Shown here one piece after another: positions 1 to 64,000 of a DNA stretch of 64,000 nt (the stretch's first letter is position 1; the number at the start of each line of letters is the position of its first letter). Source of the DNA: Maribacter sedimenticola. GTDB lineage: Bacteria; Bacteroidota; Bacteroidia; Flavobacteriales; Flavobacteriaceae. Under the pieces are notes generated by a model. That model ran no database searches. It saw only the letters and a list, made by a program, of their open reading frames with translations, and was not told the origin of the DNA. A program made the position numbers and the translations under genes. Location of the stretch: positions 167,339-231,338 of the forward strand of contig NZ_FZNV01000002.1 of assembly GCF_900188415.1 (NCBI RefSeq). Reading direction: 5' to 3'.

Positions 1-2144
1 TTGTTTCAAACGGTATTGTTAGGGATATCAGAAACACAGATGCCGATGTAAAGATAAAACTGTATATCAATAAAAAATTACAGGAATATATAGGCAAACA
101 TGGCAATGCCGACTATAATTCTCTTTGGGATGTGGTAGACCATAATGAAATGGTGGCCCTATTTCCTTCAACTAAAATGCAAAACAAGTCCTTCAAGAAC
201 GTAGATGGGTATCAATTTCAGGATGTATCCGAAAATTGGGGGATCGATAAAAAAACATTTTCAAGTGGTGCTGCCTATGGTGATTTGGATAATGATGGTG
301 ATTTGGATATGGTATTGAACAATGTCAATGAAATAGCACATATTTTAAGGAACAATACAAATAACAATTTTTTAAGGATACAATTGTCAGGCCCCAAGAA
401 TGAAGTCGTATTGGGGGCAAATGTGCAAATTTATTATGGTGACGGTAAACAGCAATATGCAGAGACTACTAGCGCACGTGGCATGTTTTCGGTAAGCGAA
501 CCCGTTATTCATTTTGGTTTGGGAAATCACGCCCGTGTTGATAGTTTGTTCGTTAACTGGCCTACTGGATTGCGTACCGAAATCTATGATCCGGTAATAA
601 ACCAACAGATAGACCTAAGCATTACTTCCGGAAAGGAAAAAGTGATATCGTCCTCTTTTGAAGTGCCGAAAATGTTTTCGGAACATACGAGGGGTTCATT
701 AAAATTTAAACATAAGGAAAACAGATTCAATGACTATGCACATCAAGTTCTATTGCCCCATACCATGTCAGAATTTGGCCCTGCATTGGCCGTTGCCGAC
801 ATTAATAATGACGGATTGGATGACGTGTTCATTGGTGGTGCATTTGGGGAGAAGGCTATGCTGTATATACAAGATGAAACGGGGAGTTATAAAAGTATTG
901 CTGAACGTTTATGGGAAGGGGAAAAAAATTATGAGGACGTAGATGCCGTATTTGTGGACATTAACGGCGATGGGTTTAAAGACCTCTTTGTAGTTAGTGG
1001 TGGCAATGCCTACGTAAAAAATGATATCCATTATATGGATCGCCTTTACCTCAACGATGGTAAGGGAAATTTTAACAAAGGAGCCTTGCTGAACGGTAAA
1101 CCAATAAGTGGTTCCGTAGTAAAGGTTATGGATTACGATAAAGATGGGGATATGGATGTTTTTGTAGGAGGTAGACATATACCTCACCAGTACCCCTTAC
1201 CAAGTTCAAGTATGTTATTTGTTAATGAAAAAGGGCAATTGATTAATAAAACGGATGAATTGGCGCCGGAATTCAATGAGGTTGGTATGGTTACCGATGC
1301 TATTTGGGCCGATTATGATGCAGATGGTGATGCAGATTTGTTTTTGGTAGGGGAATGGATGCCAATTACATTGTTCTCAAATACCGATGGAACACTTTCT
1401 AAAGCCATGGTCAATGATTTTGAAACTACTGCTGGTTGGTGGTATAGTGTACAACAGGGAGATTTTGATAATGACGGGGATATAGATTTGATAGCGGGAA
1501 ACTTAGGTCTAAATAATAAATACAAAACCACCAATGAAACCCCGTTTGATGTGTATTATGATGATTTTGATGGTAATGGTAGTAGTGATATTGTTTTGGG
1601 ATACTATAACAATGACAAACATTTTCCATTAAGGGGTTTTTCCTGTTCGTCCCAGCAAATTCCAAGCCTAAAGGAAGAATTTAAAAAATATGATCTATTT
1701 GCCTCATTAGAAATTGATCAGGTTTATGGCAAGGACAATTTAGAAGAAGCCCTGCATTATATAACCGATACCTTTGCATCTATCTATATTGAAAATTTAG
1801 GCAATGGTAGATTTCAACATACTCCTTTACCTGTACAGGCCCAATTCTCTAATATTGAGGATATGGTAGTGCATGATTTTAACAATGACGGTAATTTAGA
1901 TGTGTTGGTCGTTGGTAATTGTTACGGATTTGAAGTTGAAACTCCTAGAAACGATGCTGGCACTGGCTTATTGATGCTGGGAAATGGTAATGGTTCTTTT
2001 GCCGCAAAAACAATTAATGAAACAGGATTGTTCATCAACAAGGACGCTAAAAGGATAAGACAATTAAAGGGCAAGGACTCTGACTATCTTATCATTGCCA
2101 ATAATAATGATGAAATTCAGCTCTTAAAGATCAATACGGATTAA
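1..2144 (+). CDS. ASPIC/UnbV and VCBS/FG-GAP repeat protein, 5' end cut by the window
   Basis: The frame is open from base 3, so the start lies outside the window; the GTG at 132 is internal because coding-quality sequence continues upstream of it. The visible 713 residues carry at least eight DxDxDG calcium-binding loops of VCBS/FG-GAP repeats (for example GDLDNDGDLD, ADINNDGLDD, QGDFDNDGDID), and an ASPIC/UnbV domain follows the first visible repeat. Such proteins are usually about 1100 residues, exported, and in Flavobacteriaceae often sit with SusC/SusD-type uptake genes; a cell-surface role is family knowledge, the exact substrate is unknown. The gene ends 14 bp before a convergent gene. 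Confidence 0.85.
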   Translation, partial: VSNGIVRDIRNTDADVKIKLYINKKLQEYIGKHGNADYNSLWDVVDHNEMVALFPSTKMQNKSFKNVDGYQFQDVSENWGIDKKTFSSGAAYGDLDNDGDLDMVLNNVNEIAHILRNNTNNNFLRIQLSGPKNEVVLGANVQIYYGDGKQQYAETTSARGMFSVSEPVIHFGLGNHARVDSLFVNWPTGLRTEIYDPVINQQIDLSITSGKEKVISSSFEVPKMFSEHTRGSLKFKHKENRFNDYAHQVLLPHTMSEFGPALAVADINNDGLDDVFIGGAFGEKAMLYIQDETGSYKSIAERLWEGEKNYEDVDAVFVDINGDGFKDLFVVSGGNAYVKNDIHYMDRLYLNDGKGNFNKGALLNGKPISGSVVKVMDYDKDGDMDVFVGGRHIPHQYPLPSSSMLFVNEKGQLINKTDELAPEFNEVGMVTDAIWADYDADGDADLFLVGEWMPITLFSNTDGTLSKAMVNDFETTAGWWYSVQQGDFDNDGDIDLIAGNLGLNNKYKTTNETPFDVYYDDFDGNGSSDIVLGYYNNDKHFPLRGFSCSSQQIPSLKEEFKKYDLFASLEIDQVYGKDNLEEALHYITDTFASIYIENLGNGRFQHTPLPVQAQFSNIEDMVVHDFNNDGNLDVLVVGNCYGFEVETPRNDAGTGLLMLGNGNGSFAAKTINETGLFINKDAKRIRQLKGKDSDYLIIANNNDEIQLLKINTD

Positions 2145-2158
2145 AGCATCATTTTTGG

Positions 2159-4261
2159 TTAATGCATTTGTTGCAATGCTTCCTCTACAGTAGATACCGG
2201 AAGTTGGCACGTACTGTTCTGACAGACATAGATATATGTTTCGTTCTCAATGAACCTGCCTTCGAACAACGGAAGTTCGCTTTTGTTCCGGGTGCCAATG
2301 ACCAAGGTGTTGGGCGTGTAGTTTGCAGTTAAGTTCCGCATCATTGTGTTAACATTGTTGCCAACAATTGCAACTTCATAGTAGGGGTGCGTTTTTTTTA
2401 AAAGTAAAGAACCCCAAACACTGTAACTTTCTAAATGCGTAAGTAGTTGGGGCTGCATAGCCTTTAACATTCGGTCGCTCTGCTCCATGAAATCGGTATT
2501 GTACAACAAATGGCCCAATTTCAATAAATTAAGCGCCATAATTGAATTTGGGGAAGGAATGACCCCGTCATCGGTTTTAATGATTTTTGCAATATGTTTG
2601 GTATGGTCGGTATACCTGTAAAATGAACTTTCCTCATCTAGAAACAATGAATTTGTTTGTGTTGTTAATTTTTGGGCAAAATAAAGGTCCTTTTCATCAA
2701 GACTAACGGAATAGAGATTGAGGGCGGCATGTATTACGAATGCATAATCCTCTATGAAACCATTGGTGTTAAGGGTATTGTTTACCATAGAGTGACTAAG
2801 TGTACTCGTACACATTTCCGTTTTAATGAAATCCATGGTTTTTTGAGCTTCTACAAGATATTTTTTTGTGCCGAACGCACGGTATGCATCTACATATCCG
2901 GTAATCATTAAAGCGTTCCAAGAAGTAATTATTTTGCTATCTATACGTGGTGCATTGCGCAAATCTCTTTGGACCTTTAGTGTATTGATCCATTGGTTGC
3001 GCAATTTTGTGAAATCTGCCAGACTTAATCCATGTTCCTTGGCAAACTCATGGTCGTTTTTGGAAAGATGTAAAATATAATTTCCGCCTTCGATCTCATT
3101 TTTTTTATCAATATTGAAATAGGTGGCGAAAAGGTCATAATTTTTGGTGATGACCTTCTTAAGTTCTTGTTCGCTCCAAATATAGAATGCACCCTCCTTA
3201 CCGTTACTATCTGCATCAATGGTGGCAAAAAATCCTCCATCCTGATTTTTCATTTTAGACTCAAGAAAAGAAAGGGTTCTTATAGCTGCATTTTTATAGG
3301 ATTCTTTTTTGAACACACTATAGGCTTTTGAGAATATGCTTACTAATTGGGCGTTATCGTAAAGCATTTTTTCAAAATGGGGAACTTTCCAATACGGGTC
3401 CGTACTGTACCTATAAAACCCACCTTCTATATGGTCATGAATGCCGCCAAGCAATATATTGTCTAAGGTGGTTGTTACATGTTCAAGGGCAATGTCATCT
3501 TTAAAAAGCAATCCATAATCTAGTAGAAATGTCAAATTTTCTGGAAGCATAAATTTTTCGGGACCTTTGGTGCCGCCCCAAATGGTGTCCCAAGAATTTT
3601 TCCATTTAATGATTGACTCGTTTAATTGACCACTAGTTGCAAAATCCGCGGAATCCTCAGGAGACATAAAATTAAGAGAAGAAATACCATCTGTAATGGT
3701 GTCACCAAATTCATATAGTTTTTCAGGGTCCTGGGTAAACAATTCGGTAATTTTATGAAGTATGCTCATCCATTGATCCTTGGTATGGTAGGTGCCGCCA
3801 TATAGCGGTTTTCCATTGGGTAATAATATAACGTTCAAGGGCCAACCTCCTTGTCCTTTTATCAATTGCACGGCTGTCATGTATAATTGATCAATATCCG
3901 GGCGTTCTTCCCGATCAACTTTTATGTTGATAAAATTGGCGTTCATTAATTTTGCTGCTTCCTCATCTTCAAAAGTTTCCTTGGCCATAACATGGCACCA
4001 ATGGCAAGAGGAATACCCCACGCTCACAATTATTAATTTGTTCAATTCTTCTGCCTCCTTTAAGATAGTTTCGTCCCAAGGTTGCCAATTGACCGGGTTA
4101 TGTGCATGCTCAAGTAAATAGCTGCTGGTTTCATGAATCAATCCGTTGTTGAAAGGGTGTTTTTTCTCAGTTCCATGATTTTGGCCCCATACTGCCAAAC
4201 TTAAAAATAGCATGGTAACGGCAAATAGATTGGTTTTTTTATAAGACTGGAAATAGCCCAT
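2159..4261 (-). CDS. DUF255 thioredoxin-fold protein (YyaL/SPATA20-like), exported
   Basis: This 700-residue protein has an N-terminal hydrophobic segment (about residues 11-26, ending VWGQ) that looks like a signal peptide. It is followed by the thioredoxin-like DUF255 domain with the characteristic CHWCHVM motif at residues 86-92 and the segment VDREERPDIDQ. The remaining 500 residues match the alpha-barrel (six-hairpin glycosidase-like) part typical of the YyaL/SPATA20 family. The molecular reaction of this family is not settled; a thiol-redox role is inferred from the motif. It is a single gene, convergent with the upstream VCBS gene and divergent from the AraC regulator across a 228-bp gap. 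Confidence 0.85.
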   Translation of the reverse strand: MGYFQSYKKTNLFAVTMLFLSLAVWGQNHGTEKKHPFNNGLIHETSSYLLEHAHNPVNWQPWDETILKEAEELNKLIIVSVGYSSCHWCHVMAKETFEDEEAAKLMNANFINIKVDREERPDIDQLYMTAVQLIKGQGGWPLNVILLPNGKPLYGGTYHTKDQWMSILHKITELFTQDPEKLYEFGDTITDGISSLNFMSPEDSADFATSGQLNESIIKWKNSWDTIWGGTKGPEKFMLPENLTFLLDYGLLFKDDIALEHVTTTLDNILLGGIHDHIEGGFYRYSTDPYWKVPHFEKMLYDNAQLVSIFSKAYSVFKKESYKNAAIRTLSFLESKMKNQDGGFFATIDADSNGKEGAFYIWSEQELKKVITKNYDLFATYFNIDKKNEIEGGNYILHLSKNDHEFAKEHGLSLADFTKLRNQWINTLKVQRDLRNAPRIDSKIITSWNALMITGYVDAYRAFGTKKYLVEAQKTMDFIKTEMCTSTLSHSMVNNTLNTNGFIEDYAFVIHAALNLYSVSLDEKDLYFAQKLTTQTNSLFLDEESSFYRYTDHTKHIAKIIKTDDGVIPSPNSIMALNLLKLGHLLYNTDFMEQSDRMLKAMQPQLLTHLESYSVWGSLLLKKTHPYYEVAIVGNNVNTMMRNLTANYTPNTLVIGTRNKSELPLFEGRFIENETYIYVCQNSTCQLPVSTVEEALQQMH

Positions 4262-4489
4262 ATAATGAAGATTGAATATTAAAGTAAAAATACCGTATTT
4301 ATTCTAGAAACAAATGCGGTTTGCCATGACCTGTCAAGAATTTTGGATTTGGCCTATATAGAATTATTAAGCCATAAGTAAGGTGCTAAAATTAAGAAAA
4401 CCATTATTCTTTGTGTTAAAACCAAAATCATCATCAATACTATTTATACAATTCGTAAATTCATGTTCTTTTAAATTTCAATTGCATAC

Positions 4490-5350
4490 GTGAAATTACA
4501 TCTACTTAACAGAACTAGTGAATTAAATAGGTCCTTGACCATAAATCGTGAGGTCAAAAGTAATTTTTTAAGGGTCTGGCATTATCATCCAGAAATAGAA
4601 TTGGTCCATGTGGTCAAAAGTTCGGGTACGCGTTTTATTGGCGATAATATAGAACGTTTTACAGGGGGCGATTTGGTATTGATCGGAAAGAATATTCCCC
4701 ATATGTGGTTAAATGACGACGCATATTTTGAAGAGGGAAGTGGGCTAAGTGCAGAGGCCATATCCGTGCATTTTTTAAAAAATTTTCTAGGCGATGATTT
4801 TTTGGAAGTACCGGAAATGAACAAAATTTCCCAGCTTTTGGACCGGGCGGAATTAGGAATTAAATTTATAGATGTTGAAGACGGAATTATTCATAAAATA
4901 AAGGAATTAAATGAATTGAGACCAATTGATCAAATCATTAGATTACTGGATATTCTTGCATTACTTGCCGATCATGAACATTATGAACTGCTTTCAAGTC
5001 TGGGTTATTTAGACTCTTTTCGTAGAACAGAGAACAAAAGATTGGACCAGATCTATGAGTTCATCTATGAAAACTTTAATTCCCAAATAAGTGCTTGTGA
5101 CGTAGCGGACAAGATAGGGATGAACAAATCTGCTTTCAGCAGGTATTTTAAAAAGGTGCACAGAAAATCGTTTACCAAATACTTAAACGAAATGCGTATA
5201 GGATATGCTTGTAAATTAATGTTGAATGATGAAGAGAGCATTACTGGCATTGCATTTTTATCGGGCTTTAACAATATTTCAAATTTCAACAGACAGTTTA
5301 AGATTATAAAAGGAATTACTCCTACCGAATTTATTTCAAAGTATAAATAG
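4490..5350 (+). CDS. AraC family transcriptional regulator of the fucose operon
   Basis: This 286-residue protein has an N-terminal cupin-like sensor half (about residues 20-110, with WHYHPEIELV and the metal-site-like GKNIPHMW) and a C-terminal AraC pair of helix-turn-helix units (about residues 190-286, ending FNRQFKIIKGITPTEF). The start is GTG at 4490: the only in-frame ATG upstream, at 4463, runs into TAA three codons later. It lies directly upstream of and co-directional with the L-fucose degradation operon, 105 bp away, so a sugar-responsive activator or repressor of that operon is the natural inference. Its DNA target could not be recognised. Confidence 0.88.
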   Translation: MKLHLLNRTSELNRSLTINREVKSNFLRVWHYHPEIELVHVVKSSGTRFIGDNIERFTGGDLVLIGKNIPHMWLNDDAYFEEGSGLSAEAISVHFLKNFLGDDFLEVPEMNKISQLLDRAELGIKFIDVEDGIIHKIKELNELRPIDQIIRLLDILALLADHEHYELLSSLGYLDSFRRTENKRLDQIYEFIYENFNSQISACDVADKIGMNKSAFSRYFKKVHRKSFTKYLNEMRIGYACKLMLNDEESITGIAFLSGFNNISNFNRQFKIIKGITPTEFISKYK

Positions 5351-5404
5351 TAGAATAACAAAAACCGTGATGCAAAAAAAGTATAGGTTTTGGTCGTTAA
5401 TTCA

Positions 5405-5436
5405 TTTGTTGTGGGGTTCAAATCAATATAACTTTC
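5405..5436 (+). promoter_or_regulatory. Bacteroidota-type promoter for the fucose operon
   Basis: TTTG at 5405-5408 and TAACTTTC at 5429-5436 are separated by 20 bp, close to the Bacteroidota consensus TTTG-N19/20-TAnnTTTG. Transcription would begin near 5441, about 15 bases before the ATG of the dehydratase gene. Read by eye only; an AraC-type operator was not identified. Confidence 0.5.
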
Positions 5437-5455
5437 AATCTTTAATGTATGGTTA

Positions 5456-6787
5456 ATGAACAATGAAATTATAATAGAGGATGTTTTGGTAAAGGACATC
5501 CGGTTCCCCACTAGTAAAGCACTTGATGGGTCAGATGCAATGAATCCGGACCCCGATTATTCTGCGGCGTATGTCATTCTAAAAACAAATATCCCCAATT
5601 TGGAAGGCCATGGACTAACGTTCACCATTGGTAGGGGCAACGAGATTTGTACCAAGGCTATAGAAGCCCTTTCTTATTTGGTCAAAGATAAATCCTTGCA
5701 CACGTTTACCCAGGATATGGGCACCTTTTATAAGATGATTACGGGAGACAGCCAGCTACGTTGGTTAGGTCCTGAGAAAGGTGTAATACATTTGGCAACG
5801 GCAGCAATGGTAAATGCGGTGTGGGATCTATATGCTAAATCCGAGAACAAACCGTTATGGAGATTAATTGCGGAAATGACTCCGAAAGAATTGATAAAAT
5901 GTATAGATTTTACGTACATAACGGATGCTGTTTCGCCAGATGAGGCCTTGGAATTGCTTACCGCCAAGGAATCCACAAAAAATGAGCGTATGGCATATCT
6001 TGTGGAAAATGGTTATCCTGCATATACTACTTCTGCCGGATGGTTAGGGTATTCGGATGATAAGATGCGTAATTTATGTAAACAAGCCAAGCATCAGGGC
6101 TTTAAGCATATGAAAATGAAAGTAGGTTCTGACCTAAATGATGATATGCGCAGGGCGGGTATCATACGGGAGGAAATTGGTGACGATTTACAGCTAATGA
6201 TGGATGCCAACCAAAAGTGGGACGTGGATGAGGCCATTGAAAATATGGAGCACTTAAAGAAATTTAATCCGTATTGGATAGAAGAGCCTACCAGTCCAGA
6301 TGATATTCTTGGTCATGCAAAAATAGCAAATGCCATAGCCCCGATCAAGGTGGCCACGGGTGAACATTGTCAAAATCGGGTTATATTTAAACAATTAATG
6401 CAGGCCGGGGCAATGGATATTTGTCAGATAGATAGTTGTAGGGTTGGCGGTGTTAATGAAATACTGTCCATATTGTTAATGGCGGCCAAATTCGGGATAC
6501 CGGTCTGTCCCCATGCGGGAGGCGTTGGTCTTTGTGAATATGTACAGCATTTATCCATGATAGATTTTATAGCCTTTAGCGGCACCATGAACGATAGGAT
6601 TATAGAATATGTGGATCATTTGCACGAACATTTTGTAAATCCGGTCATTATTAAGAATGGGGCCTATATGGCACCGGAAAACCCCGGTTATAGTATTACT
6701 ATGAAAAAGGCATCCATGGATACGTACAGTTTTCCCGAAGGGGAGTATTGGGTGTCCGAAATGAATAATAAGTTATATGAAATTTAG
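5456..6787 (+). CDS. fucD: L-fuconate dehydratase (enolase superfamily)
   Basis: 443 residues, the usual length of the fuconate dehydratase/ENOSF1 group of the mandelate racemase subgroup. It converts L-fuconate to 2-keto-3-deoxy-L-fuconate. The catalytic K-M-K is at residues 220-222, the metal ligands Asp250, Glu276 and Glu303 lie in MMDAN, IEEPTSP and ATGEHC, and the general acid/base His353 lies in CPHAGG. The spacing matches the characterised Xanthomonas enzyme with a constant offset of two. It is the first enzyme gene of the fucose operon and overlaps the next gene by 11 bp. Function is well supported by residues plus context. Confidence 0.93.
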   Translation: MNNEIIIEDVLVKDIRFPTSKALDGSDAMNPDPDYSAAYVILKTNIPNLEGHGLTFTIGRGNEICTKAIEALSYLVKDKSLHTFTQDMGTFYKMITGDSQLRWLGPEKGVIHLATAAMVNAVWDLYAKSENKPLWRLIAEMTPKELIKCIDFTYITDAVSPDEALELLTAKESTKNERMAYLVENGYPAYTTSAGWLGYSDDKMRNLCKQAKHQGFKHMKMKVGSDLNDDMRRAGIIREEIGDDLQLMMDANQKWDVDEAIENMEHLKKFNPYWIEEPTSPDDILGHAKIANAIAPIKVATGEHCQNRVIFKQLMQAGAMDICQIDSCRVGGVNEILSILLMAAKFGIPVCPHAGGVGLCEYVQHLSMIDFIAFSGTMNDRIIEYVDHLHEHFVNPVIIKNGAYMAPENPGYSITMKKASMDTYSFPEGEYWVSEMNNKLYEI

Positions 6788-7550
6788 TTTAGCACATAAA
6801 ACGGCCATCGTTACAGGGGGTGGAAGTGGAATTGGAAAGGCAATTTCAAAAACCTTGGCGGCACAAGGAGCCCATGTTATGATTCTGGAAATGAACGTTG
6901 CAAATGCGGAACAGACCCAGCGCGAAATTTTGGAAGAAGGTGGAAAATCCTCTGTTTATCAATGTAATGTGGCCAACCAAGAAAATGTAGGGCAAGTTGT
7001 AGGTTCAATTGCGAAAGAACATACCATAGATATATTAATCAATAATGCAGGTATTGCTCATGTAGGTAATGTGGAGCAGACCAGTGAAACGGAATTTGAC
7101 AGAATTTATAATGTAAATGTAAAGGGTGTGTACAATTGCCTGTATAGCGTAGTGCCCCACATGAAGGAAAAAGGAGGTGTAATCATCAATATGGCTTCCG
7201 TGGCATCATCCGTTGCGGTGGCAGATCGGTTTGCCTATTCCATGTCAAAAGGAGCGGTATTGACCATGACCTATTCCATAGCAAAAGACTATGTACAATA
7301 TGGCATTCGCTGTAATTGTATTTCGCCGGCAAGGGTACACACGCCTTTTGTAGATGGATTCATTAAGGATAACTATCCAGGGGAGGAAAAGGAAATGTTT
7401 GCTAAATTGTCCAAAACACAACCTATTGGGCGTATGGGACTTCCAGAAGAAGTAGCTAATTTAGCTTTATACCTGTGCGCGGACGAAGCCTCTTTCGTAA
7501 CGGGTACCGATTTCCCAATAGACGGCGGATTCATAAAATTGAATGGTTGA
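6777..7550 (+). CDS. SDR oxidoreductase, probable 2-keto-3-deoxy-L-fuconate 4-dehydrogenase
   Basis: A 257-residue short-chain dehydrogenase: cofactor motif TGGGSGIG at 13-20, NNAG at 89-92, catalytic Ser141 and YSMSK at 154-158, C-terminal FPIDGG. It overlaps fucD by 11 bp, implying translational coupling, and precedes the FAH-type hydrolase. In the non-phosphorylative fucose pathway an SDR oxidises 2-keto-3-deoxy-L-fuconate to the 2,4-diketo acid. The other SDR of the operon (9328-10110) resembles L-fucose dehydrogenase much more closely, so by elimination this one is assigned the 4-dehydrogenase step. The two assignments could be swapped only if that resemblance misleads. Confidence 0.82.
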   Translation: MKFSLAHKTAIVTGGGSGIGKAISKTLAAQGAHVMILEMNVANAEQTQREILEEGGKSSVYQCNVANQENVGQVVGSIAKEHTIDILINNAGIAHVGNVEQTSETEFDRIYNVNVKGVYNCLYSVVPHMKEKGGVIINMASVASSVAVADRFAYSMSKGAVLTMTYSIAKDYVQYGIRCNCISPARVHTPFVDGFIKDNYPGEEKEMFAKLSKTQPIGRMGLPEEVANLALYLCADEASFVTGTDFPIDGGFIKLNG

Positions 7551-7591
7551 TGCTTTAGAAGGGAATTAATAAAATTTGAAAATTACTACAT

Positions 7592-8449
7592 ATGAAATTG
7601 ATTAGATTTGGAGAGGTAGGTTCAGAAAAACCGGGTATACAATTATCAAATGGCGAGCGGATAGATGTTTCTTCATTTGGAGAGGACTACAATGAAGCAT
7701 TTTTTGGAAGCAATGGGGTAGAGAGGCTGGCCAAATGGCTAAAGGAAAATACGGATACGTGTAATAGAATTGACGGTGCGGTACGTTTGGGATCTCCGAT
7801 CTGTAGACCTTCAAAAATAGTATGCGTAGGGTTGAACTACGCCAAACATGCAGCCGAAAGCGGTATGGCAATACCTAAAGAACCTGTGTTGTTTTTTAAG
7901 GCTACTTCCTCGATCATAGGACCCTATGATACGGTAATTCTTCCCAAAAACAGTACTAAATCCGACTGGGAGGTAGAACTGGCGATAGTTATTGGTAAAA
8001 AAGCTTCTTATGTATCGGAAACGGAGGCCATGGATCATATTGCAGGTTATGTTTTGCACAATGATATCAGTGAACGAGCCTTTCAATTGGAACGTGAAGG
8101 CCAATGGGTAAAAGGTAAAAGTTGCGATACGTTTGCGCCATTAGGACCTTATTTGGTTACACAGGAAGAAATAGAAAATCCTAATGATTTAAACCTTTGG
8201 TTAAAATTAAACGGAAAAATGATGCAGAACAGTTCAACATCGGACTTTGTATTCAATGTGCAGGAAGTCGTTAGCTATATCAGCCAGTTTATGACCTTAT
8301 TGCCCGGTGATGTTATTTCTACTGGAACACCCTTTGGTGTTGGACTGGGATTAAACCCACCTCTTTACCTTAAAAACGGAGATGTTATGGAATTGGGTAT
8401 TGATGGGTTAGGAGTTTCAAAGCAAAAGGTAATAGATTATAAGGGGTAA
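7592..8449 (+). CDS. FAH-family hydrolase, probable 2,4-diketo-3-deoxy-L-fuconate hydrolase
   Basis: 285 residues of the fumarylacetoacetate hydrolase family. The N-terminal cap is followed by the FAH core with CVGLNYAKHA near residue 75, the metal-binding acidic cluster DWEVELA near residue 128, and a C-terminal GDVISTGTPFGVG signature. In the fucose pathway this enzyme cleaves 2,4-diketo-3-deoxy-L-fuconate to pyruvate and L-lactate, the terminal step. Its TAA stop shares a base with the ATG of the lactonase gene (8447-8451), indicating tight translational coupling. FAH members also act on other beta-diketo acids; the context makes the fucose step most likely. Confidence 0.88.
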   Translation: MKLIRFGEVGSEKPGIQLSNGERIDVSSFGEDYNEAFFGSNGVERLAKWLKENTDTCNRIDGAVRLGSPICRPSKIVCVGLNYAKHAAESGMAIPKEPVLFFKATSSIIGPYDTVILPKNSTKSDWEVELAIVIGKKASYVSETEAMDHIAGYVLHNDISERAFQLEREGQWVKGKSCDTFAPLGPYLVTQEEIENPNDLNLWLKLNGKMMQNSSTSDFVFNVQEVVSYISQFMTLLPGDVISTGTPFGVGLGLNPPLYLKNGDVMELGIDGLGVSKQKVIDYKG

Positions 8450-9279
8450 TGGTCATAGACAGTCATCAACATTTTTGGATTTACCATCCAGAACATCATG
8501 AGTGGATTTCTGATGATATGTCCATTATTCAAACCGATTTTTTACCGCATGACCTGGAGCCCATATTAAAAGAAAATGGTGTAGACGGTTGTATTGCGGT
8601 ACAAACGGCACAAACTGAGGAAGAAACAGAATTTTTGTTGCATTTGGCCAACCAGTATGATTGTATTAAAGGGGTCGTAGGTTGGGTAGACCTTCGTAAT
8701 GAGCAGGTAGCCGAACGCTTAAGTAAATATAAGGAAGACCCTTATTTTAAAGGAGTTCGTTGGATATTACAAGCAGAGAACGATAGTTTCTTTTATGATA
8801 CCGCGTTCAGGAAAGGTTTGGCAGAACTGGCCAAGTTTAATTTAACGTATGATCTATTGGTCTACCACAACCAATTGCCCCATGTTTTAGATTTGGTACA
8901 TAGTTTTCCCGATAACAAATTTGTGTTGGATCATATCGGAAAACCTGCAATTAAGGAAGAAGGGTTGGTCAACTGGTCTAATGACATAAAAAAATTAGCT
9001 GCGTTCCCTAATGTTTATGTGAAATTGTCCGGTATGGTTACAGAGGCAGATTGGACCAATTGGACAGTAGAGGAGATAATACCATTTATCGATGTTGTAT
9101 TTAATGTATTTGGGGCGGAGAGAATCATGTTTGGGTCAGACTGGCCCGTATGTCTTTTGGCTTCCGATTACCGTAAGGTCAAAGCATTGGTAGATAATTA
9201 TTTGAAAAAGTTAAGTGATAAGGAAAGGGCATTGGTTTTAGGTGGTACGGCCTGCGGATTTTATTCAATAGGTAGTTAA
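8449..9279 (+). CDS. Amidohydrolase, probable L-fuconolactone hydrolase
   Basis: A 276-residue amidohydrolase_2 (TIM-barrel) protein with the N-terminal metal-binding DSHQHFW (His6 and His8), a DHIGKP segment carrying a ligand histidine, and the C-terminal MFGSDWPVC with the catalytic Asp. This architecture is that of the COG3618 lactonases that open sugar-1,4- or 1,5-lactones. Between the fucose dehydrogenase and fuconate dehydratase genes, the expected substrate is L-fucono-lactone. It starts on the stop codon of the preceding gene and is separated from the next by 48 bp without an evident terminator. Confidence 0.88.
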   Translation: MVIDSHQHFWIYHPEHHEWISDDMSIIQTDFLPHDLEPILKENGVDGCIAVQTAQTEEETEFLLHLANQYDCIKGVVGWVDLRNEQVAERLSKYKEDPYFKGVRWILQAENDSFFYDTAFRKGLAELAKFNLTYDLLVYHNQLPHVLDLVHSFPDNKFVLDHIGKPAIKEEGLVNWSNDIKKLAAFPNVYVKLSGMVTEADWTNWTVEEIIPFIDVVFNVFGAERIMFGSDWPVCLLASDYRKVKALVDNYLKKLSDKERALVLGGTACGFYSIGS

Positions 9280-9327
9280 ATCCAAAAATTCTTATACCTT
9301 AGGCTAGTTATTAATTTCTAATAGTAA

Positions 9328-10110
9328 ATGGATTTATACTTAAAGGATAAGGTGATTTTAGTTACCGGTGGTTCCGCCGGTATTGGTAAGGGTATAAGTA
9401 TGGGTTTGGCTGCCGAAGGAGCAATTCCATTTATCATTGGTAGAAATAAACAGACCGTAGATGCCACCGCTACGGAAATAGAACGCTTAGGGTTTAGAGC
9501 AGGTAAGGCCTATGCGGAATTAATGGATGGGCAAGCATGTCAGCAAGCCGTAGATGATGCAATTGCCGAATTTGGTAAAATAGACGGCCTGGTTAACAAC
9601 GCAGGGGTAAATGATTCCATAGGATTGGAACATGGTACCGTAGAACAGTTTACGGAATCGATCCATAAAAATTTGACACATTATTATCAAATGGCCCAAT
9701 TGGTTTTGCCACAGCTAAAACAAAACAAGGGATCAATAGTGAATATTGGCTCAAAGACGTCCGTAATGGGGCAGGGCGGTACTTCCGGTTATGCGGCGGC
9801 CAATGGAGGACGCAATGCGTTGACCAGGGAATGGGCGGTAGAATTGGTACCTTATTCAATACGTGTAAACGCAGTAATAGTTGCGGAGTGCTATACCCCA
9901 TTATACGAGCGTTGGATCAAAACATTTGATAATCCCGAAGAAAAATTACGGTCCATTACCGATAAAATTCCTCTTGAAAAACGCATGACGACAGAAAAAG
10001 AAATAGCGGATATGGTACTTTTTCTACTATCTTCAAGATCTAGCCATACCACCGGTCAGCTTGTTTTTGTGGACGGAGGATATACTCATTTAGATAAACC
10101 AGTATTATAA
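9328..10110 (+). CDS. SDR, L-fucose dehydrogenase-like, with Asn replacing the active-site Lys
   Basis: A 260-residue short-chain dehydrogenase that matches from memory the L-fucose dehydrogenase type known from Burkholderia multivorans: start MDLYLKDKV, TGGSAGIG at 13-20, NNAGVNDSIGL, TREWAVEL, and the tail FVDGGYTHLD. It should oxidise L-fucose to L-fuconolactone with NAD(P). The catalytic Ser (about 142) and Tyr155 are present, but the expected Lys at 159 is Asn (Tyr-Ala-Ala-Ala-Asn; AAT at 9802-9804). Family members normally have YxxxK, so activity could be reduced or proton relay rearranged. It lies 6 bp before the permease gene. Confidence 0.82.
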   Translation: MDLYLKDKVILVTGGSAGIGKGISMGLAAEGAIPFIIGRNKQTVDATATEIERLGFRAGKAYAELMDGQACQQAVDDAIAEFGKIDGLVNNAGVNDSIGLEHGTVEQFTESIHKNLTHYYQMAQLVLPQLKQNKGSIVNIGSKTSVMGQGGTSGYAAANGGRNALTREWAVELVPYSIRVNAVIVAECYTPLYERWIKTFDNPEEKLRSITDKIPLEKRMTTEKEIADMVLFLLSSRSSHTTGQLVFVDGGYTHLDKPVL

Positions 10111-10116
10111 CTACCC

Positions 10117-11442
10117 ATGGATCAGCCACAAAAAACACCAATAGTTTCCAAAAAAGTCATTGTTCCTTTTGTGCTGATAACTTCTTTATTTGCGCTGTGG
10201 GGTTTTGCCAATGACATCACCAACCCAATGGTCTCTGCATTTAAAAAGGTATTGGAACTGGATAATTTTCAAGCCTCTTTGGTCCAGTTTGCCTTTTATG
10301 GCGGCTATTTTACAATGGCACTACCGGCGGCTATTTTTGTAAATAAGTATTCCTATAAAAAGGGAATTATTCTGGGACTGGCACTCTATGCCCTTGGTGC
10401 AATGTTGTTCTATCCAGCGGCGGCCTATGAGGAATTCAACTTTTTTTTGGCGGCATTGTATATATTAACCTTTGGACTAGCATTTTTAGAGACTACGGCA
10501 AACCCTTATATTTTGTCTATGGGGTCAGAGGAAACGGCTACACAGCGTCTAAATTTGGCACAGGCCTTTAATCCCGTTGGAGCACTTTTAGGTTTATTGG
10601 TAGCGCAAAAATTTATTTTATCCTCCTTACGGTCAGATGATACATTACCAGATGGTTCTGCAGTATATGCTACTTTATCGGATAGCGCCAAGGCAGTGGT
10701 ACGTACTGCAGATTTGGCCGTAATTCGCGATCCATACGTTTTTTTGGGTTTGGTTGTTTTAATATTCTTGGTAGTGATTGCGGTCTTAAAAATGCCCCGT
10801 CATAAAGAACAGGAAAACAAAGTGGCCGTAGGTAAGTCCATAGGACGCCTTTTTAAATCTAGAAAATTTGTAGGAGGAGTAGTGGCACAAGCCTTTTATG
10901 TTGGGGCACAGATCATGTGTTGGACCTATCTTTACCAGTATGCGGAATCATTTGGTATGGACAATGCCACTGCAGTAAATTTTGGAATTGCGGCATTAAT
11001 ATTGTTTTTGGTGGGCAGGGCCACGGGAACATTATTGTTAAAATATATAGATTCTGGCAAACTTTTGCGGTTGTTCGCCATTGGCGCCTGCCTTTGTACT
11101 GTAATTACCATATTTGTTCCCGGTATGGTTGGGCTATTTGCATTGGTTATGGTTTCATTTTTTATGTCCATCATGTTTCCTACCATTTATGGCATTGCTT
11201 TGGAAGGTCAAGGGGAAGATGCAAAATTTGGAGCGGCATTTTTGGTCATGGCTATTGTGGGCGGGGCATTGATGCCTACATTACAGGGAGTAATTTTAGA
11301 TATGGGAGGAGTAGGTTATACCGATTTGAAAATTTTAGGAGTACCGGAAGTCAATTTTTCGTTCGTTTTACCCCTTACTTGTTTCCTTGTTGTAGCATTT
11401 TATGGTCATTATGTATTTAAATTATCTCTTAAAAAAATGTAG
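10117..11442 (+). CDS. fucP: L-fucose:H+ symporter-like MFS permease
   Basis: 441 residues with about 12 predicted membrane segments. The N-terminus LFALWGFANDITNPM is the hallmark of the FucP group of the major facilitator superfamily, where the conserved Asn-Asp in helix 1 helps couple protons and substrate. FETTANPY-like LETTANPYIL lies in helix 4. It imports free L-fucose across the inner membrane for the adjacent catabolic enzymes. It sits 6 bp after the L-fucose dehydrogenase gene and abuts the mutarotase gene with no spacer. Related permeases carry glucose/galactose or NAG; the operon favours fucose. Confidence 0.9.
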   Translation: MDQPQKTPIVSKKVIVPFVLITSLFALWGFANDITNPMVSAFKKVLELDNFQASLVQFAFYGGYFTMALPAAIFVNKYSYKKGIILGLALYALGAMLFYPAAAYEEFNFFLAALYILTFGLAFLETTANPYILSMGSEETATQRLNLAQAFNPVGALLGLLVAQKFILSSLRSDDTLPDGSAVYATLSDSAKAVVRTADLAVIRDPYVFLGLVVLIFLVVIAVLKMPRHKEQENKVAVGKSIGRLFKSRKFVGGVVAQAFYVGAQIMCWTYLYQYAESFGMDNATAVNFGIAALILFLVGRATGTLLLKYIDSGKLLRLFAIGACLCTVITIFVPGMVGLFALVMVSFFMSIMFPTIYGIALEGQGEDAKFGAAFLVMAIVGGALMPTLQGVILDMGGVGYTDLKILGVPEVNFSFVLPLTCFLVVAFYGHYVFKLSLKKM

Positions 11443-11781
11443 GTGTTGAAAACCATTAGGCACTGTTTTATTTGCGATCTTAAGGATGACCCTAAATTAA
11501 TTGCGGAGTATAGGGCTTATCACAATGAGGTATGGCCAGAGATTATACAGAGCATTAAAAGTGCGGGAATAGTGGATATGGAAATATATCTTCATGCCAA
11601 TAGACTTTACATGATCATGGAGGTGGGCAAAGATTATGATGCGGAGACGAAAGCAAAAAATGATGCGGAAAATCCCAAAGTACAAGAATGGGAAAAATTA
11701 ATGTGGCAATATCAACAAGCTATTCCAAGTGCTAATCCCGGACAAAAATGGGTGCCCATGGAACGAATTTTTAAGTTATAA
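11443..11781 (+). CDS. DUF718 / RhaM-type sugar mutarotase, probably for L-fucose
   Basis: 112 residues of the L-rhamnose mutarotase (DUF718) family, a dimeric alpha/beta ferredoxin-like fold. The motifs RHCFICDLKDDP, YRAYHNEVWPEI (His and Trp of the sugar pocket) and the C-terminal VPMERIFKL are visible. The start is GTG at 11443, immediately after the permease stop; TTG at 11446 is an alternative. At the end of the fucose operon it probably interconverts alpha and beta anomers of L-fucose ahead of the dehydrogenase. It is not the FucU family, so the fucose assignment is from context. Confidence 0.82.
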   Translation: MLKTIRHCFICDLKDDPKLIAEYRAYHNEVWPEIIQSIKSAGIVDMEIYLHANRLYMIMEVGKDYDAETKAKNDAENPKVQEWEKLMWQYQQAIPSANPGQKWVPMERIFKL

Positions 11782-11939
11782 TCAGTTATATCTTTTAAGT
11801 GCAGTTGATAATGCGCATTTCCAATACTAGCAAAGATATTTTTTAAGGTATACTTCTTTAAAGGACTAATTTAACTTTCCTTGTCTTTTAACGGATATCA
11901 CTTCTGACCATATTTACCATCTTAAAGGAAAGATTAATC

Positions 11940-12009
11940 ACGAATTCTAGATAATACCCAACGAATACTAAAACCCATCCTTTTTAGCGATTGTTCACTG
12001 TTAGATTTG
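11940..12009 (+). promoter_or_regulatory. Predicted LytTR-regulator direct repeats and promoter before the VIT/VWA gene
   Basis: ACGAATTCTAGAT (11940-11952) and ACGAATACTAAAA (11961-11973) form a direct repeat with a 21-bp period. TAGATTTG at 12002-12009 is a perfect TAnnTTTG -7 element, 41 bp from the start of the second repeat. The same arrangement with the same spacing recurs at 14321-14390. LytTR response regulators bind such two-turn-spaced direct repeats, and one is encoded at 20016-20765. The transcript would start near 12014. Confidence 0.65.
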
Positions 12010-12039
12010 AATAAGAAATATTAATCTAATACAACGATC

Positions 12040-14187
12040 ATGAAACTATTTTACACTTTTTTATTGTGCGCAATCTGTTATGCAGGTTTTTCCCAAGATA
12101 CTGACAGTCCGTATTTATTGGTCTCTACCGAGAACGCCATTATACCTTTAAAATCTTCCATAACAGAAGCAAATATAGCGGGTACCATTGCCCATGTCCG
12201 CGTTACACAAGTGTATCAAAATAAAGGAACGGAGGCTATAGAAGCTAAGTATGTGTTTCCGCTATCTACACAGGCAGCGGTTCATAAAATGCATATGATT
12301 GTTGATGACCGACTTGTAGTTGCCAAAATATTTGAAAAGCAAGAAGCTAAAAAAGTATACGATACCGCCATTGAAGAAGGTAAACGTGCTGCAAAGTTAG
12401 AGCAACATAGACCCAATGTGTTTCAAATGAATGTGGGCAATATTATGCCTGGCGATGAAATTACGATCGACATTTATTATACCGAAATGTTAGTGCCTGT
12501 AAATGGCGAATATCAGTTTGTGGCACCTGCCGTAGTGGGTCCACGATTTACCGGGGAAAGTACTGAAATAGAAGGTGGTTTTGCAATGCCCTACACGGCA
12601 AAAGGTATTGCAGATAGTTTTGATTTCGATATTTCGGTTAGGCTAAACGCAGGTATGGTCATTCAGCATGTCAATAGTACATCACACGAAATTAAAGTGG
12701 ATTATCCTGATGTGAAAACAGCCGAGATTGTACTATCCGAAAAAAATAAAAATCCGTCGAACAGAGATTTTATCTTGAAATACAATTTAAGGGGCAATCA
12801 AATACAAACCGGATTATTGCTATACGAAGGCGAAGAAGAAAACTTCTTTTCTTTTCAAATGGAACCTCACAAGAATGTAGTGTTAGGCGATATTCCTTCA
12901 CGTGAATATTTGTTTATCGTTGATGTATCGGGCTCTATGAACGGTTACCCATTAGAAGTATCGCGAACCTTAATGCGCAATCTTCTATGTGGATTACGAA
13001 TGACGGATACGTTCAATGTTCAGCTATTTGCATCAAGTTCTACCATGTTTAGCGCTGTGCCTGTAGAAATCAACGAGCAGAATATAGAGGCGGCAATTCG
13101 GTTTTTATCGGAAGGCCAAGGCGGTGGAGGCACACAATTGTTAAGTGCACTGCAAACAGCATATAAACTGCCTAGAAAAGATATGAGCGTAGCAAGGTCT
13201 ATGGTGGTCATCACCGACGGCTATGTTAGCGTTGAAAAAGAAGCCTTTGAACTTATACGGAACAATCTAGACCAAGCCAGTGTCTTCACCTTTGGTATCG
13301 GTTCTAGTGTCAATAGGTATTTAGTTGAAGGTATGGCGAAGGTTTCTAACAGCGAATCGTTCATTGCCACAACGTCGGAAGAAGCTGCCGAAGTGGCTAA
13401 AGACTTTGCAAATTATATAGCAACTCCATTATTGACACGAGTAAAGATTGAATCCAAAGGGTTTGATATGTATGACCTTGCCCAAAAGAGCATACCAGAT
13501 GTATTTGCAGCAAGACCGGTTGTGGTTCACGGCAAATATAAGGGTAAGGCAGAAGGGAAAATTATTGTCACCGGATATCAAGGCAAAAAACGCTTTAGAC
13601 AAGTGTATAATGTAACTGACGGACATTTAAGCAAGCGGAACAAAGCCTTGGGTTATTTGTGGGCTAGAAAGCGAATAGGGGAGTTAGATGATTACCACAA
13701 GCTATTTAATGAAGATGTGAAAGCTGAGGTGGTGGCATTAGGACTAAAATATAATTTGCTGACGAATTACACCTCTTTTGTAGCGGTCGATGAAGCCATA
13801 GTCAATAAAAACGGTACGTTGGCGAAAGTAAAACAGCCGTTGCCAATGCCAGAAAACGTAAACAATTCCGCCGTAGGAGCAGAAGCGGAGGTCAAAGAAA
13901 CCAGCAAATTCAAACGCACGTTCAACATAATTTTTGAAGATGAGATAGCAAAGAATGAAAAAAGACAGTTAACGATGGAATTTAAAGTGATGTATGCCAA
14001 ATTAGTATCAGAATACTTGAAAAAGTATGAAAGTCTGCGTATTAAATTCAATGTTCAAGGCAAGGTTATACGTGTAGAAAAATTAGAAAATGGCAGCTGG
14101 TTCGTTGATGAAAGTATGCAGTTAGAATTTGAAAAAATAAGTTTAAAATCCGTTAAAAAAGAAATCACATTAACATTGAAAAAATAG
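12040..14187 (+). CDS. Exported VIT and von Willebrand A domain protein
   Basis: 715 residues. A signal peptide (residues 1-19, ending GFSQ) is followed by a VIT (vault/inter-alpha-trypsin) domain at about 24-155 (VRVTQVYQNKG, YVFPLS, NVGNIMPGDEI). A VWA domain at about 290-460 has a complete MIDAS DVSGS at 295-299, and the C-terminal 200 residues are unassigned. Family members are secreted or membrane-associated adhesion or metal-dependent binding proteins; the ligand is unknown. It has its own promoter with predicted LytTR repeats and its own terminator, and stands at the head of a cluster of exported proteins and a LytS/LytTR pair, suggesting surface sensing or adhesion. Confidence 0.88.
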   Translation: MKLFYTFLLCAICYAGFSQDTDSPYLLVSTENAIIPLKSSITEANIAGTIAHVRVTQVYQNKGTEAIEAKYVFPLSTQAAVHKMHMIVDDRLVVAKIFEKQEAKKVYDTAIEEGKRAAKLEQHRPNVFQMNVGNIMPGDEITIDIYYTEMLVPVNGEYQFVAPAVVGPRFTGESTEIEGGFAMPYTAKGIADSFDFDISVRLNAGMVIQHVNSTSHEIKVDYPDVKTAEIVLSEKNKNPSNRDFILKYNLRGNQIQTGLLLYEGEEENFFSFQMEPHKNVVLGDIPSREYLFIVDVSGSMNGYPLEVSRTLMRNLLCGLRMTDTFNVQLFASSSTMFSAVPVEINEQNIEAAIRFLSEGQGGGGTQLLSALQTAYKLPRKDMSVARSMVVITDGYVSVEKEAFELIRNNLDQASVFTFGIGSSVNRYLVEGMAKVSNSESFIATTSEEAAEVAKDFANYIATPLLTRVKIESKGFDMYDLAQKSIPDVFAARPVVVHGKYKGKAEGKIIVTGYQGKKRFRQVYNVTDGHLSKRNKALGYLWARKRIGELDDYHKLFNEDVKAEVVALGLKYNLLTNYTSFVAVDEAIVNKNGTLAKVKQPLPMPENVNNSAVGAEAEVKETSKFKRTFNIIFEDEIAKNEKRQLTMEFKVMYAKLVSEYLKKYESLRIKFNVQGKVIRVEKLENGSWFVDESMQLEFEKISLKSVKKEITLTLKK

Positions 14188-14226
14188 GTAGTTAGTTTTG
14201 GTTAGTTGGCTCTCCAAAAGGAGAAG

Positions 14227-14266
14227 AAAACCTGTAAGATGTGTGTCATTTTGCAGGTTTTTATTT
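14227..14266 (+). terminator. Terminator after the VIT/VWA gene
   Basis: Arms AAAACCTG (14227-14234) and CAGGTTTT (14254-14261) are perfectly complementary around a 19-base loop and lead into a T-rich stretch. It lies 39 bp after the stop codon. Confidence 0.65.
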
Positions 14267-14320
14267 TGTTATAAATTGAAGAATAAACATGTTGAAACCT
14301 GAATAAATACGGTCTGTTCA

Positions 14321-14390
14321 ACGAATTCTAGATGAACAGCTACGAATACTAGAACAGCCTAATAAAAGCCTTGTCTCGGTAGTAATTTAG
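14321..14390 (+). promoter_or_regulatory. Second copy of the predicted LytTR direct repeats with promoter
   Basis: ACGAATTCTAGAT (14321-14333) and ACGAATACTAGAA (14342-14354) have the same 21-bp period as the copy at 11940. TAATTTAG at 14383-14390 is the -7 element, again 41 bp from the start of the second repeat. Transcription near 14395 would drive the operon from 14424 to the LytTR gene itself, giving autoregulation. Confidence 0.65.
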
Positions 14391-14423
14391 TAGTGTAGAT
14401 AGAAAACAACTAAAATAATTATC

Positions 14424-14987
14424 ATGAGAAAATTCATCTTTATAGCGTTCGTATTTTGTGTTAGTGCCACTAATGCACAAGAGTTTAATCTAACCGATAC
14501 CTACGATGTTGCCAATCAAAGAACCGTTGGTCAAGAGGAAGAAGATACCTGGGCGGTAGATGTCATTGTAACCAACAATCCAGAGAAGTCTATTGCCACT
14601 TTAAATATTGCAGATTTTGGTCTGTTAGATGAAATAAGAATCTCGGTTTTAGAAGAACCGGCATTAGAAGGTATCACCGAAATTTTGAAAATCACCCTGG
14701 AATATAATACATGTTGTGCAAGTACGGAAGAACAGTATTATTTGGTAACTGCAGATTATGATGTTATAGCGCTGCCTGGTATTAAAAATGAATACGGTTA
14801 TGATCCAATTTCGGATATACACTACATTTTTCCCAATCAACCCTTTGGGAAGGAAGGAACCATACTACGCGCAGTGGTGCAATACACGGAAACCCATACG
14901 ATTAAAGATATCTCAGTTTTAAGAAGTATTGCTTGGAACGATGATGACTTTGGTCAGGAAGAAGCCTTAACGGCAATTAATTATTAA
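14424..14987 (+). CDS. Exported protein of unknown function
   Basis: 187 residues with a clear signal peptide (MRKFIFIAFVFCVSATNAQE, cleavage about residue 18). The mature part is acidic and rich in beta-strand-forming residues, with one adjacent Cys pair (NTCCAS). No family is recognised. It is the first gene of a run of four genes ending in the LytS-type kinase and LytTR regulator, with 18 bp to the next gene, and it has its own predicted LytTR-controlled promoter. The C-terminal half, like that of the next protein, contains a sentence-like pattern of FPNQ/FPSD, T-x-x-x-x-x-I-K-S/D, which hints that the two proteins share a C-terminal domain. Confidence 0.75.
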   Translation: MRKFIFIAFVFCVSATNAQEFNLTDTYDVANQRTVGQEEEDTWAVDVIVTNNPEKSIATLNIADFGLLDEIRISVLEEPALEGITEILKITLEYNTCCASTEEQYYLVTADYDVIALPGIKNEYGYDPISDIHYIFPNQPFGKEGTILRAVVQYTETHTIKDISVLRSIAWNDDDFGQEEALTAINY

Positions 14988-15005
14988 CCCTTAAATTTTA
15001 GAAAA

Positions 15006-15896
15006 ATGAGAAATGTAAAGAAAAGTGCCCTGTTCCTAAGCTTGTTTGCAATGGTAAACTTATTTGCCCAAACAGAACAAGTAGAATTTGAAATTATGGA
15101 CCAAGAAATTCCAGTGGAAGAATTAAATTATGAATACCTGCTTGCACACAAGGTTTTTCTTCGGGAAAAGCCATCGGTGCGAAGTAAAAAAGTAGGTTTG
15201 TTGGATATCGGTACCAAAATGGTATTATGGGAAAAAAGTCTGTACAGCAAAGAAATAGACGGTATAAATAGCCATTGGTACAGGGTTACCACGGAAAATG
15301 AAACCGGATGGGTTTGGGGTGGTATGATAGCTCAAAAATCCTTTGGTAGTATTGCGGACAATCAAGTAAAATTTGTGTACGGTTATGAAAGTAGCACGCA
15401 AAACGAAGCAGGTCTTACCAAGGTAAACTATCAACTTCGGGCTTTTAAAAACGGCCAACAGTTAGATAAGATCGTATTCGATAGCCTACATGCAATACCT
15501 GTTCATATTGAAAACCATGGTAGTCTTGGTTTGTTCAATGTAGAAGATGTTATTACAGTTGATCTGGCCGATGCGGAATCCGGATATCAAGTAGGGAAGA
15601 GCTATGTATTTTGGAACAATGGCAGATTCATAAAAGTGGCAGATTTGGTGGATTATGCCGATAATAATTATTTAAAGACAGAACATTTTGTTTTTCCGTC
15701 TGATATGCAAGGGGTAAAAAGTACCATTCTATTGAAGACAACGATTACGAAGAACATTAAATCCTTAGATGATGCCTTGGCTCAGGATAATGTTGAATTT
15801 ATTACCACACCGTATTCATGGAACGGATCTAAGCTGGTGAAAAAGCAAGAAACCCGTGATATAAAAGATAATGCCGTAGTAAGTATAGACTTTTAA
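15006..15896 (+). CDS. Exported protein with SH3-like (SH3b) domain
   Basis: 296 residues with a signal peptide (about 1-21, ending NLFAQ). An SH3b-like region spans about residues 45-105: LREKPSVRSKKVGLLDIGTK, then a WYRV strand and GWVWGGMIA, the usual closing strand of bacterial SH3 domains. The C-terminal half is unassigned. Bacterial SH3b domains bind peptidoglycan or peptides in the envelope; whether this one does is not known. It is 18 bp after the previous exported protein and 9 bp before the caspase-like gene, so it belongs to the same transcript. Confident as a gene, tentative as to role. Confidence 0.8.
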   Translation: MRNVKKSALFLSLFAMVNLFAQTEQVEFEIMDQEIPVEELNYEYLLAHKVFLREKPSVRSKKVGLLDIGTKMVLWEKSLYSKEIDGINSHWYRVTTENETGWVWGGMIAQKSFGSIADNQVKFVYGYESSTQNEAGLTKVNYQLRAFKNGQQLDKIVFDSLHAIPVHIENHGSLGLFNVEDVITVDLADAESGYQVGKSYVFWNNGRFIKVADLVDYADNNYLKTEHFVFPSDMQGVKSTILLKTTITKNIKSLDDALAQDNVEFITTPYSWNGSKLVKKQETRDIKDNAVVSIDF

Positions 15897-15905
15897 GATA
15901 AAGCA

Positions 15906-16934
15906 ATGATGTATAAGTGTTTTATTATCGTTTTGGTGAGTGTGCTAATGCTTGGTGGCAAGAAGCCGTTTTCGCAGCAGTCGGGAACGGCACTTGCTTT
16001 CCCAAACACGAGCATTCAGGAATCTATCGTATTTATAGCTGGTTTTGATGAGAGTGACAATACCTATTATAGCAATGCAAAACAGTATTTTAAAAAACAG
16101 GGTATGCCTATTGTAGAGGGTTTACATACTATAAATGAGATTATCGCTTACATTAACAATGCAGGGGAGAACCAAGTTCAGTTCAAAGAAATTCACATAG
16201 TAAGTCATAGTAATGCCTGGTTGGGTATGTCCATGAGAATTAAGGAAAATGGCGAACGCATTACCATAAATAGCTTAGAACGTGCAGTTAAGGAGTATAA
16301 CATAGAAACCATTTGCAAAGAATATACAGGCAATACTAAGATTGTTTTTCATTCATGTGGATTGGGCGAAAACAAGGCATTGCTAACAAAATTGAAGCAT
16401 TTTTTTAAGGCAGGTCAAGTAAGTGCATCGCCCTATTTTAATGTATTTGGCGGTAAATATGCAGAACATTACCTGGCAAAACCTTATTATGGGTATTACC
16501 CAACGGCAGAGTCTAAAGGTCCTGCTTTTCTATCCCAAGAATTTAGAGAAAACTACCCAGATGTACATATAGATTGGTTAACTGCTTTAACCACTAGACA
16601 AGAGTCTTCATTTGGTGAGGCTTATAGTTTTAAATTTAATATTCCGGTTGAATGGGAATTTACTTTTGACAACAGCAACGATATGCCTAAATTGGCAGAT
16701 AAGGAAGCTATTATGGATTGGGTTTCAGAATCTCCAGAAATGGCGGAGGTATTGTTTGCCTTACAAATTCCGATAGAAAAATTCCGTTGGAGAAGTACGG
16801 TAAATGGTAATACGCTAATTATTAAAGGAAAAACCACGGTGCTGTGTGTATTGGCACCTATTTTGCAGTCCAATGGTGCCAATGAGTACCAAAATGTGTC
16901 GGTAGAAGACCGTTCGCTTTATCAAATATTATAG
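15906..16934 (+). CDS. Exported protein with caspase-fold-like (DUF4347/CHAT-like) His-Cys pattern
   Basis: 342 residues, N-terminal hydrophobic segment (about 4-18) consistent with export. Between residues 40 and 185 the pattern resembles clan CD peptidases: strand SIVFIAGFD, then EIHIVSHSNAWLG with candidate catalytic His101, then TKIVFHSCGLGEN with candidate Cys151, then VSASPYFNVFGG, which resembles the V-x-A-S-x-x-x-G end of DUF4347 domains. The final 110 residues are unassigned. No function is proven; peptidase activity is inferred from these motifs. It precedes the sensor kinase by 42 bp in one operon. Confidence 0.75.
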   Translation: MMYKCFIIVLVSVLMLGGKKPFSQQSGTALAFPNTSIQESIVFIAGFDESDNTYYSNAKQYFKKQGMPIVEGLHTINEIIAYINNAGENQVQFKEIHIVSHSNAWLGMSMRIKENGERITINSLERAVKEYNIETICKEYTGNTKIVFHSCGLGENKALLTKLKHFFKAGQVSASPYFNVFGGKYAEHYLAKPYYGYYPTAESKGPAFLSQEFRENYPDVHIDWLTALTTRQESSFGEAYSFKFNIPVEWEFTFDNSNDMPKLADKEAIMDWVSESPEMAEVLFALQIPIEKFRWRSTVNGNTLIIKGKTTVLCVLAPILQSNGANEYQNVSVEDRSLYQIL

Positions 16935-16976
16935 TAGCAATGGCGTTAGTTTAATACATAAAAGAAATCCGTTTTT

Positions 16977-19900
16977 TTGAATCCGATTATTAAATACTTG
17001 TTGATTGTTTGCTGTTGTTTTGGTACAATACAATTGGTTGCGCAAAACAGTCAGCTACGGTCATATACCATTGCAGATGGTTTACCGCAATCACAGGTAT
17101 ATGATATTGTACAAGATGATATGGGCTACTTGTGGCTAGGGACTCAAGGTGGCGGACTGGCAAATTTTGACGGAGAAATTTTTGAAGTATGGAATGAGAG
17201 TGATGGCTTGCTTTCCAATTATATTAATGCACTTTACGCCGTTAACGACTCCTTGTTTATTGGAACAAAAAAAGGACTTTCCATAAAAGTAAAAAACAAC
17301 TTTGTTAATCTAGAAGCTCCGCAAATTCTTCAATTTTTTCCAGTTGATGGTCAGTTGTTTTTAGCGACCAAAAATGGACTCTATGCCTACAGTAAAAATA
17401 AGCTGGTAAGCAAGGTTAATTTCAATTCAGAAATTGACAATAGTGAAATCAATTCGGTTTTTTTTGATGGAAATTATTACTGGCTAGCGACCAATAAAGC
17501 TTTGTGGAAATTAAAGGAATTGAGTAACAACACTACCGAAATTATAAAAATTGAGAAGAATAATTTTAAGTCGGTCATAGCACATAACAACCACATCATT
17601 GCAGCAACCTTTGATGATGGTGTTTTTATAATCGATAAGGCTACAACCAATAATCGCTTTTTAATGCCGGAGCCCTCACGTATAAATTCCATGTCAATTC
17701 AAAATGAAGATGAGTTGTGGATAGCTACTGATAATGAGGGAGTTACCATTGTGGAGACCAAAACATTTTCAGAAATAAAAAGATTGAATACAGCCAATGG
17801 GTTGGCAACACCACACATAAGAAAGGTTATAAATGATGAAAACGGCAATATTTGGATTGCTACATCAGGTGGCGGATTCTATAAGTATTTTCAGAACAAT
17901 TTTAAACATTATGATCAGCGAACAGGCTTAAAGGGCAATCGCATTTATGCGGTCCATAACGCTCCGGACGGATTATGGTTTTCCACTTCGGAAAAAGGCT
18001 TGACAAAAATTGATTCCGAAGGCATTCATCCACTACCTAACGAGAGTACTTTTTTTGATGTAAAAATCAAGACCATCACTAGTGATGCCAAGGGCAATAT
18101 TTGGGCAGGGTCGGATAATAGAGGTTTACTTTTTAGAGAGACCAAAATGGTAGACAGTTTGGTGTTTTCATCGAGCGAAAATTACCTCATACAAATTGAT
18201 ACGGTTTCGGTAGAACGTACCACAAATCATATCATTGATGAAAGCAAAGGATTTCCTTCGGATTGGGTTAGAACCGTAATTGCAGACGATGATTACATAT
18301 GGGCGGCAACCTATGCAAACGGAATTGTAAAATTCAAGTATTATTCAGAAAAGGATAGTTTGGTCGTTCATAAAACATTTACCAAGCGAGATGGCATAAC
18401 GGATATGCTCATTACAAGTTTGGTAAAGGACCAAAACGATAGGTTTTGGTATGCTACAAAAAACGGATATCTAGGGTATATTGAGCATAATAAAGTTGCT
18501 ACGGTCACCACTGACTTGGAACAACAAACCGCAATAGGAACTATTTTGTTTCAAGGAGATTATATTTTTCTGGGTACATCTGGTAAGGGAATTTGGTATG
18601 CGAACAGCACGAATCCGGTAAATTTTCAGCAGCTGAAAGGTAGTAAGCGCTTATCGTCCAATAACGTATATCAGCTTATTTTTGATGACCAAGGCAACCT
18701 GTGGGCAGGTTCTGAACGCGGTGTTGATAAAATAGAACTTAACGCAACGAACGAAATTGTAGATATCTATCATTTTGGTAGAAACGACGGATTCTTAGGT
18801 ATAGAAACCTGCTTAAATGCGGTCGATAAAGATGAGGATGGCAATTTGTGGTTTGGTGCTATTTATGGGTTGACCAAGCATATCCCTAGCGAAAGTAAGA
18901 AAACAGCGGCTGCACCAAAAGTATATTTTACGGGAGTAGAAGAGCGGTATAAAACTATCGATTCCTTGATCTTAAAAGATTGGACGAATACGAACAAAAT
19001 TTTACAATTAACTCCCGATCAAACACAATTGGGTTTTTCCTTTAGAACGGTAGATGTTGACCACCCAAACGAAGTAGCGTATAGAACTCGGTTAGATGAT
19101 AATGAATGGAGCCCTTGGGTAAAGGAGAACAAGCAGAATTTTGCAGGTTTGGCGTATGGCGCACATACTTTTTCGGTACAATCCAGAAATTACAGATGGC
19201 AAGAAAGTGAACCTATAGCATTCCGTTTTTTCATTGATAGTCCGATATACCAAAAAGACTGGTTTCAATGGTCGGTTTTGGCATTGGCGGTGGTACTATT
19301 GTTAAGCTTTGGATGGTGGTATATACGTAAGATAAAGGCAAAAAATAGAGCGGAACAAGAACGATTGAAAACACAAAACTATTTGTTGACCTTAGAGCAA
19401 AAAGCGCTTCAGTTACAAATGAATCCGCATTTCATTTTTAATGTTTTAAATGGTGTAAAGGCAATGGCAGGCACCAAACCAGATAAGATGGATGCTACCA
19501 TTAATAGTTTTGCCATACTGTTACGTGAAACACTTCAAAATTCAAGAAAAGAGCATATCGGTTTAGATCAAGAAATAAAGGCATTAAAACATTACATAGA
19601 GGTAGAACAGTTAATGGCGCAGAAGCCTTTTGAATACGCGATAAAAGTTAAAACCACTCCCGATGCCGAAGAGATATTGATACCGCCCATGCTTATTCAG
19701 CCATTTGTGGAGAATGCCATAAGACACGGAATATTAAAAGGAGAAAAGGAAGGGAAATTGGAGATAGGCTTTACTACCTCAAAAACCCATTTGCATTGTA
19801 GTATCATTGATAACGGACTGGGTATTTTTAAATCACAGAGCGAAAAGGCAAAAACGGACCATCAATCAATGGCATTGACCGTTACCAAAGAAAGATTGGC

Positions 19901-20009
19901 ATCCATTGCAGGTAAAAATACCTTGCATATCAGTGAAATTAAAAATGAAGACGGTAGCGTTGAAGGAACCAAGATTGCCTTTAAAATACCATTACTAACA
20001 GATTATTAA
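16977..20009 (+). CDS. Two-component propeller sensor with LytS-type histidine kinase
   Basis: 1010 residues. Signal peptide about 1-23; two seven-bladed Reg_prop beta-propellers (about 25-660; repeated D-x-x-G-x-L/I-W-x-G/A-T motifs), Y_Y_Y domain (about 690-765, ending FFIDSPIYQ), one membrane helix (about 770-790), short coiled coil, His_kinase domain with phospho-His in LQMNPHFIFN (about 818), and a HATPase domain (FVENAIRHGI, DNGLGI). It should sense a periplasmic ligand. The only usable start is TTG at 16977: an in-frame TAA lies at 16959 and no ATG precedes the signal peptide. The LytTR partner follows 6 bp later. Confidence 0.9.
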   Translation: MNPIIKYLLIVCCCFGTIQLVAQNSQLRSYTIADGLPQSQVYDIVQDDMGYLWLGTQGGGLANFDGEIFEVWNESDGLLSNYINALYAVNDSLFIGTKKGLSIKVKNNFVNLEAPQILQFFPVDGQLFLATKNGLYAYSKNKLVSKVNFNSEIDNSEINSVFFDGNYYWLATNKALWKLKELSNNTTEIIKIEKNNFKSVIAHNNHIIAATFDDGVFIIDKATTNNRFLMPEPSRINSMSIQNEDELWIATDNEGVTIVETKTFSEIKRLNTANGLATPHIRKVINDENGNIWIATSGGGFYKYFQNNFKHYDQRTGLKGNRIYAVHNAPDGLWFSTSEKGLTKIDSEGIHPLPNESTFFDVKIKTITSDAKGNIWAGSDNRGLLFRETKMVDSLVFSSSENYLIQIDTVSVERTTNHIIDESKGFPSDWVRTVIADDDYIWAATYANGIVKFKYYSEKDSLVVHKTFTKRDGITDMLITSLVKDQNDRFWYATKNGYLGYIEHNKVATVTTDLEQQTAIGTILFQGDYIFLGTSGKGIWYANSTNPVNFQQLKGSKRLSSNNVYQLIFDDQGNLWAGSERGVDKIELNATNEIVDIYHFGRNDGFLGIETCLNAVDKDEDGNLWFGAIYGLTKHIPSESKKTAAAPKVYFTGVEERYKTIDSLILKDWTNTNKILQLTPDQTQLGFSFRTVDVDHPNEVAYRTRLDDNEWSPWVKENKQNFAGLAYGAHTFSVQSRNYRWQESEPIAFRFFIDSPIYQKDWFQWSVLALAVVLLLSFGWWYIRKIKAKNRAEQERLKTQNYLLTLEQKALQLQMNPHFIFNVLNGVKAMAGTKPDKMDATINSFAILLRETLQNSRKEHIGLDQEIKALKHYIEVEQLMAQKPFEYAIKVKTTPDAEEILIPPMLIQPFVENAIRHGILKGEKEGKLEIGFTTSKTHLHCSIIDNGLGIFKSQSEKAKTDHQSMALTVTKERLASIAGKNTLHISEIKNEDGSVEGTKIAFKIPLLTDY

Positions 20010-20015
20010 ACACCT

Positions 20016-20765
20016 ATGCATACAGCGATAATAGTAGAAGATATGATTGACGCCTTAACCCTTTTAAAAAAGGATATTGAGACGCAACACCCAGAAATTG
20101 GAATTATCGCCACGGCGCAGAGTGTAGTGGAAGCTGCCAAAGTACTGCGTAAAAATCAGCCGGATATTCTGTTTTTAGATATCATGTTAGGTGACGGTAC
20201 AGGTTTTGATATTTTGGAAATTTTCCCCGACTTAAAATCGAAAATTATATTCGTAACAGCAAGTGATGAGTTCGCGATAAGAGCCTTTAAATTTGCCGCA
20301 ATCGATTATGTGTTAAAACCCTATTCCAACGAAGATTTAAGCTTGGCAATTGCAAGGGCAAAGGAGCAGTTACAGCCCAATAAAGAGCGTTTGCAGATTT
20401 TAAAGGAGACCATTTCAGCGCCAGAGAAAAAACCTAATAAGATATCGTTACACACACTTGACCAAATTATCATTGTCAGTCTAGATGATATTATCAGGTG
20501 TGAATCCGATAGTAACAACACCATTTTCCACCTTCAAGACAAACGCAAGATATTCGTTACAAAGACCCTAAAATACTTTGCCGATTTATTAAGCAGTCAC
20601 GATTTTGTTCGTGTACACCAAAGTCACTTGGTCAACCTACAATGCATCAGCGCCTATATCAAAACCGATGGTGGTTATCTAATGCTCAAGAATGGAGAAA
20701 ATGTTCCCGTTTCGGTTAGAAAGAAAACCGAGATTATAGATATTTTGGATAAGATGCATAAATAG
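20016..20765 (+). CDS. LytTR family response regulator
   Basis: 249 residues: REC domain (about 1-118) with phospho-acceptor Asp55 in LFLDIMLGDG and Lys in VLKPY, then a LytTR DNA-binding domain (about 145-249; IRCESDSNNTIF, HQSHLVNL, VPVSVRKK). It is the cognate partner of the preceding kinase (6 bp gap). LytTR proteins bind pairs of direct repeats; matching repeats occur upstream of 12040 and 14424, so the predicted regulon is this cluster, including itself. Confidence 0.93.
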   Translation: MHTAIIVEDMIDALTLLKKDIETQHPEIGIIATAQSVVEAAKVLRKNQPDILFLDIMLGDGTGFDILEIFPDLKSKIIFVTASDEFAIRAFKFAAIDYVLKPYSNEDLSLAIARAKEQLQPNKERLQILKETISAPEKKPNKISLHTLDQIIIVSLDDIIRCESDSNNTIFHLQDKRKIFVTKTLKYFADLLSSHDFVRVHQSHLVNLQCISAYIKTDGGYLMLKNGENVPVSVRKKTEIIDILDKMHK

Positions 20766-20800
20766 AATAGTGATTATGTTTACCACCGTGATCGTGGTGT

Positions 20801-20844
20801 ATGACAAATATCATTGAGCTATTGACCGTACAGGTATATCTTGT
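20801..20844 (+). promoter_or_regulatory. FNR-like dyad with -7 element before the cardiolipin synthase gene
   Basis: ATGAC-AAAT-ATCAT at 20801-20814; the -7 element TATCTTGT begins at 20837, exactly 29.5 bp from the dyad centre. Predicted start of transcription near 20849, 61 bases before the ATG. Confidence 0.6.
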
Positions 20845-20909
20845 AAGTGATACCAATAAATGGGGTAGCCTATGGGTTACTCTAAAGTTAGGTCGTAAAT
20901 TGTAAGACT

Positions 20910-22316
20910 ATGTGGACGGTAATTTTTATTGGCATTTATATTGTACTGACCATTGTAATCGTGATTTCCATAATCATTCATGGTGCAAGGCCAACCAAAA
21001 GTTTAGCATGGCTATTGGCCATATTTGCCATTCCTGTTGGCGGTATTCTATTATATCTATTATTGGGCAGAAATAGAAGAAAGAATAAGTTGATCAGGTT
21101 AAAGAAAGACCTTTTCAATAAACTGCCAAAGCCCCAGGATAACCATATCAATGTATTTGATGGAAAATACGGTAAATTAATGACCCATGGGTATGCTACT
21201 TCCCATTTTCCCCCTACACCCCATAATACGTTACAATTATTAAAGGATGGCAGTACCACCTTCAATACAATTTTTAATGCATTGGAAAATGCACAGCAGC
21301 ACATTCATATTCAGTATTATATTTTTGAGGAGGGTGAATTAGCGGATAGACTCTTGGCCCTATTTGAAAAAAAGATTGCCAATGGGGTGGAAGTTAGAAT
21401 GATATATGATGGCATAGGGAGTTTTTCGTTAAGTAAAAAATACATTAAACAACTTATTAAAATAGGGGTAGAGGTGTATCCTTTTCTGCCTTTTAAGTTT
21501 GGGCGTTATTTTTCGTCGTTAAACTATAGAAACCACCGGAAAATTATTGTGGTTGATAGTAAGATAGCCTTTACCGGAGGTATCAATATATCGGATAAGT
21601 ACCTAAAGGGTCAAGTTGGTTTGGGCAAATGGCATGATATGCATTTAATGTTGCAAGGACCGTCCGCATTACATTTAAACCAAGTATTCATGACAGATTG
21701 GTATTTGGTGAGTGGTAAAGTTCTACAGCCTTTGCAATATTTAGAGCAAGATGAATTTGAACCTTCAAAAAATTTGGTACAGATTGTTGCCGGTGGCCCA
21801 GATGATGATTTTCCTGTTTTGGAGCAGACCTATTTTTCAATCATCAATATGGCCAAAAATTATATTTTCATCACTAATCCGTATATAATTCCAGGACAGG
21901 CCTTGATACGTGCCTTGCTTACTGCGGCCATTAGTGGGGTAGATGTACGTTTACTGGTTTCTGAAAATATAGATAATACGGTAGTAAGCTGGTCGGTACA
22001 GTCTTATTTTGAGCTCTTTTTAAAAGCCGGAATTAGAATTTATCTATTCCCGGACGGTTTTTTACACAGTAAGATAATGGTAAGCGATGATGCGGTATCC
22101 TCCATAGGGACCGCTAATTTGGACGACCGTAGTTTTGAACAGAATTATGAGGTAAATGCACTGGTCTACAATAAAGAGTTCGCTAAGTTGTTAAAACAAG
22201 ACTTTCTTCAGGATTGCGCCATTGGTAAGGAATTAAATTATACGGAGTATATAGAAAGACCTTGGGGCAAAAAACTTAAGGAAGGTATTGGTAGGGTGTT
22301 AAGTCCGCTGTTTTAA
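20910..22316 (+). CDS. cls: Cardiolipin synthase (phospholipase D superfamily)
   Basis: 468 residues: two N-terminal membrane segments (about 3-22 and 33-53), then two PLD catalytic units with HxKxxxxD motifs, HRKIIVVD (about 211-218) and HSKIMVSD (about 388-395), each followed by the conserved GGIN/GTANLDDRSF segment. It makes cardiolipin from phosphatidylglycerol in the inner membrane. It stands alone, preceded by an FNR-like dyad, and its stop codon touches the stop codon of the convergent lipoprotein gene (22316/22317) with no terminator between them, so the two transcripts must overlap. Confidence 0.93.
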   Translation: MWTVIFIGIYIVLTIVIVISIIIHGARPTKSLAWLLAIFAIPVGGILLYLLLGRNRRKNKLIRLKKDLFNKLPKPQDNHINVFDGKYGKLMTHGYATSHFPPTPHNTLQLLKDGSTTFNTIFNALENAQQHIHIQYYIFEEGELADRLLALFEKKIANGVEVRMIYDGIGSFSLSKKYIKQLIKIGVEVYPFLPFKFGRYFSSLNYRNHRKIIVVDSKIAFTGGINISDKYLKGQVGLGKWHDMHLMLQGPSALHLNQVFMTDWYLVSGKVLQPLQYLEQDEFEPSKNLVQIVAGGPDDDFPVLEQTYFSIINMAKNYIFITNPYIIPGQALIRALLTAAISGVDVRLLVSENIDNTVVSWSVQSYFELFLKAGIRIYLFPDGFLHSKIMVSDDAVSSIGTANLDDRSFEQNYEVNALVYNKEFAKLLKQDFLQDCAIGKELNYTEYIERPWGKKLKEGIGRVLSPLF

Positions 22317-22955
22317 TCAATCATCTTGTAATAGGAAGACCAAATCCTGCTCTTCCATTGCCGTAATTACTAATTTAATATAATCTTCAATAGCCTTATC
22401 AATATCGTTAGGGTCTGTAATATCAATAATTCCCCTCCATATCATGGACCGTTCCTTACCTTCACAGATACAGTATAAAGTTGTTTCCGCGTGATATACG
22501 GTAAATTTTTCATAGTAATTGTCATCCCAATAAATACCTTGGTGTTCCAGATAATCATCATTGAACCGGGCTTGGTGGTCGTCCCATCTTTTTATGGATT
22601 TTAAAAACTTTTCACGATCTTCAGAACCGGTAATCTTGGTCAATAAAATGGCATCGAAATCCTTGTCCAAAAGGCTTTGTTCTACATCGTCAAGTTCTTT
22701 TTCGGTTTTTCTGGAATCCGTTAGGGATAGGTCAAAGACATCTATACTGCGCATGGCATCAACATTTCTTTTTTTGAACTCCTCTAAAAGTTCGGTCTCA
22801 AAATGTGTTCTGGTATCTGAATTTTTGGCCATTCCTACCAAAAGAACCTTATTGGCGTGGAATAAAACAATATCCGGATTTTTCCAGTTTTCCACCAAAC
22901 TGATGGAAGAGCAGCTCACTAATGTCAAGGATAGGATAATCAGTAATTTTTTCAT
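22317..22955 (-). CDS. Lipoprotein of unknown function
   Basis: 212 residues beginning MKKLLIILSLTLVSCSS, a lipoprotein signal with lipobox LVSC. A longer frame reaches a TTG at 22988, but that codon lies inside the predicted -7 element, so the ATG at 22955 is chosen. The mature protein has NPDIVLFHANKVLLVGMAKN, resembling stress-related DUF4136-like lipoproteins, followed by a mixed, acidic region; the family is not certain. It has its own FNR-like dyad (23015-23028) and forms the end of the co-directional run from the first universal stress protein. Confidence 0.75.
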   Translation of the reverse strand: MKKLLIILSLTLVSCSSISLVENWKNPDIVLFHANKVLLVGMAKNSDTRTHFETELLEEFKKRNVDAMRSIDVFDLSLTDSRKTEKELDDVEQSLLDKDFDAILLTKITGSEDREKFLKSIKRWDDHQARFNDDYLEHQGIYWDDNYYEKFTVYHAETTLYCICEGKERSMIWRGIIDITDPNDIDKAIEDYIKLVITAMEEQDLVFLLQDD

Positions 22956-22984
22956 GGAACTATTTTTATCGGTCTTTACAACCG

Positions 22985-23028
22985 ACAATGTAGTATTTAT
23001 AATAATGTCAGAAAATGATAATGGTCAG
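22985..23028 (-). promoter_or_regulatory. FNR-like dyad with -7 element before the lipoprotein gene
   Basis: ATGAT-AATG-GTCAG at 23015-23028; on the minus strand TACATTGT starts at 22992, 29.5 bp from the dyad centre. Predicted start near 22980, 25 bases before the ATG at 22955. This decides the start of that gene. Confidence 0.6.
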
Positions 23029-23052
23029 CCTGATTTTTGTCTAACTAGCAAA

Positions 23053-24423
23053 CTAGATGTACAGCTCAAAAATCTCGTTCAACTTGGGAATATGGCAGTC
23101 CCAACCTTTTGTAGCTTTAATTTTCACCCGAAACGCATCTAAGGCAGTAGCCTCACCATGAATAAGAAATACTTTTTCAGGAATGTTTTTAATGGCACCT
23201 ATCCAATGCAGTAGTCCATGTTGATCGGCGTGGGCAGAAAGACTTTCAATAAGATGTATGCTTGCTTTTACAGGATAATACCTTCCATGAATTTTAATTT
23301 CATGAGCACCTTCCAACAATTGCCTTCCCCTGGTGCCCTCTGCTTGAAACCCTACCAATAGCACTTTGGTGCTTGGGACGTCTACAAGTTGTTTTAAATA
23401 GGTAAGGACCCTGCCTCCGGTAACCATACCGCTACCGGCAATGACAACTTTTGGCCTTTTATCATCAATTGTTTTCCAGGTATCCGCAAAGGATGATATA
23501 ATGGTAAAATGATCGCACATGGTCTGATATTCCTTGGTCGTAAGTTTATGCCAATCTGGAAATTGTTCAAATACGTTCAATACATTATTGCCCATGGGGC
23601 TATCTATAAAAATTGGAATATTGGGAATGGCGTTCTTTTTGTACAACTGCCATAAAATATACATGAGCAGCTGTAACCTTTCTACGGCAAAGGAAGGAAT
23701 GATCAGGGTGCCCCTGTCATGTATGGTATTATTGATAAGTTCACTTAAGATTTCAGTAATATCTTCCTTTGGGTGCAATTTGTTGCCATATGTACTTTCC
23801 AAAAAAAGAAAGTCTGCCCATTGGGGACGTTCAGGAGGGTTTAACAGTTCATCGTGTAACCTTCCAATATCACCTGAGAAAACAAATATTTTCTCAAATA
23901 TCTCCAATTCTATAAAAGTTGCCCCAATAATATGACCGTTATATCTAAACTTGAACCTACAATGATCGGATAATGTAATCCATTCGTCCTTATCGCAACT
24001 TGAAAACAGTTTAATGGTTGCTTCTGCCTCTTTAACCGTATAAAAGGGCAATGCGGGAGTATGTTTTGAGAACCCCTCCTCATTGGCTTTTTTGGCTTGC
24101 TCTTCCTGAATTTTTCCACTGTCCAATAATATGGTCCTTGCAATGGAAAGTGTTGGTTCCGTACCCAATATGGTACCCTTGAATCCTTCTTTCACCAACC
24201 TTGGCAAATATCCAGTATGGTCCAAATGCCCGTGTGTAAGCAGAACATAATCCATTGAGGAAACATCTATGGATAAAGGTTCCCAATTTTTTGTGCGTAA
24301 TTCCTTTAAACCTTGGAACATACCACAATCTATCATTATATTTTTTTCAGGTGTTTCCAAATAAAACTTGGAGCCTGTTACCGTGCCCGAAGCACCTAGG
24401 AAGGTTATTTTAATTTTATTCAT
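23053..24423 (-). CDS. Metallo-beta-lactamase / beta-CASP RNase-like protein
   Basis: 456 residues. The N-terminal metallo-beta-lactamase core has the zinc motif THGHLDHTG at about 64-72. The beta-CASP insertion follows (FLESTYGN, IPSFAVERLQ, SGMVTGGRV), and the C-terminal zinc ligands lie in SLSAHADQHGLL and VFLIHGE. This is the arrangement of the CPSF/YSH1-like RNA-processing nucleases found in bacteria. An RNase role is from family knowledge. It lies 4 bp downstream of the ATP-cone/nuclease gene in the same transcript. The -7 element of the next gene starts 60 bp past its stop. Confidence 0.9.
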   Translation of the reverse strand: MNKIKITFLGASGTVTGSKFYLETPEKNIMIDCGMFQGLKELRTKNWEPLSIDVSSMDYVLLTHGHLDHTGYLPRLVKEGFKGTILGTEPTLSIARTILLDSGKIQEEQAKKANEEGFSKHTPALPFYTVKEAEATIKLFSSCDKDEWITLSDHCRFKFRYNGHIIGATFIELEIFEKIFVFSGDIGRLHDELLNPPERPQWADFLFLESTYGNKLHPKEDITEILSELINNTIHDRGTLIIPSFAVERLQLLMYILWQLYKKNAIPNIPIFIDSPMGNNVLNVFEQFPDWHKLTTKEYQTMCDHFTIISSFADTWKTIDDKRPKVVIAGSGMVTGGRVLTYLKQLVDVPSTKVLLVGFQAEGTRGRQLLEGAHEIKIHGRYYPVKASIHLIESLSAHADQHGLLHWIGAIKNIPEKVFLIHGEATALDAFRVKIKATKGWDCHIPKLNEIFELYI

Positions 24424-24427
24424 GGGG

Positions 24428-25270
24428 CTATGCGTTACAGAGTTGCTCTATTTCATTCAATATTTTGGCTTTCCTTTCCGTTGAAACGCCTAAATGATCC
24501 AAGTAAAATTTATCTTTTATCAATTGCCTACAGAGTACAATATTGCGTCCCAATAAGAACTGTTTTTCCCTGTTGGTAAGTAGATTGCTAACGGTAATAG
24601 GGTAGAGGCTTAATCTATCTATCCTTTCCTTGAGCCCATCATTTGTGGGGTAGTCCCAGCTTAAGAGGTAGAGGTTGGCGCATTTACCATAGGCCAGGGC
24701 ATCTTCCGTAAACCTTGTGTTGGTGACCACCCAACCCTTATCCAATGGTTTGTTGTTGCTATTGGTTACCCAATGTGCCTTTACATCGTTGTATCTTGAA
24801 TGTATATAAAGCGGAACCTTTACATTACAGTTACGGCCTTCCTCGTTATGGAATTTACATTCGATCACGGTAACCATTTCATTTTTTTCGGCAACGACAT
24901 CAATTTCATGTGTTACACATGCGCCATTTAGTACAATATCTATATTTACCGTATAGCCGGAATATTGTAAAATGGCACCAACAAAACGCTCAAAAGGAAA
25001 ACCGGTAGGCCCTAGTTCATAAATGGCCTTTTTTAATTTGTATTTAGAAGCGTATACGGATTTATGCTGTTTAAGCAATGCATATGCCCGGTTGTAAATT
25101 TCATTGGTGGTAATACCTTCAAAAAGTTCATCGGTAACCTTGCTCAGGATTTCTTCTACCAATTCATGATTGGCTCCACTATGCTTTAAGGAAGTTCTTA
25201 ACTTGTCTAGCGAAAACTTTACCTTTTGTCCAGATGATTTTATGATTTCAATGGTATGGTGCGTGTTCAT
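24428..25270 (-). CDS. ATP-cone domain fused to a PD-(D/E)xK nuclease-like domain
   Basis: 280 residues. Residues about 5-90 match an ATP-cone (IEIIKSSGQKVKFSLDKL, EIYNRAYALLKQ), the nucleotide-sensing module of ribonucleotide reductases. Residues about 95-200 look like a restriction-endonuclease (Mrr-like) fold: FERFVGAILQYSGY, then HEIDVVAEK and VIECKFH, giving the D-(x)n-ExK signature. The C-terminal third is unassigned. A nucleotide-controlled nuclease is inferred, not shown. It begins 1 bp after the MscS gene ends and lies 4 bp before the beta-CASP gene. Confidence 0.8.
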   Translation of the reverse strand: MNTHHTIEIIKSSGQKVKFSLDKLRTSLKHSGANHELVEEILSKVTDELFEGITTNEIYNRAYALLKQHKSVYASKYKLKKAIYELGPTGFPFERFVGAILQYSGYTVNIDIVLNGACVTHEIDVVAEKNEMVTVIECKFHNEEGRNCNVKVPLYIHSRYNDVKAHWVTNSNNKPLDKGWVVTNTRFTEDALAYGKCANLYLLSWDYPTNDGLKERIDRLSLYPITVSNLLTNREKQFLLGRNIVLCRQLIKDKFYLDHLGVSTERKAKILNEIEQLCNA

Positions 25271-25271
25271 A

Positions 25272-26171
25272 TCAATTTTTTAAATGAATGTCCAAAGGTG
25301 GTACCGGTAACAATTGTAAGGTGGTAGAAGCTAGTTTTACTTTGCCCTCAGATTTGGAAATTGCTTTTTTTATGTGATCAAAAAGTTCATGTTTTGTATG
25401 TCTTCTTCTTTTATAATCCGTTATATACCTAAGGTTCAATTGAATCCAATTATCCGTTAGTTCTATAGCAATGGTAGGTTCCAAAGTGGCATTTTCTATG
25501 TAGTAATGTTCCACCATTTCTTGCCACTTGGCCCTTGATTTTTCCGTATACGATGATAATAGTTCCGTGGCGCAATCCAGCATTATGGTTTTGGCCAAAT
25601 CCGTGTCAGAGTCAAAGGTGATCAATATGTTTAGCTCATCCCAAACAAAAGGAAAATCCATTGAGTAATTTTTAATTGGTCCCTTGAACACAAAAGCGTT
25701 ACTGATTTTTACGATTCTACCGGAATAATTGTCGCTATTTACCCATTCTCCCATTTCCATTATAGTGGTATAAATACTGTCAATATCAATAACATCACCC
25801 TTAATATTATTGATTTCAATACGATCACCAGGTTTGTAGACCCTCACAAAAAAGATATAGAACGACCCTGCGATGCTTAAGATCAGTTCCTGTAAAGTAA
25901 AAGTTATACCGGCAGTGAATAACCCTATAATAATGGTATAATCTTTCATACTGTCAACGGTAACAGCCATTAATATCAAGAAAATGATAAGCATATAGCC
26001 AATAACCTCTACACCTTTTTGGGCCTTGTAACGGATGGTTATGTTTTCTATCCGTTTTTTGAGGGTTCTTCGTATAAAACCAATGGTAAGAACTATACTT
26101 AAAATCCATAAAAGCAGTTTTGCCACTTTTAATACTGTTGGGTTTTCGGTCAGCTGTGCTATAGTATCCAT
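25272..26171 (-). CDS. MscS-family mechanosensitive ion channel
   Basis: 299 residues with three hydrophobic segments (about 10-30, 52-70 and 74-95). The third runs into the MscS beta domain (about 95-180), with RVYKPGDRIEINNIKGDV as the typical GDxI turn, and a cytosolic C-terminal domain follows. Such channels relieve osmotic stress at the inner membrane. It lies 60 bp after the small BaeRF-like gene and 1 bp before the ATP-cone/nuclease gene, so it belongs to the operon driven from the promoter before the first stress protein. Confidence 0.9.
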   Translation of the reverse strand: MDTIAQLTENPTVLKVAKLLLWILSIVLTIGFIRRTLKKRIENITIRYKAQKGVEVIGYMLIIFLILMAVTVDSMKDYTIIIGLFTAGITFTLQELILSIAGSFYIFFVRVYKPGDRIEINNIKGDVIDIDSIYTTIMEMGEWVNSDNYSGRIVKISNAFVFKGPIKNYSMDFPFVWDELNILITFDSDTDLAKTIMLDCATELLSSYTEKSRAKWQEMVEHYYIENATLEPTIAIELTDNWIQLNLRYITDYKRRRHTKHELFDHIKKAISKSEGKVKLASTTLQLLPVPPLDIHLKN

Positions 26172-26231
26172 AGTTTACTTTTAAAAACCGTTCGTTAAAG
26201 GGACGTATACGGGTTAGTTTAATGCTGCTAA

Positions 26232-26645
26232 TTACTGGTTTTTGAGATAATAATCCCTTACCAATGCTACAATCTCATTCTGTGACATACGATCTACCTT
26301 CACCGTTCCTAAAAGTTTTTGGGCAATGGCCGGATAATTTTCCGTCAATTCTTTCTTAAACTTTTGGTCAATATCCGCAGGTCCAAAAAGGACAATGCGA
26401 TCACTGTGTTCAATGGCAGTCGCAATAGCCTTAAAATAGGCTTTAAACTGAATTTTGGATTTCTCCAGATATTTTTTCTCTTTACTAATATCTTGTGTAG
26501 CTCCGGTTTTTTTACGGCTTCCCCCTGTACCGGTCCTATTGAAGAATTCTATATTGGATGCTACGCTTTCCATTTCCTCTTTTCCGTTCGTGAGGTGAAC
26601 AACATATGCATGTTTGCTATTAAGCCATATACCTGTATTTTTCAT
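26232..26645 (-). CDS. Small protein resembling bacterial eRF1 domain 3-like (BaeRF) proteins
   Basis: 137 residues from ATG at 26645 (a TTG at 26651 would add two residues). The segment DRIVLFGPADIDQKFKKEL followed by KLLGTVKVDRMSQNEIVALV resembles the C-terminal half of eRF1 domain 3-like archaeal/bacterial proteins, where a baseplate GPG is typical. The middle is lysine-rich. No catalytic residue can be named, and the assignment is tentative. It is 20 bp downstream of a universal stress protein gene and upstream of MscS, suggesting a role in stress or translation control. Confidence 0.6.
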   Translation of the reverse strand: MKNTGIWLNSKHAYVVHLTNGKEEMESVASNIEFFNRTGTGGSRKKTGATQDISKEKKYLEKSKIQFKAYFKAIATAIEHSDRIVLFGPADIDQKFKKELTENYPAIAQKLLGTVKVDRMSQNEIVALVRDYYLKNQ

Positions 26646-26665
26646 GTTCAATATTTTAATGATAA

Positions 26666-27505
26666 TTAATGTAGGGCCAGAATTGGGATAGTTGAATCAT
26701 AACCAATTGCCTTGACCAAAGGTTTGGTGAAAACACTACTGAAAAAGAAATGTTTATGGTTGATAAATGCAATTATGTCGCTATTTCTCTCCTCAACAAA
26801 AGATTGGATGCCCTTAGCAAGATTACGTTCTGGCAATACATGGAAATCATGAGCAACTTCCCCTAAAATAGCATGTAATAATTTTTTATTGTCCTCCTGC
26901 ATCTGTGATAATTCTTTAGACATGTTTAAGTGAAGAACTGCAATATTTGCTTCATGCATTTTTGCAATTTCCATTAAATATCTTAGTTCCGTTCTTTTAA
27001 AGGCATCCTTGTAATCCGTAGGAAATACAATTTCGGTAGGCGGGGAAAAGGAGTATTCGCTAGGAATGGCCATTACGGGACATTCCCTAATCTTTTCCAT
27101 TGCCATAACCGTATTGCTTCCCATTAAGGATCCTCTGGAGCCACTTGCACCATGGGTACCCATAACTACCAGTTCTATATCTTTTTCCGCGATAATTTTT
27201 TTTATGGCCTCGGATAAAAAGCTACAGGTAGAAATGGTAAAGAAATTATGCTTAAAATTATCGCCATGGGCAGCAAGGGATTCCAGGAGTTTTAAGAAAT
27301 TTTTTTCTGACTTTTCCTTTGCCCTGATAAAGACCTCACTATCCTCATCTGGCATCAATAAATTGGTGTTCGTATATGATTCAACGCTAAAGACATTTAG
27401 AAAGTAAAAGTCGCAATGAAGTTTTGCATATAGGTCTATAGCATATCTTACGGCATTCAATGCGTTTTTAGAAAAATCAGTGGGTATAAGTATACGCTTG
27501 TTCAT
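26666..27505 (-). CDS. Universal stress protein, two UspA domains
   Basis: 279 residues: two tandem UspA folds. The first (about 1-150) has ILIPTDFSKNALNAV and the ATP-binding G-2x-G-9x-G-S motif in GTHGASGSRGSLMGSNT. The second (about 155-279) lacks that motif. This first-active/second-degenerate layout is shared by all six stress proteins in this island. It starts a long transcript continuing into the BaeRF-like, MscS, ATP-cone/nuclease and beta-CASP genes. Its promoter carries an FNR-like dyad that overlaps the stop codon of the neighbouring stress gene. Confidence 0.9.
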   Translation of the reverse strand: MNKRILIPTDFSKNALNAVRYAIDLYAKLHCDFYFLNVFSVESYTNTNLLMPDEDSEVFIRAKEKSEKNFLKLLESLAAHGDNFKHNFFTISTCSFLSEAIKKIIAEKDIELVVMGTHGASGSRGSLMGSNTVMAMEKIRECPVMAIPSEYSFSPPTEIVFPTDYKDAFKRTELRYLMEIAKMHEANIAVLHLNMSKELSQMQEDNKKLLHAILGEVAHDFHVLPERNLAKGIQSFVEERNSDIIAFINHKHFFFSSVFTKPLVKAIGYDSTIPILALH

Positions 27506-27530
27506 AGTAAGTACGTGTTAGATTGTGTAC

Positions 27531-27574
27531 TAAATGTAGAGCGCAATCCTTTTATTTACTATGATAAATATCAG
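27531..27574 (-). promoter_or_regulatory. FNR-like dyad with -7 element before the first stress-protein operon
   Basis: ATGAT-AAAT-ATCAG at 27561-27574; TACATTTA begins at 27538 on the minus strand, 29.5 bp from the dyad centre. Start predicted near 27526, 21 bases before the ATG. The right half-site contains the TGA stop codon (27571-27573) of the upstream gene. Confidence 0.65.
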
Positions 27575-28425
27575 TCGTTTAACGGTAAGATCAAGAAAGG
27601 AACTGCGGCATAAATACTTAAATCCATAATTACGGGTTCCTTGACCAGGCGTTCTAAAAAGTTTCTTCTGTGATAGGCCATAGCTAGAAACTTAATATCC
27701 CTAGAGGTTAAAAAATCTTGAATAACGTTGGCCTTGTTCGTGTAATTTAGGACCTCTTCAAAATTATGGGGTGTTTTTGCAAGTGAAAGTTTTAATAGCT
27801 TTTTATTTGATACCTGTTTATGGGTCATTATTTCAGACTCTTTGATGTGGAGGACGTTGATAGCTGCTTTAGCAATTTTGGAAATGGTCAACAGCATGGA
27901 CAAAGTACTACGGGTACATCCTTTTTTAAAGTCGGTGACAAATGCAATATCATCAAATGGGGTATAGGCAATTTCCTTGGGTATAGCTAAAATAGGACAT
28001 TGGGTTATTGTTTTGGCAATTTGTATGGTATTGCTCCCCATAAAAAGTTCCTTGGCGCCGGTTTGCCCTTTATTGCCCATTACAATGAGATCAATGGAAA
28101 GGTTTTCCAAGGTTTTTGATATTACGTTCAATATTGTTCCCTTTTCGGAAATTGTATGGAATTCATGTAATGTATTATTGGTGTCCAACACTATTCTATG
28201 TGCTGTCTCCGTGAGTTTTTCCTGGGATAAATGATGTAAGTCAGAAAGTTCTTTCTTACTTATAAAAAGCCCTTTGCTTGAACCTAAGGATGAACTTTGG
28301 TCATTATAACAATTAATGATATGAAAGGTACATTTTTCTAAAGCTAGAAGCTGGGTGGTATAAAAGAGTGCATTATATGCCTCATGGGAAAAATCTGTGG
28401 CGACTAGGATATTTTTTAATTGCAT
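27571..28425 (-). CDS. Universal stress protein, two UspA domains
   Basis: 284 residues. The N-terminal UspA domain (ILVATDFSHEAYNAL) carries GNKGQTGAKELFMGSNT as the ATP motif; the C-terminal domain is degenerate. It follows the 28429-29265 gene by 3 bp and is certainly co-transcribed with it. Its stop codon lies inside the operator of the next operon, so transcripts reading through would pass the downstream promoter. ATP-binding stress proteins of this class are cytosolic; their client is unknown. Confidence 0.9.
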   Translation of the reverse strand: MQLKNILVATDFSHEAYNALFYTTQLLALEKCTFHIINCYNDQSSSLGSSKGLFISKKELSDLHHLSQEKLTETAHRIVLDTNNTLHEFHTISEKGTILNVISKTLENLSIDLIVMGNKGQTGAKELFMGSNTIQIAKTITQCPILAIPKEIAYTPFDDIAFVTDFKKGCTRSTLSMLLTISKIAKAAINVLHIKESEIMTHKQVSNKKLLKLSLAKTPHNFEEVLNYTNKANVIQDFLTSRDIKFLAMAYHRRNFLERLVKEPVIMDLSIYAAVPFLILPLND

Positions 28426-28428
28426 AGC

Positions 28429-29265
28429 TTAAAATTGAGGAATTACCAGAAAAGGAATGTTGACATGAAACCCTATTTTTTTAATAACCGGTTCAATGAA
28501 AAGGCGCTCCAAAAAAGTATGTTTGTTTTGAACCATGACCAGTAAATTAATTTTTTGCTTTAATTGAAAATTGTTTATAGCAGTAGTGATTTCATTACTG
28601 GGTACATCATGGAACAATGCTTTTTTATGTAATATTTTTTCCAGTTGTTCTTTGTATTTTCTTTGAACGGGATTTAGGTCGTAACCGGTATGTACATGCA
28701 TAACGTTGATAAGTGAACCATGTATCCTTACGATTTGCAACAGTTGTGATAACTTTTGCTCATTAAGGGATACTTCATAATCCGTAGGAAAAAGAACTTG
28801 CTCCGGTATTTCATATTCAAACCCGGAAGGTATGGCCATAACCGGACATTGTGCATTTTTAATTACATGTACGGTATTGGTGCCCAACAATATTTCTTTT
28901 GCCCCTGTAGCACCTTGTGTACCCATAATGACAATGTCAATACCTTCTGCCTGGATAGTTCGGGTAACTTCGCTAGAAAGTACATTTAGTGCTGAATGTG
29001 TAATAAAGGTATGTAAAGGGTTGTTGAAATCACGAATAAGTTGTTCCTTCAACTCCTTAAGGTCAGACATTGATTTTTGCTGAACCACGTCACCCAGACC
29101 AATTTGTGCCGGGCTCCCCATTAAGTATTCCGTATGGTATACAGGGGGCATATAACTGTTCAATAGATAAAATGTGCATTTAACGTCCTTATATAACGTA
29201 AGTGCATACGTTATGGCATTCAAGGCATTTGCAGAAAAATCCGTAGGTAACAAAATACGTGTCAT
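28429..29265 (-). CDS. Universal stress protein, two UspA domains
   Basis: 278 residues. N-terminal UspA half starts ILLPTDFSANALNAI with the ATP motif GTQGATGAKEILLGTNT, C-terminal half without it. It is the first gene of a two-gene operon and shares a divergent promoter region with the thioredoxin gene: one FNR-like dyad at 29315-29328 serves both directions. Confidence 0.9.
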   Translation of the reverse strand: MTRILLPTDFSANALNAITYALTLYKDVKCTFYLLNSYMPPVYHTEYLMGSPAQIGLGDVVQQKSMSDLKELKEQLIRDFNNPLHTFITHSALNVLSSEVTRTIQAEGIDIVIMGTQGATGAKEILLGTNTVHVIKNAQCPVMAIPSGFEYEIPEQVLFPTDYEVSLNEQKLSQLLQIVRIHGSLINVMHVHTGYDLNPVQRKYKEQLEKILHKKALFHDVPSNEITTAINNFQLKQKINLLVMVQNKHTFLERLFIEPVIKKIGFHVNIPFLVIPQF

Positions 29266-29284
29266 AGGAGTAAATTTTATGATA

Positions 29285-29358
29285 TGAAGTTAAGGAGAGA
29301 CCATTAGATAGGCTATGATATTTGTCAGTTGTCAACTTTTTGTATCTTCTTAGTATTA
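29285..29358. promoter_or_regulatory. Single FNR-like dyad serving divergent stress-protein and thioredoxin promoters
   Basis: ATGAT-ATTT-GTCAG at 29315-29328. On the minus strand TAACTTCA starts at 29292; on the plus strand TAGTATTA starts at 29351; both are exactly 29.5 bp from the dyad centre. Predicted starts near 29280 and 29363. The plus promoter lies downstream of an alternative thioredoxin start at 29329 and rules it out. Confidence 0.62.
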
Positions 29359-29379
29359 AAGAACTTAAAAGCTATCATT

Positions 29380-29673
29380 ATGGGGTTTAGAAAAGAAATA
29401 AGTTCAGAAGTGCCAACATTGGTTCATTTTTTTGCACCATGGTGCTTGCCGTGCAAAACCATGTCCGCAATGCTGCATACGATAAATAAAGAAGTGCAGG
29501 GTCTATTCAACATATTGGAAATAGATGTGGATGTCAAGAAGAAACTTGGGCGTAGATATACCGTCAAAAGTGTACCCACATTACTTCTGTTTAAAAATGG
29601 GGAACCCTTATGGAGACACGTTGGTATGTTGGAAAAAGTTGAACTTAAAAAAATAATATCTGAACTAACTTAA
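29380..29673 (+). CDS. Thioredoxin-family protein
   Basis: 97 residues from ATG at 29380, chosen because the predicted promoter places transcription at about 29363. It is one thioredoxin fold: VHFFAPWCLPCKTM with the redox pair Cys-Leu-Pro-Cys (thioredoxin has CGPC), cis-Pro in KSVPTLLLF, and a C-terminal helix. No signal peptide is present, so it is cytosolic. It lies alone between universal stress protein genes, convergent with the next one. Confidence 0.88.
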   Translation: MGFRKEISSEVPTLVHFFAPWCLPCKTMSAMLHTINKEVQGLFNILEIDVDVKKKLGRRYTVKSVPTLLLFKNGEPLWRHVGMLEKVELKKIISELT

Positions 29674-29714
29674 ACCTTGTGACAAAAGATAGGGTTGCCA
29701 ATAAATAATAGCTA

Positions 29715-30557
29715 TTATGTTTCGTGGATGACAAGAAATGGCACTTTGGTGTGATAACTTATTTTCTCTACCGTAGGCCTAAAAAGTATACGTTCCAAAA
29801 AATTTAGGTTTTTTGCAACCATGACTAGTAAATCCAGATTTCTGCTTTCCGTAAAACACTGTATGGATTCATCTATTTTTTTTCCCGTTACTAAATGGAA
29901 CGAGCACTCAATATCCTTAAAATATTCAATTAAAAATGCTTTGTTACATTCTTGTATGGAACTAAGTTTTTCGTTTCTTAACGAAACATACAATAATCGT
30001 AATGCCGCATTTTTAAGTGAAATAATATCTTTTAGTGTACTTAAGATCTTATAATGATATTTCAATTGAAAATCTGACGGTAATCCTATTTCCTTAACAC
30101 TGTGATAGGTAGCATGTTCCGGTACAGCCATTACAGTGCATGGGACTTTAGTAATCACATCTCCGGTATTACTTCCAATAGAAACCGATTTTAAACCGGT
30201 AGCACCTTTGGTCCCCATAACGATGAGGTCAATATTTTTTTCCTTTACTTGCATTTTAATATGATCGGTCAGAAAACCATAGAGTGCCAGTGTATTAAAT
30301 TCATGTTTTACATTGAGCGGAAGTTGTTCAATTCTTTTGATCAGGGCTTTTAATTTTTCTTTGCTTTCCGCCAATAATGTTTCTTCCAATAATTCTGGGG
30401 CAATGTACATTGCCGTTTCTCCACTAACATTTGTATTGATTGCATTTACGTTAAGTATATGAAACGTACAATGGGTCTTTTTAAAAAAAGAAATGGCATA
30501 AAGCAGGGCATTCCATGCATTATCTGAAAAATCTGTCGGGATTAAAATATTTTTCAT
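29715..30557 (-). CDS. Universal stress protein, two UspA domains
   Basis: 280 residues. N-terminal UspA domain begins ILIPTDFSDNAWNAL and has GTKGATGLKSVSIGSNT; the second half lacks the ATP motif and ends FLVIHET. It is the last of three co-directional stress genes (31452-32297, 30593-31435, then this one) and lies 35 bp after the middle one. A near-match to the FNR-like operator upstream has the wrong spacing, so it is probably read from the promoter at 32321-32364. Confidence 0.88.
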   Translation of the reverse strand: MKNILIPTDFSDNAWNALLYAISFFKKTHCTFHILNVNAINTNVSGETAMYIAPELLEETLLAESKEKLKALIKRIEQLPLNVKHEFNTLALYGFLTDHIKMQVKEKNIDLIVMGTKGATGLKSVSIGSNTGDVITKVPCTVMAVPEHATYHSVKEIGLPSDFQLKYHYKILSTLKDIISLKNAALRLLYVSLRNEKLSSIQECNKAFLIEYFKDIECSFHLVTGKKIDESIQCFTESRNLDLLVMVAKNLNFLERILFRPTVEKISYHTKVPFLVIHET

Positions 30558-30592
30558 TTTCTCTGTTGTTGATATACGATCACCTTAACTAT

Positions 30593-31435
30593 TTATTGGG
30601 GCAGGAACAATACCGGTATATTGGCATGAAATGCCAGTTTATGGACTACCGCCTCTCCAATTACTTTTTCCCAGAATGTATGTTGATGTCTAATAATTCC
30701 TAAAATACTAGCAGTGTCATCGGCAATATATTTATTAATACTAGTGGAAACATTGACTTCAAAAGGTATGTTATTAAAGCTGAGGTCAATATCTTTCAGG
30801 CGTTCAATTAATTTTTCCTTGTTCATTTGCTGCGTATCACTAAGGATAAATTCTACGGCCACATGCACTATCTCTATGCCCGCTTGCCATAATTTGGCCA
30901 GTTCTATCAGTGGCTCCAACTCATTCTTCTTGAATGGTTCTGCGAAATCCGTGGCGAACAAAACGGTTTTTAAGCGTTGAAAGTTAAATCCCGCAGGTAC
31001 GGCTAAAATGGGGGTATGCGTAATGGATTTAAGAACTTTAACGGTGTTGCTGCCCAAAAATACTTCTTTGGCTCCCGTAGCTCCCTGTGTCCCCATAATT
31101 AGAAGATCAATATCGTTTTTTGCAATAATGTTTGCCACGGCATCGGTCAAAGCACCCGCTTTGGAAATTGTGGAAATTTCATGAAGTGGATTTTTATGGT
31201 TGATCTGGAAATAGGAGAACATTTCTTCCAATTCCTTCTCTGAATATTTTTTTAAGGAATCATAAATTACCCCCAGTCGTTGTTGGGTCTTACTCCCCAT
31301 AACATTTAATGCAGAGGGCTCATAGGCATGCAGTATATAGAAGTGACATTGCGTTTGGGCATACACTTTTAATGCCGTGAAAATAGAATTCCAAGAATTT
31401 TCTGAAAAATCTGTTGTAACAAGTATTTTTTTCAT
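30593..31435 (-). CDS. Universal stress protein, two UspA domains
   Basis: 280 residues from ATG at 31435 (MKKILVTTDFSENSWNSI). An upstream extension in the same frame overlaps the previous gene and has no UspA character, so it is discarded. The ATP motif is GTQGATGAKEVFLGSNT near residue 128; the second UspA half is degenerate. It is 16 bp downstream of the 31452-32297 gene, in the same operon. Confidence 0.9.
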   Translation of the reverse strand: MKKILVTTDFSENSWNSIFTALKVYAQTQCHFYILHAYEPSALNVMGSKTQQRLGVIYDSLKKYSEKELEEMFSYFQINHKNPLHEISTISKAGALTDAVANIIAKNDIDLLIMGTQGATGAKEVFLGSNTVKVLKSITHTPILAVPAGFNFQRLKTVLFATDFAEPFKKNELEPLIELAKLWQAGIEIVHVAVEFILSDTQQMNKEKLIERLKDIDLSFNNIPFEVNVSTSINKYIADDTASILGIIRHQHTFWEKVIGEAVVHKLAFHANIPVLFLPQ

Positions 31436-31451
31436 GGTAACGGGTTTAAGG

Positions 31452-32297
31452 TTATCGCGGTAAATTTTGCATGACCAAAAAAGGAACCGGTGGTTTGAGC
31501 CCGATCTCATCAATAGTGGACCTATATAACATATCCTCTAAAAAGGAATGCCTGCTATTTACCATGACCAAAAGGTTAATTTGGTGTTCCTGAATATAGT
31601 TCATGATTGCCGTGGCCCGGTTTGCTACTGCGGTAACCACAAAAGAAAGTCGTGCATTGGGCAACGATTCCTCCAAGAATTTTTTATTATCCAGTTGTCT
31701 TACGCTCAGATCCTCAAAATCCGAAATGTACAGACTATGGACCTGCGACTTAAATTGGGCGGCCAAAATATCCAAAAGCTTAAGCTCCCTTCTTTTATAG
31801 GGTACCATATAATCCGTAGGAAACACTATTTTTTTAGGTTGGGTATACTCAATTCCATCGGGTATGGCCAAAACCGGACATTGAACATATTTAAATACTT
31901 GAATGGTATTACTTCCAAAGGTTATACGTGCATCATCTGTTTTGCCTTTGGTCCCCATAATAATTAGATCAATATTTTTAAGGTTGCTAAAATTATTGAC
32001 TGCATCTACGAGCGATTCAAAAGAAGATACCGCTTCATATACATGTTTGGGATTGTGCGTACGCTCACTAATTTCGGTTACTAATTCGTTTAGTTTGCTA
32101 TTGGTTAAATTTTCAATTGAATTTTTGTTTTTTTCAAAATTGGTATCGTCCACATTATGAAAAGGACCATAAACTTCATCTGCATAGGCATGGATGAAAT
32201 AAAAATTGGTACGTTCACATTTAAACAGGTTTAAGGCATAAGAGATAGCATGATCTGCGTTACCGGAGAAATCTGTAGGTATGAGTATATTTTTCAT
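31452..32297 (-). CDS. Universal stress protein, two UspA domains
   Basis: 281 residues. N-terminal UspA domain ILIPTDFSGNADHAI with the motif GTKGKTDDARITFGSNT: the G-2x-G-9x-G-S spacing is kept although the middle differs from its paralogues. The C-terminal domain is degenerate. It heads the three-gene operon 32297-29715 and has an FNR-like dyad in its promoter. Confidence 0.9.
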   Translation of the reverse strand: MKNILIPTDFSGNADHAISYALNLFKCERTNFYFIHAYADEVYGPFHNVDDTNFEKNKNSIENLTNSKLNELVTEISERTHNPKHVYEAVSSFESLVDAVNNFSNLKNIDLIIMGTKGKTDDARITFGSNTIQVFKYVQCPVLAIPDGIEYTQPKKIVFPTDYMVPYKRRELKLLDILAAQFKSQVHSLYISDFEDLSVRQLDNKKFLEESLPNARLSFVVTAVANRATAIMNYIQEHQINLLVMVNSRHSFLEDMLYRSTIDEIGLKPPVPFLVMQNLPR

Positions 32298-32320
32298 GGC
32301 AATTCTTTTTATGGACGTGA

Positions 32321-32364
32321 TAAAAGTATTTGAGGTCCAAAAGAAAACCTATGATAAATGTCAT
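32321..32364 (-). promoter_or_regulatory. FNR-like dyad with -7 element before the three-gene stress-protein operon
   Basis: ATGAT-AAAT-GTCAT at 32351-32364; TACTTTTA begins at 32328 on the minus strand, 29.5 bp from the dyad centre. Start predicted near 32316, 19 bases before the ATG. Confidence 0.65.
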
Positions 32365-32396
32365 GAGGAGCTTAAAGTGAGTGTTATTAAGTTGAG

Positions 32397-33446
32397 TTAG
32401 GTTACATATTGCAGTACTTTTAGTTCTTTAATACGTATGTTCCTACCTTCAATTTCAATCAGTCCTTCCTTTTTAAAGCTAGATAAGGTGCGTATTAGAC
32501 TTTCAGTGGCAATACCAGCTACACTTGCCAGATCTGCACGTGAGATTCGTATTGGCTTTGAGGCTTCATTGTTCATGATTTCCGCAAACTGCAGTAAAGT
32601 TTGGGCAGTTTTTTTTCGTACGGAACTGTATGCCATTTGTAGTAGTTGATGTTTTATTTCAGAAATATTATCCGATAAAAGTGTCATGAGCTCTAACGGT
32701 ATGGTGTGGTTTTCGGCAACTATTTGGTGTAGATGTTCCTTACTTACCGCAGCTAGTTCTACTTGTTCCAAGGCAGTAGCAGATTCTTGGTTTACACTAT
32801 TGTTCATCAAAGCGGTAAACCCAAGGAAATCATCTGCATGGTATAGCGTGGTAATCAATTCCTTACCATCTTGGTCCATGGTATGGCACTTTACGGCTCC
32901 TTTTAAAATTAAATATACGTAGGTTGATCGGACCCCTTCTTCATAAATGGTCTCACCTTCGTTCATTTTAATGATCTCTCCATGATCGTCAAAATAGTTT
33001 TTTAATTGATTGAGGTTACCAATGGCATCTGGATCGTTAACCTCTTCAGTAGTATTTGTTTTTAGCTGATGGAGTAATTTGGATTTTGCCAATCTACTTT
33101 CAATGGCGCTAACTAAATCCTCTTCTTCAAAAGGTTTGGTAAGGTAATCATCGGCACCAAGATCCATTCCTTTGCGTATAGCCTTATGCTCCGTTATTGC
33201 GGATAAGAATATAAACGGAATATATTGGGTGGATTCATCGGCGGAAAGGGCATCCAACACACCGTAGCCATCCACTTCCGGCATCATGATATCGCATACA
33301 ATTATATGCGGTTTTTTTTCCTTTGCGGTCGCTATGCCAATTTTTCCATTAGGAGCCGTAATCACGTCATAACCTGATAATTCTAAAAGTTCTGCGGTAT
33401 TCTCCCTTAAAATATTGTCATCTTCTATGAGTAAAACGGTTTTCAT
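32397..33446 (-). CDS. Response regulator fused to a Crp/Fnr-type DNA-binding protein
   Basis: 349 residues: REC domain (about 1-120; phospho-Asp52 in VCDIMMPEVDG, Lys in LTKPF), linker, cyclic-nucleotide-binding-type beta-roll (about 150-260), and Crp-type winged HTH (about 275-349; ADLASVAGIATESLIRTLSSF). Only two cysteines occur (C51 and the KCH of the beta-roll), so there is no FNR iron-sulfur cluster. The recognition helix keeps the Glu and Arg that read the TGA/TCA core in Crp/Fnr proteins. It overlaps the kinase gene by 4 bp. It is the likely activator of the surrounding FNR-like operators. Confidence 0.9.
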   Translation of the reverse strand: MKTVLLIEDDNILRENTAELLELSGYDVITAPNGKIGIATAKEKKPHIIVCDIMMPEVDGYGVLDALSADESTQYIPFIFLSAITEHKAIRKGMDLGADDYLTKPFEEEDLVSAIESRLAKSKLLHQLKTNTTEEVNDPDAIGNLNQLKNYFDDHGEIIKMNEGETIYEEGVRSTYVYLILKGAVKCHTMDQDGKELITTLYHADDFLGFTALMNNSVNQESATALEQVELAAVSKEHLHQIVAENHTIPLELMTLLSDNISEIKHQLLQMAYSSVRKKTAQTLLQFAEIMNNEASKPIRISRADLASVAGIATESLIRTLSSFKKEGLIEIEGRNIRIKELKVLQYVT

Positions 33447-34597
33447 TGGGTATTACTTTTTATGTTTCTTGGAATTTGGATGGTAAATGTTGACCCCACA
33501 TTTTCTTGGCTTACAAAAGAAAGGGTAGACCCCAAATTTTCAAGATGTTGTTTTGATATGTTTAGACCTATACCGGTTCCTTGATTAAGCAGGGCATTTT
33601 CTGCTCTAAAATACCGGTCAAATATATATTTTTGTTGCTCTTTGGGAATTCCTATACCTTCATCCGCAACCTGAATGGTAAAGTAATCATCCTTTATGGT
33701 GAAAATAATTTTTATAGTGGTTTCCTCCGGAGAATATTTTATGGCATTTTGAAGCAAATTGGACAGGGCTAGGGCCAAAGTTTTTTCATCAAAGGTAACG
33801 ACCACTTCATCTATATTGTCTGGATAGCGGATCTTTTGACCAGTTTTCAATAACATATTGGCATCATAGACCACCTCATTAATGACCCTGCTTAAAGGAA
33901 AATCCTCAATGCTGTAATTTACTTTGCCCAGTTCAAGGCGCTCAACGGATAAAAAGTCATTAAGTATAGTATCTAACTGCCGTACCTTGGATTTTATGGT
34001 GTCTACATGTTTGTCTCTTTTTTCTTGTTGGCCAGTTTCTGTATACTTGGATAATAAGGTCACGGAAGTAAGAATACTGCTCAAGGGAGTTTTAAATTCA
34101 TGGGATACCAAAGATAAAAATCTAGTTTTCAGTTCGTTAAGTTCTTTTTCCTTCTCCAGGGCATCGGTTAGTTGCTTTGTGCGTTCCTGTACGGTCTGCT
34201 CTAAGTTTAACGTATAGTTTTTACGTTCCGTAATATCGGTGACCAAAGCCATAACATACGTATTTCCATATAGCGTAAAAGGATTAAGACCGGCTTCAAC
34301 AGGAAATTCCTCGCCATTTTTTCTTAGTCCGCTAAGATCACGGCCATGTCCCATTTTCCGTTTTTCGCTTTTTTTCATGAAGCTTGAAAAATGCCCTTCA
34401 TGTTTATGATGATACCGCTTAGGAATAATACACTCCAACGATTTTCCTATGAGTTCCTGCTTTTCGTATCCAAACATTTCCTCGGCAGAGGAATTGGTCG
34501 CTACAATTTCTTGTGCGGTATTTACTAAAATAATTCCTTCGGATATTCCTTCTGAAAGCAGATGGAAAACGTTACTGTCCTTTTCAAAAACATTCAT
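33443..34597 (-). CDS. PAS-domain sensor histidine kinase
   Basis: 384 residues, no membrane segment: PAS domain (about 8-130; ATNSSAEEMFGYEKQELIGK, then a PAC-like tail), coiled coil (about 130-160), HisKA dimerisation domain with phospho-His in SLVSHEFKTPL (about 168), and HATPase domain (NLLQNAIKYSPE, DEGIGIPKEQ, GTGIGL). It is therefore a cytosolic sensor of an intracellular signal. It overlaps the REC-Crp gene by 4 bp, so the pair forms a two-component system. Confidence 0.92.
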   Translation of the reverse strand: MNVFEKDSNVFHLLSEGISEGIILVNTAQEIVATNSSAEEMFGYEKQELIGKSLECIIPKRYHHKHEGHFSSFMKKSEKRKMGHGRDLSGLRKNGEEFPVEAGLNPFTLYGNTYVMALVTDITERKNYTLNLEQTVQERTKQLTDALEKEKELNELKTRFLSLVSHEFKTPLSSILTSVTLLSKYTETGQQEKRDKHVDTIKSKVRQLDTILNDFLSVERLELGKVNYSIEDFPLSRVINEVVYDANMLLKTGQKIRYPDNIDEVVVTFDEKTLALALSNLLQNAIKYSPEETTIKIIFTIKDDYFTIQVADEGIGIPKEQQKYIFDRYFRAENALLNQGTGIGLNISKQHLENLGSTLSFVSQENVGSTFTIQIPRNIKSNTQ

Positions 34598-34616
34598 TTC
34601 TAAATATAATCCTTAA

Positions 34617-34660
34617 CTGATAATTATCATAGTAAAGGTGATAATATAAAAGTAAATTTT
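34617..34660 (+). promoter_or_regulatory. FNR-like dyad with -7 element before the TerB-like gene
   Basis: CTGAT-AATT-ATCAT at 34617-34630; TAAATTTT starts at 34653, 29.5 bp from the dyad centre, with transcription near 34665. On the other side the dyad is only 26 bp from the kinase start codon, so it cannot act as a class II activator there and might repress it. Confidence 0.62.
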
Positions 34661-34687
34661 CTTCATGATAATCTTAAATCTAAAAAA

Positions 34688-35098
34688 ATGTTGAACTCTC
34701 AAAAATTTGGTCTGGAGCTATATGAAAATTTAGGGAAAGTATTTTACGCTTTGGCAAGTGCGGACGGTACAGTACATATTAAGGAAATTGATCATTTAAG
34801 ATCCTTTATTAGAAGTTATTGGTTGCACATAGATGATGTAGAGGATGAATATGGTTCTGATGCTGCCTTTAGGATAGAAACAACGTTTGACTGGTGTTTG
34901 GAATATGATAAAAAATCAGCGGACTGTCTTCAGCAATTTAACATGTTCTATAAGGAACATTATAACCTATTTATTCCTGAGGTAAAACGATTGATTTTGG
35001 ATACGGCCAACGCAATGGCCAAGGCTTATGCCGGTAAAAATAAGGCAGAATTGATTGTTTTATCAAAAATTGAAATTTTGTTTACGGAGCATGGATAG
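34688..35098 (+). CDS. Small TerB-like protein of unknown function
   Basis: 136 residues, mostly helical. The opening FYALASADGTVHIKEIDHL resembles the metal-coordinating ADGxxxxxE segment of TerB/tellurite-resistance-like folds. The rest is not recognised, and the assignment is tentative. It stands alone behind an FNR-like promoter, beside the kinase/regulator pair, and is co-directional with the next transcript. Confidence 0.65.
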   Translation: MLNSQKFGLELYENLGKVFYALASADGTVHIKEIDHLRSFIRSYWLHIDDVEDEYGSDAAFRIETTFDWCLEYDKKSADCLQQFNMFYKEHYNLFIPEVKRLILDTANAMAKAYAGKNKAELIVLSKIEILFTEHG

Positions 35099-35113
35099 TG
35101 GTAATCTACCTCT

Positions 35114-35157
35114 ATGACAATGGTCATAATAAATGGATTAATATGGAATTACTTTAA
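35114..35157 (+). promoter_or_regulatory. FNR-like dyad with -7 element before the WG-repeat gene
   Basis: ATGAC-AATG-GTCAT at 35114-35127; TACTTTAA begins at 35150, 29.5 bp from the dyad centre. Transcription near 35162 leaves 17 bases before the ATG at 35179 and only 8 before the upstream ATG at 35170, favouring the former. Confidence 0.6.
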
Positions 35158-35178
35158 TAAACTTAAAATATGGGAATT

Positions 35179-35811
35179 ATGAAAAATAGATTGATGCTTT
35201 TAGCGATAACCGTCTTGGCCGTACTACCCGTTTCGGCACAAATGGTACAAGGTATAGATGAAATAGCACCTTTTATTGAAGGCCTGGCCGCTGTTCGTAA
35301 AGGTGGTGAATGGGGATTTATAGATGAGGAAGGAAAGCTGGTAATAGATTTTAGTGATGATGTGTATTGGAACCCATCTCAAGATAACGCAATTGCTCTT
35401 GGTGCACCATACCCCATGTTCAATGAAGGACTTTGTGCCATTACACAGAAAGTTGAAGATGGTGTACCCGTATTTGGATTTATGGATAAAACCGGAGCGG
35501 TGGTGTTCCCCCCACAGTTCTTAAATGTGACCCCTTTTAAAGATGGTTACGCTACCGCTGTTTTTGTCGACAAAACATTTAAGGGCGAAAATGAATTCAA
35601 GCTTAAAATTTATGAATATAAATTTTTTGATGTACTTATCTCTAGCAACGGTGAGATTGCCGAATATTTTGGGAAACGAGACCATATACAAATGACCGTT
35701 AAACGGTACAAAGTACCCACTATTGGTGCAAAAATGCTCAATGCACAACTAGTGGCCACCCATAAGCCAGATCAAGGATGGGCCATACAACAACTACAAA
35801 CAAAAAATTAA
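35179..35811 (+). CDS. Exported WG-repeat protein
   Basis: 210 residues from ATG at 35179 (MKNRLMLLAITVLA), with signal peptide to about residue 19 (PVSAQ). WG/KWG-type repeats are visible at about 35-52 (FIEGLAAVRKGGEWGFIDEEGKL) and about 90-115 (FNEGLCAI, VFGFMDKTGAVVFPP). Such repeats form envelope-associated solenoids of unknown activity. It is followed 5 bp later by an SDR gene, so both probably share the FNR-like promoter at 35114. Confidence 0.82.
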   Translation: MKNRLMLLAITVLAVLPVSAQMVQGIDEIAPFIEGLAAVRKGGEWGFIDEEGKLVIDFSDDVYWNPSQDNAIALGAPYPMFNEGLCAITQKVEDGVPVFGFMDKTGAVVFPPQFLNVTPFKDGYATAVFVDKTFKGENEFKLKIYEYKFFDVLISSNGEIAEYFGKRDHIQMTVKRYKVPTIGAKMLNAQLVATHKPDQGWAIQQLQTKN

Positions 35812-35816
35812 GAATT

Positions 35817-36578
35817 ATGAAAAGGTTGAACAATAAAGTAGCAGTTATTACCGGGGGTACTGGAGGTATAGGTATGGCTACAGCAAATTTATTTTTGGAT
35901 CAAGGTGCAAAAGTAGTGTTGGTCGATAATGATGCCAATGCCATTGACAGATTACGTAAAGAGTTAACACATGAAAACATAGCTTTTGTTCAAGCGGATG
36001 TTTCCAATAAGACTGATACCCTTAAGTTTTTGGATTTTACCTTAAAGACATTTGGCAAAATAGATATCTTTTTTGCCAATGCCGGTATTGAGGGAGTTGC
36101 CCAGCATATAGCAGATTATCCGGAAGATATATTTGATAAGGTAATCAATGTAAATATAAAGGGCGTTTGGTTGGGCTGTCAACACATAATCCCTAAAATG
36201 GAAATTGGCGGTAGCGTTATGATTACGTCATCTGTTGCGGGTTTAAAGGGTTTTGCCAACCTTGGAGCGTATGTGGCTTCCAAACATGCCGTGGTAGGAA
36301 TAATGAAAGTTGCTGCCATAGAAAATGCATCAAGAAAAATACGTGTGAATACAATACATCCCGGTCCGGTAGATAATGATATGATGCGTAGGATTGAAAG
36401 CGATATGTCTCCGGAAAGCCCTAAGACGGTAAAGGATGGCTTCACTGCTGCAGTACCTTTTGGACGTTATGCCACATCTAAGGAGATAGGGGAGATAGCC
36501 GTTTTCTTGGCCTCTGATGAAAGTAAGTTCATTACCGGTTGTACGCACTTAATAGATGGTGGTATGCTCACTGCCTAA
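35817..36578 (+). CDS. SDR-family oxidoreductase
   Basis: 253 residues from ATG at 35817 (MKRLNNKVAVITGG); an in-frame start at 35778 lies inside the previous gene. Cofactor motif TGGTGGIG near 12-19, NAG-type segment FANAGIEG, catalytic Ser in SSVAGL, YVASK and C-terminal LIDGGM identify a classical short-chain dehydrogenase. The substrate cannot be named. It lies 5 bp after the WG-repeat gene and is closed by a strong terminator. Confidence 0.88.
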   Translation: MKRLNNKVAVITGGTGGIGMATANLFLDQGAKVVLVDNDANAIDRLRKELTHENIAFVQADVSNKTDTLKFLDFTLKTFGKIDIFFANAGIEGVAQHIADYPEDIFDKVINVNIKGVWLGCQHIIPKMEIGGSVMITSSVAGLKGFANLGAYVASKHAVVGIMKVAAIENASRKIRVNTIHPGPVDNDMMRRIESDMSPESPKTVKDGFTAAVPFGRYATSKEIGEIAVFLASDESKFITGCTHLIDGGMLTA

Positions 36579-36601
36579 TAATAATCGGTTTAAATGGTGA
36601 G

Positions 36602-36648
36602 AAAAACTTGAATGTATTGATACGTGATATTGATACATTCAAGTTTTT
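36602..36648. terminator. Bidirectional hairpin terminator between the SDR and upp genes
   Basis: Arms AAAAACTTGAATGTAT (36602-36617) and ATACATTCAAGTTTTT (36633-36648) are perfectly complementary over 16 bp around a 15-base loop, with A- and T-runs at the ends. It begins 23 bp after the SDR stop. The last T forms the first base of the next promoter element. Confidence 0.75.
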
Positions 36649-36655
36649 ATATTTG
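36648..36655 (+). promoter_or_regulatory. -7 promoter element for upp
   Basis: TATATTTG is a perfect TAnnTTTG element starting on the last base of the terminator. Transcription would start near 36660, 27 bases before the ATG at 36687. No clear -33 TTTG was seen. Confidence 0.5.
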
Positions 36656-36686
36656 TAAATGGTACCTTACCTTAAAATTGACAACC

Positions 36687-37340
36687 ATGATCATTCATAA
36701 TTTAAGTGAACAAAATTCTGTTCTAAATCAGTTTATTTCTGAAGTACGAGATGTACATATTCAGAAAGATACTATGCGCTTTAGACGAAATATAGAACGT
36801 ATTGGGGAGGTGTTAGGTTATGAACTGAGCAAATCATTGTCGTATAATGCTACTACGGTAGAAACACCTTTAGGTTCTAAACCAATGAACCTTAGTAAGG
36901 ACCAATTGGTTATTTGCTCCATTTTACGTGCAGGACTACCCCTTCACCAAGGATTATTGAACTATTTTGATACTGCGGAAAATGGTTTTATATCCGCCTT
37001 TCGTAAACATGAAGGGGATGCCGATGATTTTAAAGTAATCGTAAATTATTTTGCGGCACCTACCTTGACTGGCAAAATATTGATTTTAACAGATCCTATG
37101 CTAGCCACGGGAAGCACTTTGGAAAATGTACTATTGGCATTAAAGGAGCACGGAACTCCTGCGGCCATTCATATCGTTTCCGTTATAGGTTCCCGGCAAG
37201 GAATAGATAAGGTAGCCAATGTTTTTCCGGATAACACCCATTTATGGATCGCTGCCATTGATCCCGAATTAAACACCAGAGGATACATTGTTCCCGGTAT
37301 TGGGGATGCGGGTGATTTAGCTTATGGTCAAAAACTGTAG
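36687..37340 (+). CDS. upp: Uracil phosphoribosyltransferase
   Basis: 217 residues from ATG at 36687 (MIIHNLSEQNS); an earlier in-frame start at 36624 falls within the terminator and lacks family character. The PRPP-binding loop ILTDPMLATGSTLENV (about 132-147) and the C-terminal uracil-binding GYIVPGIGDAGD are diagnostic. It converts uracil and PRPP to UMP in pyrimidine salvage. It is a single gene, convergent with the P-type ATPase gene 11 bp away, without an evident terminator between. Confidence 0.93.
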   Translation: MIIHNLSEQNSVLNQFISEVRDVHIQKDTMRFRRNIERIGEVLGYELSKSLSYNATTVETPLGSKPMNLSKDQLVICSILRAGLPLHQGLLNYFDTAENGFISAFRKHEGDADDFKVIVNYFAAPTLTGKILILTDPMLATGSTLENVLLALKEHGTPAAIHIVSVIGSRQGIDKVANVFPDNTHLWIAAIDPELNTRGYIVPGIGDAGDLAYGQKL

Positions 37341-37351
37341 TTTAAAAGAGT

Positions 37352-39847
37352 TTAGCGGCGTTTGCCCCATTTCACCAGTTCATACCATAAAACGGATACC
37401 GTGCCTACGATGATGGACATTCCGATCTGTGTTAGTGTCAAACGTTCAAACTCAAAAAAGTGGGTCAATACGGGCAGGTAGAGTAATAATAATGTTAAAA
37501 GTATGGTGATGCCGATAATTAAGGGGACCAATGAATTCTTGTACCTAATGGTCGTAAAAATGGAATAATAAAATGAGCGGTTGACCAAGGTCAAAAAAAT
37601 ATTGGCTACGATCAAGACCAAAAATACCATAGTCCTGGTAGTACTTTCACTATAGGAAGCTTCAACCGCATAACGATAGATAAACAGTGCGCCAATGGTG
37701 ATGACAAGTCCTTGTAGAATGCTAGTGGCCAATTCCTTATAATTAAAAAAAGTGGTGGAGAACGGGCGAGGTCTTTTGTCCATTAAATTTTTTTCCATAG
37801 GCTCATTTTCAAATATAATGGAGCATGTAGGTCCCATGATCAACTCCAATAAAATAACATGTGAAGGTGAAAATATATTTGGGTATATCCACCGCAAAGC
37901 CAAGGGAATAAAAACGGTCAATATTATGGGAATATGTATGGATATGATATACTGTATGGCCTTTTTTAAATTGGTGTAGATTTTTCTGCCCATGGCAATG
38001 GCATCGACCATTTTGGAGAGATCATCGTCCACCAAGATTAAGGAGGCGGCCTCTTTGGCTATTTCCGTTCCTTTTTTGCCCATTGCTATACCTATATGTG
38101 AAGCCTTTAAGGCTGGCCCGTCATTAACTCCATCCCCCGTCATGGCTACAATTTGGTTATTTTCTTTCAGGGCATTTACGATTCTAAGTTTTGCATCTGG
38201 AAACATCCTTGAAAAAACATTTACCGTCTTGACCTTTTCTTTTAATTCCTGATCGGTCAATTGCATAAGTTCATCACCGGTCATTGATTTTTCATAGCCA
38301 ATAAAATTAATTTGTTTGGCTATGGCCATAGCGGTATTTGCATTATCCCCCGTAACCAGTTTAACTTGTATTCCCGCTTTGTCAAAATCCTGTAATACTT
38401 GGCTAATGTTATCTTTTGGAGGGTCGTAAAATGCTACAAGCCCCATAAAATCAAACTTAAAATCCTGCTGGTGTTCTGGATAGGTTGATCCCGTAAAAAT
38501 ACCTTGACCAACGGCCAGTAATCTATACCCTTCCCTTCCTAGGTTATAAATAGTCTCCTGTAGTTTTTCTATCTGCTTTGACGTAAGGTTGGAGACTGCA
38601 ATTAGGGCTTCTGGCGCTCCTTTGGCCGCAATGATCAAATTTCCTTTTTCATTTTCAAATAAATGGGTCATCATTGGTGGTTTACCCCCTAAAGGATACT
38701 CGTGAACCATTTTGTAATTTGGTCGCTCATCAACTTGGGAGAAGCTACCATATGCATTGTGCAATGCCACTTCCATAGGGTCAAACGGTATGGGTTCACT
38801 GGCCCACATGGCCATTTTAATTAGGTCTTTTTCTGGTTGTTCCAGGTTTTCATCCGCATTGACAATGGCATAGGTTTGCAGCGTAAACAGTTTGGCCAAG
38901 GCCATTTTGTTCTGGGTAATGGTGCCTGTCTTATCCGTACAAATGACCGTGGCACTGCCCAGTGTTTCCACTGTTTTCATTTGTTTGACCACAATGCCCA
39001 TTTTCATGAGTCGCCATGCTCCTAAGGCCATAAAGGTTGTGAAGGCAACGGGAATTTCTTCAGGAAGAATACTCATGGCCAAAGTGAGTGCTTTTAATAA
39101 GCTATCAAGAACGGCACCGGAACGAAGGTAGTTAATGATCCAAACAAGGATAAATACTGCTCCGCCCCAGATGGACATTAATTTTACAAAATTTGAGATC
39201 TTTAGTTCTAAAGGGGTTTTTTCTACGGTAATTTGATCTAGGCTCTTACCAATTTTACCTAATGAGGTTTTGGCGCCAATAGCTGTAATTTGTGCTATGG
39301 CCAATCCACTTGCAACGGTTGTTCCGGTAAATATTTCCGGATTTGGGCCATTGGCATCTTTGTAGATCGGTAAAGATTCGCCCGTCAAAATAGATTCGTT
39401 TACAGAAAAATCGTTAGAATGTTGAATGACACCATCAGCAGAAATGGTGCTACCTTCTTCTGCCATAAAATAATCGCCTATGACCAATTCATGACTATCA
39501 ATGGCAATTACCTCACCGTTACGAATGACCTTACTTTTGGGTTGAGTAAGATTTTTAAGGTTCTCAAGGGCCTTTCTGCTTCTTGAATCTTGATATAGGG
39601 AAATGGAACCTACCAATATAATGGCCGCAACCAAAAAAATACCGTCACCCCAATTACCTGTAATAAAATATATAGCAGAGGCTACCAATAGAAGAATGAC
39701 CATAGGTTCCTTGGCTAAACTTTTAAGGGCGTCCACAAAGCTATTTTCCTTTTGGTGATCAAAGGTATTGGAGCCGTATTTGGTCCTTGATGCCATCACC
39801 TCTTGGTCCGTAAGGCCAGAAATTCCAAAATCTTTGGGTGTATTCAT
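37352..39847 (-). CDS. P2-like cation-transporting P-type ATPase
   Basis: 831 residues with the complete set: cation-ATPase N-terminal region, A-domain TGES (LTGESLP), phosphorylation motif DKTGT, hinge GDGVNDGPAL, and about ten membrane segments. The helix-4 ion motif is PEEIP rather than PEGLP of Ca2+ pumps, and helix 6 has LELIMGP with FENEP. This places it in the bacterial PEEFP-like group whose ion is not established. No heavy-metal CPC or HMA domain is present. It has its own FNR-like promoter shared divergently with the sigma-like gene. Confidence 0.9.
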   Translation of the reverse strand: MNTPKDFGISGLTDQEVMASRTKYGSNTFDHQKENSFVDALKSLAKEPMVILLLVASAIYFITGNWGDGIFLVAAIILVGSISLYQDSRSRKALENLKNLTQPKSKVIRNGEVIAIDSHELVIGDYFMAEEGSTISADGVIQHSNDFSVNESILTGESLPIYKDANGPNPEIFTGTTVASGLAIAQITAIGAKTSLGKIGKSLDQITVEKTPLELKISNFVKLMSIWGGAVFILVWIINYLRSGAVLDSLLKALTLAMSILPEEIPVAFTTFMALGAWRLMKMGIVVKQMKTVETLGSATVICTDKTGTITQNKMALAKLFTLQTYAIVNADENLEQPEKDLIKMAMWASEPIPFDPMEVALHNAYGSFSQVDERPNYKMVHEYPLGGKPPMMTHLFENEKGNLIIAAKGAPEALIAVSNLTSKQIEKLQETIYNLGREGYRLLAVGQGIFTGSTYPEHQQDFKFDFMGLVAFYDPPKDNISQVLQDFDKAGIQVKLVTGDNANTAMAIAKQINFIGYEKSMTGDELMQLTDQELKEKVKTVNVFSRMFPDAKLRIVNALKENNQIVAMTGDGVNDGPALKASHIGIAMGKKGTEIAKEAASLILVDDDLSKMVDAIAMGRKIYTNLKKAIQYIISIHIPIILTVFIPLALRWIYPNIFSPSHVILLELIMGPTCSIIFENEPMEKNLMDKRPRPFSTTFFNYKELATSILQGLVITIGALFIYRYAVEASYSESTTRTMVFLVLIVANIFLTLVNRSFYYSIFTTIRYKNSLVPLIIGITILLTLLLLYLPVLTHFFEFERLTLTQIGMSIIVGTVSVLWYELVKWGKRR

Positions 39848-39899
39848 GAATGCAAATTGATAGACCGTTTTAAGATAATTCTTTATTGTTTGAAAATCA

Positions 39900-39973
39900 C
39901 CAAATTATAGGAAAATCAATTGGTCGGTACTGATAAATATCATAGTATTTATGTGTAAAAGGATGCAATTTTA
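39900..39973. promoter_or_regulatory. FNR-like dyad between the P-type ATPase and sigma-like genes
   Basis: CTGAT-AAAT-ATCAT at 39930-39943. Minus-strand TAATTTGG starts at 39907 and plus-strand CAATTTTA at 39966, both 29.5 bp from the dyad centre; the plus element is the weaker match. Predicted starts near 39895 and 39978. Confidence 0.55.
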
Positions 39974-40003
39974 GGGTACTATAAAAACTTTAATCTCAGT
40001 ACT

Positions 40004-40762
40004 ATGGAAACCGTAAACAAGACTGTTCGCATTATTTTAAAAGAGACATATACCAATTTAATTACTTTAAAAAAGAAAGATGACCAAGAAGCATTCAACA
40101 ATGAACTAATGAAAATACTACCCAGAATTTACCGGTATGTTTCCAATAGGCTCAATAGTGCTGTGGCCAATGGTACGTTGAACAAGGATATGTTTGATCC
40201 CAGTGATTTTACCGATCAGCTATTTATAGAAGTCTATGATCATATGGACAAAATTGGTAATGAGGATGAACTTCATGCATTTCTTTTTAAAACGGTAGAC
40301 CGCTTGTTAGAGGATAGTTTAGTGGAGGAGGAATTTGATCAGCTTTTTTTTGAGAATATAGATGCGTATTCCAAACCGGAATGGGATGCCATGGAGGAAA
40401 ATTATAGTACAGATGGGGATGGTGACCTGGTCATGCTAGAGGAACTGGATGATTCTTCCTATGATAAAGGGGATTATAGCTTGGATCATGTCTTTATCAC
40501 GGATGATGAAAAGGAACTTGCCGCAAAATTAGATGAGTCCTTGAACAAGGAACGCATTGAACGTCATATGCGTTTGGTACTTGGAAAAATGAATTCAGCC
40601 ATGAGAACCGTCTTTGAACTTTTTGTACATCAAGGTTTTACCTTAAAGGAAATAGCGCACATAAGAGGGACCAATTTTACTGAGGTGGAGCGGATTTTAA
40701 CGGATGCCCGTAAATTTTTAAAGGAGAGTTTTGAGAAAAGGTTCTTGATCGAAAGTAATTAA
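40004..40762 (+). CDS. Sigma-70-like protein with acidic insertion
   Basis: 252 residues. The N-terminal part (about 25-105) resembles a sigma region 2-like helical domain (IYRYVSNRLNS, FTDQLFIEVYDHM), the middle (about 110-175) is strongly acidic, and the C-terminus (about 190-245) looks like sigma region 4: MNSAMRTVFELFVHQGFTLKEIAHIRG, then EVERILTDARKFLKE. It may be a divergent sigma or sigma-like regulator; the promoter it reads is unknown. It is controlled from the same dyad as the divergent ATPase gene and is closed by a strong terminator. Confidence 0.7.
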   Translation: METVNKTVRIILKETYTNLITLKKKDDQEAFNNELMKILPRIYRYVSNRLNSAVANGTLNKDMFDPSDFTDQLFIEVYDHMDKIGNEDELHAFLFKTVDRLLEDSLVEEEFDQLFFENIDAYSKPEWDAMEENYSTDGDGDLVMLEELDDSSYDKGDYSLDHVFITDDEKELAAKLDESLNKERIERHMRLVLGKMNSAMRTVFELFVHQGFTLKEIAHIRGTNFTEVERILTDARKFLKESFEKRFLIESN

Positions 40763-40778
40763 GGAGGAATAGGAACGA

Positions 40779-40811
40779 AAAAAGCTCCCAATTGATTATT
40801 GGGAGCTTTTT
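40779..40811. terminator. Bidirectional terminator between convergent sigma-like and PNPOx-like genes
   Basis: Arms AAAAAGCTCCCAAT (40779-40792) and ATTGGGAGCTTTTT (40798-40811), 14 bp perfectly paired, loop of five bases. Ideal for both directions. Confidence 0.85.
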
Positions 40812-40837
40812 GTAGGTATAAGGTTTAAAGCTCAAGT

Positions 40838-41305
40838 TTAATTCACTGATTTGTTTTCCCTAAGTTTTCCGGTACAATCGCTAATAGTAATGCGAAATAC
40901 GATTGGTGCATCTTCGGCATGTATTTTAGCAGAAAATTCACTGATATATTTTGGGTGTGCCCCGTATTTGTTTAGCAGCACATCCTTTACCCCTTCAGAA
41001 AATTCATGTAGCATATGTTTGGCGTCAATGCGGGACAATTCTTCAAAAGTACCTTGCACCAAAACCGATTTCCAGTTTTCTATGGAAGAAATTTCATCTA
41101 CGCCCATACTAACTGCATTGTTTTTTCGCATGGCCTTTATCTTATGTCCTTCGGCAGAATAACTTATAATAGAATTATGTTCCACATCATAGAAGAAAGT
41201 AATGGGTACTATGTGTGGAAATCCTGCAGTTATGTAAGCTAACCGTCCAATATAATTTTGTTCCAGTATTGCCCTGCATTCCTCTTCAGTTAAATTTCTT
41301 CTCAT
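40838..41305 (-). CDS. Pyridoxamine 5'-phosphate oxidase-fold flavoprotein
   Basis: 155 residues of the split-barrel flavin-binding family (PNPOx-like, near the 5-nitroimidazole-resistance type): RRNLTEEECRAILEQNYIGRLAYIT, then HIVPITFFYD and SYSAEGHKIKAMRKNN, the FMN phosphate-binding region. The reaction is unknown; relatives bind FMN, F420 or haem. It has its own FNR-like promoter and marks the end of the stress island. Similar proteins are members of low-oxygen regulons in other bacteria, which fits the context. Confidence 0.85.
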   Translation of the reverse strand: MRRNLTEEECRAILEQNYIGRLAYITAGFPHIVPITFFYDVEHNSIISYSAEGHKIKAMRKNNAVSMGVDEISSIENWKSVLVQGTFEELSRIDAKHMLHEFSEGVKDVLLNKYGAHPKYISEFSAKIHAEDAPIVFRITISDCTGKLRENKSVN

Positions 41306-41724
41306 AATTATGGTGATTTGATGTTGAATTAAATATAGGTGGCATTATGTGGACAACCTATGATATAAATCAGGTATGTTCATATCATCTGCATGGTTAA
41401 AGTTTCGGAGAGGTAGAACTATTCAATTGTGGTTAACCAATTTTATTAAAGCTTTAAAAAGGAAAAATAAAAAGGTAGGATATAATTTTACATTATTCTC
41501 AAAAACAGGGTGTAAAGTTATATTTTATGTTAAGATTAACATAATTGTTAAAAAAGCCTCTCTATTTTTAGAGAAGGATAAGTAGTAATGCAATGTGGAA
41601 CTTGTGTATGGCCGGCATTCTTTTGTATTCGCCTCCCATATGGATCTTGAGCACATTGGCATATAACCTATGTATTTCCTTGGAAATATATATCATATTC
41701 TAAAAAACCACTTAAAACTAACAC
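41306..41724. other. 419-bp gene-free stretch
   Basis: The left part holds the FNR-like promoter at 41330-41373. The rest is AT-rich. A 69-codon open frame (41376-41585) starts next to the operator, is rich in Lys and Phe, has no promoter or family likeness and is judged non-coding. No clear promoter for the tldD gene was recognised. Confidence 0.5.
41330..41373 (-). promoter_or_regulatory. FNR-like dyad with -7 element before the PNPOx-like gene
   Basis: ATGAT-ATAA-ATCAG at 41360-41373; TATATTTA begins at 41337 on the minus strand, 29.5 bp from the dyad centre. Start predicted near 41325, 20 bases before the ATG. Confidence 0.65.
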
Positions 41725-43365
41725 ATGAAAAGAAGAGATTTTGTACAGTACGCCGGGTTGGGTGCCGGAGCATTGATGATGCCATCATTATTGCTAGGTA
41801 ACGACATCCCTACAGAGGCGTTACTGGAACCAGGTATGGATGCCTTGGTGAAAAAACGAATGGCAGATGTTGCCTTAAATACTGCCAAATCATTGGGTGC
41901 TACCTATGCAGATGCCCGTATAGGCAGGTATTTAAATCAGTATGTATTCACTAGGGAAGACAAAGTACAGAACGTGGTCAATACAGAATCCTTTGGTATA
42001 GGTATACGTGTAATCGCTAACGGTACATGGGGTTTTGCCTCTACTAATAGTGTTACTGAAGATGGTATTAAAAAAGCAACGGAGCAGGCAGTTGCCATAG
42101 CAAAAGCTAACTCTAAAATTCAAAAAGAACCGGTTAAGTTAGCGCCGGTAAATGCATATGGAGAGGTTTCTTGGAAAACCCCTATAAAGAAAGATTTTAA
42201 AGAAGTGCCTGTTTCGGAAAAGGTGGATCTTTTGCTAAGTGCAAATGCCGCTGCTTTGGATAATGGAGCAAACTTTGTGAACTCCGCCTTATTTATGGTT
42301 AACGAGCAAAAATACTTTGCTTCTACAGATGGTTCCTATATTGATCAAGACATTCACCGTTTATGGCCTACTTTGAGAGTTACCGCAGTTGATAAATCTG
42401 CAGGTACTTTTAAAACTAGAGAAAATATGAGTGCGCCCGTAGGTATGGGTTATGAGTATTTAGACGGATTGGAATCTGAGAAAATAGATGGTCCGGCAGG
42501 ATTACGATTATACAGAAACAGCTACGATATGGTAGAAGATGCCACTATCGCGGCTAAACAAGCTAAAGAAAAATTAACGGCGAAATCTGTTGATGCCGGT
42601 AAGTACGATTTGGTTTTAGAACCGAATCACCTTGGGTTAACAATACATGAATCTGTGGGTCACCCATTGGAATTAGATCGTGTATTGGGTTACGAAGCCA
42701 ACTACGCAGGTACAAGTTTTGCCTCGTTGGATAAATTAAAATCGGGCAACTTTAAATATGGTAGCGACATTGTAAACCTTGTTGCGGACAAGACCCAAGT
42801 AGGTTCTTTAGGCGCTGTTGGTTATGATGATGAAGGTGTGAAAGCTAAAAAGTGGGATTTGGTACGAAACGGCGTATTAACAAATTTCCAAGCCATACGT
42901 GACCAAGCACATATGATCGGTGAAGAGGAATCTCACGGTTGTTGCTATGCCCAAAGTTGGGACGATGTTCAGTTTCAGCGTATGCCAAACGTATCATTAG
43001 AGCCCGGTAAAGAAAAGTACTCTATTGCCGAAATGATAAAGGATGTAGAAAAAGGTATTTATATAGCAGGTCGTGGATCGTATTCCATTGATCAGCAACG
43101 TTATAATTTCCAGTTTGGTGGTACTGTTTTTTACGAGATTAAAAATGGTGAAATTGTAGGTATGTTAGAAGATGTAGCCTACCAAAGTAATACCCAAGAA
43201 TTTTGGAATTCATGTGTTAAGATTTGCGATAAGGATGATTACCGTTTGTTCGGTACGTTCTTCGATGGTAAAGGGCAGCCTTCTCAGGTTAGCGCTGTAT
43301 CTCATGGTAGTTCTACTGCCAGGTTCAATGATGTAAACGTAATTAACACAGGTAGAAACATTTAA
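41725..43365 (+). CDS. tldD: TldD-type metalloprotease with Tat signal
   Basis: 546 residues. The N-terminus MKRRDFVQYAGLGAGALMMP is a twin-arginine signal. The metalloprotease core has the TldD zinc motif HESVGH (about residue 309-314, HExxxH) in GLTIHESVGHPLELD and conserved SHGCCYAQSW. TldD pairs with TldE to form a protease that degrades unfolded peptides (microcin processing in Escherichia coli). The partner gene follows 25 bp later. The Tat signal is unusual against the cytosolic enterobacterial protein, but common in Bacteroidota relatives. Confidence 0.9.
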   Translation: MKRRDFVQYAGLGAGALMMPSLLLGNDIPTEALLEPGMDALVKKRMADVALNTAKSLGATYADARIGRYLNQYVFTREDKVQNVVNTESFGIGIRVIANGTWGFASTNSVTEDGIKKATEQAVAIAKANSKIQKEPVKLAPVNAYGEVSWKTPIKKDFKEVPVSEKVDLLLSANAAALDNGANFVNSALFMVNEQKYFASTDGSYIDQDIHRLWPTLRVTAVDKSAGTFKTRENMSAPVGMGYEYLDGLESEKIDGPAGLRLYRNSYDMVEDATIAAKQAKEKLTAKSVDAGKYDLVLEPNHLGLTIHESVGHPLELDRVLGYEANYAGTSFASLDKLKSGNFKYGSDIVNLVADKTQVGSLGAVGYDDEGVKAKKWDLVRNGVLTNFQAIRDQAHMIGEEESHGCCYAQSWDDVQFQRMPNVSLEPGKEKYSIAEMIKDVEKGIYIAGRGSYSIDQQRYNFQFGGTVFYEIKNGEIVGMLEDVAYQSNTQEFWNSCVKICDKDDYRLFGTFFDGKGQPSQVSAVSHGSSTARFNDVNVINTGRNI

Positions 43366-43390
43366 TTGTTTCACTCTAAAAAGAACAACA

Positions 43391-44707
43391 ATGGCAATTT
43401 ATACAAAAGAAGAAGCAAGAAAAATATTGGAGACGGCATTGAGCTTTTCCAAAGCCGATACCTGCGAGATTAATTTAAGCGGGTATAATAGTGGTAATAT
43501 AAGATATGCAAGAAATACGGTATCTACATCTGGGTACAGTTCTAACCAAAGCTTGGCGGTACAGTCTAGCTTCGGTAAAAAATCAGGTACGGCAACTATT
43601 GATGAGTTCGATGATGCATCATTGGAAAAGGTGGTAAGAAGGGCTGAGGAGTTGGCACAACTTTCTCCTGAGAATCCTGAGTTTATGGAACCTTTAGGTC
43701 CGCAGATGTATGATGAATCAATCACATATAGCGAGTCAACAGCAAACATAACGCCGGAGTATAGAGCAGAAGTAGCCAGTAGCAGTATTGTACCTGCAGC
43801 TGCAAAAGATGTTACTGCAGCAGGATTTTTAAATGATTCGGCAGGATTTAGCGCTATGATCAATTCTAAAGGGCTGTTCGCTTACAATCAATCTACCGAT
43901 GTTGATTTTACAGTAACCATGCGTACCAATGACGGTACAGGTTCTGGTTGGGTTAAAAGAGATTTCAACGATGTAGATAAGTTTGATGCCGATGAAGCCG
44001 CAAAAACTGCAATTGATAAAGCAGTACTTTCAAGAGAGGCAAAAGCAATTGAGCCAGGGAAATATACGGTGATATTAGAGCCAGCCGCCTCGGCAGATTT
44101 GTTACGTAATATGTTCCGTTCTTTAAATGCGCGTTCTGCAGATGAGGGCAGAAGTTTTATGTCCGCTCCTGAAGGTAAAAATAAGATTGGGGAAAAAATA
44201 GTGGATGAGCGTGTCAATATTTATTCGGACCCATTGCACCCAGAAGTACCTACATCTACTTGGAACGGAGAGGGGCAACCTATAAAAAAGACGAGTTGGA
44301 TTGAAAACGGAGTGGTGAAGAACTTGGCGTATGACCGTTTTTGGGCAAAGGAAAAAGGTGTGGAGCCAGTTCCTTTTCCGTCGAACGCAATTATGGCTGG
44401 TGGCGATGCCAGTTTAGAGGATTTGATCAAGAGTACCAAAAAAGGAATTTTGGTAACACGTTTATGGTATATACGTAGTGTTGATCCACAGACCTTGTTA
44501 TATACAGGACTTACCAGAGACGGAACGTTCTATATAGAAAACGGTGAAATTAAATATCCTGTAAAAAACTTCAGGTTTAATGAGAGTCCGATCATCATGC
44601 TGAACAATCTAGAAACCCTTGGAAAACAAGTACGTATCAATGGTAATTTAATACCTTATATGAAGGTGCGCGACTTTACGTTTACCAGTCTTTCAGATGC
44701 GGTTTAA
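43391..44707 (+). CDS. pmbA: TldE/PmbA-type partner of TldD
   Basis: 438 residues of the PmbA/TldE family, lacking the HExxxH motif as expected for the structural partner. The N-terminal region (KILETALSFSKADTCEINLSG) and C-terminal segments (VTRLWYIRSVDPQTLLYTGLTRDG, IENGEIKYPVKNFRF) are typical. No signal peptide or Tat motif is seen (starts MAIYTKEEARK). The pair tldD-pmbA ends in a strong terminator. Confidence 0.9.
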   Translation: MAIYTKEEARKILETALSFSKADTCEINLSGYNSGNIRYARNTVSTSGYSSNQSLAVQSSFGKKSGTATIDEFDDASLEKVVRRAEELAQLSPENPEFMEPLGPQMYDESITYSESTANITPEYRAEVASSSIVPAAAKDVTAAGFLNDSAGFSAMINSKGLFAYNQSTDVDFTVTMRTNDGTGSGWVKRDFNDVDKFDADEAAKTAIDKAVLSREAKAIEPGKYTVILEPAASADLLRNMFRSLNARSADEGRSFMSAPEGKNKIGEKIVDERVNIYSDPLHPEVPTSTWNGEGQPIKKTSWIENGVVKNLAYDRFWAKEKGVEPVPFPSNAIMAGGDASLEDLIKSTKKGILVTRLWYIRSVDPQTLLYTGLTRDGTFYIENGEIKYPVKNFRFNESPIIMLNNLETLGKQVRINGNLIPYMKVRDFTFTSLSDAV

Positions 44708-44725
44708 GGCATCATAAAGCACTAT

Positions 44726-44770
44726 AAACTGGTTGATTGTGACATTTCACATCAGCCAGTTTTCTTTTTT
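44726..44770 (+). terminator. Strong terminator after tldD-pmbA
   Basis: Left arm 44726-44742 and right arm 44747-44762 pair over about 16 bp (one bulged T, one G-U) around a four-base loop, followed by a T-run to 44770. It begins 18 bp after the stop and overlaps the upstream part of the next open frame. Confidence 0.8.
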
Positions 44771-44801
44771 CAAGCGGAATAAAAACACTAATTACTTGCC
44801 C

Positions 44802-45422
44802 TTGAGCAACGAATTTTTCTTTACGAGATTACAGTATGAGTCCGGCGATTGGGATGTGGATCAGCGCATGCCATCCAATCTGTTGAACTCATTGGTTGAG
44901 TACACCACCTTGAAAGTAGATACGCAAGAGAAGATAATCACCTTGGCAAGCGATGATATTTTTAAGAGTCCGTTTTGCTATATCTCAGGTCATAAATTGG
45001 TAGAGTTCACTAAAAAGGAAAAAGAGAATTTTGAGAAGTATGTGCGCAACGGAGGCTTTGTTTTTGCCGATGACTGCAATCACGATATAGACGGCTTGTT
45101 CGCAAAATCCTTCGAACGGCAAATGGAAGAAATTTTTGGTCCGTCGGAATTAAAAAAAATACCCAACGACCATGAAATCTATACCATATTCTTTGATTTT
45201 GAAGACGGTCCACCTACCACATCACAAGAGCTGAACGGCTGGGGCGATGATTTGGTGCACGATTATTTAAAGGCAATAGTCATCAACGGTAGAATAGGAG
45301 TACTATACAGTAATAAGGATTACGGTTGCGAGTGGGATTATGATTTTAGAAACAAACGTTGGTACAAAATAGACAATACACGGTTTGGGGTCAACATTGT
45401 CATGTATGCCCTAACCTCATAA
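44802..45422 (+). CDS. DUF4159 protein
   Basis: About 206 residues from TTG at 44802 (SNEFFFTRLQYESGDWDVDQ). The open frame extends to TTG at 44733, but that codon sits within the terminator stem of the previous operon and the added residues have no family likeness; TTG at 44796 is the other option. The DUF4159 signature is RLQYESGDWDVDQRMPSNLL plus FVFADDCNHDIDG, a GATase-like fold. Proteins of this family are encoded with MoxR/Bat operons, as here (12 bp before the MoxR gene). Function unknown. Confidence 0.8.
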   Translation: MSNEFFFTRLQYESGDWDVDQRMPSNLLNSLVEYTTLKVDTQEKIITLASDDIFKSPFCYISGHKLVEFTKKEKENFEKYVRNGGFVFADDCNHDIDGLFAKSFERQMEEIFGPSELKKIPNDHEIYTIFFDFEDGPPTTSQELNGWGDDLVHDYLKAIVINGRIGVLYSNKDYGCEWDYDFRNKRWYKIDNTRFGVNIVMYALTS

Positions 45423-45434
45423 ACACATTTTTGA

Positions 45435-46439
45435 ATGGATAAAGAATTACAACGCATTGCAGATGAGGTAGAAATGCTTTCCGATAAATTAAGTGCCTTA
45501 AAGCAAGAAATCGGGAAAGTGATTATTGGGCAGGAAGAAACCGTATCGCAATTACTGATTACGTTTTTAGCCGGTGGTCACGCATTGTTAGAAGGAGTTC
45601 CCGGTTTGGCAAAAACACTAATGATCAGGACTTTGGCAAATGCCATAGATTTAAAGTTTAAAAGAATACAGTTTACACCAGATCTAATGCCTTCGGATAT
45701 TATTGGGACAGAGATTTTAGAAGAAGACCATACCACGGGCAAAAAGTTCTTTAAGTTCAATAAGGGGCCTATTTTCTCTAATATTATCCTGGCGGATGAA
45801 ATTAACCGTACTCCACCAAAAACACAAGCTGCATTGTTGGAAGCTATGCAGGAGTTTGAGGTAACTTACGGAGATAAGACCTATCCGTTAGATAAGCCAT
45901 TTTTTATACTGGCTACACAAAACCCCATTGAACAATCAGGAACATTTGTTTTACCCGAAGCACAGCAAGACAGATTCTTGTTGTACATCAAAATAGGATA
46001 TCCTACACAGCAAGATGAAGAAGCCATTTTAAAAGCGACCACGGGTACCTTTAAAAAGAAATTGAACCGAGTTATTTCGGGCGATGATATTGTGCGTTTG
46101 CAACAGCTGGTAAGAGAGGTATCCATAAGTGATGCCCTCATCAGTTTTGTGAGTGATATCATCAGGGCAACCCGCCCAGAAACCACGACCGATGCGTTTG
46201 TAAAAGACTGGGTAGATTGGGGAGCAGGTCCGCGTGCAGGTCAAGCTATGATCTTAACGGCAAAGGCTAATGCCTTGTTAGAAGGTAGGTTAGCGGTAAC
46301 ATTAGATGATATTAAAGCAGTGGCATTGCCCGTACTACGTCATAGGGTTTTAGTGAATTTCAGGGCAGAAGCGGAAGGCATTACGTCTGATAAAGTGGCA
46401 ACCCATTTACTGAGCGCCATTCAACTAAAAGGTAAATAA
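45435..46439 (+). CDS. MoxR-family AAA+ ATPase
   Basis: 334 residues: Walker A GVPGLAKT (about 55-62), Walker B ILADEINR, sensor NPIEQSG, and a C-terminal lid domain (about 235-330). MoxR ATPases act as chaperones that help mature or assemble target proteins, usually through neighbouring VWA-domain partners. Here DUF58, BatA-like and two large membrane proteins follow in one operon, spacing 21 bp to the next gene. Cytosolic. Confidence 0.93.
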   Translation: MDKELQRIADEVEMLSDKLSALKQEIGKVIIGQEETVSQLLITFLAGGHALLEGVPGLAKTLMIRTLANAIDLKFKRIQFTPDLMPSDIIGTEILEEDHTTGKKFFKFNKGPIFSNIILADEINRTPPKTQAALLEAMQEFEVTYGDKTYPLDKPFFILATQNPIEQSGTFVLPEAQQDRFLLYIKIGYPTQQDEEAILKATTGTFKKKLNRVISGDDIVRLQQLVREVSISDALISFVSDIIRATRPETTTDAFVKDWVDWGAGPRAGQAMILTAKANALLEGRLAVTLDDIKAVALPVLRHRVLVNFRAEAEGITSDKVATHLLSAIQLKGK

Positions 46440-46460
46440 TAACTCTCGATTATCGAGTTT

Positions 46461-47360
46461 ATGGCAAAACAGGATTATCAAGATTTATTAAAACCAGAAG
46501 TCATCAATACGGTTGAGGGACTTTCCTTAATATCGCGCATTGTTGTAGAGGGCTTTACGGCGGGTTTAAATAGAAGTGCCAGTGTGGGTCCTGGAATGGA
46601 ATTTAGTCAGTACAGAGGTTACGAACCTGGTGACGATTTACGGCTGTTGGATTGGAAAATGTTGGCACGATCGGGCAGGTATTACATTAAACAGTCGGAA
46701 ATTGAGAGTCAGGTAACCATTAAGTTTATTGTAGATACCAGTGCATCCATGTTGCACAAGGAAACCAAATTGTCAAAGGTAGACTTTGTTCGCGTGTTGG
46801 TGGCTACCTTAGCGTATTTGGCGCATAAGCAAGGTGATGCCGTGGGCTTATTCGCGTTAAATGAAAAAGATGCAATTAGCATATATCCTAAAGCGGATAA
46901 AAAGCATTACAACCGGTTGCTGTTAGAGTTGATTAAACTTTCAAACATAGGAAAGTGGCCGGCAGCCCATATTTCAAACAAGCGGATACCGAACAGAGGA
47001 GAGAAGGAGCTAATTTTTTTCTTGACGGATATGTATGAAACCGGTGACGAGATTTCAAAATTTGTAAAGGGATTAAAATCTGCCAAGAACGAAGTAGTGG
47101 TTTTACAAATTATGGGTGCTGCCGAGATGGATTTCAATTACGGTGCTAATATCACTTTTGAGGATTGGGAAACAGGGGCAAGAATAAAAGTAGATACGCA
47201 GCAGGCGAAAACTGAATACTTAAATGCTCTTGAAAACAGATTGAAAAGTATAAAAGAAGAATTGCTTTCTAACGGAATAGACCATCATGTATTTAGAATG
47301 GATGCACCTTTGGGTGAAGCGCTTCAATTATTTTTAAAACAACGAAAAAGAATCGGTTAG
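46461..47360 (+). CDS. DUF58 VWA-like protein
   Basis: 299 residues with the DUF58 signature (FSQYRGYEPGDDLRLLDWKML, RYYIKQSE) and a VWA-like stretch VDTSASM for a partial MIDAS motif. It is the standard partner of MoxR ATPases. The gene ends 1 bp before the BatA-like gene. The molecular client is unknown. Confidence 0.9.
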   Translation: MAKQDYQDLLKPEVINTVEGLSLISRIVVEGFTAGLNRSASVGPGMEFSQYRGYEPGDDLRLLDWKMLARSGRYYIKQSEIESQVTIKFIVDTSASMLHKETKLSKVDFVRVLVATLAYLAHKQGDAVGLFALNEKDAISIYPKADKKHYNRLLLELIKLSNIGKWPAAHISNKRIPNRGEKELIFFLTDMYETGDEISKFVKGLKSAKNEVVVLQIMGAAEMDFNYGANITFEDWETGARIKVDTQQAKTEYLNALENRLKSIKEELLSNGIDHHVFRMDAPLGEALQLFLKQRKRIG

Positions 47361-47361
47361 T

Positions 47362-48657
47362 ATGTCATTTGCACATCCTTCATATCTATGGGCTTTATTG
47401 GGACTTCTAGTTCCCATAGCCATCCATTTGTGGAGTAAAAAGGAAGCAAAGACCATAAAAATTGGTAGTGTACAGTGGTTATCAGAGTCAAAATCAAAAC
47501 AATCTAGCAGTATTCAATTGAATGAATGGTGGTTGTTGGTGTTACGCATGGGCATCATTTCGCTATTGGTATTGTTGATGGCAAAACCACAATGGCATTC
47601 AAAAGTGAGCAATACATCCCTGATCTATATTATTGAACCAGAGCTGGTACAGCATACTGGTTTTATGTCTCGCTTCAATGAAATAAGCGATGATCAAGAA
47701 ATTAGACTGTTGCGAAAAGGCTTACCGTTAAAGGAAAAAGAACAAGACATAACTGCGCAGCATTTCTTACCTGATTATTGGGCTTTGGCATCTGAAATGG
47801 ATGCCCTACAGACCGATAGTATTGTTGTCTTTACCAAGGGTTTAGCAAAGGGGTTAAAAGGGGCAAGACCGGAAACCAAGCATAAAATGCATTGGGTAGT
47901 CATTGATTCCGCATTAGCGAAAGAGACACCTTTATTAGCCTATAAAAAGAAGAATGGTTTACAATTGTTTACAGGCAAGAGTACTCCGTTTGACACCAAA
48001 GTCAGCAAAAAATATATCAAGTTAGACGATGATTTTGCGCTTAGCAACAATGGAGATAGCTTAGTAATTTCAGGAAAGAATCCGGTAGAGAAAGTTCATG
48101 TGTATGTTCAGTACCCCATTAAAATAGCACTTTATTATACCGATAGTTTACAGAAGGACAAATCGTATATAGAGGCATCGTTAAAGGCGCTTTCCATTTA
48201 TTTGGATAGGGAGATTCAGGTAGAATCTAGCTTAGATACTGAAGTAGTATTAGACATAGAAGCAGATGCCATCATCTGGCTTAGTGCAAAACCTTCCCCT
48301 AAAACGACAAAAAAGTTATTAGCCTTCAAAGAGGATGCGCTATCGCAATCAATGGTAATTCCCGGCGTAGAGAAGCATAGTTTCTATCTGACCAAACGCA
48401 TAAACTCAGAGAATGCGGTTACGGAGCGATTAACGGAGCAATTGTTGCAAATGCTGGAAATCAATGAAGAGGTTAAAAAATTTGTAGCTGAGGTGGATCA
48501 TCGTTCGGTAACTGCGGCTGAATTGGAAACCACAGTTATTGATTCTAATAAAAACGGAAGGCAATTGGCTAGTCAGAATGTGAATCCGTACTTATGGTTA
48601 ATCCTCTTAGTATTGTTATTGGTGGAACGCTTTGTAGCATATAAACGCAAACAGTGA
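47362..48657 (+). CDS. BatA N-terminal domain membrane protein
   Basis: 431 residues. The N-terminal Bat domain begins MSFAHPSYLWALLGLLVPIAIHLW (membrane helix) followed by LNEWWLLVLRMGIISLLVLLMAKP (second helix). A long cytosolic or periplasmic middle follows, with a final helix at about 408-425 (LWLILLVLLLVERFVAY). No VWA MIDAS is visible. It overlaps the next gene by 4 bp. Role: probable membrane part of the MoxR/Bat complex implicated in envelope stress; the precise function is unknown. Confidence 0.85.
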   Translation: MSFAHPSYLWALLGLLVPIAIHLWSKKEAKTIKIGSVQWLSESKSKQSSSIQLNEWWLLVLRMGIISLLVLLMAKPQWHSKVSNTSLIYIIEPELVQHTGFMSRFNEISDDQEIRLLRKGLPLKEKEQDITAQHFLPDYWALASEMDALQTDSIVVFTKGLAKGLKGARPETKHKMHWVVIDSALAKETPLLAYKKKNGLQLFTGKSTPFDTKVSKKYIKLDDDFALSNNGDSLVISGKNPVEKVHVYVQYPIKIALYYTDSLQKDKSYIEASLKALSIYLDREIQVESSLDTEVVLDIEADAIIWLSAKPSPKTTKKLLAFKEDALSQSMVIPGVEKHSFYLTKRINSENAVTERLTEQLLQMLEINEEVKKFVAEVDHRSVTAAELETTVIDSNKNGRQLASQNVNPYLWLILLVLLLVERFVAYKRKQ

Positions 48658-50894
48658 TGGAACAGGGCAAACTACACTTGATGAAATTTCAAAAGCGATG
48701 GCAGTTGTTGTCATACGCCGAGGCTGTTCTGTATGCCTTGGGCATTGCTGTACTATGCTATTTTATTACTGAAAACGTATGGTTTGGCTTGGTATTATTT
48801 ATTTTAAGCGTGTTACTTTTTGTCTTCATAAAAAAGCCTTGGAAGCATAATTTGAACGCTACCAGTTCCTATATAGATGCCCACGTTTCAGAAGCCTCAT
48901 TTAGTACGGGACTACTATTACAACCAGAAGAAAACTTATCCAATTTAGCGAGGTTGCAACGCTATAAGGTTTCGGAAGAGCTTAGTAAAAGATTGGGAAA
49001 TATAAGTCCGCCAAACGCTTTAAAACAAGCGGTTTTAGTCATGCTGGGTTGTATATTGCTCGGCTTTATATTTCACAAGTTGGCTATATTTCCCGGGGTT
49101 GCTAACGAGCTGAACAATCCTAAAAATACCGAGCAAATTCAGTTCGTGGCAACGGATAGTATACAAGTTAAAAGCAGTATTCCAGCAATTGAGAAGCAGG
49201 AAATACGGGTTATTTATCCATCGTATACAAGATTAGGGAGTAAAACTACAGCAGACCCAAATATAAAGGCAGTTACCGGAGCTAAAATTCAATGGAGGTT
49301 ACAATTTGATGCTGCAGTTGTAGCACCGGTATTAGATGTGATGGGCGAGTTAAAGCCCATGCAAAAAGAAGACGGAGGTTATCAAGTGCAATTGCCTTTA
49401 TCAGCATCAGGTTTTTATAGTTTCAAATTTCAAAATGAAGACGGAACAGAGTTTACATCCGATTTGTTTTCGTTGGAGGCGGTATCGGATAATCCGCCCG
49501 AAATAGAGATTTTAGGATTGGAGCAATACACCTATTTTGATTTTTCCGATAAAAAATTAGTAGAACTGCAAAGTACCATTACAGATGATTTTGGAATTGA
49601 TGAAAGCTACATTATTGCAACGGTAAGTAAAGGAACAGGAGAGTCTGTAAAGTTTAGGGAAGAAAAATTGAATTTTAAGGAAGCCATTTTAAAAGGAACC
49701 AAATCTATACGAGCAACCAAAATACTAGATTTGAATGCATTGAAAATGGAAGTAGGTGATGAGCTTTATTTTTATATAGAAGCCTTTGATGAAAAACAGC
49801 CGAAGCGTAATGTGGCACGTAGCGAAACGTATTTTGCAGTAATCAAAGATACCGTTGGAGAGCAATTTGGTGTAGAAGGAACTTTAGGCGTAGACCAAAT
49901 GCCCGATTATTTTAGAAGTCAGCGACAACTGATTATTGACACCGAGAAATTAATAAAGGATAAGCCCAGCATTTCAATTCAAGAATTTAAATCGAGAAGT
50001 AATGAATTGGGGTTTGACCAAAAAGCGCTTCGCCTAAAGTACGGACAGTTTATGGGCGATGAATCTGAGATGGAAGAAGCACCTGCCGTGATCGAAAGTC
50101 ATAAAGAAGGTGAAGACCATGATCATGCTGAAGATCAAGAAAATATACTGAAAGAATTTATGCATGACCATGATGGTGATAACGAGCATAACTTGGTAGA
50201 ACAGCATGGGCACGAACATGAAGAAACAAGCGAAGAACCAGAAGACCCTTTACATGATTACCTTCATAATCATGATGATCCAGAAGAATCTACCTTGTTT
50301 GAAGAATCGTTAAAAACCAAATTAAGAAAGGCATTAAGTATCATGTGGGATGCCGAATTACATTTGCGATTGTACGAACCGGAAAAGTCGTTGCCATTTC
50401 AATATGAGGCTTTAAAATATATTCAAGAAATTAAAAATAGTGCCCGTATATATGTGCACCGAATAGGATTTGACCCACCACCGATTAAGGAAGATAGCCG
50501 ACTTACCGGCAAAATAAAGGACATCAAAAATTATAGTAAGAACGAAACTACTAGTGCAGATCTACCTTTTGAAGCCATTGAAAACGCAGTTAGCCGTTTG
50601 GAACAGTTGGTGCACGACGAACAGGAGTTTAAAGAGGATGATACTATACTTTTTACTGCTGCAGGCAATGAGCTGGCACAGTTGGCTATAGACAACCCGG
50701 GTAAATATTTGCAGGTCTTGCAAGGCTTAAAAAGTATAGAGAACAACACAGGAAGAACCCTTGAAAATTACCAATTCGTTCAAAAAGGATTGCTATTGGC
50801 TTTGCCAAGTACACCGCAGGTGCCCGGATCTGAAAAAGTGTACACAGACGAAATCAATTCACTATTTCTAAAACAATTGGAAGTGTATGATTGA
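48654..50894 (+). CDS. Large membrane protein with acidic His-rich segment (MoxR/Bat operon)
   Basis: 746 residues. Two closely spaced helices lie near residues 21-60 and one near 125-145. A periplasmic region resembling a DUF4175-type architecture follows. A strongly acidic stretch (about residues 482-550) contains 12 histidines in roughly 60 residues, including HDHAE, MHDHDGD and HGHEHEE, and could bind metal. The C-terminal third is helical (EPEKSLPFQYEALKYIQE). It overlaps the neighbours by 4 and 8 bp. Function unknown; context links it to MoxR/Bat. Confidence 0.8.
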   Translation: MMEQGKLHLMKFQKRWQLLSYAEAVLYALGIAVLCYFITENVWFGLVLFILSVLLFVFIKKPWKHNLNATSSYIDAHVSEASFSTGLLLQPEENLSNLARLQRYKVSEELSKRLGNISPPNALKQAVLVMLGCILLGFIFHKLAIFPGVANELNNPKNTEQIQFVATDSIQVKSSIPAIEKQEIRVIYPSYTRLGSKTTADPNIKAVTGAKIQWRLQFDAAVVAPVLDVMGELKPMQKEDGGYQVQLPLSASGFYSFKFQNEDGTEFTSDLFSLEAVSDNPPEIEILGLEQYTYFDFSDKKLVELQSTITDDFGIDESYIIATVSKGTGESVKFREEKLNFKEAILKGTKSIRATKILDLNALKMEVGDELYFYIEAFDEKQPKRNVARSETYFAVIKDTVGEQFGVEGTLGVDQMPDYFRSQRQLIIDTEKLIKDKPSISIQEFKSRSNELGFDQKALRLKYGQFMGDESEMEEAPAVIESHKEGEDHDHAEDQENILKEFMHDHDGDNEHNLVEQHGHEHEETSEEPEDPLHDYLHNHDDPEESTLFEESLKTKLRKALSIMWDAELHLRLYEPEKSLPFQYEALKYIQEIKNSARIYVHRIGFDPPPIKEDSRLTGKIKDIKNYSKNETTSADLPFEAIENAVSRLEQLVHDEQEFKEDDTILFTAAGNELAQLAIDNPGKYLQVLQGLKSIENNTGRTLENYQFVQKGLLLALPSTPQVPGSEKVYTDEINSLFLKQLEVYD

Positions 50895-52641
50895 TGGAAT
50901 TTCGTTTGTACAGAAAGAATTGCTACTACCTATTATTTTAGGTGGTGTATTGTTATTTGCTGCATTTATTTTTAAGGAATGGCAAACACGAAACAAGGGC
51001 AGGTTTACTTTAAATGTTATCGTAGCAATTATAACCCTGTTCGCTTTAATTTTAATTATTTTAGAACCTAGCAAAGAAGTAGAAATACAGCACAAGCAAG
51101 GACTACTTTTAACCGAAGGCTACCGAGCGGAACAACAAGATAGTTTAGGGGCTATTTATGAGGGGATTCAGGTATTGGAATATAACCACAAGCAATCGGT
51201 TCGTAGGGCTTTAGATTCGCTAACAAGTCTGGTGATTATTGGCGATGGGGTAGCACCCTTTGATTTTTATAAGTTTGATAGTATACCCACTAGCTACTTA
51301 CCAAACGAAATTACATCAGGTATTACCAAAGTAAAGTGTAATGATCATCTTGTTTTAGGGGATGAGTTTAAGCTGAACGGAACTTATGCCAAACCGAAAC
51401 TAGGTTCCATCTTGGTATTGCAAGATTCACGAGGTAATGGTTTGGATTCAATACTTTTAAAAGACAAGAGTTCGCAAAATTTCTCTTTAAAAACAGTACC
51501 AAAAGTTAGTGGTGAATTTATTTTTAAATTATCGGAAAAAGATAGTGTGGGCAAGATGTTAGAGTCAAATCCGCTTCCAATTACAATTCGTAAAAAAGAA
51601 CCTATTCGCGTTTTGATTGTAAATACTTTTCCAACATTTGAAACAAAATACCTCAAGAATTTTTTAGCGGATGAAGGGTATGAAGTTACGGTTCGTAGTC
51701 AGTTGACAAAAGGCAAGTTTAAGTTCGAGTATTTTAATACCAAAGCATTGCCGATTTATCAATTTACCGAGGAGAGCTTACGTAAGTTCAATGTGGTCAT
51801 TACAGATGCCGAAACCTATTTCAATTTCGGAAAAACGGTAAAAAATCGCTTTGAACATAGCATACGTGAAAACGGATTAGGCTTGTTTATTCAACCAACC
51901 GAACTGCTGTTTAAACTTGGTAAAGCAATGCCTTATTTTAGTTTTAAAAGCGATGGCGTAAATGAGGTACAATTACCCAATAATACCATCAACATAGAAA
52001 AATATCCTTTTACATTTAATGAAACATTCGCCGTGAATGCAATAGATTCAAATGAACTTGGCAAATTATCGTATTTTAGGCAATTGGGCTTGGGTAGAGT
52101 TGCAACCACTACATTGTTAAATAGTTATCAGTTAGTGTTGCAGGGAAAGAATCAAGCTTATAAAAGTATTTGGACTCAGATTTTAGATAAGATTGTACAA
52201 CGAAAAGAACAAGTGGTAGCATGGCAATCGCAAACGGAATTGCCAAAAGTGGGCGAGCCTTTTTCTTTTGTATTACGTACCGGTTTGGAAGATTTTCAAG
52301 TATTGAATACTGAAGAAAAACGTGTTCCCTTGCTACAAAACGCAAATGTGTCTTTTAAATATTCGGGTACTACCTATCTGAAGAAAGCAGGGTGGAATAC
52401 TTTGGAAGTAGAAGGCGACAGTACCACTCAATTTTCCTATTACGTTTATGATGTCGATGATTGGAAATCTTTAAGTGCATCTCATAAAAGAGAAGCGAAT
52501 GCAAAACAGTTTGGTAATGCAATAAAAGAAAATAGGACAGTTATGGTAAACCGTCCTATATCGCTACTATTTTTTTATATCCTTTTTTTACTGGGGATTG
52601 GATGGTTGTGGTTATCACCAAAATTATCCGCCCTAAGCTAA
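50887..52641 (+). CDS. Membrane protein with GATase-like domain (MoxR/Bat operon)
   Basis: 584 residues. Helices at about 15-35 and 43-62, and a final one at about 556-578. Between them residues about 235-340 form a GATase1-like fold (IRVLIVNTFPTFETKYL, FNVVITDAETYFNFG, GLGLFIQP) without an evident catalytic Cys triad. Such proteins end MoxR/Bat-type operons in this family. It begins 8 bp inside the previous gene and is followed 7 bp later by a convergent gene, with no terminator seen. Confidence 0.82.
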   Translation: MIDGISFVQKELLLPIILGGVLLFAAFIFKEWQTRNKGRFTLNVIVAIITLFALILIILEPSKEVEIQHKQGLLLTEGYRAEQQDSLGAIYEGIQVLEYNHKQSVRRALDSLTSLVIIGDGVAPFDFYKFDSIPTSYLPNEITSGITKVKCNDHLVLGDEFKLNGTYAKPKLGSILVLQDSRGNGLDSILLKDKSSQNFSLKTVPKVSGEFIFKLSEKDSVGKMLESNPLPITIRKKEPIRVLIVNTFPTFETKYLKNFLADEGYEVTVRSQLTKGKFKFEYFNTKALPIYQFTEESLRKFNVVITDAETYFNFGKTVKNRFEHSIRENGLGLFIQPTELLFKLGKAMPYFSFKSDGVNEVQLPNNTINIEKYPFTFNETFAVNAIDSNELGKLSYFRQLGLGRVATTTLLNSYQLVLQGKNQAYKSIWTQILDKIVQRKEQVVAWQSQTELPKVGEPFSFVLRTGLEDFQVLNTEEKRVPLLQNANVSFKYSGTTYLKKAGWNTLEVEGDSTTQFSYYVYDVDDWKSLSASHKREANAKQFGNAIKENRTVMVNRPISLLFFYILFLLGIGWLWLSPKLSALS

Positions 52642-52648
52642 ATCAGTT

Positions 52649-53062
52649 TTAATGCGGTAGTTTGTCCTTTAACAAACCATACACAAATGTTCCCAATAGC
52701 GCACCTCCTATAACGACTAGTATAGAAGGAAATCCAGCACCTACCAACACATACATAGGACCTGGGCAAGCACCTGCCAACGCCCATCCTAAACCAAAAA
52801 TAATACCACCTATTAAATAACGGGCAACACTTTTTGTTTTAGGGTGTAAATTCATTTCTTTTCCTCCAATGGCTTTGATGTTATTTCTTTTTATAATCTG
52901 TACGCCAATTACCCCTAGAACAAGTGCGGAGCCAATAATGCCATACATATGAAAAGATCCAAACTGAAACATTTCATAAATACGAAACCACGAAGCAGCT
53001 TCAGATTTATACATGATGATGCCGAAAAATATACCTATGGTCAAATAACTTAAATACTTCAT
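52649..53062 (-). CDS. YeeE/YedE-type sulfur transporter component (DUF6691)
   Basis: 137 residues with about four membrane helices. Conserved motif GACPGPMYVLVGAG contains the Cys implicated in thiosulfate passage in the TsuA/YeeE family; FGLGWALAGACPG is the classic signature. It is the short partner of a split YeeE/YedE pair with the upstream gene (1 bp gap). Thiosulfate or sulfur-compound uptake is inferred from family; the sulfur enzymes at 57-61 kb support it. Confidence 0.87.
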   Translation of the reverse strand: MKYLSYLTIGIFFGIIMYKSEAASWFRIYEMFQFGSFHMYGIIGSALVLGVIGVQIIKRNNIKAIGGKEMNLHPKTKSVARYLIGGIIFGLGWALAGACPGPMYVLVGAGFPSILVVIGGALLGTFVYGLLKDKLPH

Positions 53063-53063
53063 G

Positions 53064-53624
53064 TTAACTAAAAATTAGGGGGAATAAAAGGTGAATCATA
53101 ACCAAGCCGCCAATAAAAAAACCAATCACGGCAATTAAAGATGGCAACTGTAAATTACTTAGTCCGGATATAGCGTGACCACTGGTACAACCACCCGCAT
53201 AACGCGCACCAAAACCAACCATGAATCCGCCTAAAATCAGCACCGCAAGTACAAATGGATCAGTAAGATTTTCAGAAGCAAAAAGCTCCGTTGGTAAATA
53301 AGCTTCACCCGCGCTTTCAATTCCGTAATCCGTTGAAAGTTGTTGTGCAACTTCAGGATTTATTTTTACCGTATTATTGGACATAAATTGAGAAGCGATA
53401 AATCCGCCAATAATAGCGCCAAGAACAACAATTAGATTCCATCGTTGTTCTTTCCAATCGAACTTAAAGAAATCGGAATATTTTGCGGCACCACCAATAG
53501 AACACATGGTTCTTAAGTTGGAAGACATACCAAATTGTTTACCTATGTACAGCAGTACAAACATGGTCAAAGCAATTAAAGGTCCGGCTACATACCATGG
53601 CCAGGGATCGTAAATCAAATTCAT
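53064..53624 (-). CDS. YeeE/YedE-type sulfur transporter component
   Basis: 186 residues from ATG at 53624 (MNLIYDPWPWYVAGP); ATG at 53633 would leave only about four bases of leader after the predicted promoter start. About five helices, with GFGARYAGGCTSGHAISG holding the conserved Cys of the family. It is co-transcribed with the shorter partner. The promoter carries a GTAAC dyad of the sulfur/cytochrome bd type (53672-53685). Confidence 0.87.
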   Translation of the reverse strand: MNLIYDPWPWYVAGPLIALTMFVLLYIGKQFGMSSNLRTMCSIGGAAKYSDFFKFDWKEQRWNLIVVLGAIIGGFIASQFMSNNTVKINPEVAQQLSTDYGIESAGEAYLPTELFASENLTDPFVLAVLILGGFMVGFGARYAGGCTSGHAISGLSNLQLPSLIAVIGFFIGGLVMIHLLFPLIFS

Positions 53625-53641
53625 AACATTCATTTAATTTG

Positions 53642-53685
53642 CAAAGTAATGGAATTTAAAAGTAGTATTGTGTAACCCTGGTTAC
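53642..53685 (-). promoter_or_regulatory. GTAAC-N4-GTTAC dyad before the YeeE/YedE pair
   Basis: GTAAC-CCTG-GTTAC at 53672-53685, extended to TGTAAC/GTTACA. TTACTTTG starts at 53649 on the minus strand, 29.5 bp from the dyad centre. Predicted start near 53637. Confidence 0.62.
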
Positions 53686-53690
53686 AAAAG

Positions 53691-54710
53691 CTATTTCTCC
53701 AATAGTTTGATTAATTTAAAAGATGTTAAAAGGTGAATAAGTCCAGGAATAATCAGTACACCACCTATGAGCAATGAAATACCTAAAACATTCATTACAC
53801 TATCAGGAACAGGATGCTCATAAATACTGATGCTACCGTTGGTAGTGAAAAGTATGTTTGGAAAATGTGTAATGGTGGCCGCAAATAGAATAAAGAATAT
53901 TTGCATACCGGCCAATGCCCTAGAGATAATTCTTCTACCGGATTTAATACTTTTCCATAGCGGAAACAATAAAATGCCGGAAACGATAATGGCAGAGACC
54001 GACCATATATTACCAATGAAATCCACAACAAAAGCGATACCTGAAAAATACCCGTATGCCAATGTTATAAAACCCAAAGAGACCACTACTATAGTTGCTA
54101 TAGAGGCTTTTCTCATGTACATGGATTTACTGGTGTCATCTACCTCGCCAATTAGAAATACCGATGCCAAGAAAGCACAAAGGGCTGCATAGAAAAATCC
54201 CGTTAAAATTGAAAAAACATTGAACCAAGAGTGTACATAAACTTCCAAGAAACTGTGGTTTTCCATTTGCGACGGATTAATGATGTCTCCACTGACCACG
54301 CCGCCCATGGTAAGGCCTAAAAATATGGGAGTAACTAAACTAGAGGTCTTAAACATCCAATCATATAAAATTTGTGAACTGTCTTTATAGGCATCATAAT
54401 ATCGAAATACAAAGGCTACACCTCTAAGGGTTATACCCAGTAACACCAAGGTCAATGGAATATGTAGTGCGAGCACTAAAATGTTGTAGTAATGGGGGAA
54501 GGCGATCCATAGAATCACGATTAAAATAATGATCCAAATATGGTTAGCCTCCCAAACTGGACCCATTACTTGGTAAACGGTCTTCTTATTGATAGCCTGG
54601 TTTTCTTTAGAGGAGAACAACTCAATGATTCCCGCGCCAAAATCTGCTCCTGCCAGTAAAACGTAGAGCAATAAAGAAACGGCAAGAAAGGCTAGTACAA
54701 CGTAGATCAT
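53691..54710 (-). CDS. cydB: Cytochrome bd ubiquinol/menaquinol oxidase subunit II
   Basis: 339 residues with nine or so membrane helices. The typical CydB start is LLAGADFGAGIIELFS, followed by PVWEANHIWII with the conserved WEANHVW region. It overlaps cydA by 4 bp, so the two are coupled. Forms the respiratory bd-type oxidase in the inner membrane with CydA, with high oxygen affinity and resistance to sulfide and nitric oxide (known for the family). Regulated from the cydA promoter, which carries a GTAAC-type dyad. Confidence 0.93.
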   Translation of the reverse strand: MIYVVLAFLAVSLLLYVLLAGADFGAGIIELFSSKENQAINKKTVYQVMGPVWEANHIWIIILIVILWIAFPHYYNILVLALHIPLTLVLLGITLRGVAFVFRYYDAYKDSSQILYDWMFKTSSLVTPIFLGLTMGGVVSGDIINPSQMENHSFLEVYVHSWFNVFSILTGFFYAALCAFLASVFLIGEVDDTSKSMYMRKASIATIVVVSLGFITLAYGYFSGIAFVVDFIGNIWSVSAIIVSGILLFPLWKSIKSGRRIISRALAGMQIFFILFAATITHFPNILFTTNGSISIYEHPVPDSVMNVLGISLLIGGVLIIPGLIHLLTSFKLIKLLEK

Positions 54711-56020
54711 GCTTCATTGGTTTTAACACTGTTCAAGAATTTAATTTGCCTTGCCATTAACCATGTTACCGCAATGGTCAATATGGTATATACAGCTATA
54801 TACGTGTACAAACTAAATATAATACCTGGCATTGGGGTAACGGCATCCTTGGTTTTCATAATGTTGTGAATGATCCAAGGTTGCCTACCAACTTCGGTAA
54901 CGATCCAACCAGCTTCAAGGGCAACAAAGCCCAATGGAGCTAAAAGCGCAAACAACAACCAGAATTTTGGCATATTGAACCAAGATTTCTTTTTGTACTT
55001 GGCTACAAAAAATAGCATTCCCGCTATCATTAAAAGAGAGCCTAGTCCCACCATGGTCTGAAAAGCGTAATGGACCATGGCAACATTAGGTTGCTCATCT
55101 TTGGGAAAATCATTTAATCCTTTTACTTCGGCATTAAAATCTCCAAAAGCAAGAAAGGATAAGGCATTGGGGATTTCCAGCTTGTACTTGACCTCTTGAG
55201 TTTCGTTATCCACAATTCCGCCAATATAGAGCGGTGCTCCTTTTTTGGTTTCGTAATGCGCTTCCATGGCGGCCAGCTTAACAGGTTGTCTTTCGGCAAT
55301 ATCCTTGGCAGAAAGATCTCCGCTTAAGGGCTGTAGAATAGCAGCGATGGCGGCAAATGTTATGGCTATTTTAAACGCTTTCTTATGTAATTCAATATTA
55401 CGTTTTTTATAAACTTGGTAAGCATGAATACCTGCTACGGCAAACCCTGTAGCCGTAAAAGCGGCTAAGGTCATATGCAAAGCTTGGGTAAACCATGCAG
55501 GATTAAATAGTGCTTTTACCGGATCTATATTTAAAAATTCGCCGTTAATGTAATCAAAACCGGAAGGTGCATTCATCCAACCATTGGCGGAAACTACTAA
55601 AATACCGGACATTACTCCAGATATACCTACGATGATACCGGTGAACCAGTGAAAAGTTTCAGGAATTTTTTTCCATCCGTAAAGGTAAAATCCCAAAGCA
55701 ACGGCCTCCACAAAAAATGCTGCACCCTCTAATGAAAATGGCATACCAATAATGGGACCTGCATGTTTCATGAATTCAGGCCACAAGAGACCTAGTTCAA
55801 AGGAAAGTGCAGTACCGGATACGGCACCTGTTACAAAGAAAATGGCAACACCTTTTTGCCATGATTTTGTGAGCGTAAGGTAAATGGGATTGCGTGTATT
55901 CAACCATTTTTTGTGGGATACCACCATAAAAAATGGCATAACCATACCAATGCAGGCGAACACAATATGGAAAATAAGGGTAAACGCCATTTGTAGTCTT
56001 GCAGCATCTATATTTTCCAT
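54707..56020 (-). CDS. cydA: Cytochrome bd oxidase subunit I
   Basis: 437 residues, shorter than the about 520 of Escherichia coli, consistent with the short Q-loop (CIO-like) form. Helix 1 carries the haem ligand His18 in LIFHIVFACIGM. The later segment GWIVTEVGRQPW is the conserved quinol/haem signature, and FEL motifs in SFELGLLWPEF are present. It catalyses quinol oxidation with reduction of oxygen. It overlaps cydB by 4 bp and is preceded by a GTAAC-type dyad and a perfect -7 element. Confidence 0.93.
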   Translation of the reverse strand: MENIDAARLQMAFTLIFHIVFACIGMVMPFFMVVSHKKWLNTRNPIYLTLTKSWQKGVAIFFVTGAVSGTALSFELGLLWPEFMKHAGPIIGMPFSLEGAAFFVEAVALGFYLYGWKKIPETFHWFTGIIVGISGVMSGILVVSANGWMNAPSGFDYINGEFLNIDPVKALFNPAWFTQALHMTLAAFTATGFAVAGIHAYQVYKKRNIELHKKAFKIAITFAAIAAILQPLSGDLSAKDIAERQPVKLAAMEAHYETKKGAPLYIGGIVDNETQEVKYKLEIPNALSFLAFGDFNAEVKGLNDFPKDEQPNVAMVHYAFQTMVGLGSLLMIAGMLFFVAKYKKKSWFNMPKFWLLFALLAPLGFVALEAGWIVTEVGRQPWIIHNIMKTKDAVTPMPGIIFSLYTYIAVYTILTIAVTWLMARQIKFLNSVKTNEA

Positions 56021-56046
56021 AAAAAATCAATTTGTTAAGAAGATAA

Positions 56047-56090
56047 CAAAGATACGAACTGGGGAATTTTTATATGGTTACAAAGGTTAC
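56047..56090 (-). promoter_or_regulatory. GTAAC-type dyad with perfect -7 element before cydAB
   Basis: GTTAC-AAAG-GTTAC at 56077-56090 (one mismatch in the left half against GTAAC). TATCTTTG starts at 56054 on the minus strand, a perfect TAnnTTTG, 29.5 bp from the dyad centre. Predicted start near 56042, 22 bases before the ATG. Confidence 0.6.
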
Positions 56091-56219
56091 ATAAATCAAG
56101 TTCTAATGTTAAATAATGTCCTTGAACATAAACTTGTCCAAATTGCCCGAAAATGAAACTACTAATGAAATTGTATAATGATATCACTGACATAAATAAA
56201 TTGAGACATAGTTTATTGT

Positions 56220-56255
56220 AAAAAAAAAACCTGGAGTTTGATAATTGACTCCAGG
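56220..56255 (-). terminator. Terminator after dps
   Basis: On the minus strand, CCTGGAGT (56255-56248) and ACTCCAGG (56237-56230) pair around a ten-base loop and lead into a run of at least nine T. It lies 27 bp past the dps stop. Confidence 0.82.
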
Positions 56256-56281
56256 ATTCTTAGGAACATAACTATATAAAA

Positions 56282-56761
56282 TTAGTCCTTGTATGCGGAA
56301 AGCATCCAAACCAATTTTTCTTGTTGAACAATATAATCGCTCATTAGGGCAACGGTACCTTCATCATCGGCTTTAGCGGCTATTTTAAGGGTAGCTCTCT
56401 CTTTTTGCAATAAGATACCCAAGCTACTTAAAATATGATCAACAGCTTTATCGCCATCCACTACATTTTCCACAGGCTTGATTTCAGCGTTTTCAATATA
56501 TTTTGAAAAGGAATGATGTGGGGTATTGCTCAAGGTAAGTACCCGTTCCGCAATTTCATCGACCTTTATCAAAGCATCGTTGTATAATTCCTCAAATTTG
56601 AGATGTAGTTCAAAAAATTTCTTTCCTTTAATATTCCAATGAAAACCTCTTAAGTTCATATAGAACATTTGATAGTTTGAGAGTAAATCATTTAAAAATT
56701 TGGCAGTTTCATTAGAGCTGTTGGTATCTAGACCAATATTTGATAAACTTGAATTTGTCAT
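56282..56761 (-). CDS. dps: Dps family ferritin-like DNA-binding protein
   Basis: 159 residues; the four-helix Dps fold with ferroxidase-site residues in NLRGFHWNIKG and HLKFEELYNDALIKVDEIAERV is clear. It stores iron and removes peroxide, and may bind DNA. It is a single gene with its own promoter carrying a perfect GTAAC-N4-GTTAC dyad and its own terminator, and so is regulated together with cytochrome bd and sulfur genes. Confidence 0.92.
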   Translation of the reverse strand: MTNSSLSNIGLDTNSSNETAKFLNDLLSNYQMFYMNLRGFHWNIKGKKFFELHLKFEELYNDALIKVDEIAERVLTLSNTPHHSFSKYIENAEIKPVENVVDGDKAVDHILSSLGILLQKERATLKIAAKADDEGTVALMSDYIVQQEKLVWMLSAYKD

Positions 56762-56822
56762 AATCTTTCTATTTAAATTGGATGTATTGATTAGTTGTTC
56801 TTATTACTGTATTAACAGTTGA

Positions 56823-56866
56823 TAAATTTAGTTTATAGTCGTATGGATTGAGGTAACCTTAGTTAC
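56823..56866 (-). promoter_or_regulatory. GTAAC-N4-GTTAC dyad with -7 element before dps
   Basis: GTAAC-CTTA-GTTAC at 56853-56866, a perfect match. TAAATTTA starts at 56830 on the minus strand, 29.5 bp from the dyad centre. Predicted start near 56818. Confidence 0.63.
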
Positions 56867-56927
56867 ATTTGAAGGTTTTTAACGAATTTTAACGGTTGGA
56901 ACAATCAAAAAGACATATAAAAACTAA

Positions 56928-56944
56928 AGGGGCCAAAAGCCCCT
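56928..56944 (-). terminator. Short terminator after the DsrE gene
   Basis: On the minus strand AGGGGC (56944-56939) and GCCCCT (56933-56928) pair around a five-base loop; a T-rich stretch follows. Begins 28 bp past the stop. A short but GC-rich hairpin. Confidence 0.6.
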
Positions 56945-56971
56945 CTAATTTTTAGTAAAGTAGTACAGTAT

Positions 56972-57499
56972 TTATGGCATCAAAATATATCCATCTATTT
57001 GATAATTGGCAAGGACCATCATAGCCGATAGACCTAGTTCGGTGTTTGGGTTTAAATCGTTAGCCTCAATTCCTCTGGCCGCAGTAGCTTGGGCACAAAC
57101 ATAAAATTGTACTCCATAATCTTTTAAAAGCTTTATAACTTCTGCATTTGGGTTTTCCTTTTCATATTTTGCTTTATACTTTTCATTGTTCAGGGCAGTA
57201 AAGGTAGCACCACCATGAATGGCGGCCACTATATGAACCTTGTCAGCAGAAATACCATTGGCTCCCAACATGTTGATCAAGCGTGCAATCTTAAAATACC
57301 CAATATTGGTACCTTCCATTTCCCGCTCATCCTTAAGGTCAAAGACCACATTGTATTCTTTGGTGGGGTCAGGTAAAGAGGCCATATTTTTAAAATCTTT
57401 TATTTTTCCATAACCATCTATAATGGGCGTGGTCCAATCTTGAGATGTTACAATTTGTGTTCCCATAAGTAAAATGGCAATTAGAAGTGCATTTTTCAT
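56972..57499 (-). CDS. Exported DsrE-like protein
   Basis: 175 residues. Signal peptide about 1-18 (MKNALLIAILLMGTQIVTSQ). The DsrE/DsrF-like fold is recognised from NVVFDLKDERE, HIVAAIHGGATFTAL, and the Cys in VQFYVCAQATAARGIE; that Cys is the one used for sulfur handling in relatives. The periplasmic location differs from cytosolic DsrEFH. A sulfur-carrier role is inferred. It diverges from tsdA, with both driven from the one dyad at 57608-57621. Confidence 0.85.
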   Translation of the reverse strand: MKNALLIAILLMGTQIVTSQDWTTPIIDGYGKIKDFKNMASLPDPTKEYNVVFDLKDEREMEGTNIGYFKIARLINMLGANGISADKVHIVAAIHGGATFTALNNEKYKAKYEKENPNAEVIKLLKDYGVQFYVCAQATAARGIEANDLNPNTELGLSAMMVLANYQIDGYILMP

Positions 57500-57577
57500 T
57501 TTCGTTGAATTTATAGAGATAGTGTTGGTTTAAATTTAAATATTATTTATCGCTAATGTCAGTTATTTTAAAAGGAA

Positions 57578-57651
57578 TAAAAGTAAATTAATGTATTTAA
57601 CGTAACTGTAACCTTGGTTACTGTACTATTGATCGTATAATTATAGATTCG
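57578..57651. promoter_or_regulatory. GTAAC-N4-GTTAC dyad serving DsrE and tsdA in both directions
   Basis: GTAAC-CTTG-GTTAC at 57608-57621, with an extra GTAAC at 57602-57606. Minus-strand TACTTTTA starts at 57585 and plus-strand TAGATTCG at 57644; both are exactly 29.5 bp from the dyad centre. Predicted starts near 57573 and 57656. Confidence 0.66.
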
Positions 57652-57681
57652 CTATTTAAATTAGCTTAAGATTATATTTCT

Positions 57682-58719
57682 ATGAATGAATTGCGGGTAT
57701 TGGCAAAACAACTTTTTAAGCTATTTGTAATAGTCTTTGTTTTAATAGGCCTTGTCTTTATATGGTTGTTGACCTATAAACCGAATTCTAAAAAGGAAAA
57801 ATTAGATAAAACTGAAATTATAGTTTCTATTGAGAATTGGAAAGCTAAAGATGCAATTTTGGAGTTGACCAATATGCCCCGTAGGGTTAAATCTGGATAT
57901 TATCTTATTTCAGAAACGTCTGCTTATATGGGTCCTTACGCCGTTAGGCCAGAAGATCGGTATAGTGGCAATAATTTGGCATGTTCCAATTGTCATTTGC
58001 AAAAAGGGGCCCAGGCAGGTTCTGGCTCTTGGGTAGGTATTTTGGAGCGCTTTCCACAATTTGGGGGTAGAGCAAATAAAATGGGCTCCATTGAAGATCG
58101 TATCAATGGTTGTATGGAACGAAGTATGAACGGTAAAATACTACCAGTGGATTCAGAACAAATGAAGTCCATTATAGCATATATGGAATGGTTGGGCGAA
58201 GATATTCCGGAAAGTAAAAAGGCTGAGTTTAAGGGATATCCCAAAATTAAGATTCCAGATGAAAAGGTAGATTTAGTGAAAGGTAAGCAAGTGTATAGCA
58301 AAGAGTGTGTTGTTTGTCATGGTGAAAATGGAGCTGGCGTTCTTAATACTGAAGTTGGTAAGGGATATACCTATCCGCCTTTGTGGGGATCGGATAGCTT
58401 TAACGATGGGGCAGGTATGAACAGGGTTATTACCGCTGCAGAATTCATTAAAAGTAATATGCCTTATTTACAGGCTACTTGGGACAATCCTAAACTTACG
58501 GACGAAGAAGCTTATCATGTAGCGGGCTATATCAATAGTTTTTCTCGCCCTCATAAATTTAATACCGAAAATGATTATCCGGACAAAAAACTAAAACCGG
58601 TATCTACACCTTACGGTCCTTGGGTAGATGATTTTTCTCCAGAACAACACAAATACGGACCGTTTCCGCCCATCATGGAATTTTATAAAAAGAAATACGG
58701 AATTACAAAAACAAAGTAG
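57682..58719 (+). CDS. tsdA: Diheme cytochrome c, thiosulfate dehydrogenase (TsdA-like)
   Basis: 345 residues. N-terminal membrane anchor (about 12-31), then two cytochrome c domains with CSNCH (101-105) and CVVCH (209-213). Cys144 in RINGCMERSMNG is the unusual distal haem ligand that defines the TsdA family, and Met260 in KSNMPY is a candidate ligand of the second haem. It oxidises thiosulfate to tetrathionate or the reverse, at the periplasmic face. It is followed 5 bp later by a porin gene and is expressed from the bidirectional GTAAC-type promoter. Confidence 0.88.
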   Translation: MNELRVLAKQLFKLFVIVFVLIGLVFIWLLTYKPNSKKEKLDKTEIIVSIENWKAKDAILELTNMPRRVKSGYYLISETSAYMGPYAVRPEDRYSGNNLACSNCHLQKGAQAGSGSWVGILERFPQFGGRANKMGSIEDRINGCMERSMNGKILPVDSEQMKSIIAYMEWLGEDIPESKKAEFKGYPKIKIPDEKVDLVKGKQVYSKECVVCHGENGAGVLNTEVGKGYTYPPLWGSDSFNDGAGMNRVITAAEFIKSNMPYLQATWDNPKLTDEEAYHVAGYINSFSRPHKFNTENDYPDKKLKPVSTPYGPWVDDFSPEQHKYGPFPPIMEFYKKKYGITKTK

Positions 58720-58724
58720 GCATT

Positions 58725-60059
58725 ATGCGAATTCTATTAATACTCATTTATTGCCTTCCGTTTTTGTCCATGGGTCAAGATACCCTCACCACCAAGAAAG
58801 GAACCTTTTCCGGACAATGGCGAACCTATTATATGCGGACAGCAAACAAAGGTGATTTAAAAAACTTTAATGCCTTGGCCACAGGAGGTAAATTAAAATA
58901 CCAATTTCAATTTACAGATAATTTAGAAGTTGGTACAGCCTTATATAATTCTACTAATATAGGCCTAGAGGATTTAACTGTTCCTGACGATGCTACTGGT
59001 AGAATTAGTAGGTATGAAGAAGGATTGTTTGATCGATTGAACTTAAATAACGATGCAGTTTTTTTATTGGGTGAATTATATGCAAAATATAAATTGAACC
59101 AGCATGCCTTTACCCTAGGGCGTATGAAGATTAATACACCTCTTATAAACCCTGAAGATGGTAGAATGATACCAACTTTAGTACAGGGTTTTTGGTATAA
59201 TTATAAAATAGGTAAAAACACCTTTCAATTTGGGTTATTAAATGAAATAGCACCAAGGTCTACAGGTCAATTTTATGGTATAGGCGAGAGTATTGGAACA
59301 TACCCTGTAGGTAGAAATAAGTATGGAAATGCTTCCCTATATACTGATAATACGGAGTCGGATTATATACTGATGTTTAATTCGGATTTTGAATTAGCGA
59401 AGAACTTAAGAATAAACGTATGGAACCAATATGTAGAAAATGTGTTCAATTCTATTTATATTAAACCTTCTTTTAAGTTATCTAAATCTGTGCAAATAGC
59501 AGGGGAGTGGCTACATCAAAATAAAATTGGAGATGGGGGTAATGCTATAGATTCCCTGCGATATTTTAATCAAAATACAGCAGATGTTTTAGGATTGAAA
59601 ATGTCCTATACGGATAAGGTAAGATTAGTTTCTTTGGCCTATAATAGAATTTTACCTCAAGGTCAATTCATATCTCCAAGAGAATGGGGTAGGGAAGACT
59701 TGTTCAGCTTTCAAAAACGAGAGCGTAGCGAAGGTTCTGCGGATAATCATGCACTGGTTCTAAACTATAAACAAGAGTTTAAAATTCTTAAAGAGGATCT
59801 AAACCTAATTTCAATATTAAGTATTGGAAAGCATTGGAAACCAGATGTAACCAATGCTATTTTAAATAAATATGCAATGCCAGATTATACCCATATCAAC
59901 CTGGATATTTTCTTTAAAATAAAGAAAATTAAAAACCTACGACCAGAATTATTGATTACCTCTAAAATGGGAAACGGGGATATTCCTGATAACCCTAATT
60001 TCTATTTCAATAAGGTTGATTTGTTTCATTTGGATATAATCTTGAATTATAATTTTTAA
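58725..60059 (+). CDS. Outer-membrane porin-like protein
   Basis: 444 residues. Signal peptide about 1-17 (LPFLSMGQ), then alternating amphipathic strands ending with an aromatic C-terminus (IILNYNF), as expected of an outer-membrane beta-barrel. Strand patterns (GQWRTYYMRTANKGD, YAKYKLNQHAFTLGRM) resemble the OprD-type porins. The tight coupling to tsdA (5 bp) suggests that it admits thiosulfate, tetrathionate or another small anion. It ends in a bidirectional terminator. Confidence 0.8.
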   Translation: MRILLILIYCLPFLSMGQDTLTTKKGTFSGQWRTYYMRTANKGDLKNFNALATGGKLKYQFQFTDNLEVGTALYNSTNIGLEDLTVPDDATGRISRYEEGLFDRLNLNNDAVFLLGELYAKYKLNQHAFTLGRMKINTPLINPEDGRMIPTLVQGFWYNYKIGKNTFQFGLLNEIAPRSTGQFYGIGESIGTYPVGRNKYGNASLYTDNTESDYILMFNSDFELAKNLRINVWNQYVENVFNSIYIKPSFKLSKSVQIAGEWLHQNKIGDGGNAIDSLRYFNQNTADVLGLKMSYTDKVRLVSLAYNRILPQGQFISPREWGREDLFSFQKRERSEGSADNHALVLNYKQEFKILKEDLNLISILSIGKHWKPDVTNAILNKYAMPDYTHINLDIFFKIKKIKNLRPELLITSKMGNGDIPDNPNFYFNKVDLFHLDIILNYNF

Positions 60060-60076
60060 ATGATAATACATAAAAA

Positions 60077-60100
60077 AAGTCCCCATTTTAATGGGGACTT
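60077..60100. terminator. Bidirectional terminator between the porin and SQR genes
   Basis: Arms AAGTCCCCAT (60077-60086) and ATGGGGACTT (60091-60100) pair perfectly around a four-base loop. Serves both convergent genes; A-run upstream on one side. Confidence 0.8.
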
Positions 60101-60114
60101 CATATTATGTTCAG

Positions 60115-61425
60115 TTAAACGTTTTTACCTTTCATCATCTTGTTCCAGTACAAGTAGGGCAACCCGTATTTTTTAAGCATCCATAATCTCCAATGTTCTT
60201 TAGAAGAATCGTTTATGAGCATTCTTTTTAACTTAGGATCCGGGGTGAAATTATTGTCATAATCAAACTCTGCCAACACCATTTTGCCATAATCCGTAAC
60301 CAATGGGCAAGAAGAATATCCATTATAGGATTTAGTTCCCATTTGTTTACTGTTCATCAAAAGGTTCAAATTATCTACTACGATAGGAACTTGTTTACGA
60401 ATGGCTGCCCCGGTTTTAGCAGTCGGTAATGCTGCTACATCGCCCAGGCCAAAGATATTGGCGTAGCTGTTATGCTGTAAGGTTTGGTAGTTTACATCTA
60501 ACCAACCAGCTGCGTTTACTAAAGTCGAATCTTTTACAAATTTTGGTGCCACAGAAGGCGGTGCCGTATGCATCATATCATAGTGAATACCATAGCGGTT
60601 GCCATCAACGCTAACTTTTACATCTTTATAATTATATTGAAATTTTTCATCTAATTTTAAGTCATCGACCTTATTACTAGAAATAACCACACAACCACCA
60701 GCGGTAATTTCTTGTCCCATTTCATACCATGCAATTTGTTTATCACCATCTACAGCAACCAATTTATGATGGAATCTTAAGTTGATATCTTTTCTGTCAA
60801 CAACTTCCATTAAAGTTTTCGCAACTTGTTTTACACCAAAAATAACGGTGCCCCCGGTAGCAAAAATCACATCAGTCTTTTTTCTAATACCACTTTTTCT
60901 AAAATGGCTTTCTGCTAAATACATTATTTTTTGAGGTGCGCCGCCGCATTTTATAGGCGTTGTAGGTTGTGTAAATAGGGCGGTTCCGCCTTTAAAATTT
61001 CTTATTACGTCCCAAGTATGTTCTGGGTCGGTATAATTACTGCAGACCACACCTTTGTCCATAACTTCACCTAGCCCTGGTACTAAACTAAAATCATATG
61101 CCAAACCGGGTGCTACTACCAAATAGTCATAAGTAATATCTCCTTTGGTGGCTGTATGTACCTTGTTATGTTCAGGGTCAAATCCTGTTGCTTTATCCTT
61201 GATCCATGTTGCACCTTTTGGAATGACCGATGACATTGGTCTTGCCGTTTTTTTGTAATCATACGTGCCGGCACCAACTAAAGTCCATGCAGGTTGGTAA
61301 TAATGGGTCTCTGCAGGTTCAATAATTGCAACGTCTTTTGCTTTTTTTAAATGTAGAAGTTGGGCAGCTACCATAATTCCGGCGGTTCCTCCTCCTATAA
61401 TCACTATTTGATGATGTGAGTTCAT
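60115..61425 (-). CDS. Sulfide:quinone oxidoreductase-like flavoprotein
   Basis: 436 residues. FAD-binding GGGTAGI near 11-17 and a second Rossmann motif; the redox cysteines include one in VVCSNYTDPEHTW, one in PIKCGGAPQK (the disulfide/persulfide pair positions) and C-terminal Cys in YSSCPLVTDYG. This is the arrangement of SQR (type II-like) enzymes, which oxidise sulfide to polysulfur and reduce quinone at the membrane. It has a perfect TATGTAAC dyad before it. Within the island it links sulfide removal with cytochrome bd. Confidence 0.85.
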   Translation of the reverse strand: MNSHHQIVIIGGGTAGIMVAAQLLHLKKAKDVAIIEPAETHYYQPAWTLVGAGTYDYKKTARPMSSVIPKGATWIKDKATGFDPEHNKVHTATKGDITYDYLVVAPGLAYDFSLVPGLGEVMDKGVVCSNYTDPEHTWDVIRNFKGGTALFTQPTTPIKCGGAPQKIMYLAESHFRKSGIRKKTDVIFATGGTVIFGVKQVAKTLMEVVDRKDINLRFHHKLVAVDGDKQIAWYEMGQEITAGGCVVISSNKVDDLKLDEKFQYNYKDVKVSVDGNRYGIHYDMMHTAPPSVAPKFVKDSTLVNAAGWLDVNYQTLQHNSYANIFGLGDVAALPTAKTGAAIRKQVPIVVDNLNLLMNSKQMGTKSYNGYSSCPLVTDYGKMVLAEFDYDNNFTPDPKLKRMLINDSSKEHWRLWMLKKYGLPYLYWNKMMKGKNV

Positions 61426-61451
61426 TTTTAGACTATTTAATTAGGATTCAA

Positions 61452-61498
61452 TAAATATAGTCTTTGAAAAATGATAATTATGTAACAAAAGTTACATA
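61452..61498 (-). promoter_or_regulatory. Best GTAAC dyad, before the SQR gene
   Basis: TATGTAAC-AAAA-GTTACATA at 61479-61498 is a perfect 8+8 palindrome. On the minus strand TATATTTA starts at 61459, 29.5 bp from the dyad centre, and transcription would begin near 61447, 22 bases before the ATG. Confidence 0.67.
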
Positions 61499-61555
61499 AG
61501 ATTGTGTATAATGCACATCTTCATTTAAGAGTAGTAATTCTTGTCCATCGAACGA

Positions 61556-61762
61556 TCATTTATTCAATTTGCAGGTATTTATGCCTAATAGCGTGTATAG
61601 CGGACAGAAACTAACAAATGTGGTAAGAATCAAAACGCCTGCAATAGCAGCCAATATATAACCAAAAGTTCCAGTTACGGTATCCGTATAAAAAGTAGTT
61701 AAAAGTGCAACGGCAATAAAGATTCTAATAAATCTGTCTGTACTTCCCATATTTTTTCTCAT
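61556..61762 (-). CDS. DUF2892 small membrane protein
   Basis: 68 residues, two helices (about 11-29 and 33-55), opening MRKNMGSTDRFIRI and GTFGYILAAIAGVLILTTFVSFCPLYTLLGINTC, the typical DUF2892 (YgaP membrane part) pattern with CPLYxLLGINTC. Often fused or adjacent to rhodanese domains; a separate rhodanese lies at the right edge. It probably forms part of sulfur stress response. The upstream region holds three dyads that could control it. Confidence 0.85.
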   Translation of the reverse strand: MRKNMGSTDRFIRIFIAVALLTTFYTDTVTGTFGYILAAIAGVLILTTFVSFCPLYTLLGINTCKLNK

Positions 61763-61845
61763 GATAGGTTGTTTTAATAATTAAACAAAGATGTAAGATC
61801 ACAGCCAAGCATTGACTTGTTTAAAGTTACCTGTTTTAACTGGAC

Positions 61846-61862
61846 TTACCTTTGCAAGGTAA
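61846..61862. promoter_or_regulatory. 17-bp inverted repeat upstream of DUF2892
   Basis: TTACCTT-TGC-AAGGTAA at 61846-61862 is a perfect 7+7 palindrome with three central bases. It overlaps a possible minus-strand -7 element (TACCTTGC from 61861), so it could be a repressor operator. Regulator unknown. Confidence 0.5.
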
Positions 61863-61883
61863 TCGCAATCACTTAAATATGGT

Positions 61884-61897
61884 ATGACATTGGTCAT
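61884..61897. promoter_or_regulatory. FNR-like dyad in the DUF2892-desaturase interval
   Basis: ATGAC-ATTG-GTCAT at 61884-61897 is a perfect member of the family seen at 20.8-41.4 kb. Weak -7 matches at 29.5 bp exist in both directions (minus TACCTTGC from 61861, plus TGGTTTAG from 61920). Confidence 0.55.
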
Positions 61898-61927
61898 GTT
61901 CAACAGATAGTCAAAAGTATGGTTTAG

Positions 61928-61971
61928 GTAACATAGGTTGCATATAGGAGGGCGTATTTATGGTATTTTTG
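61928..61971 (+). promoter_or_regulatory. GTAAC-type dyad with perfect -7 element before the desaturase gene
   Basis: GTAAC-ATAG-GTTGC at 61928-61941 (one mismatch). TATTTTTG starts at 61964, a perfect TAnnTTTG 29.5 bp from the dyad centre. Predicted start near 61976, 13 bases before the ATG. Confidence 0.63.
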
Positions 61972-61988
61972 TAAAAATCTAATAATCA

Positions 61989-62870
61989 ATGGAAGCATAT
62001 TTAGATGCATTTTTAAACGCAATCACCGGAACGTTAAGTTGGACATGGAAATCAATTATTTTTAATGTTCCATGGTACCTGAATTATTTTTGGGGATTGA
62101 TACTGATTTCCTTGTTGGTGTGGGTTTTGGAAATTATATTTCCATGGCGTAAGGAACAAGGTGTTTTTAGAAAGGATTTTTGGCTGGATGCTTTTTATAT
62201 GTTCTTCAATTTCTTTCTCTTTGCAATTGCGATAAGCGGTATTTATAAGATACTTCAAGTATTTTTTGAGGATATTGGCATTTCATCCAATAGTTTGGCC
62301 TTGATCGATATATCTACTTGGCCCATGTGGGGACAGTTATTGGTATTCTTTATAGTGTTGGATTTTGTTCAGTGGTTTACCCATATCATGCTTCACAAGT
62401 ATGCTTTTCTATGGAATTTTCATAAGGTACATCATAGCGTAAAAGAAATGGGATTTGCAGCCCACCTAAGGTACCATTGGATGGAGAATATACTCTATAA
62501 ACCATTAAAGACTTTTGGGGTTATGGTATTGGGAGGTTTTGAACCGGAACAGGCTTATATTGTTCATTTTGCTGCTATTGCAATTGGTCATATAAACCAT
62601 TCCAATATAAAAATTACTTGGGGACCTTTAAAATATGTGTTCAATAATCCGGTCATGCATCTGTATCATCATGCCTATGATTTGCCGCCAGGTACGTATG
62701 GTGTTAATTTTGGAATTAGCCTTAGTCTATGGGATTATTTATTTAAGACCAATTATATACCTGAAGACAGTGGCAAGGTGAAGTTGGGTTATCCTGGTGA
62801 CGAAAATTTACCTAAGGACTTTTTAGGGCAGGTTACCCACGGTTTTAAAAAAAGGAGAAGTAACATTTAG
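61989..62870 (+). CDS. Sterol desaturase/fatty acid hydroxylase family protein
   Basis: 293 residues with four or so membrane helices and the histidine boxes of the family: HIMLH (about 135-139), HKVHH and HLYHHAYD, which bind a di-iron centre. In bacteria such enzymes hydroxylate or desaturate lipids or carotenoids; no substrate can be named. It has its own GTAAC-type promoter and is therefore linked in regulation to the sulfur/cytochrome genes, with the FNR-like dyad nearby. It ends within a terminator. Confidence 0.85.
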   Translation: MEAYLDAFLNAITGTLSWTWKSIIFNVPWYLNYFWGLILISLLVWVLEIIFPWRKEQGVFRKDFWLDAFYMFFNFFLFAIAISGIYKILQVFFEDIGISSNSLALIDISTWPMWGQLLVFFIVLDFVQWFTHIMLHKYAFLWNFHKVHHSVKEMGFAAHLRYHWMENILYKPLKTFGVMVLGGFEPEQAYIVHFAAIAIGHINHSNIKITWGPLKYVFNNPVMHLYHHAYDLPPGTYGVNFGISLSLWDYLFKTNYIPEDSGKVKLGYPGDENLPKDFLGQVTHGFKKRRSNI

Positions 62871-62885
62871 TTTCTTCTCCTTTTT
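62849..62885. terminator. Bidirectional terminator overlapping the desaturase stop codon
   Basis: Arms AAAAAGGAGAAG (62849-62860) and CTTCTCCTTTTT (62874-62885) pair perfectly over 12 bp; the loop contains the TAG stop of the desaturase gene. The convergent HMA gene ends 13 bp away. Confidence 0.8.
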
Positions 62886-62897
62886 CTATTCTTAAAT

Positions 62898-63167
62898 TTA
62901 GTTTGCTAGTTTACCAGAAGCACAACTTACAAACGACTTGGCTTTGGACAAGACGGAATTTTCTTCATCTAAGCTGGGGTATCCTATGGACTTTAATTTA
63001 GATTTTACCGTAGCGATATCTTCTTTTTTTAAAGCATCAAAAGAAACCGATGATAATTCAACATTTACGGATACATTGGTAATAGCAGGAATTTCTTCTA
63101 GTTTAGATATAATAGTTTTGGCACAGCCACCACATTTTAAATTTTGAATAGGAATTATTGATGTCAT
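62898..63167 (-). CDS. Heavy-metal-associated (HMA) domain protein
   Basis: 89 residues: one HMA fold with the metal-binding CGGC (LKCGGCAKTI, residues about 11-20), characteristic of copper or mercury chaperones; the C-terminus has an extra Cys-rich tail (FVSCASGKLAN). It lies 3 bp downstream of the DUF3365 gene in one operon. Copper delivery is inferred, not shown. Confidence 0.85.
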   Translation of the reverse strand: MTSIIPIQNLKCGGCAKTIISKLEEIPAITNVSVNVELSSVSFDALKKEDIATVKSKLKSIGYPSLDEENSVLSKAKSFVSCASGKLAN

Positions 63168-63170
63168 ATC

Positions 63171-63812
63171 TTATTTACTTAGTTCGTTATTAAAAGTTAT
63201 ACTCCAAATACCCCTTACCTCATTTTCTGTATAGCCAACCGCTTGGTCATATGGATATTTATTCTTCAAAAGTTGTGTAACCTTTGGATCAATATTCATT
63301 TCTGGAACTCCGTGGCAATTTAAGCACATAGCATTGGTAATAATTGGGGAATAGAAATTAGTAGTACCGTCCTCGTTTGAGATTATTGGTTCGTAAGGCT
63401 CATTGTTATTGATTTTTGATTTAAAAAATTCAATATACTCCAGTTCTTTTTGGTTTGCTTGGTTGTTGGTATTTCTTGGTTTGTCACTGACCCTTCTAAT
63501 TTTGGCATGATGAACAATTGCCATGCTATCCATTAGCGGATATGCCTTTTCATTACAAAATTCTACAGCACCAACGGTACCGCTTTTTTGTAAGCTGGTC
63601 ATAAGATTTTTACCTAGAACTTTTTGGGTACTCTGTGCAAACTTTTTTCCTTTTTCTAGCAGGATACTATCGTTGGTTTTCAGGTCAACCACCATAGTAT
63701 TATTGATTTTGGATTCATTCGTAACATCATCTAAGCTCTCTTGTTTAATTTTCGGAGACTCTTTACACCCTATTAAAAAAAGTAGCCCTAATAGTAAAGT
63801 AAAATGTTTCAT
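63171..63812 (-). CDS. DUF3365 (Tll0287-like) lipoprotein cytochrome
   Basis: 213 residues: lipoprotein signal (MKHFTLLLGLLFLIGCKES, Cys at 16). A DUF3365 domain is followed by a single c-type haem motif CLNCHG (near residue 163). Such proteins are haem-binding sensors or electron carriers in the envelope. It is downstream of the rhodanese gene (18 bp) and upstream of the HMA gene, in one run that starts beyond the window. Confidence 0.85.
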   Translation of the reverse strand: MKHFTLLLGLLFLIGCKESPKIKQESLDDVTNESKINNTMVVDLKTNDSILLEKGKKFAQSTQKVLGKNLMTSLQKSGTVGAVEFCNEKAYPLMDSMAIVHHAKIRRVSDKPRNTNNQANQKELEYIEFFKSKINNNEPYEPIISNEDGTTNFYSPIITNAMCLNCHGVPEMNIDPKVTQLLKNKYPYDQAVGYTENEVRGIWSITFNNELSK

Positions 63813-63830
63813 TTAAATCAATTTTATAGT

Positions 63831-64000
63831 TTATTTCCATGCACTATAACCACCCCTTAGGTCATACACTTGTTCAAAGCCCATCTTTAACAGTTTGCGT
63901 GCTGCTTTTTGGCTTCTAGCTCCTGATCTACAATACACATAAACAGCTTTTTCTTTATTTAATTTTTCAAAATATTTTTCAAAATTACCAGTATTGAAAA
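63831..64000 (-). CDS. Rhodanese-like sulfurtransferase, 5' end cut by the window
   Basis: The last 170 bases encode on the minus strand the C-terminal 55 residues of a rhodanese, read in frame to the TAA at 63831-63833: AVYVYCRSGARSQKAA with the active Cys in CRSGARS, then KMGFEQVYDLRGGYSAW. It is a partial gene. It transfers sulfane sulfur, fitting the sulfur region. 18 bp separates it from the DUF3365 gene. Confidence 0.9.
   Translation of the reverse strand, partial: FNTGNFEKYFEKLNKEKAVYVYCRSGARSQKAARKLLKMGFEQVYDLRGGYSAWK

What the first reader, a model, noticed from the sequence alone, without database searches (positions are those of the whole stretch)
11940..14390. Duplicated LytTR-type operator-promoter modules with conserved 21-bp repeat period and 41-bp spacing
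ACGAATTCTAGAT-N8-ACGAATACTA occurs at 11940 and again at 14321, each followed 41 bp after the second repeat start by a TAnnTTTG-like element. The pair in a cluster ending with a LytTR regulator is a strong prediction of its binding site and of autoregulation.
Basis: seen in the sequence. Interest (0 to 1): 0.7.

Follow-up and report, generated by a model that had tools for sequence, protein, structure and literature searches.

The report
Conserved LytTR operator pair and regulon
Two near-identical 31-base switch sites sit in front of two gene units of a marine bacterium (Maribacter), and the same sites accompany the same LytTR regulator in every relative checked, which makes them its probable on-switch for itself and a small set of secreted proteins; the kind of switch is known, but this site and its gene set appear not to have been described.

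Summary
ACGAATTCTAGAT-N8-ACGAATACTA lies at 11940 and 14321, each with a TAnnTTTG-like -7 box exactly 41 bp after the second repeat starts. The genome holds no other copy within 3 mismatches (4.27 Mb, 18 LytTR proteins). Of 399 Flavobacteriaceae genomes, 27 have the exact motif ACGAATWCTA-N11-ACGAATWCTA; 26 of them encode the response-regulator ortholog (Fisher p=5e-34). All 32 genomes with the ortholog have the motif, at most 2 mismatches. In 84 of 85 non-redundant sites the -7 box is at the same spacing (+/-1 bp). The usual -33 TTG is absent. The two copies share only the operator and the -7 box, so they are not a duplicated block. Best reading: the operator of the LytTR response regulator (20016-20765), which activates the VIT-VWA gene and, from a second promoter, the operon that ends in its own kinase and itself. 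Family-wide targets include VIT-VWA, a 187-aa beta protein, an SH3 protein, a DUF4347-like protein and, in Aquimarina, a small membrane protein. Binding, activation and signal are inferred, not shown. It is a new member of a known kind.

The parts
11940..11970 (+). Operator 1: direct repeats ACGAATTCTA / ACGAATACTA, 21-bp period, upstream of the VIT-VWA gene
12002..12009 (+). -7 box TAGATTTG of promoter 1
   Evidence: fixed spacing in relatives
12040..14187 (+). Secreted VIT-VWA protein (715 aa), inter-alpha-trypsin heavy-chain-like; first target unit
14226..14262 (+). Terminator-like hairpin between VIT-VWA and operator 2
   Evidence: and inverted repeat; count in region not above shuffles
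14321..14351 (+). Operator 2: direct repeats ACGAATTCTA / ACGAATACTA, 21-bp period, upstream of the operon that ends in kinase and LytTR RR
14383..14390 (+). -7 box TAATTTAG of promoter 2
14424..14987 (+). 187-aa protein with putative signal peptide, predicted all-beta, no family
15006..15896 (+). 296-aa protein with a bacterial SH3 domain
15906..16934 (+). 342-aa DUF4347-like protein with conserved HS and HSCG motifs
16977..20009 (+). Histidine kinase with Reg_prop propeller repeats and LytS-type His_kinase domain
20016..20765 (+). Response regulator, receiver plus LytTR DNA-binding domain; proposed binder of both operators

Best explanation
The two 31-bp sites are the operator of the cluster's own LytTR response regulator (20016-20765). 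A phosphorylated RR dimer probably places one LytTR domain on each ACGAATWCTA half-site, two helical turns apart on one face of the DNA, from about -74 to -44 relative to the inferred start. There it recruits sigma-A RNA polymerase to a promoter that has a TAnnTTTG -7 box but no -33 TTG. The kinase with the propeller sensor thus switches on (1) the secreted VIT-VWA protein and (2) the operon 14424-20765, which includes the kinase and RR themselves, giving positive autoregulation. Shown: the sequences, fixed geometry, conservation and co-occurrence with the RR. Inferred: binding, activation rather than repression, phosphorylation and the signal.
For: Only two copies in the genome, although it encodes 18 LytTR proteins. 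26 of 27 motif-bearing family genomes carry the RR ortholog, and it occurs in 32 of 399 (Fisher p=5e-34). The six RR genomes without an exact motif have it with 1-2 mismatches upstream of the same kinase-RR operon, and Tenacibaculum-type loci whose flank was too short have it just outside. The only genes common to the motif-bearing RR loci are kinase and RR, because the first operon gene varies: g2 in Aquimarina, g3 in Psychroserpens, g4 in G147 and G165. The -7 box is at offset 61-63 in 84 of 85 non-redundant sites; TTG at offset 41 (the -33 position) in 0 of 143. An unsupervised repeat search found this motif in the main locus and none in three paralogous LytTR loci. Repeats with an 11-bp gap ending about 10 bp upstream of the -33/-35 position match published LytTR promoters, including Bacteroides ones with TATCTTTG boxes (PMC6193735; PMC11347149).
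Against: No binding or expression data. The half-site does not obviously match the broad literature LytTR consensus (recalled, not tested). Co-occurrence cannot fully separate RR binding from another factor always inherited with it. Two exact copies in other genomes (G348, G259) lie beside a different LytTR system (L183, L193), so a second LytTR protein may read the same sequence. In some Tenacibaculum/Algibacter-type loci extra genes lie between the target genes and the kinase, so autoregulation is less sure there.
Confidence: 0.85

Rival explanations
1. The sites are bound by a different LytTR regulator encoded elsewhere, or by several LytTR paralogs that share the code; the adjacent RR is not the main binder.
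For: Exact copies in G348 and G259 lie next to a different LytTR two-component system, in front of small lipoprotein genes with the same operator-to-ATG distance of about 98 bp. The genome has 18 LytTR proteins.
Against: 366 of 367 sampled family genomes without the RR ortholog lack the exact motif, and three paralogous LytTR loci in the genus lack it.
Confidence: 0.08
2. The RR binds the sites but represses rather than activates, or does both depending on phosphorylation.
For: The LytTR regulator CoxC is a repressor (PMC11347149).
Against: CoxC's operator overlaps the -35 box. Here the operator ends about 10 bp upstream of that region and the -33 TTG is missing, which fits an activator-dependent promoter.
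Confidence: 0.08
3. The two modules are a recent segmental duplication or a small mobile repeat, without regulatory meaning.
For: Two near-identical 31-bp stretches 2.4 kb apart.
Against: Flanks and spacers are at background identity; each copy is kept at its orthologous place in other genera; no further copies.
Confidence: 0.01

Closest known systems
LytTR regulatory systems (HdrRM/BrsRM) and Bacteroides 'LRS-like' operons (PMC6193735)
   Same: Direct repeats with an 11-12 bp gap about 10-11 bp upstream of the -35/-33 element; predicted or shown autoactivation; the Bacteroides cases have a TATCTTTG -7 box.
   Different: Those pair a LytTR protein with a membrane inhibitor or use a membrane-bound LytTR regulator. 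Here it is a classic kinase and receiver-LytTR response regulator, and the repeat sequence is different.
AgrA P2/P3 operators of Staphylococcus aureus (PMC4227749)
   Different: Proximal repeat centre at about -60 (here about -48), different sequence, different sensor kinase and targets.
BtsR and YpdB (E. coli LytS/LytTR two-component systems)
   Same: LytTR response regulator with a PF06580-type kinase; BtsR was the best NCBIfam hit of the RR, below its cut-off.
   Different: Different sensor (propeller repeats), targets and site; not an equivalog by the curated cut-off.

Membership tests
LytTR response regulator | Receiver domain plus LytTR DNA-binding domain above curated cut-offs | tested here: met
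   LytTR 65.8 bits (cut-off 22.6), Response_reg 58.7 (30.2)
LytTR operator | Pair of 9-10 bp direct repeats separated by 10-13 bp | tested here: met
   10-bp repeats, 11-bp gap; rule from PMC11347149
LytTR operator | Placed just upstream of the -35/-33 region of a promoter | tested here: met
   31 bp separate the operator from TAnnTTTG in 72 of 85 non-redundant sites, +/-1 bp in 84
LytTR operator | Bound by a LytTR protein in vitro | not testable with these tools
   no experiment
LytTR operator | Agreement with the broad literature consensus half-site | not tested
   Only compared by eye from memory; resemblance weak. PMC6193735 notes that functional repeats may diverge from the consensus
Autoregulated two-component operon | Operator in front of the transcription unit that encodes kinase and RR | tested here: met
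   Window gene order with gaps of 6-42 bp; operator found in all 32 RR genomes, mostly upstream of the kinase-RR operon itself. Co-transcription itself not shown
Autoregulated two-component operon | Expression depends on its own RR | not testable with these tools
   no expression data

The most novel reading that the evidence does not exclude
A dedicated, nearly invariant LytTR operator defines a family-wide regulon for an undescribed envelope or surface response in Flavobacteriaceae: a propeller kinase senses an external state and induces a secreted VIT-VWA protein, a DUF4347-like (possibly caspase-fold) protein and accessory secreted proteins. In Aquimarina it also drives a conserved 45-52 aa membrane protein that might feed back on the kinase.
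Probability: 0.3. Interest if true: 0.65.

Novelty: new member of a known kind. Interest (0 to 1): 0.5.

Why it matters
Few LytTR binding sites seem to be known in Bacteroidota. A site this constant (most of 20 half-site positions nearly fixed across about 20 genera, with fixed spacing to the -7 box) gives a ready operator for binding studies, a searchable regulon signature, and an entry to VIT-VWA and DUF4347-like surface proteins whose role is unknown.

Tried and rejected
A loose pattern (3 mismatches) rings at background level in all genus genomes and is useless on its own. Fold searches of the DUF4347-like and 187-aa proteins gave no match at E<=0.001: only weak flavodoxin/caspase-type and PliI lysozyme-inhibitor-like hits. 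An early idea that the second Aquimarina sites drive a small RNA was dropped: they lead into a conserved small ORF, not found in the window's genome (a weak test). Paper searches found no description of this motif or system (only open-licence papers are held). Segmental duplication was rejected.

Full report
Observation. The sequence holds ACGAATTCTAGAT-N8-ACGAATACTA at 11940 and 14321. In the whole genome (G000, 4.27 Mb) these are the only matches with up to three mismatches. With half-sites relaxed to ACGAATNCTA, the other genome matches need three mismatches and are at the level of the reversed control. The -7 boxes TAGATTTG (12002) and TAATTTAG (14383) both begin 41 bp after the second repeat starts. 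The finding is therefore exact and far above chance.

Setting. Operator 1 precedes a 715-aa secreted VIT-VWA protein (12040-14187). A terminator-like hairpin (14226-14262) follows; the scan finds as many such sites in shuffled sequence, so it is weak support. Operator 2 precedes a tight same-strand series: 187-aa protein, SH3 protein, 342-aa DUF4347-like protein, Reg_prop/His_kinase sensor kinase and receiver-LytTR response regulator. The gaps are 18, 9, 42 and 6 bp.

Conservation. RR orthologs from named genomes place the window in or beside Maribacter and show the locus in Tenacibaculum, Algibacter, Bizionia, Psychroserpens, Aquimarina and others. The motif lies upstream in nearly all of these loci. 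Several loci that seemed to lack it were simply cut short: the genomes of L080, L081, L082 and L074 have it just beyond the held flank or on the same short contig. Gene content varies, and the constant partners are kinase and RR: Aquimarina keeps g2-kinase-RR, Psychroserpens g3-kinase-RR, G147 and G165 g4-kinase-RR.

Co-occurrence. In the same 399 family genomes, 27 have the exact motif and 32 have the RR ortholog at E<=1e-70, with 26 shared; Fisher p=5e-34. Related genomes are not independent, so the p-value is only indicative. The six RR genomes without an exact motif have 1-2 mismatch versions upstream of the same operon. The one motif genome without the ortholog (G348) carries its copy beside another LytTR two-component system; G259 has a copy in a similar setting, away from its RR ortholog. 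In the order-level sample every genome with the exact motif belongs to the window's own family.

Geometry. Over 113 sites, both half-sites are nearly invariant and are followed by A/G-A-A, while the flanks are unconserved. In 85 non-redundant exact sites the TAnnTTTG box starts at offset 62 in 72 and at 61-63 in 84. TTG at the -33 position (offset 41) occurs in none of 143. The -7 box is the sigma-A box of flavobacteria, at -12 to -5 (PMC9723704), so the operator spans about -74 to -44. Published LytTR operators are 9-bp direct repeats 10-13 bp apart (PMC11347149), with a bias to lie 10 bp upstream of the -35 box, and two Bacteroides examples precede a TATCTTTG box (PMC6193735). AgrA's proximal repeat is centred near -60 (PMC4227749). 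The present sites fit this class, in an activator position.

Specificity. The genome has 18 LytTR proteins, yet the operator occurs only here. An unsupervised search for conserved 20-23-bp-period repeats finds this motif in the main locus and nothing in three paralogous LytTR loci of the genus.

Not a duplicated block. Between the two window copies, identity is 24/80 upstream, 25/31 in the operator, 11/31 in the spacer and 5/8 in the -7 box; relatives behave alike. Two promoters keep the same operator independently.

Regulon. Across genomes the operator stands before VIT-VWA genes (also unlinked, G085), g2-, g3- or g4-led kinase operons, a lipoprotein unit in G214 and G387, and in Aquimarina a conserved 45-52 aa protein with one predicted membrane helix beside a DCC-family gene. 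Most look like envelope or secreted proteins; the signal is unknown.

Verdict. It is an ordinary type of regulation with an unusually clear and apparently undescribed operator and regulon. Binding, activation and autoregulation await experiment.

Noticed in passing
L194:8060-8780 (genome G005): A large deletion fuses the first ~110 residues of the VIT-VWA protein in frame to the LytTR domain of the RR (204-aa ORF); operator and -7 box are intact. Could be a real deletion or an assembly error.
   Followed up: partly
L197, L200, L204, L205, L225, L184, L227-L229: In Aquimarina and a related genome the operator drives a conserved 45-52 aa membrane protein (MK-LLP--LICFT--CL-FVHIDN) next to a DCC-family gene; the leader has a short hairpin and often a T-run right after the predicted start, possibly an attenuator.
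   Followed up: partly
L183:8955-8985 (G348) and L193:2863-2893 (G259): The same operator beside a different LytTR two-component system (other kinase type), in front of small lipoprotein genes.
   Followed up: partly
window 15906-16934: 342-aa DUF4347-like protein with near-invariant HS and HSCG motifs, a possible His-Cys dyad; the L195 and L189 orthologs lack the cysteine and the HS of the first motif.
   Followed up: partly
L080, L082, L086 between g4 and the kinase: Extra genes inserted in the operon: a ~1500-aa repeat protein, or beta-lactamase-like serine hydrolases.
   Followed up: no
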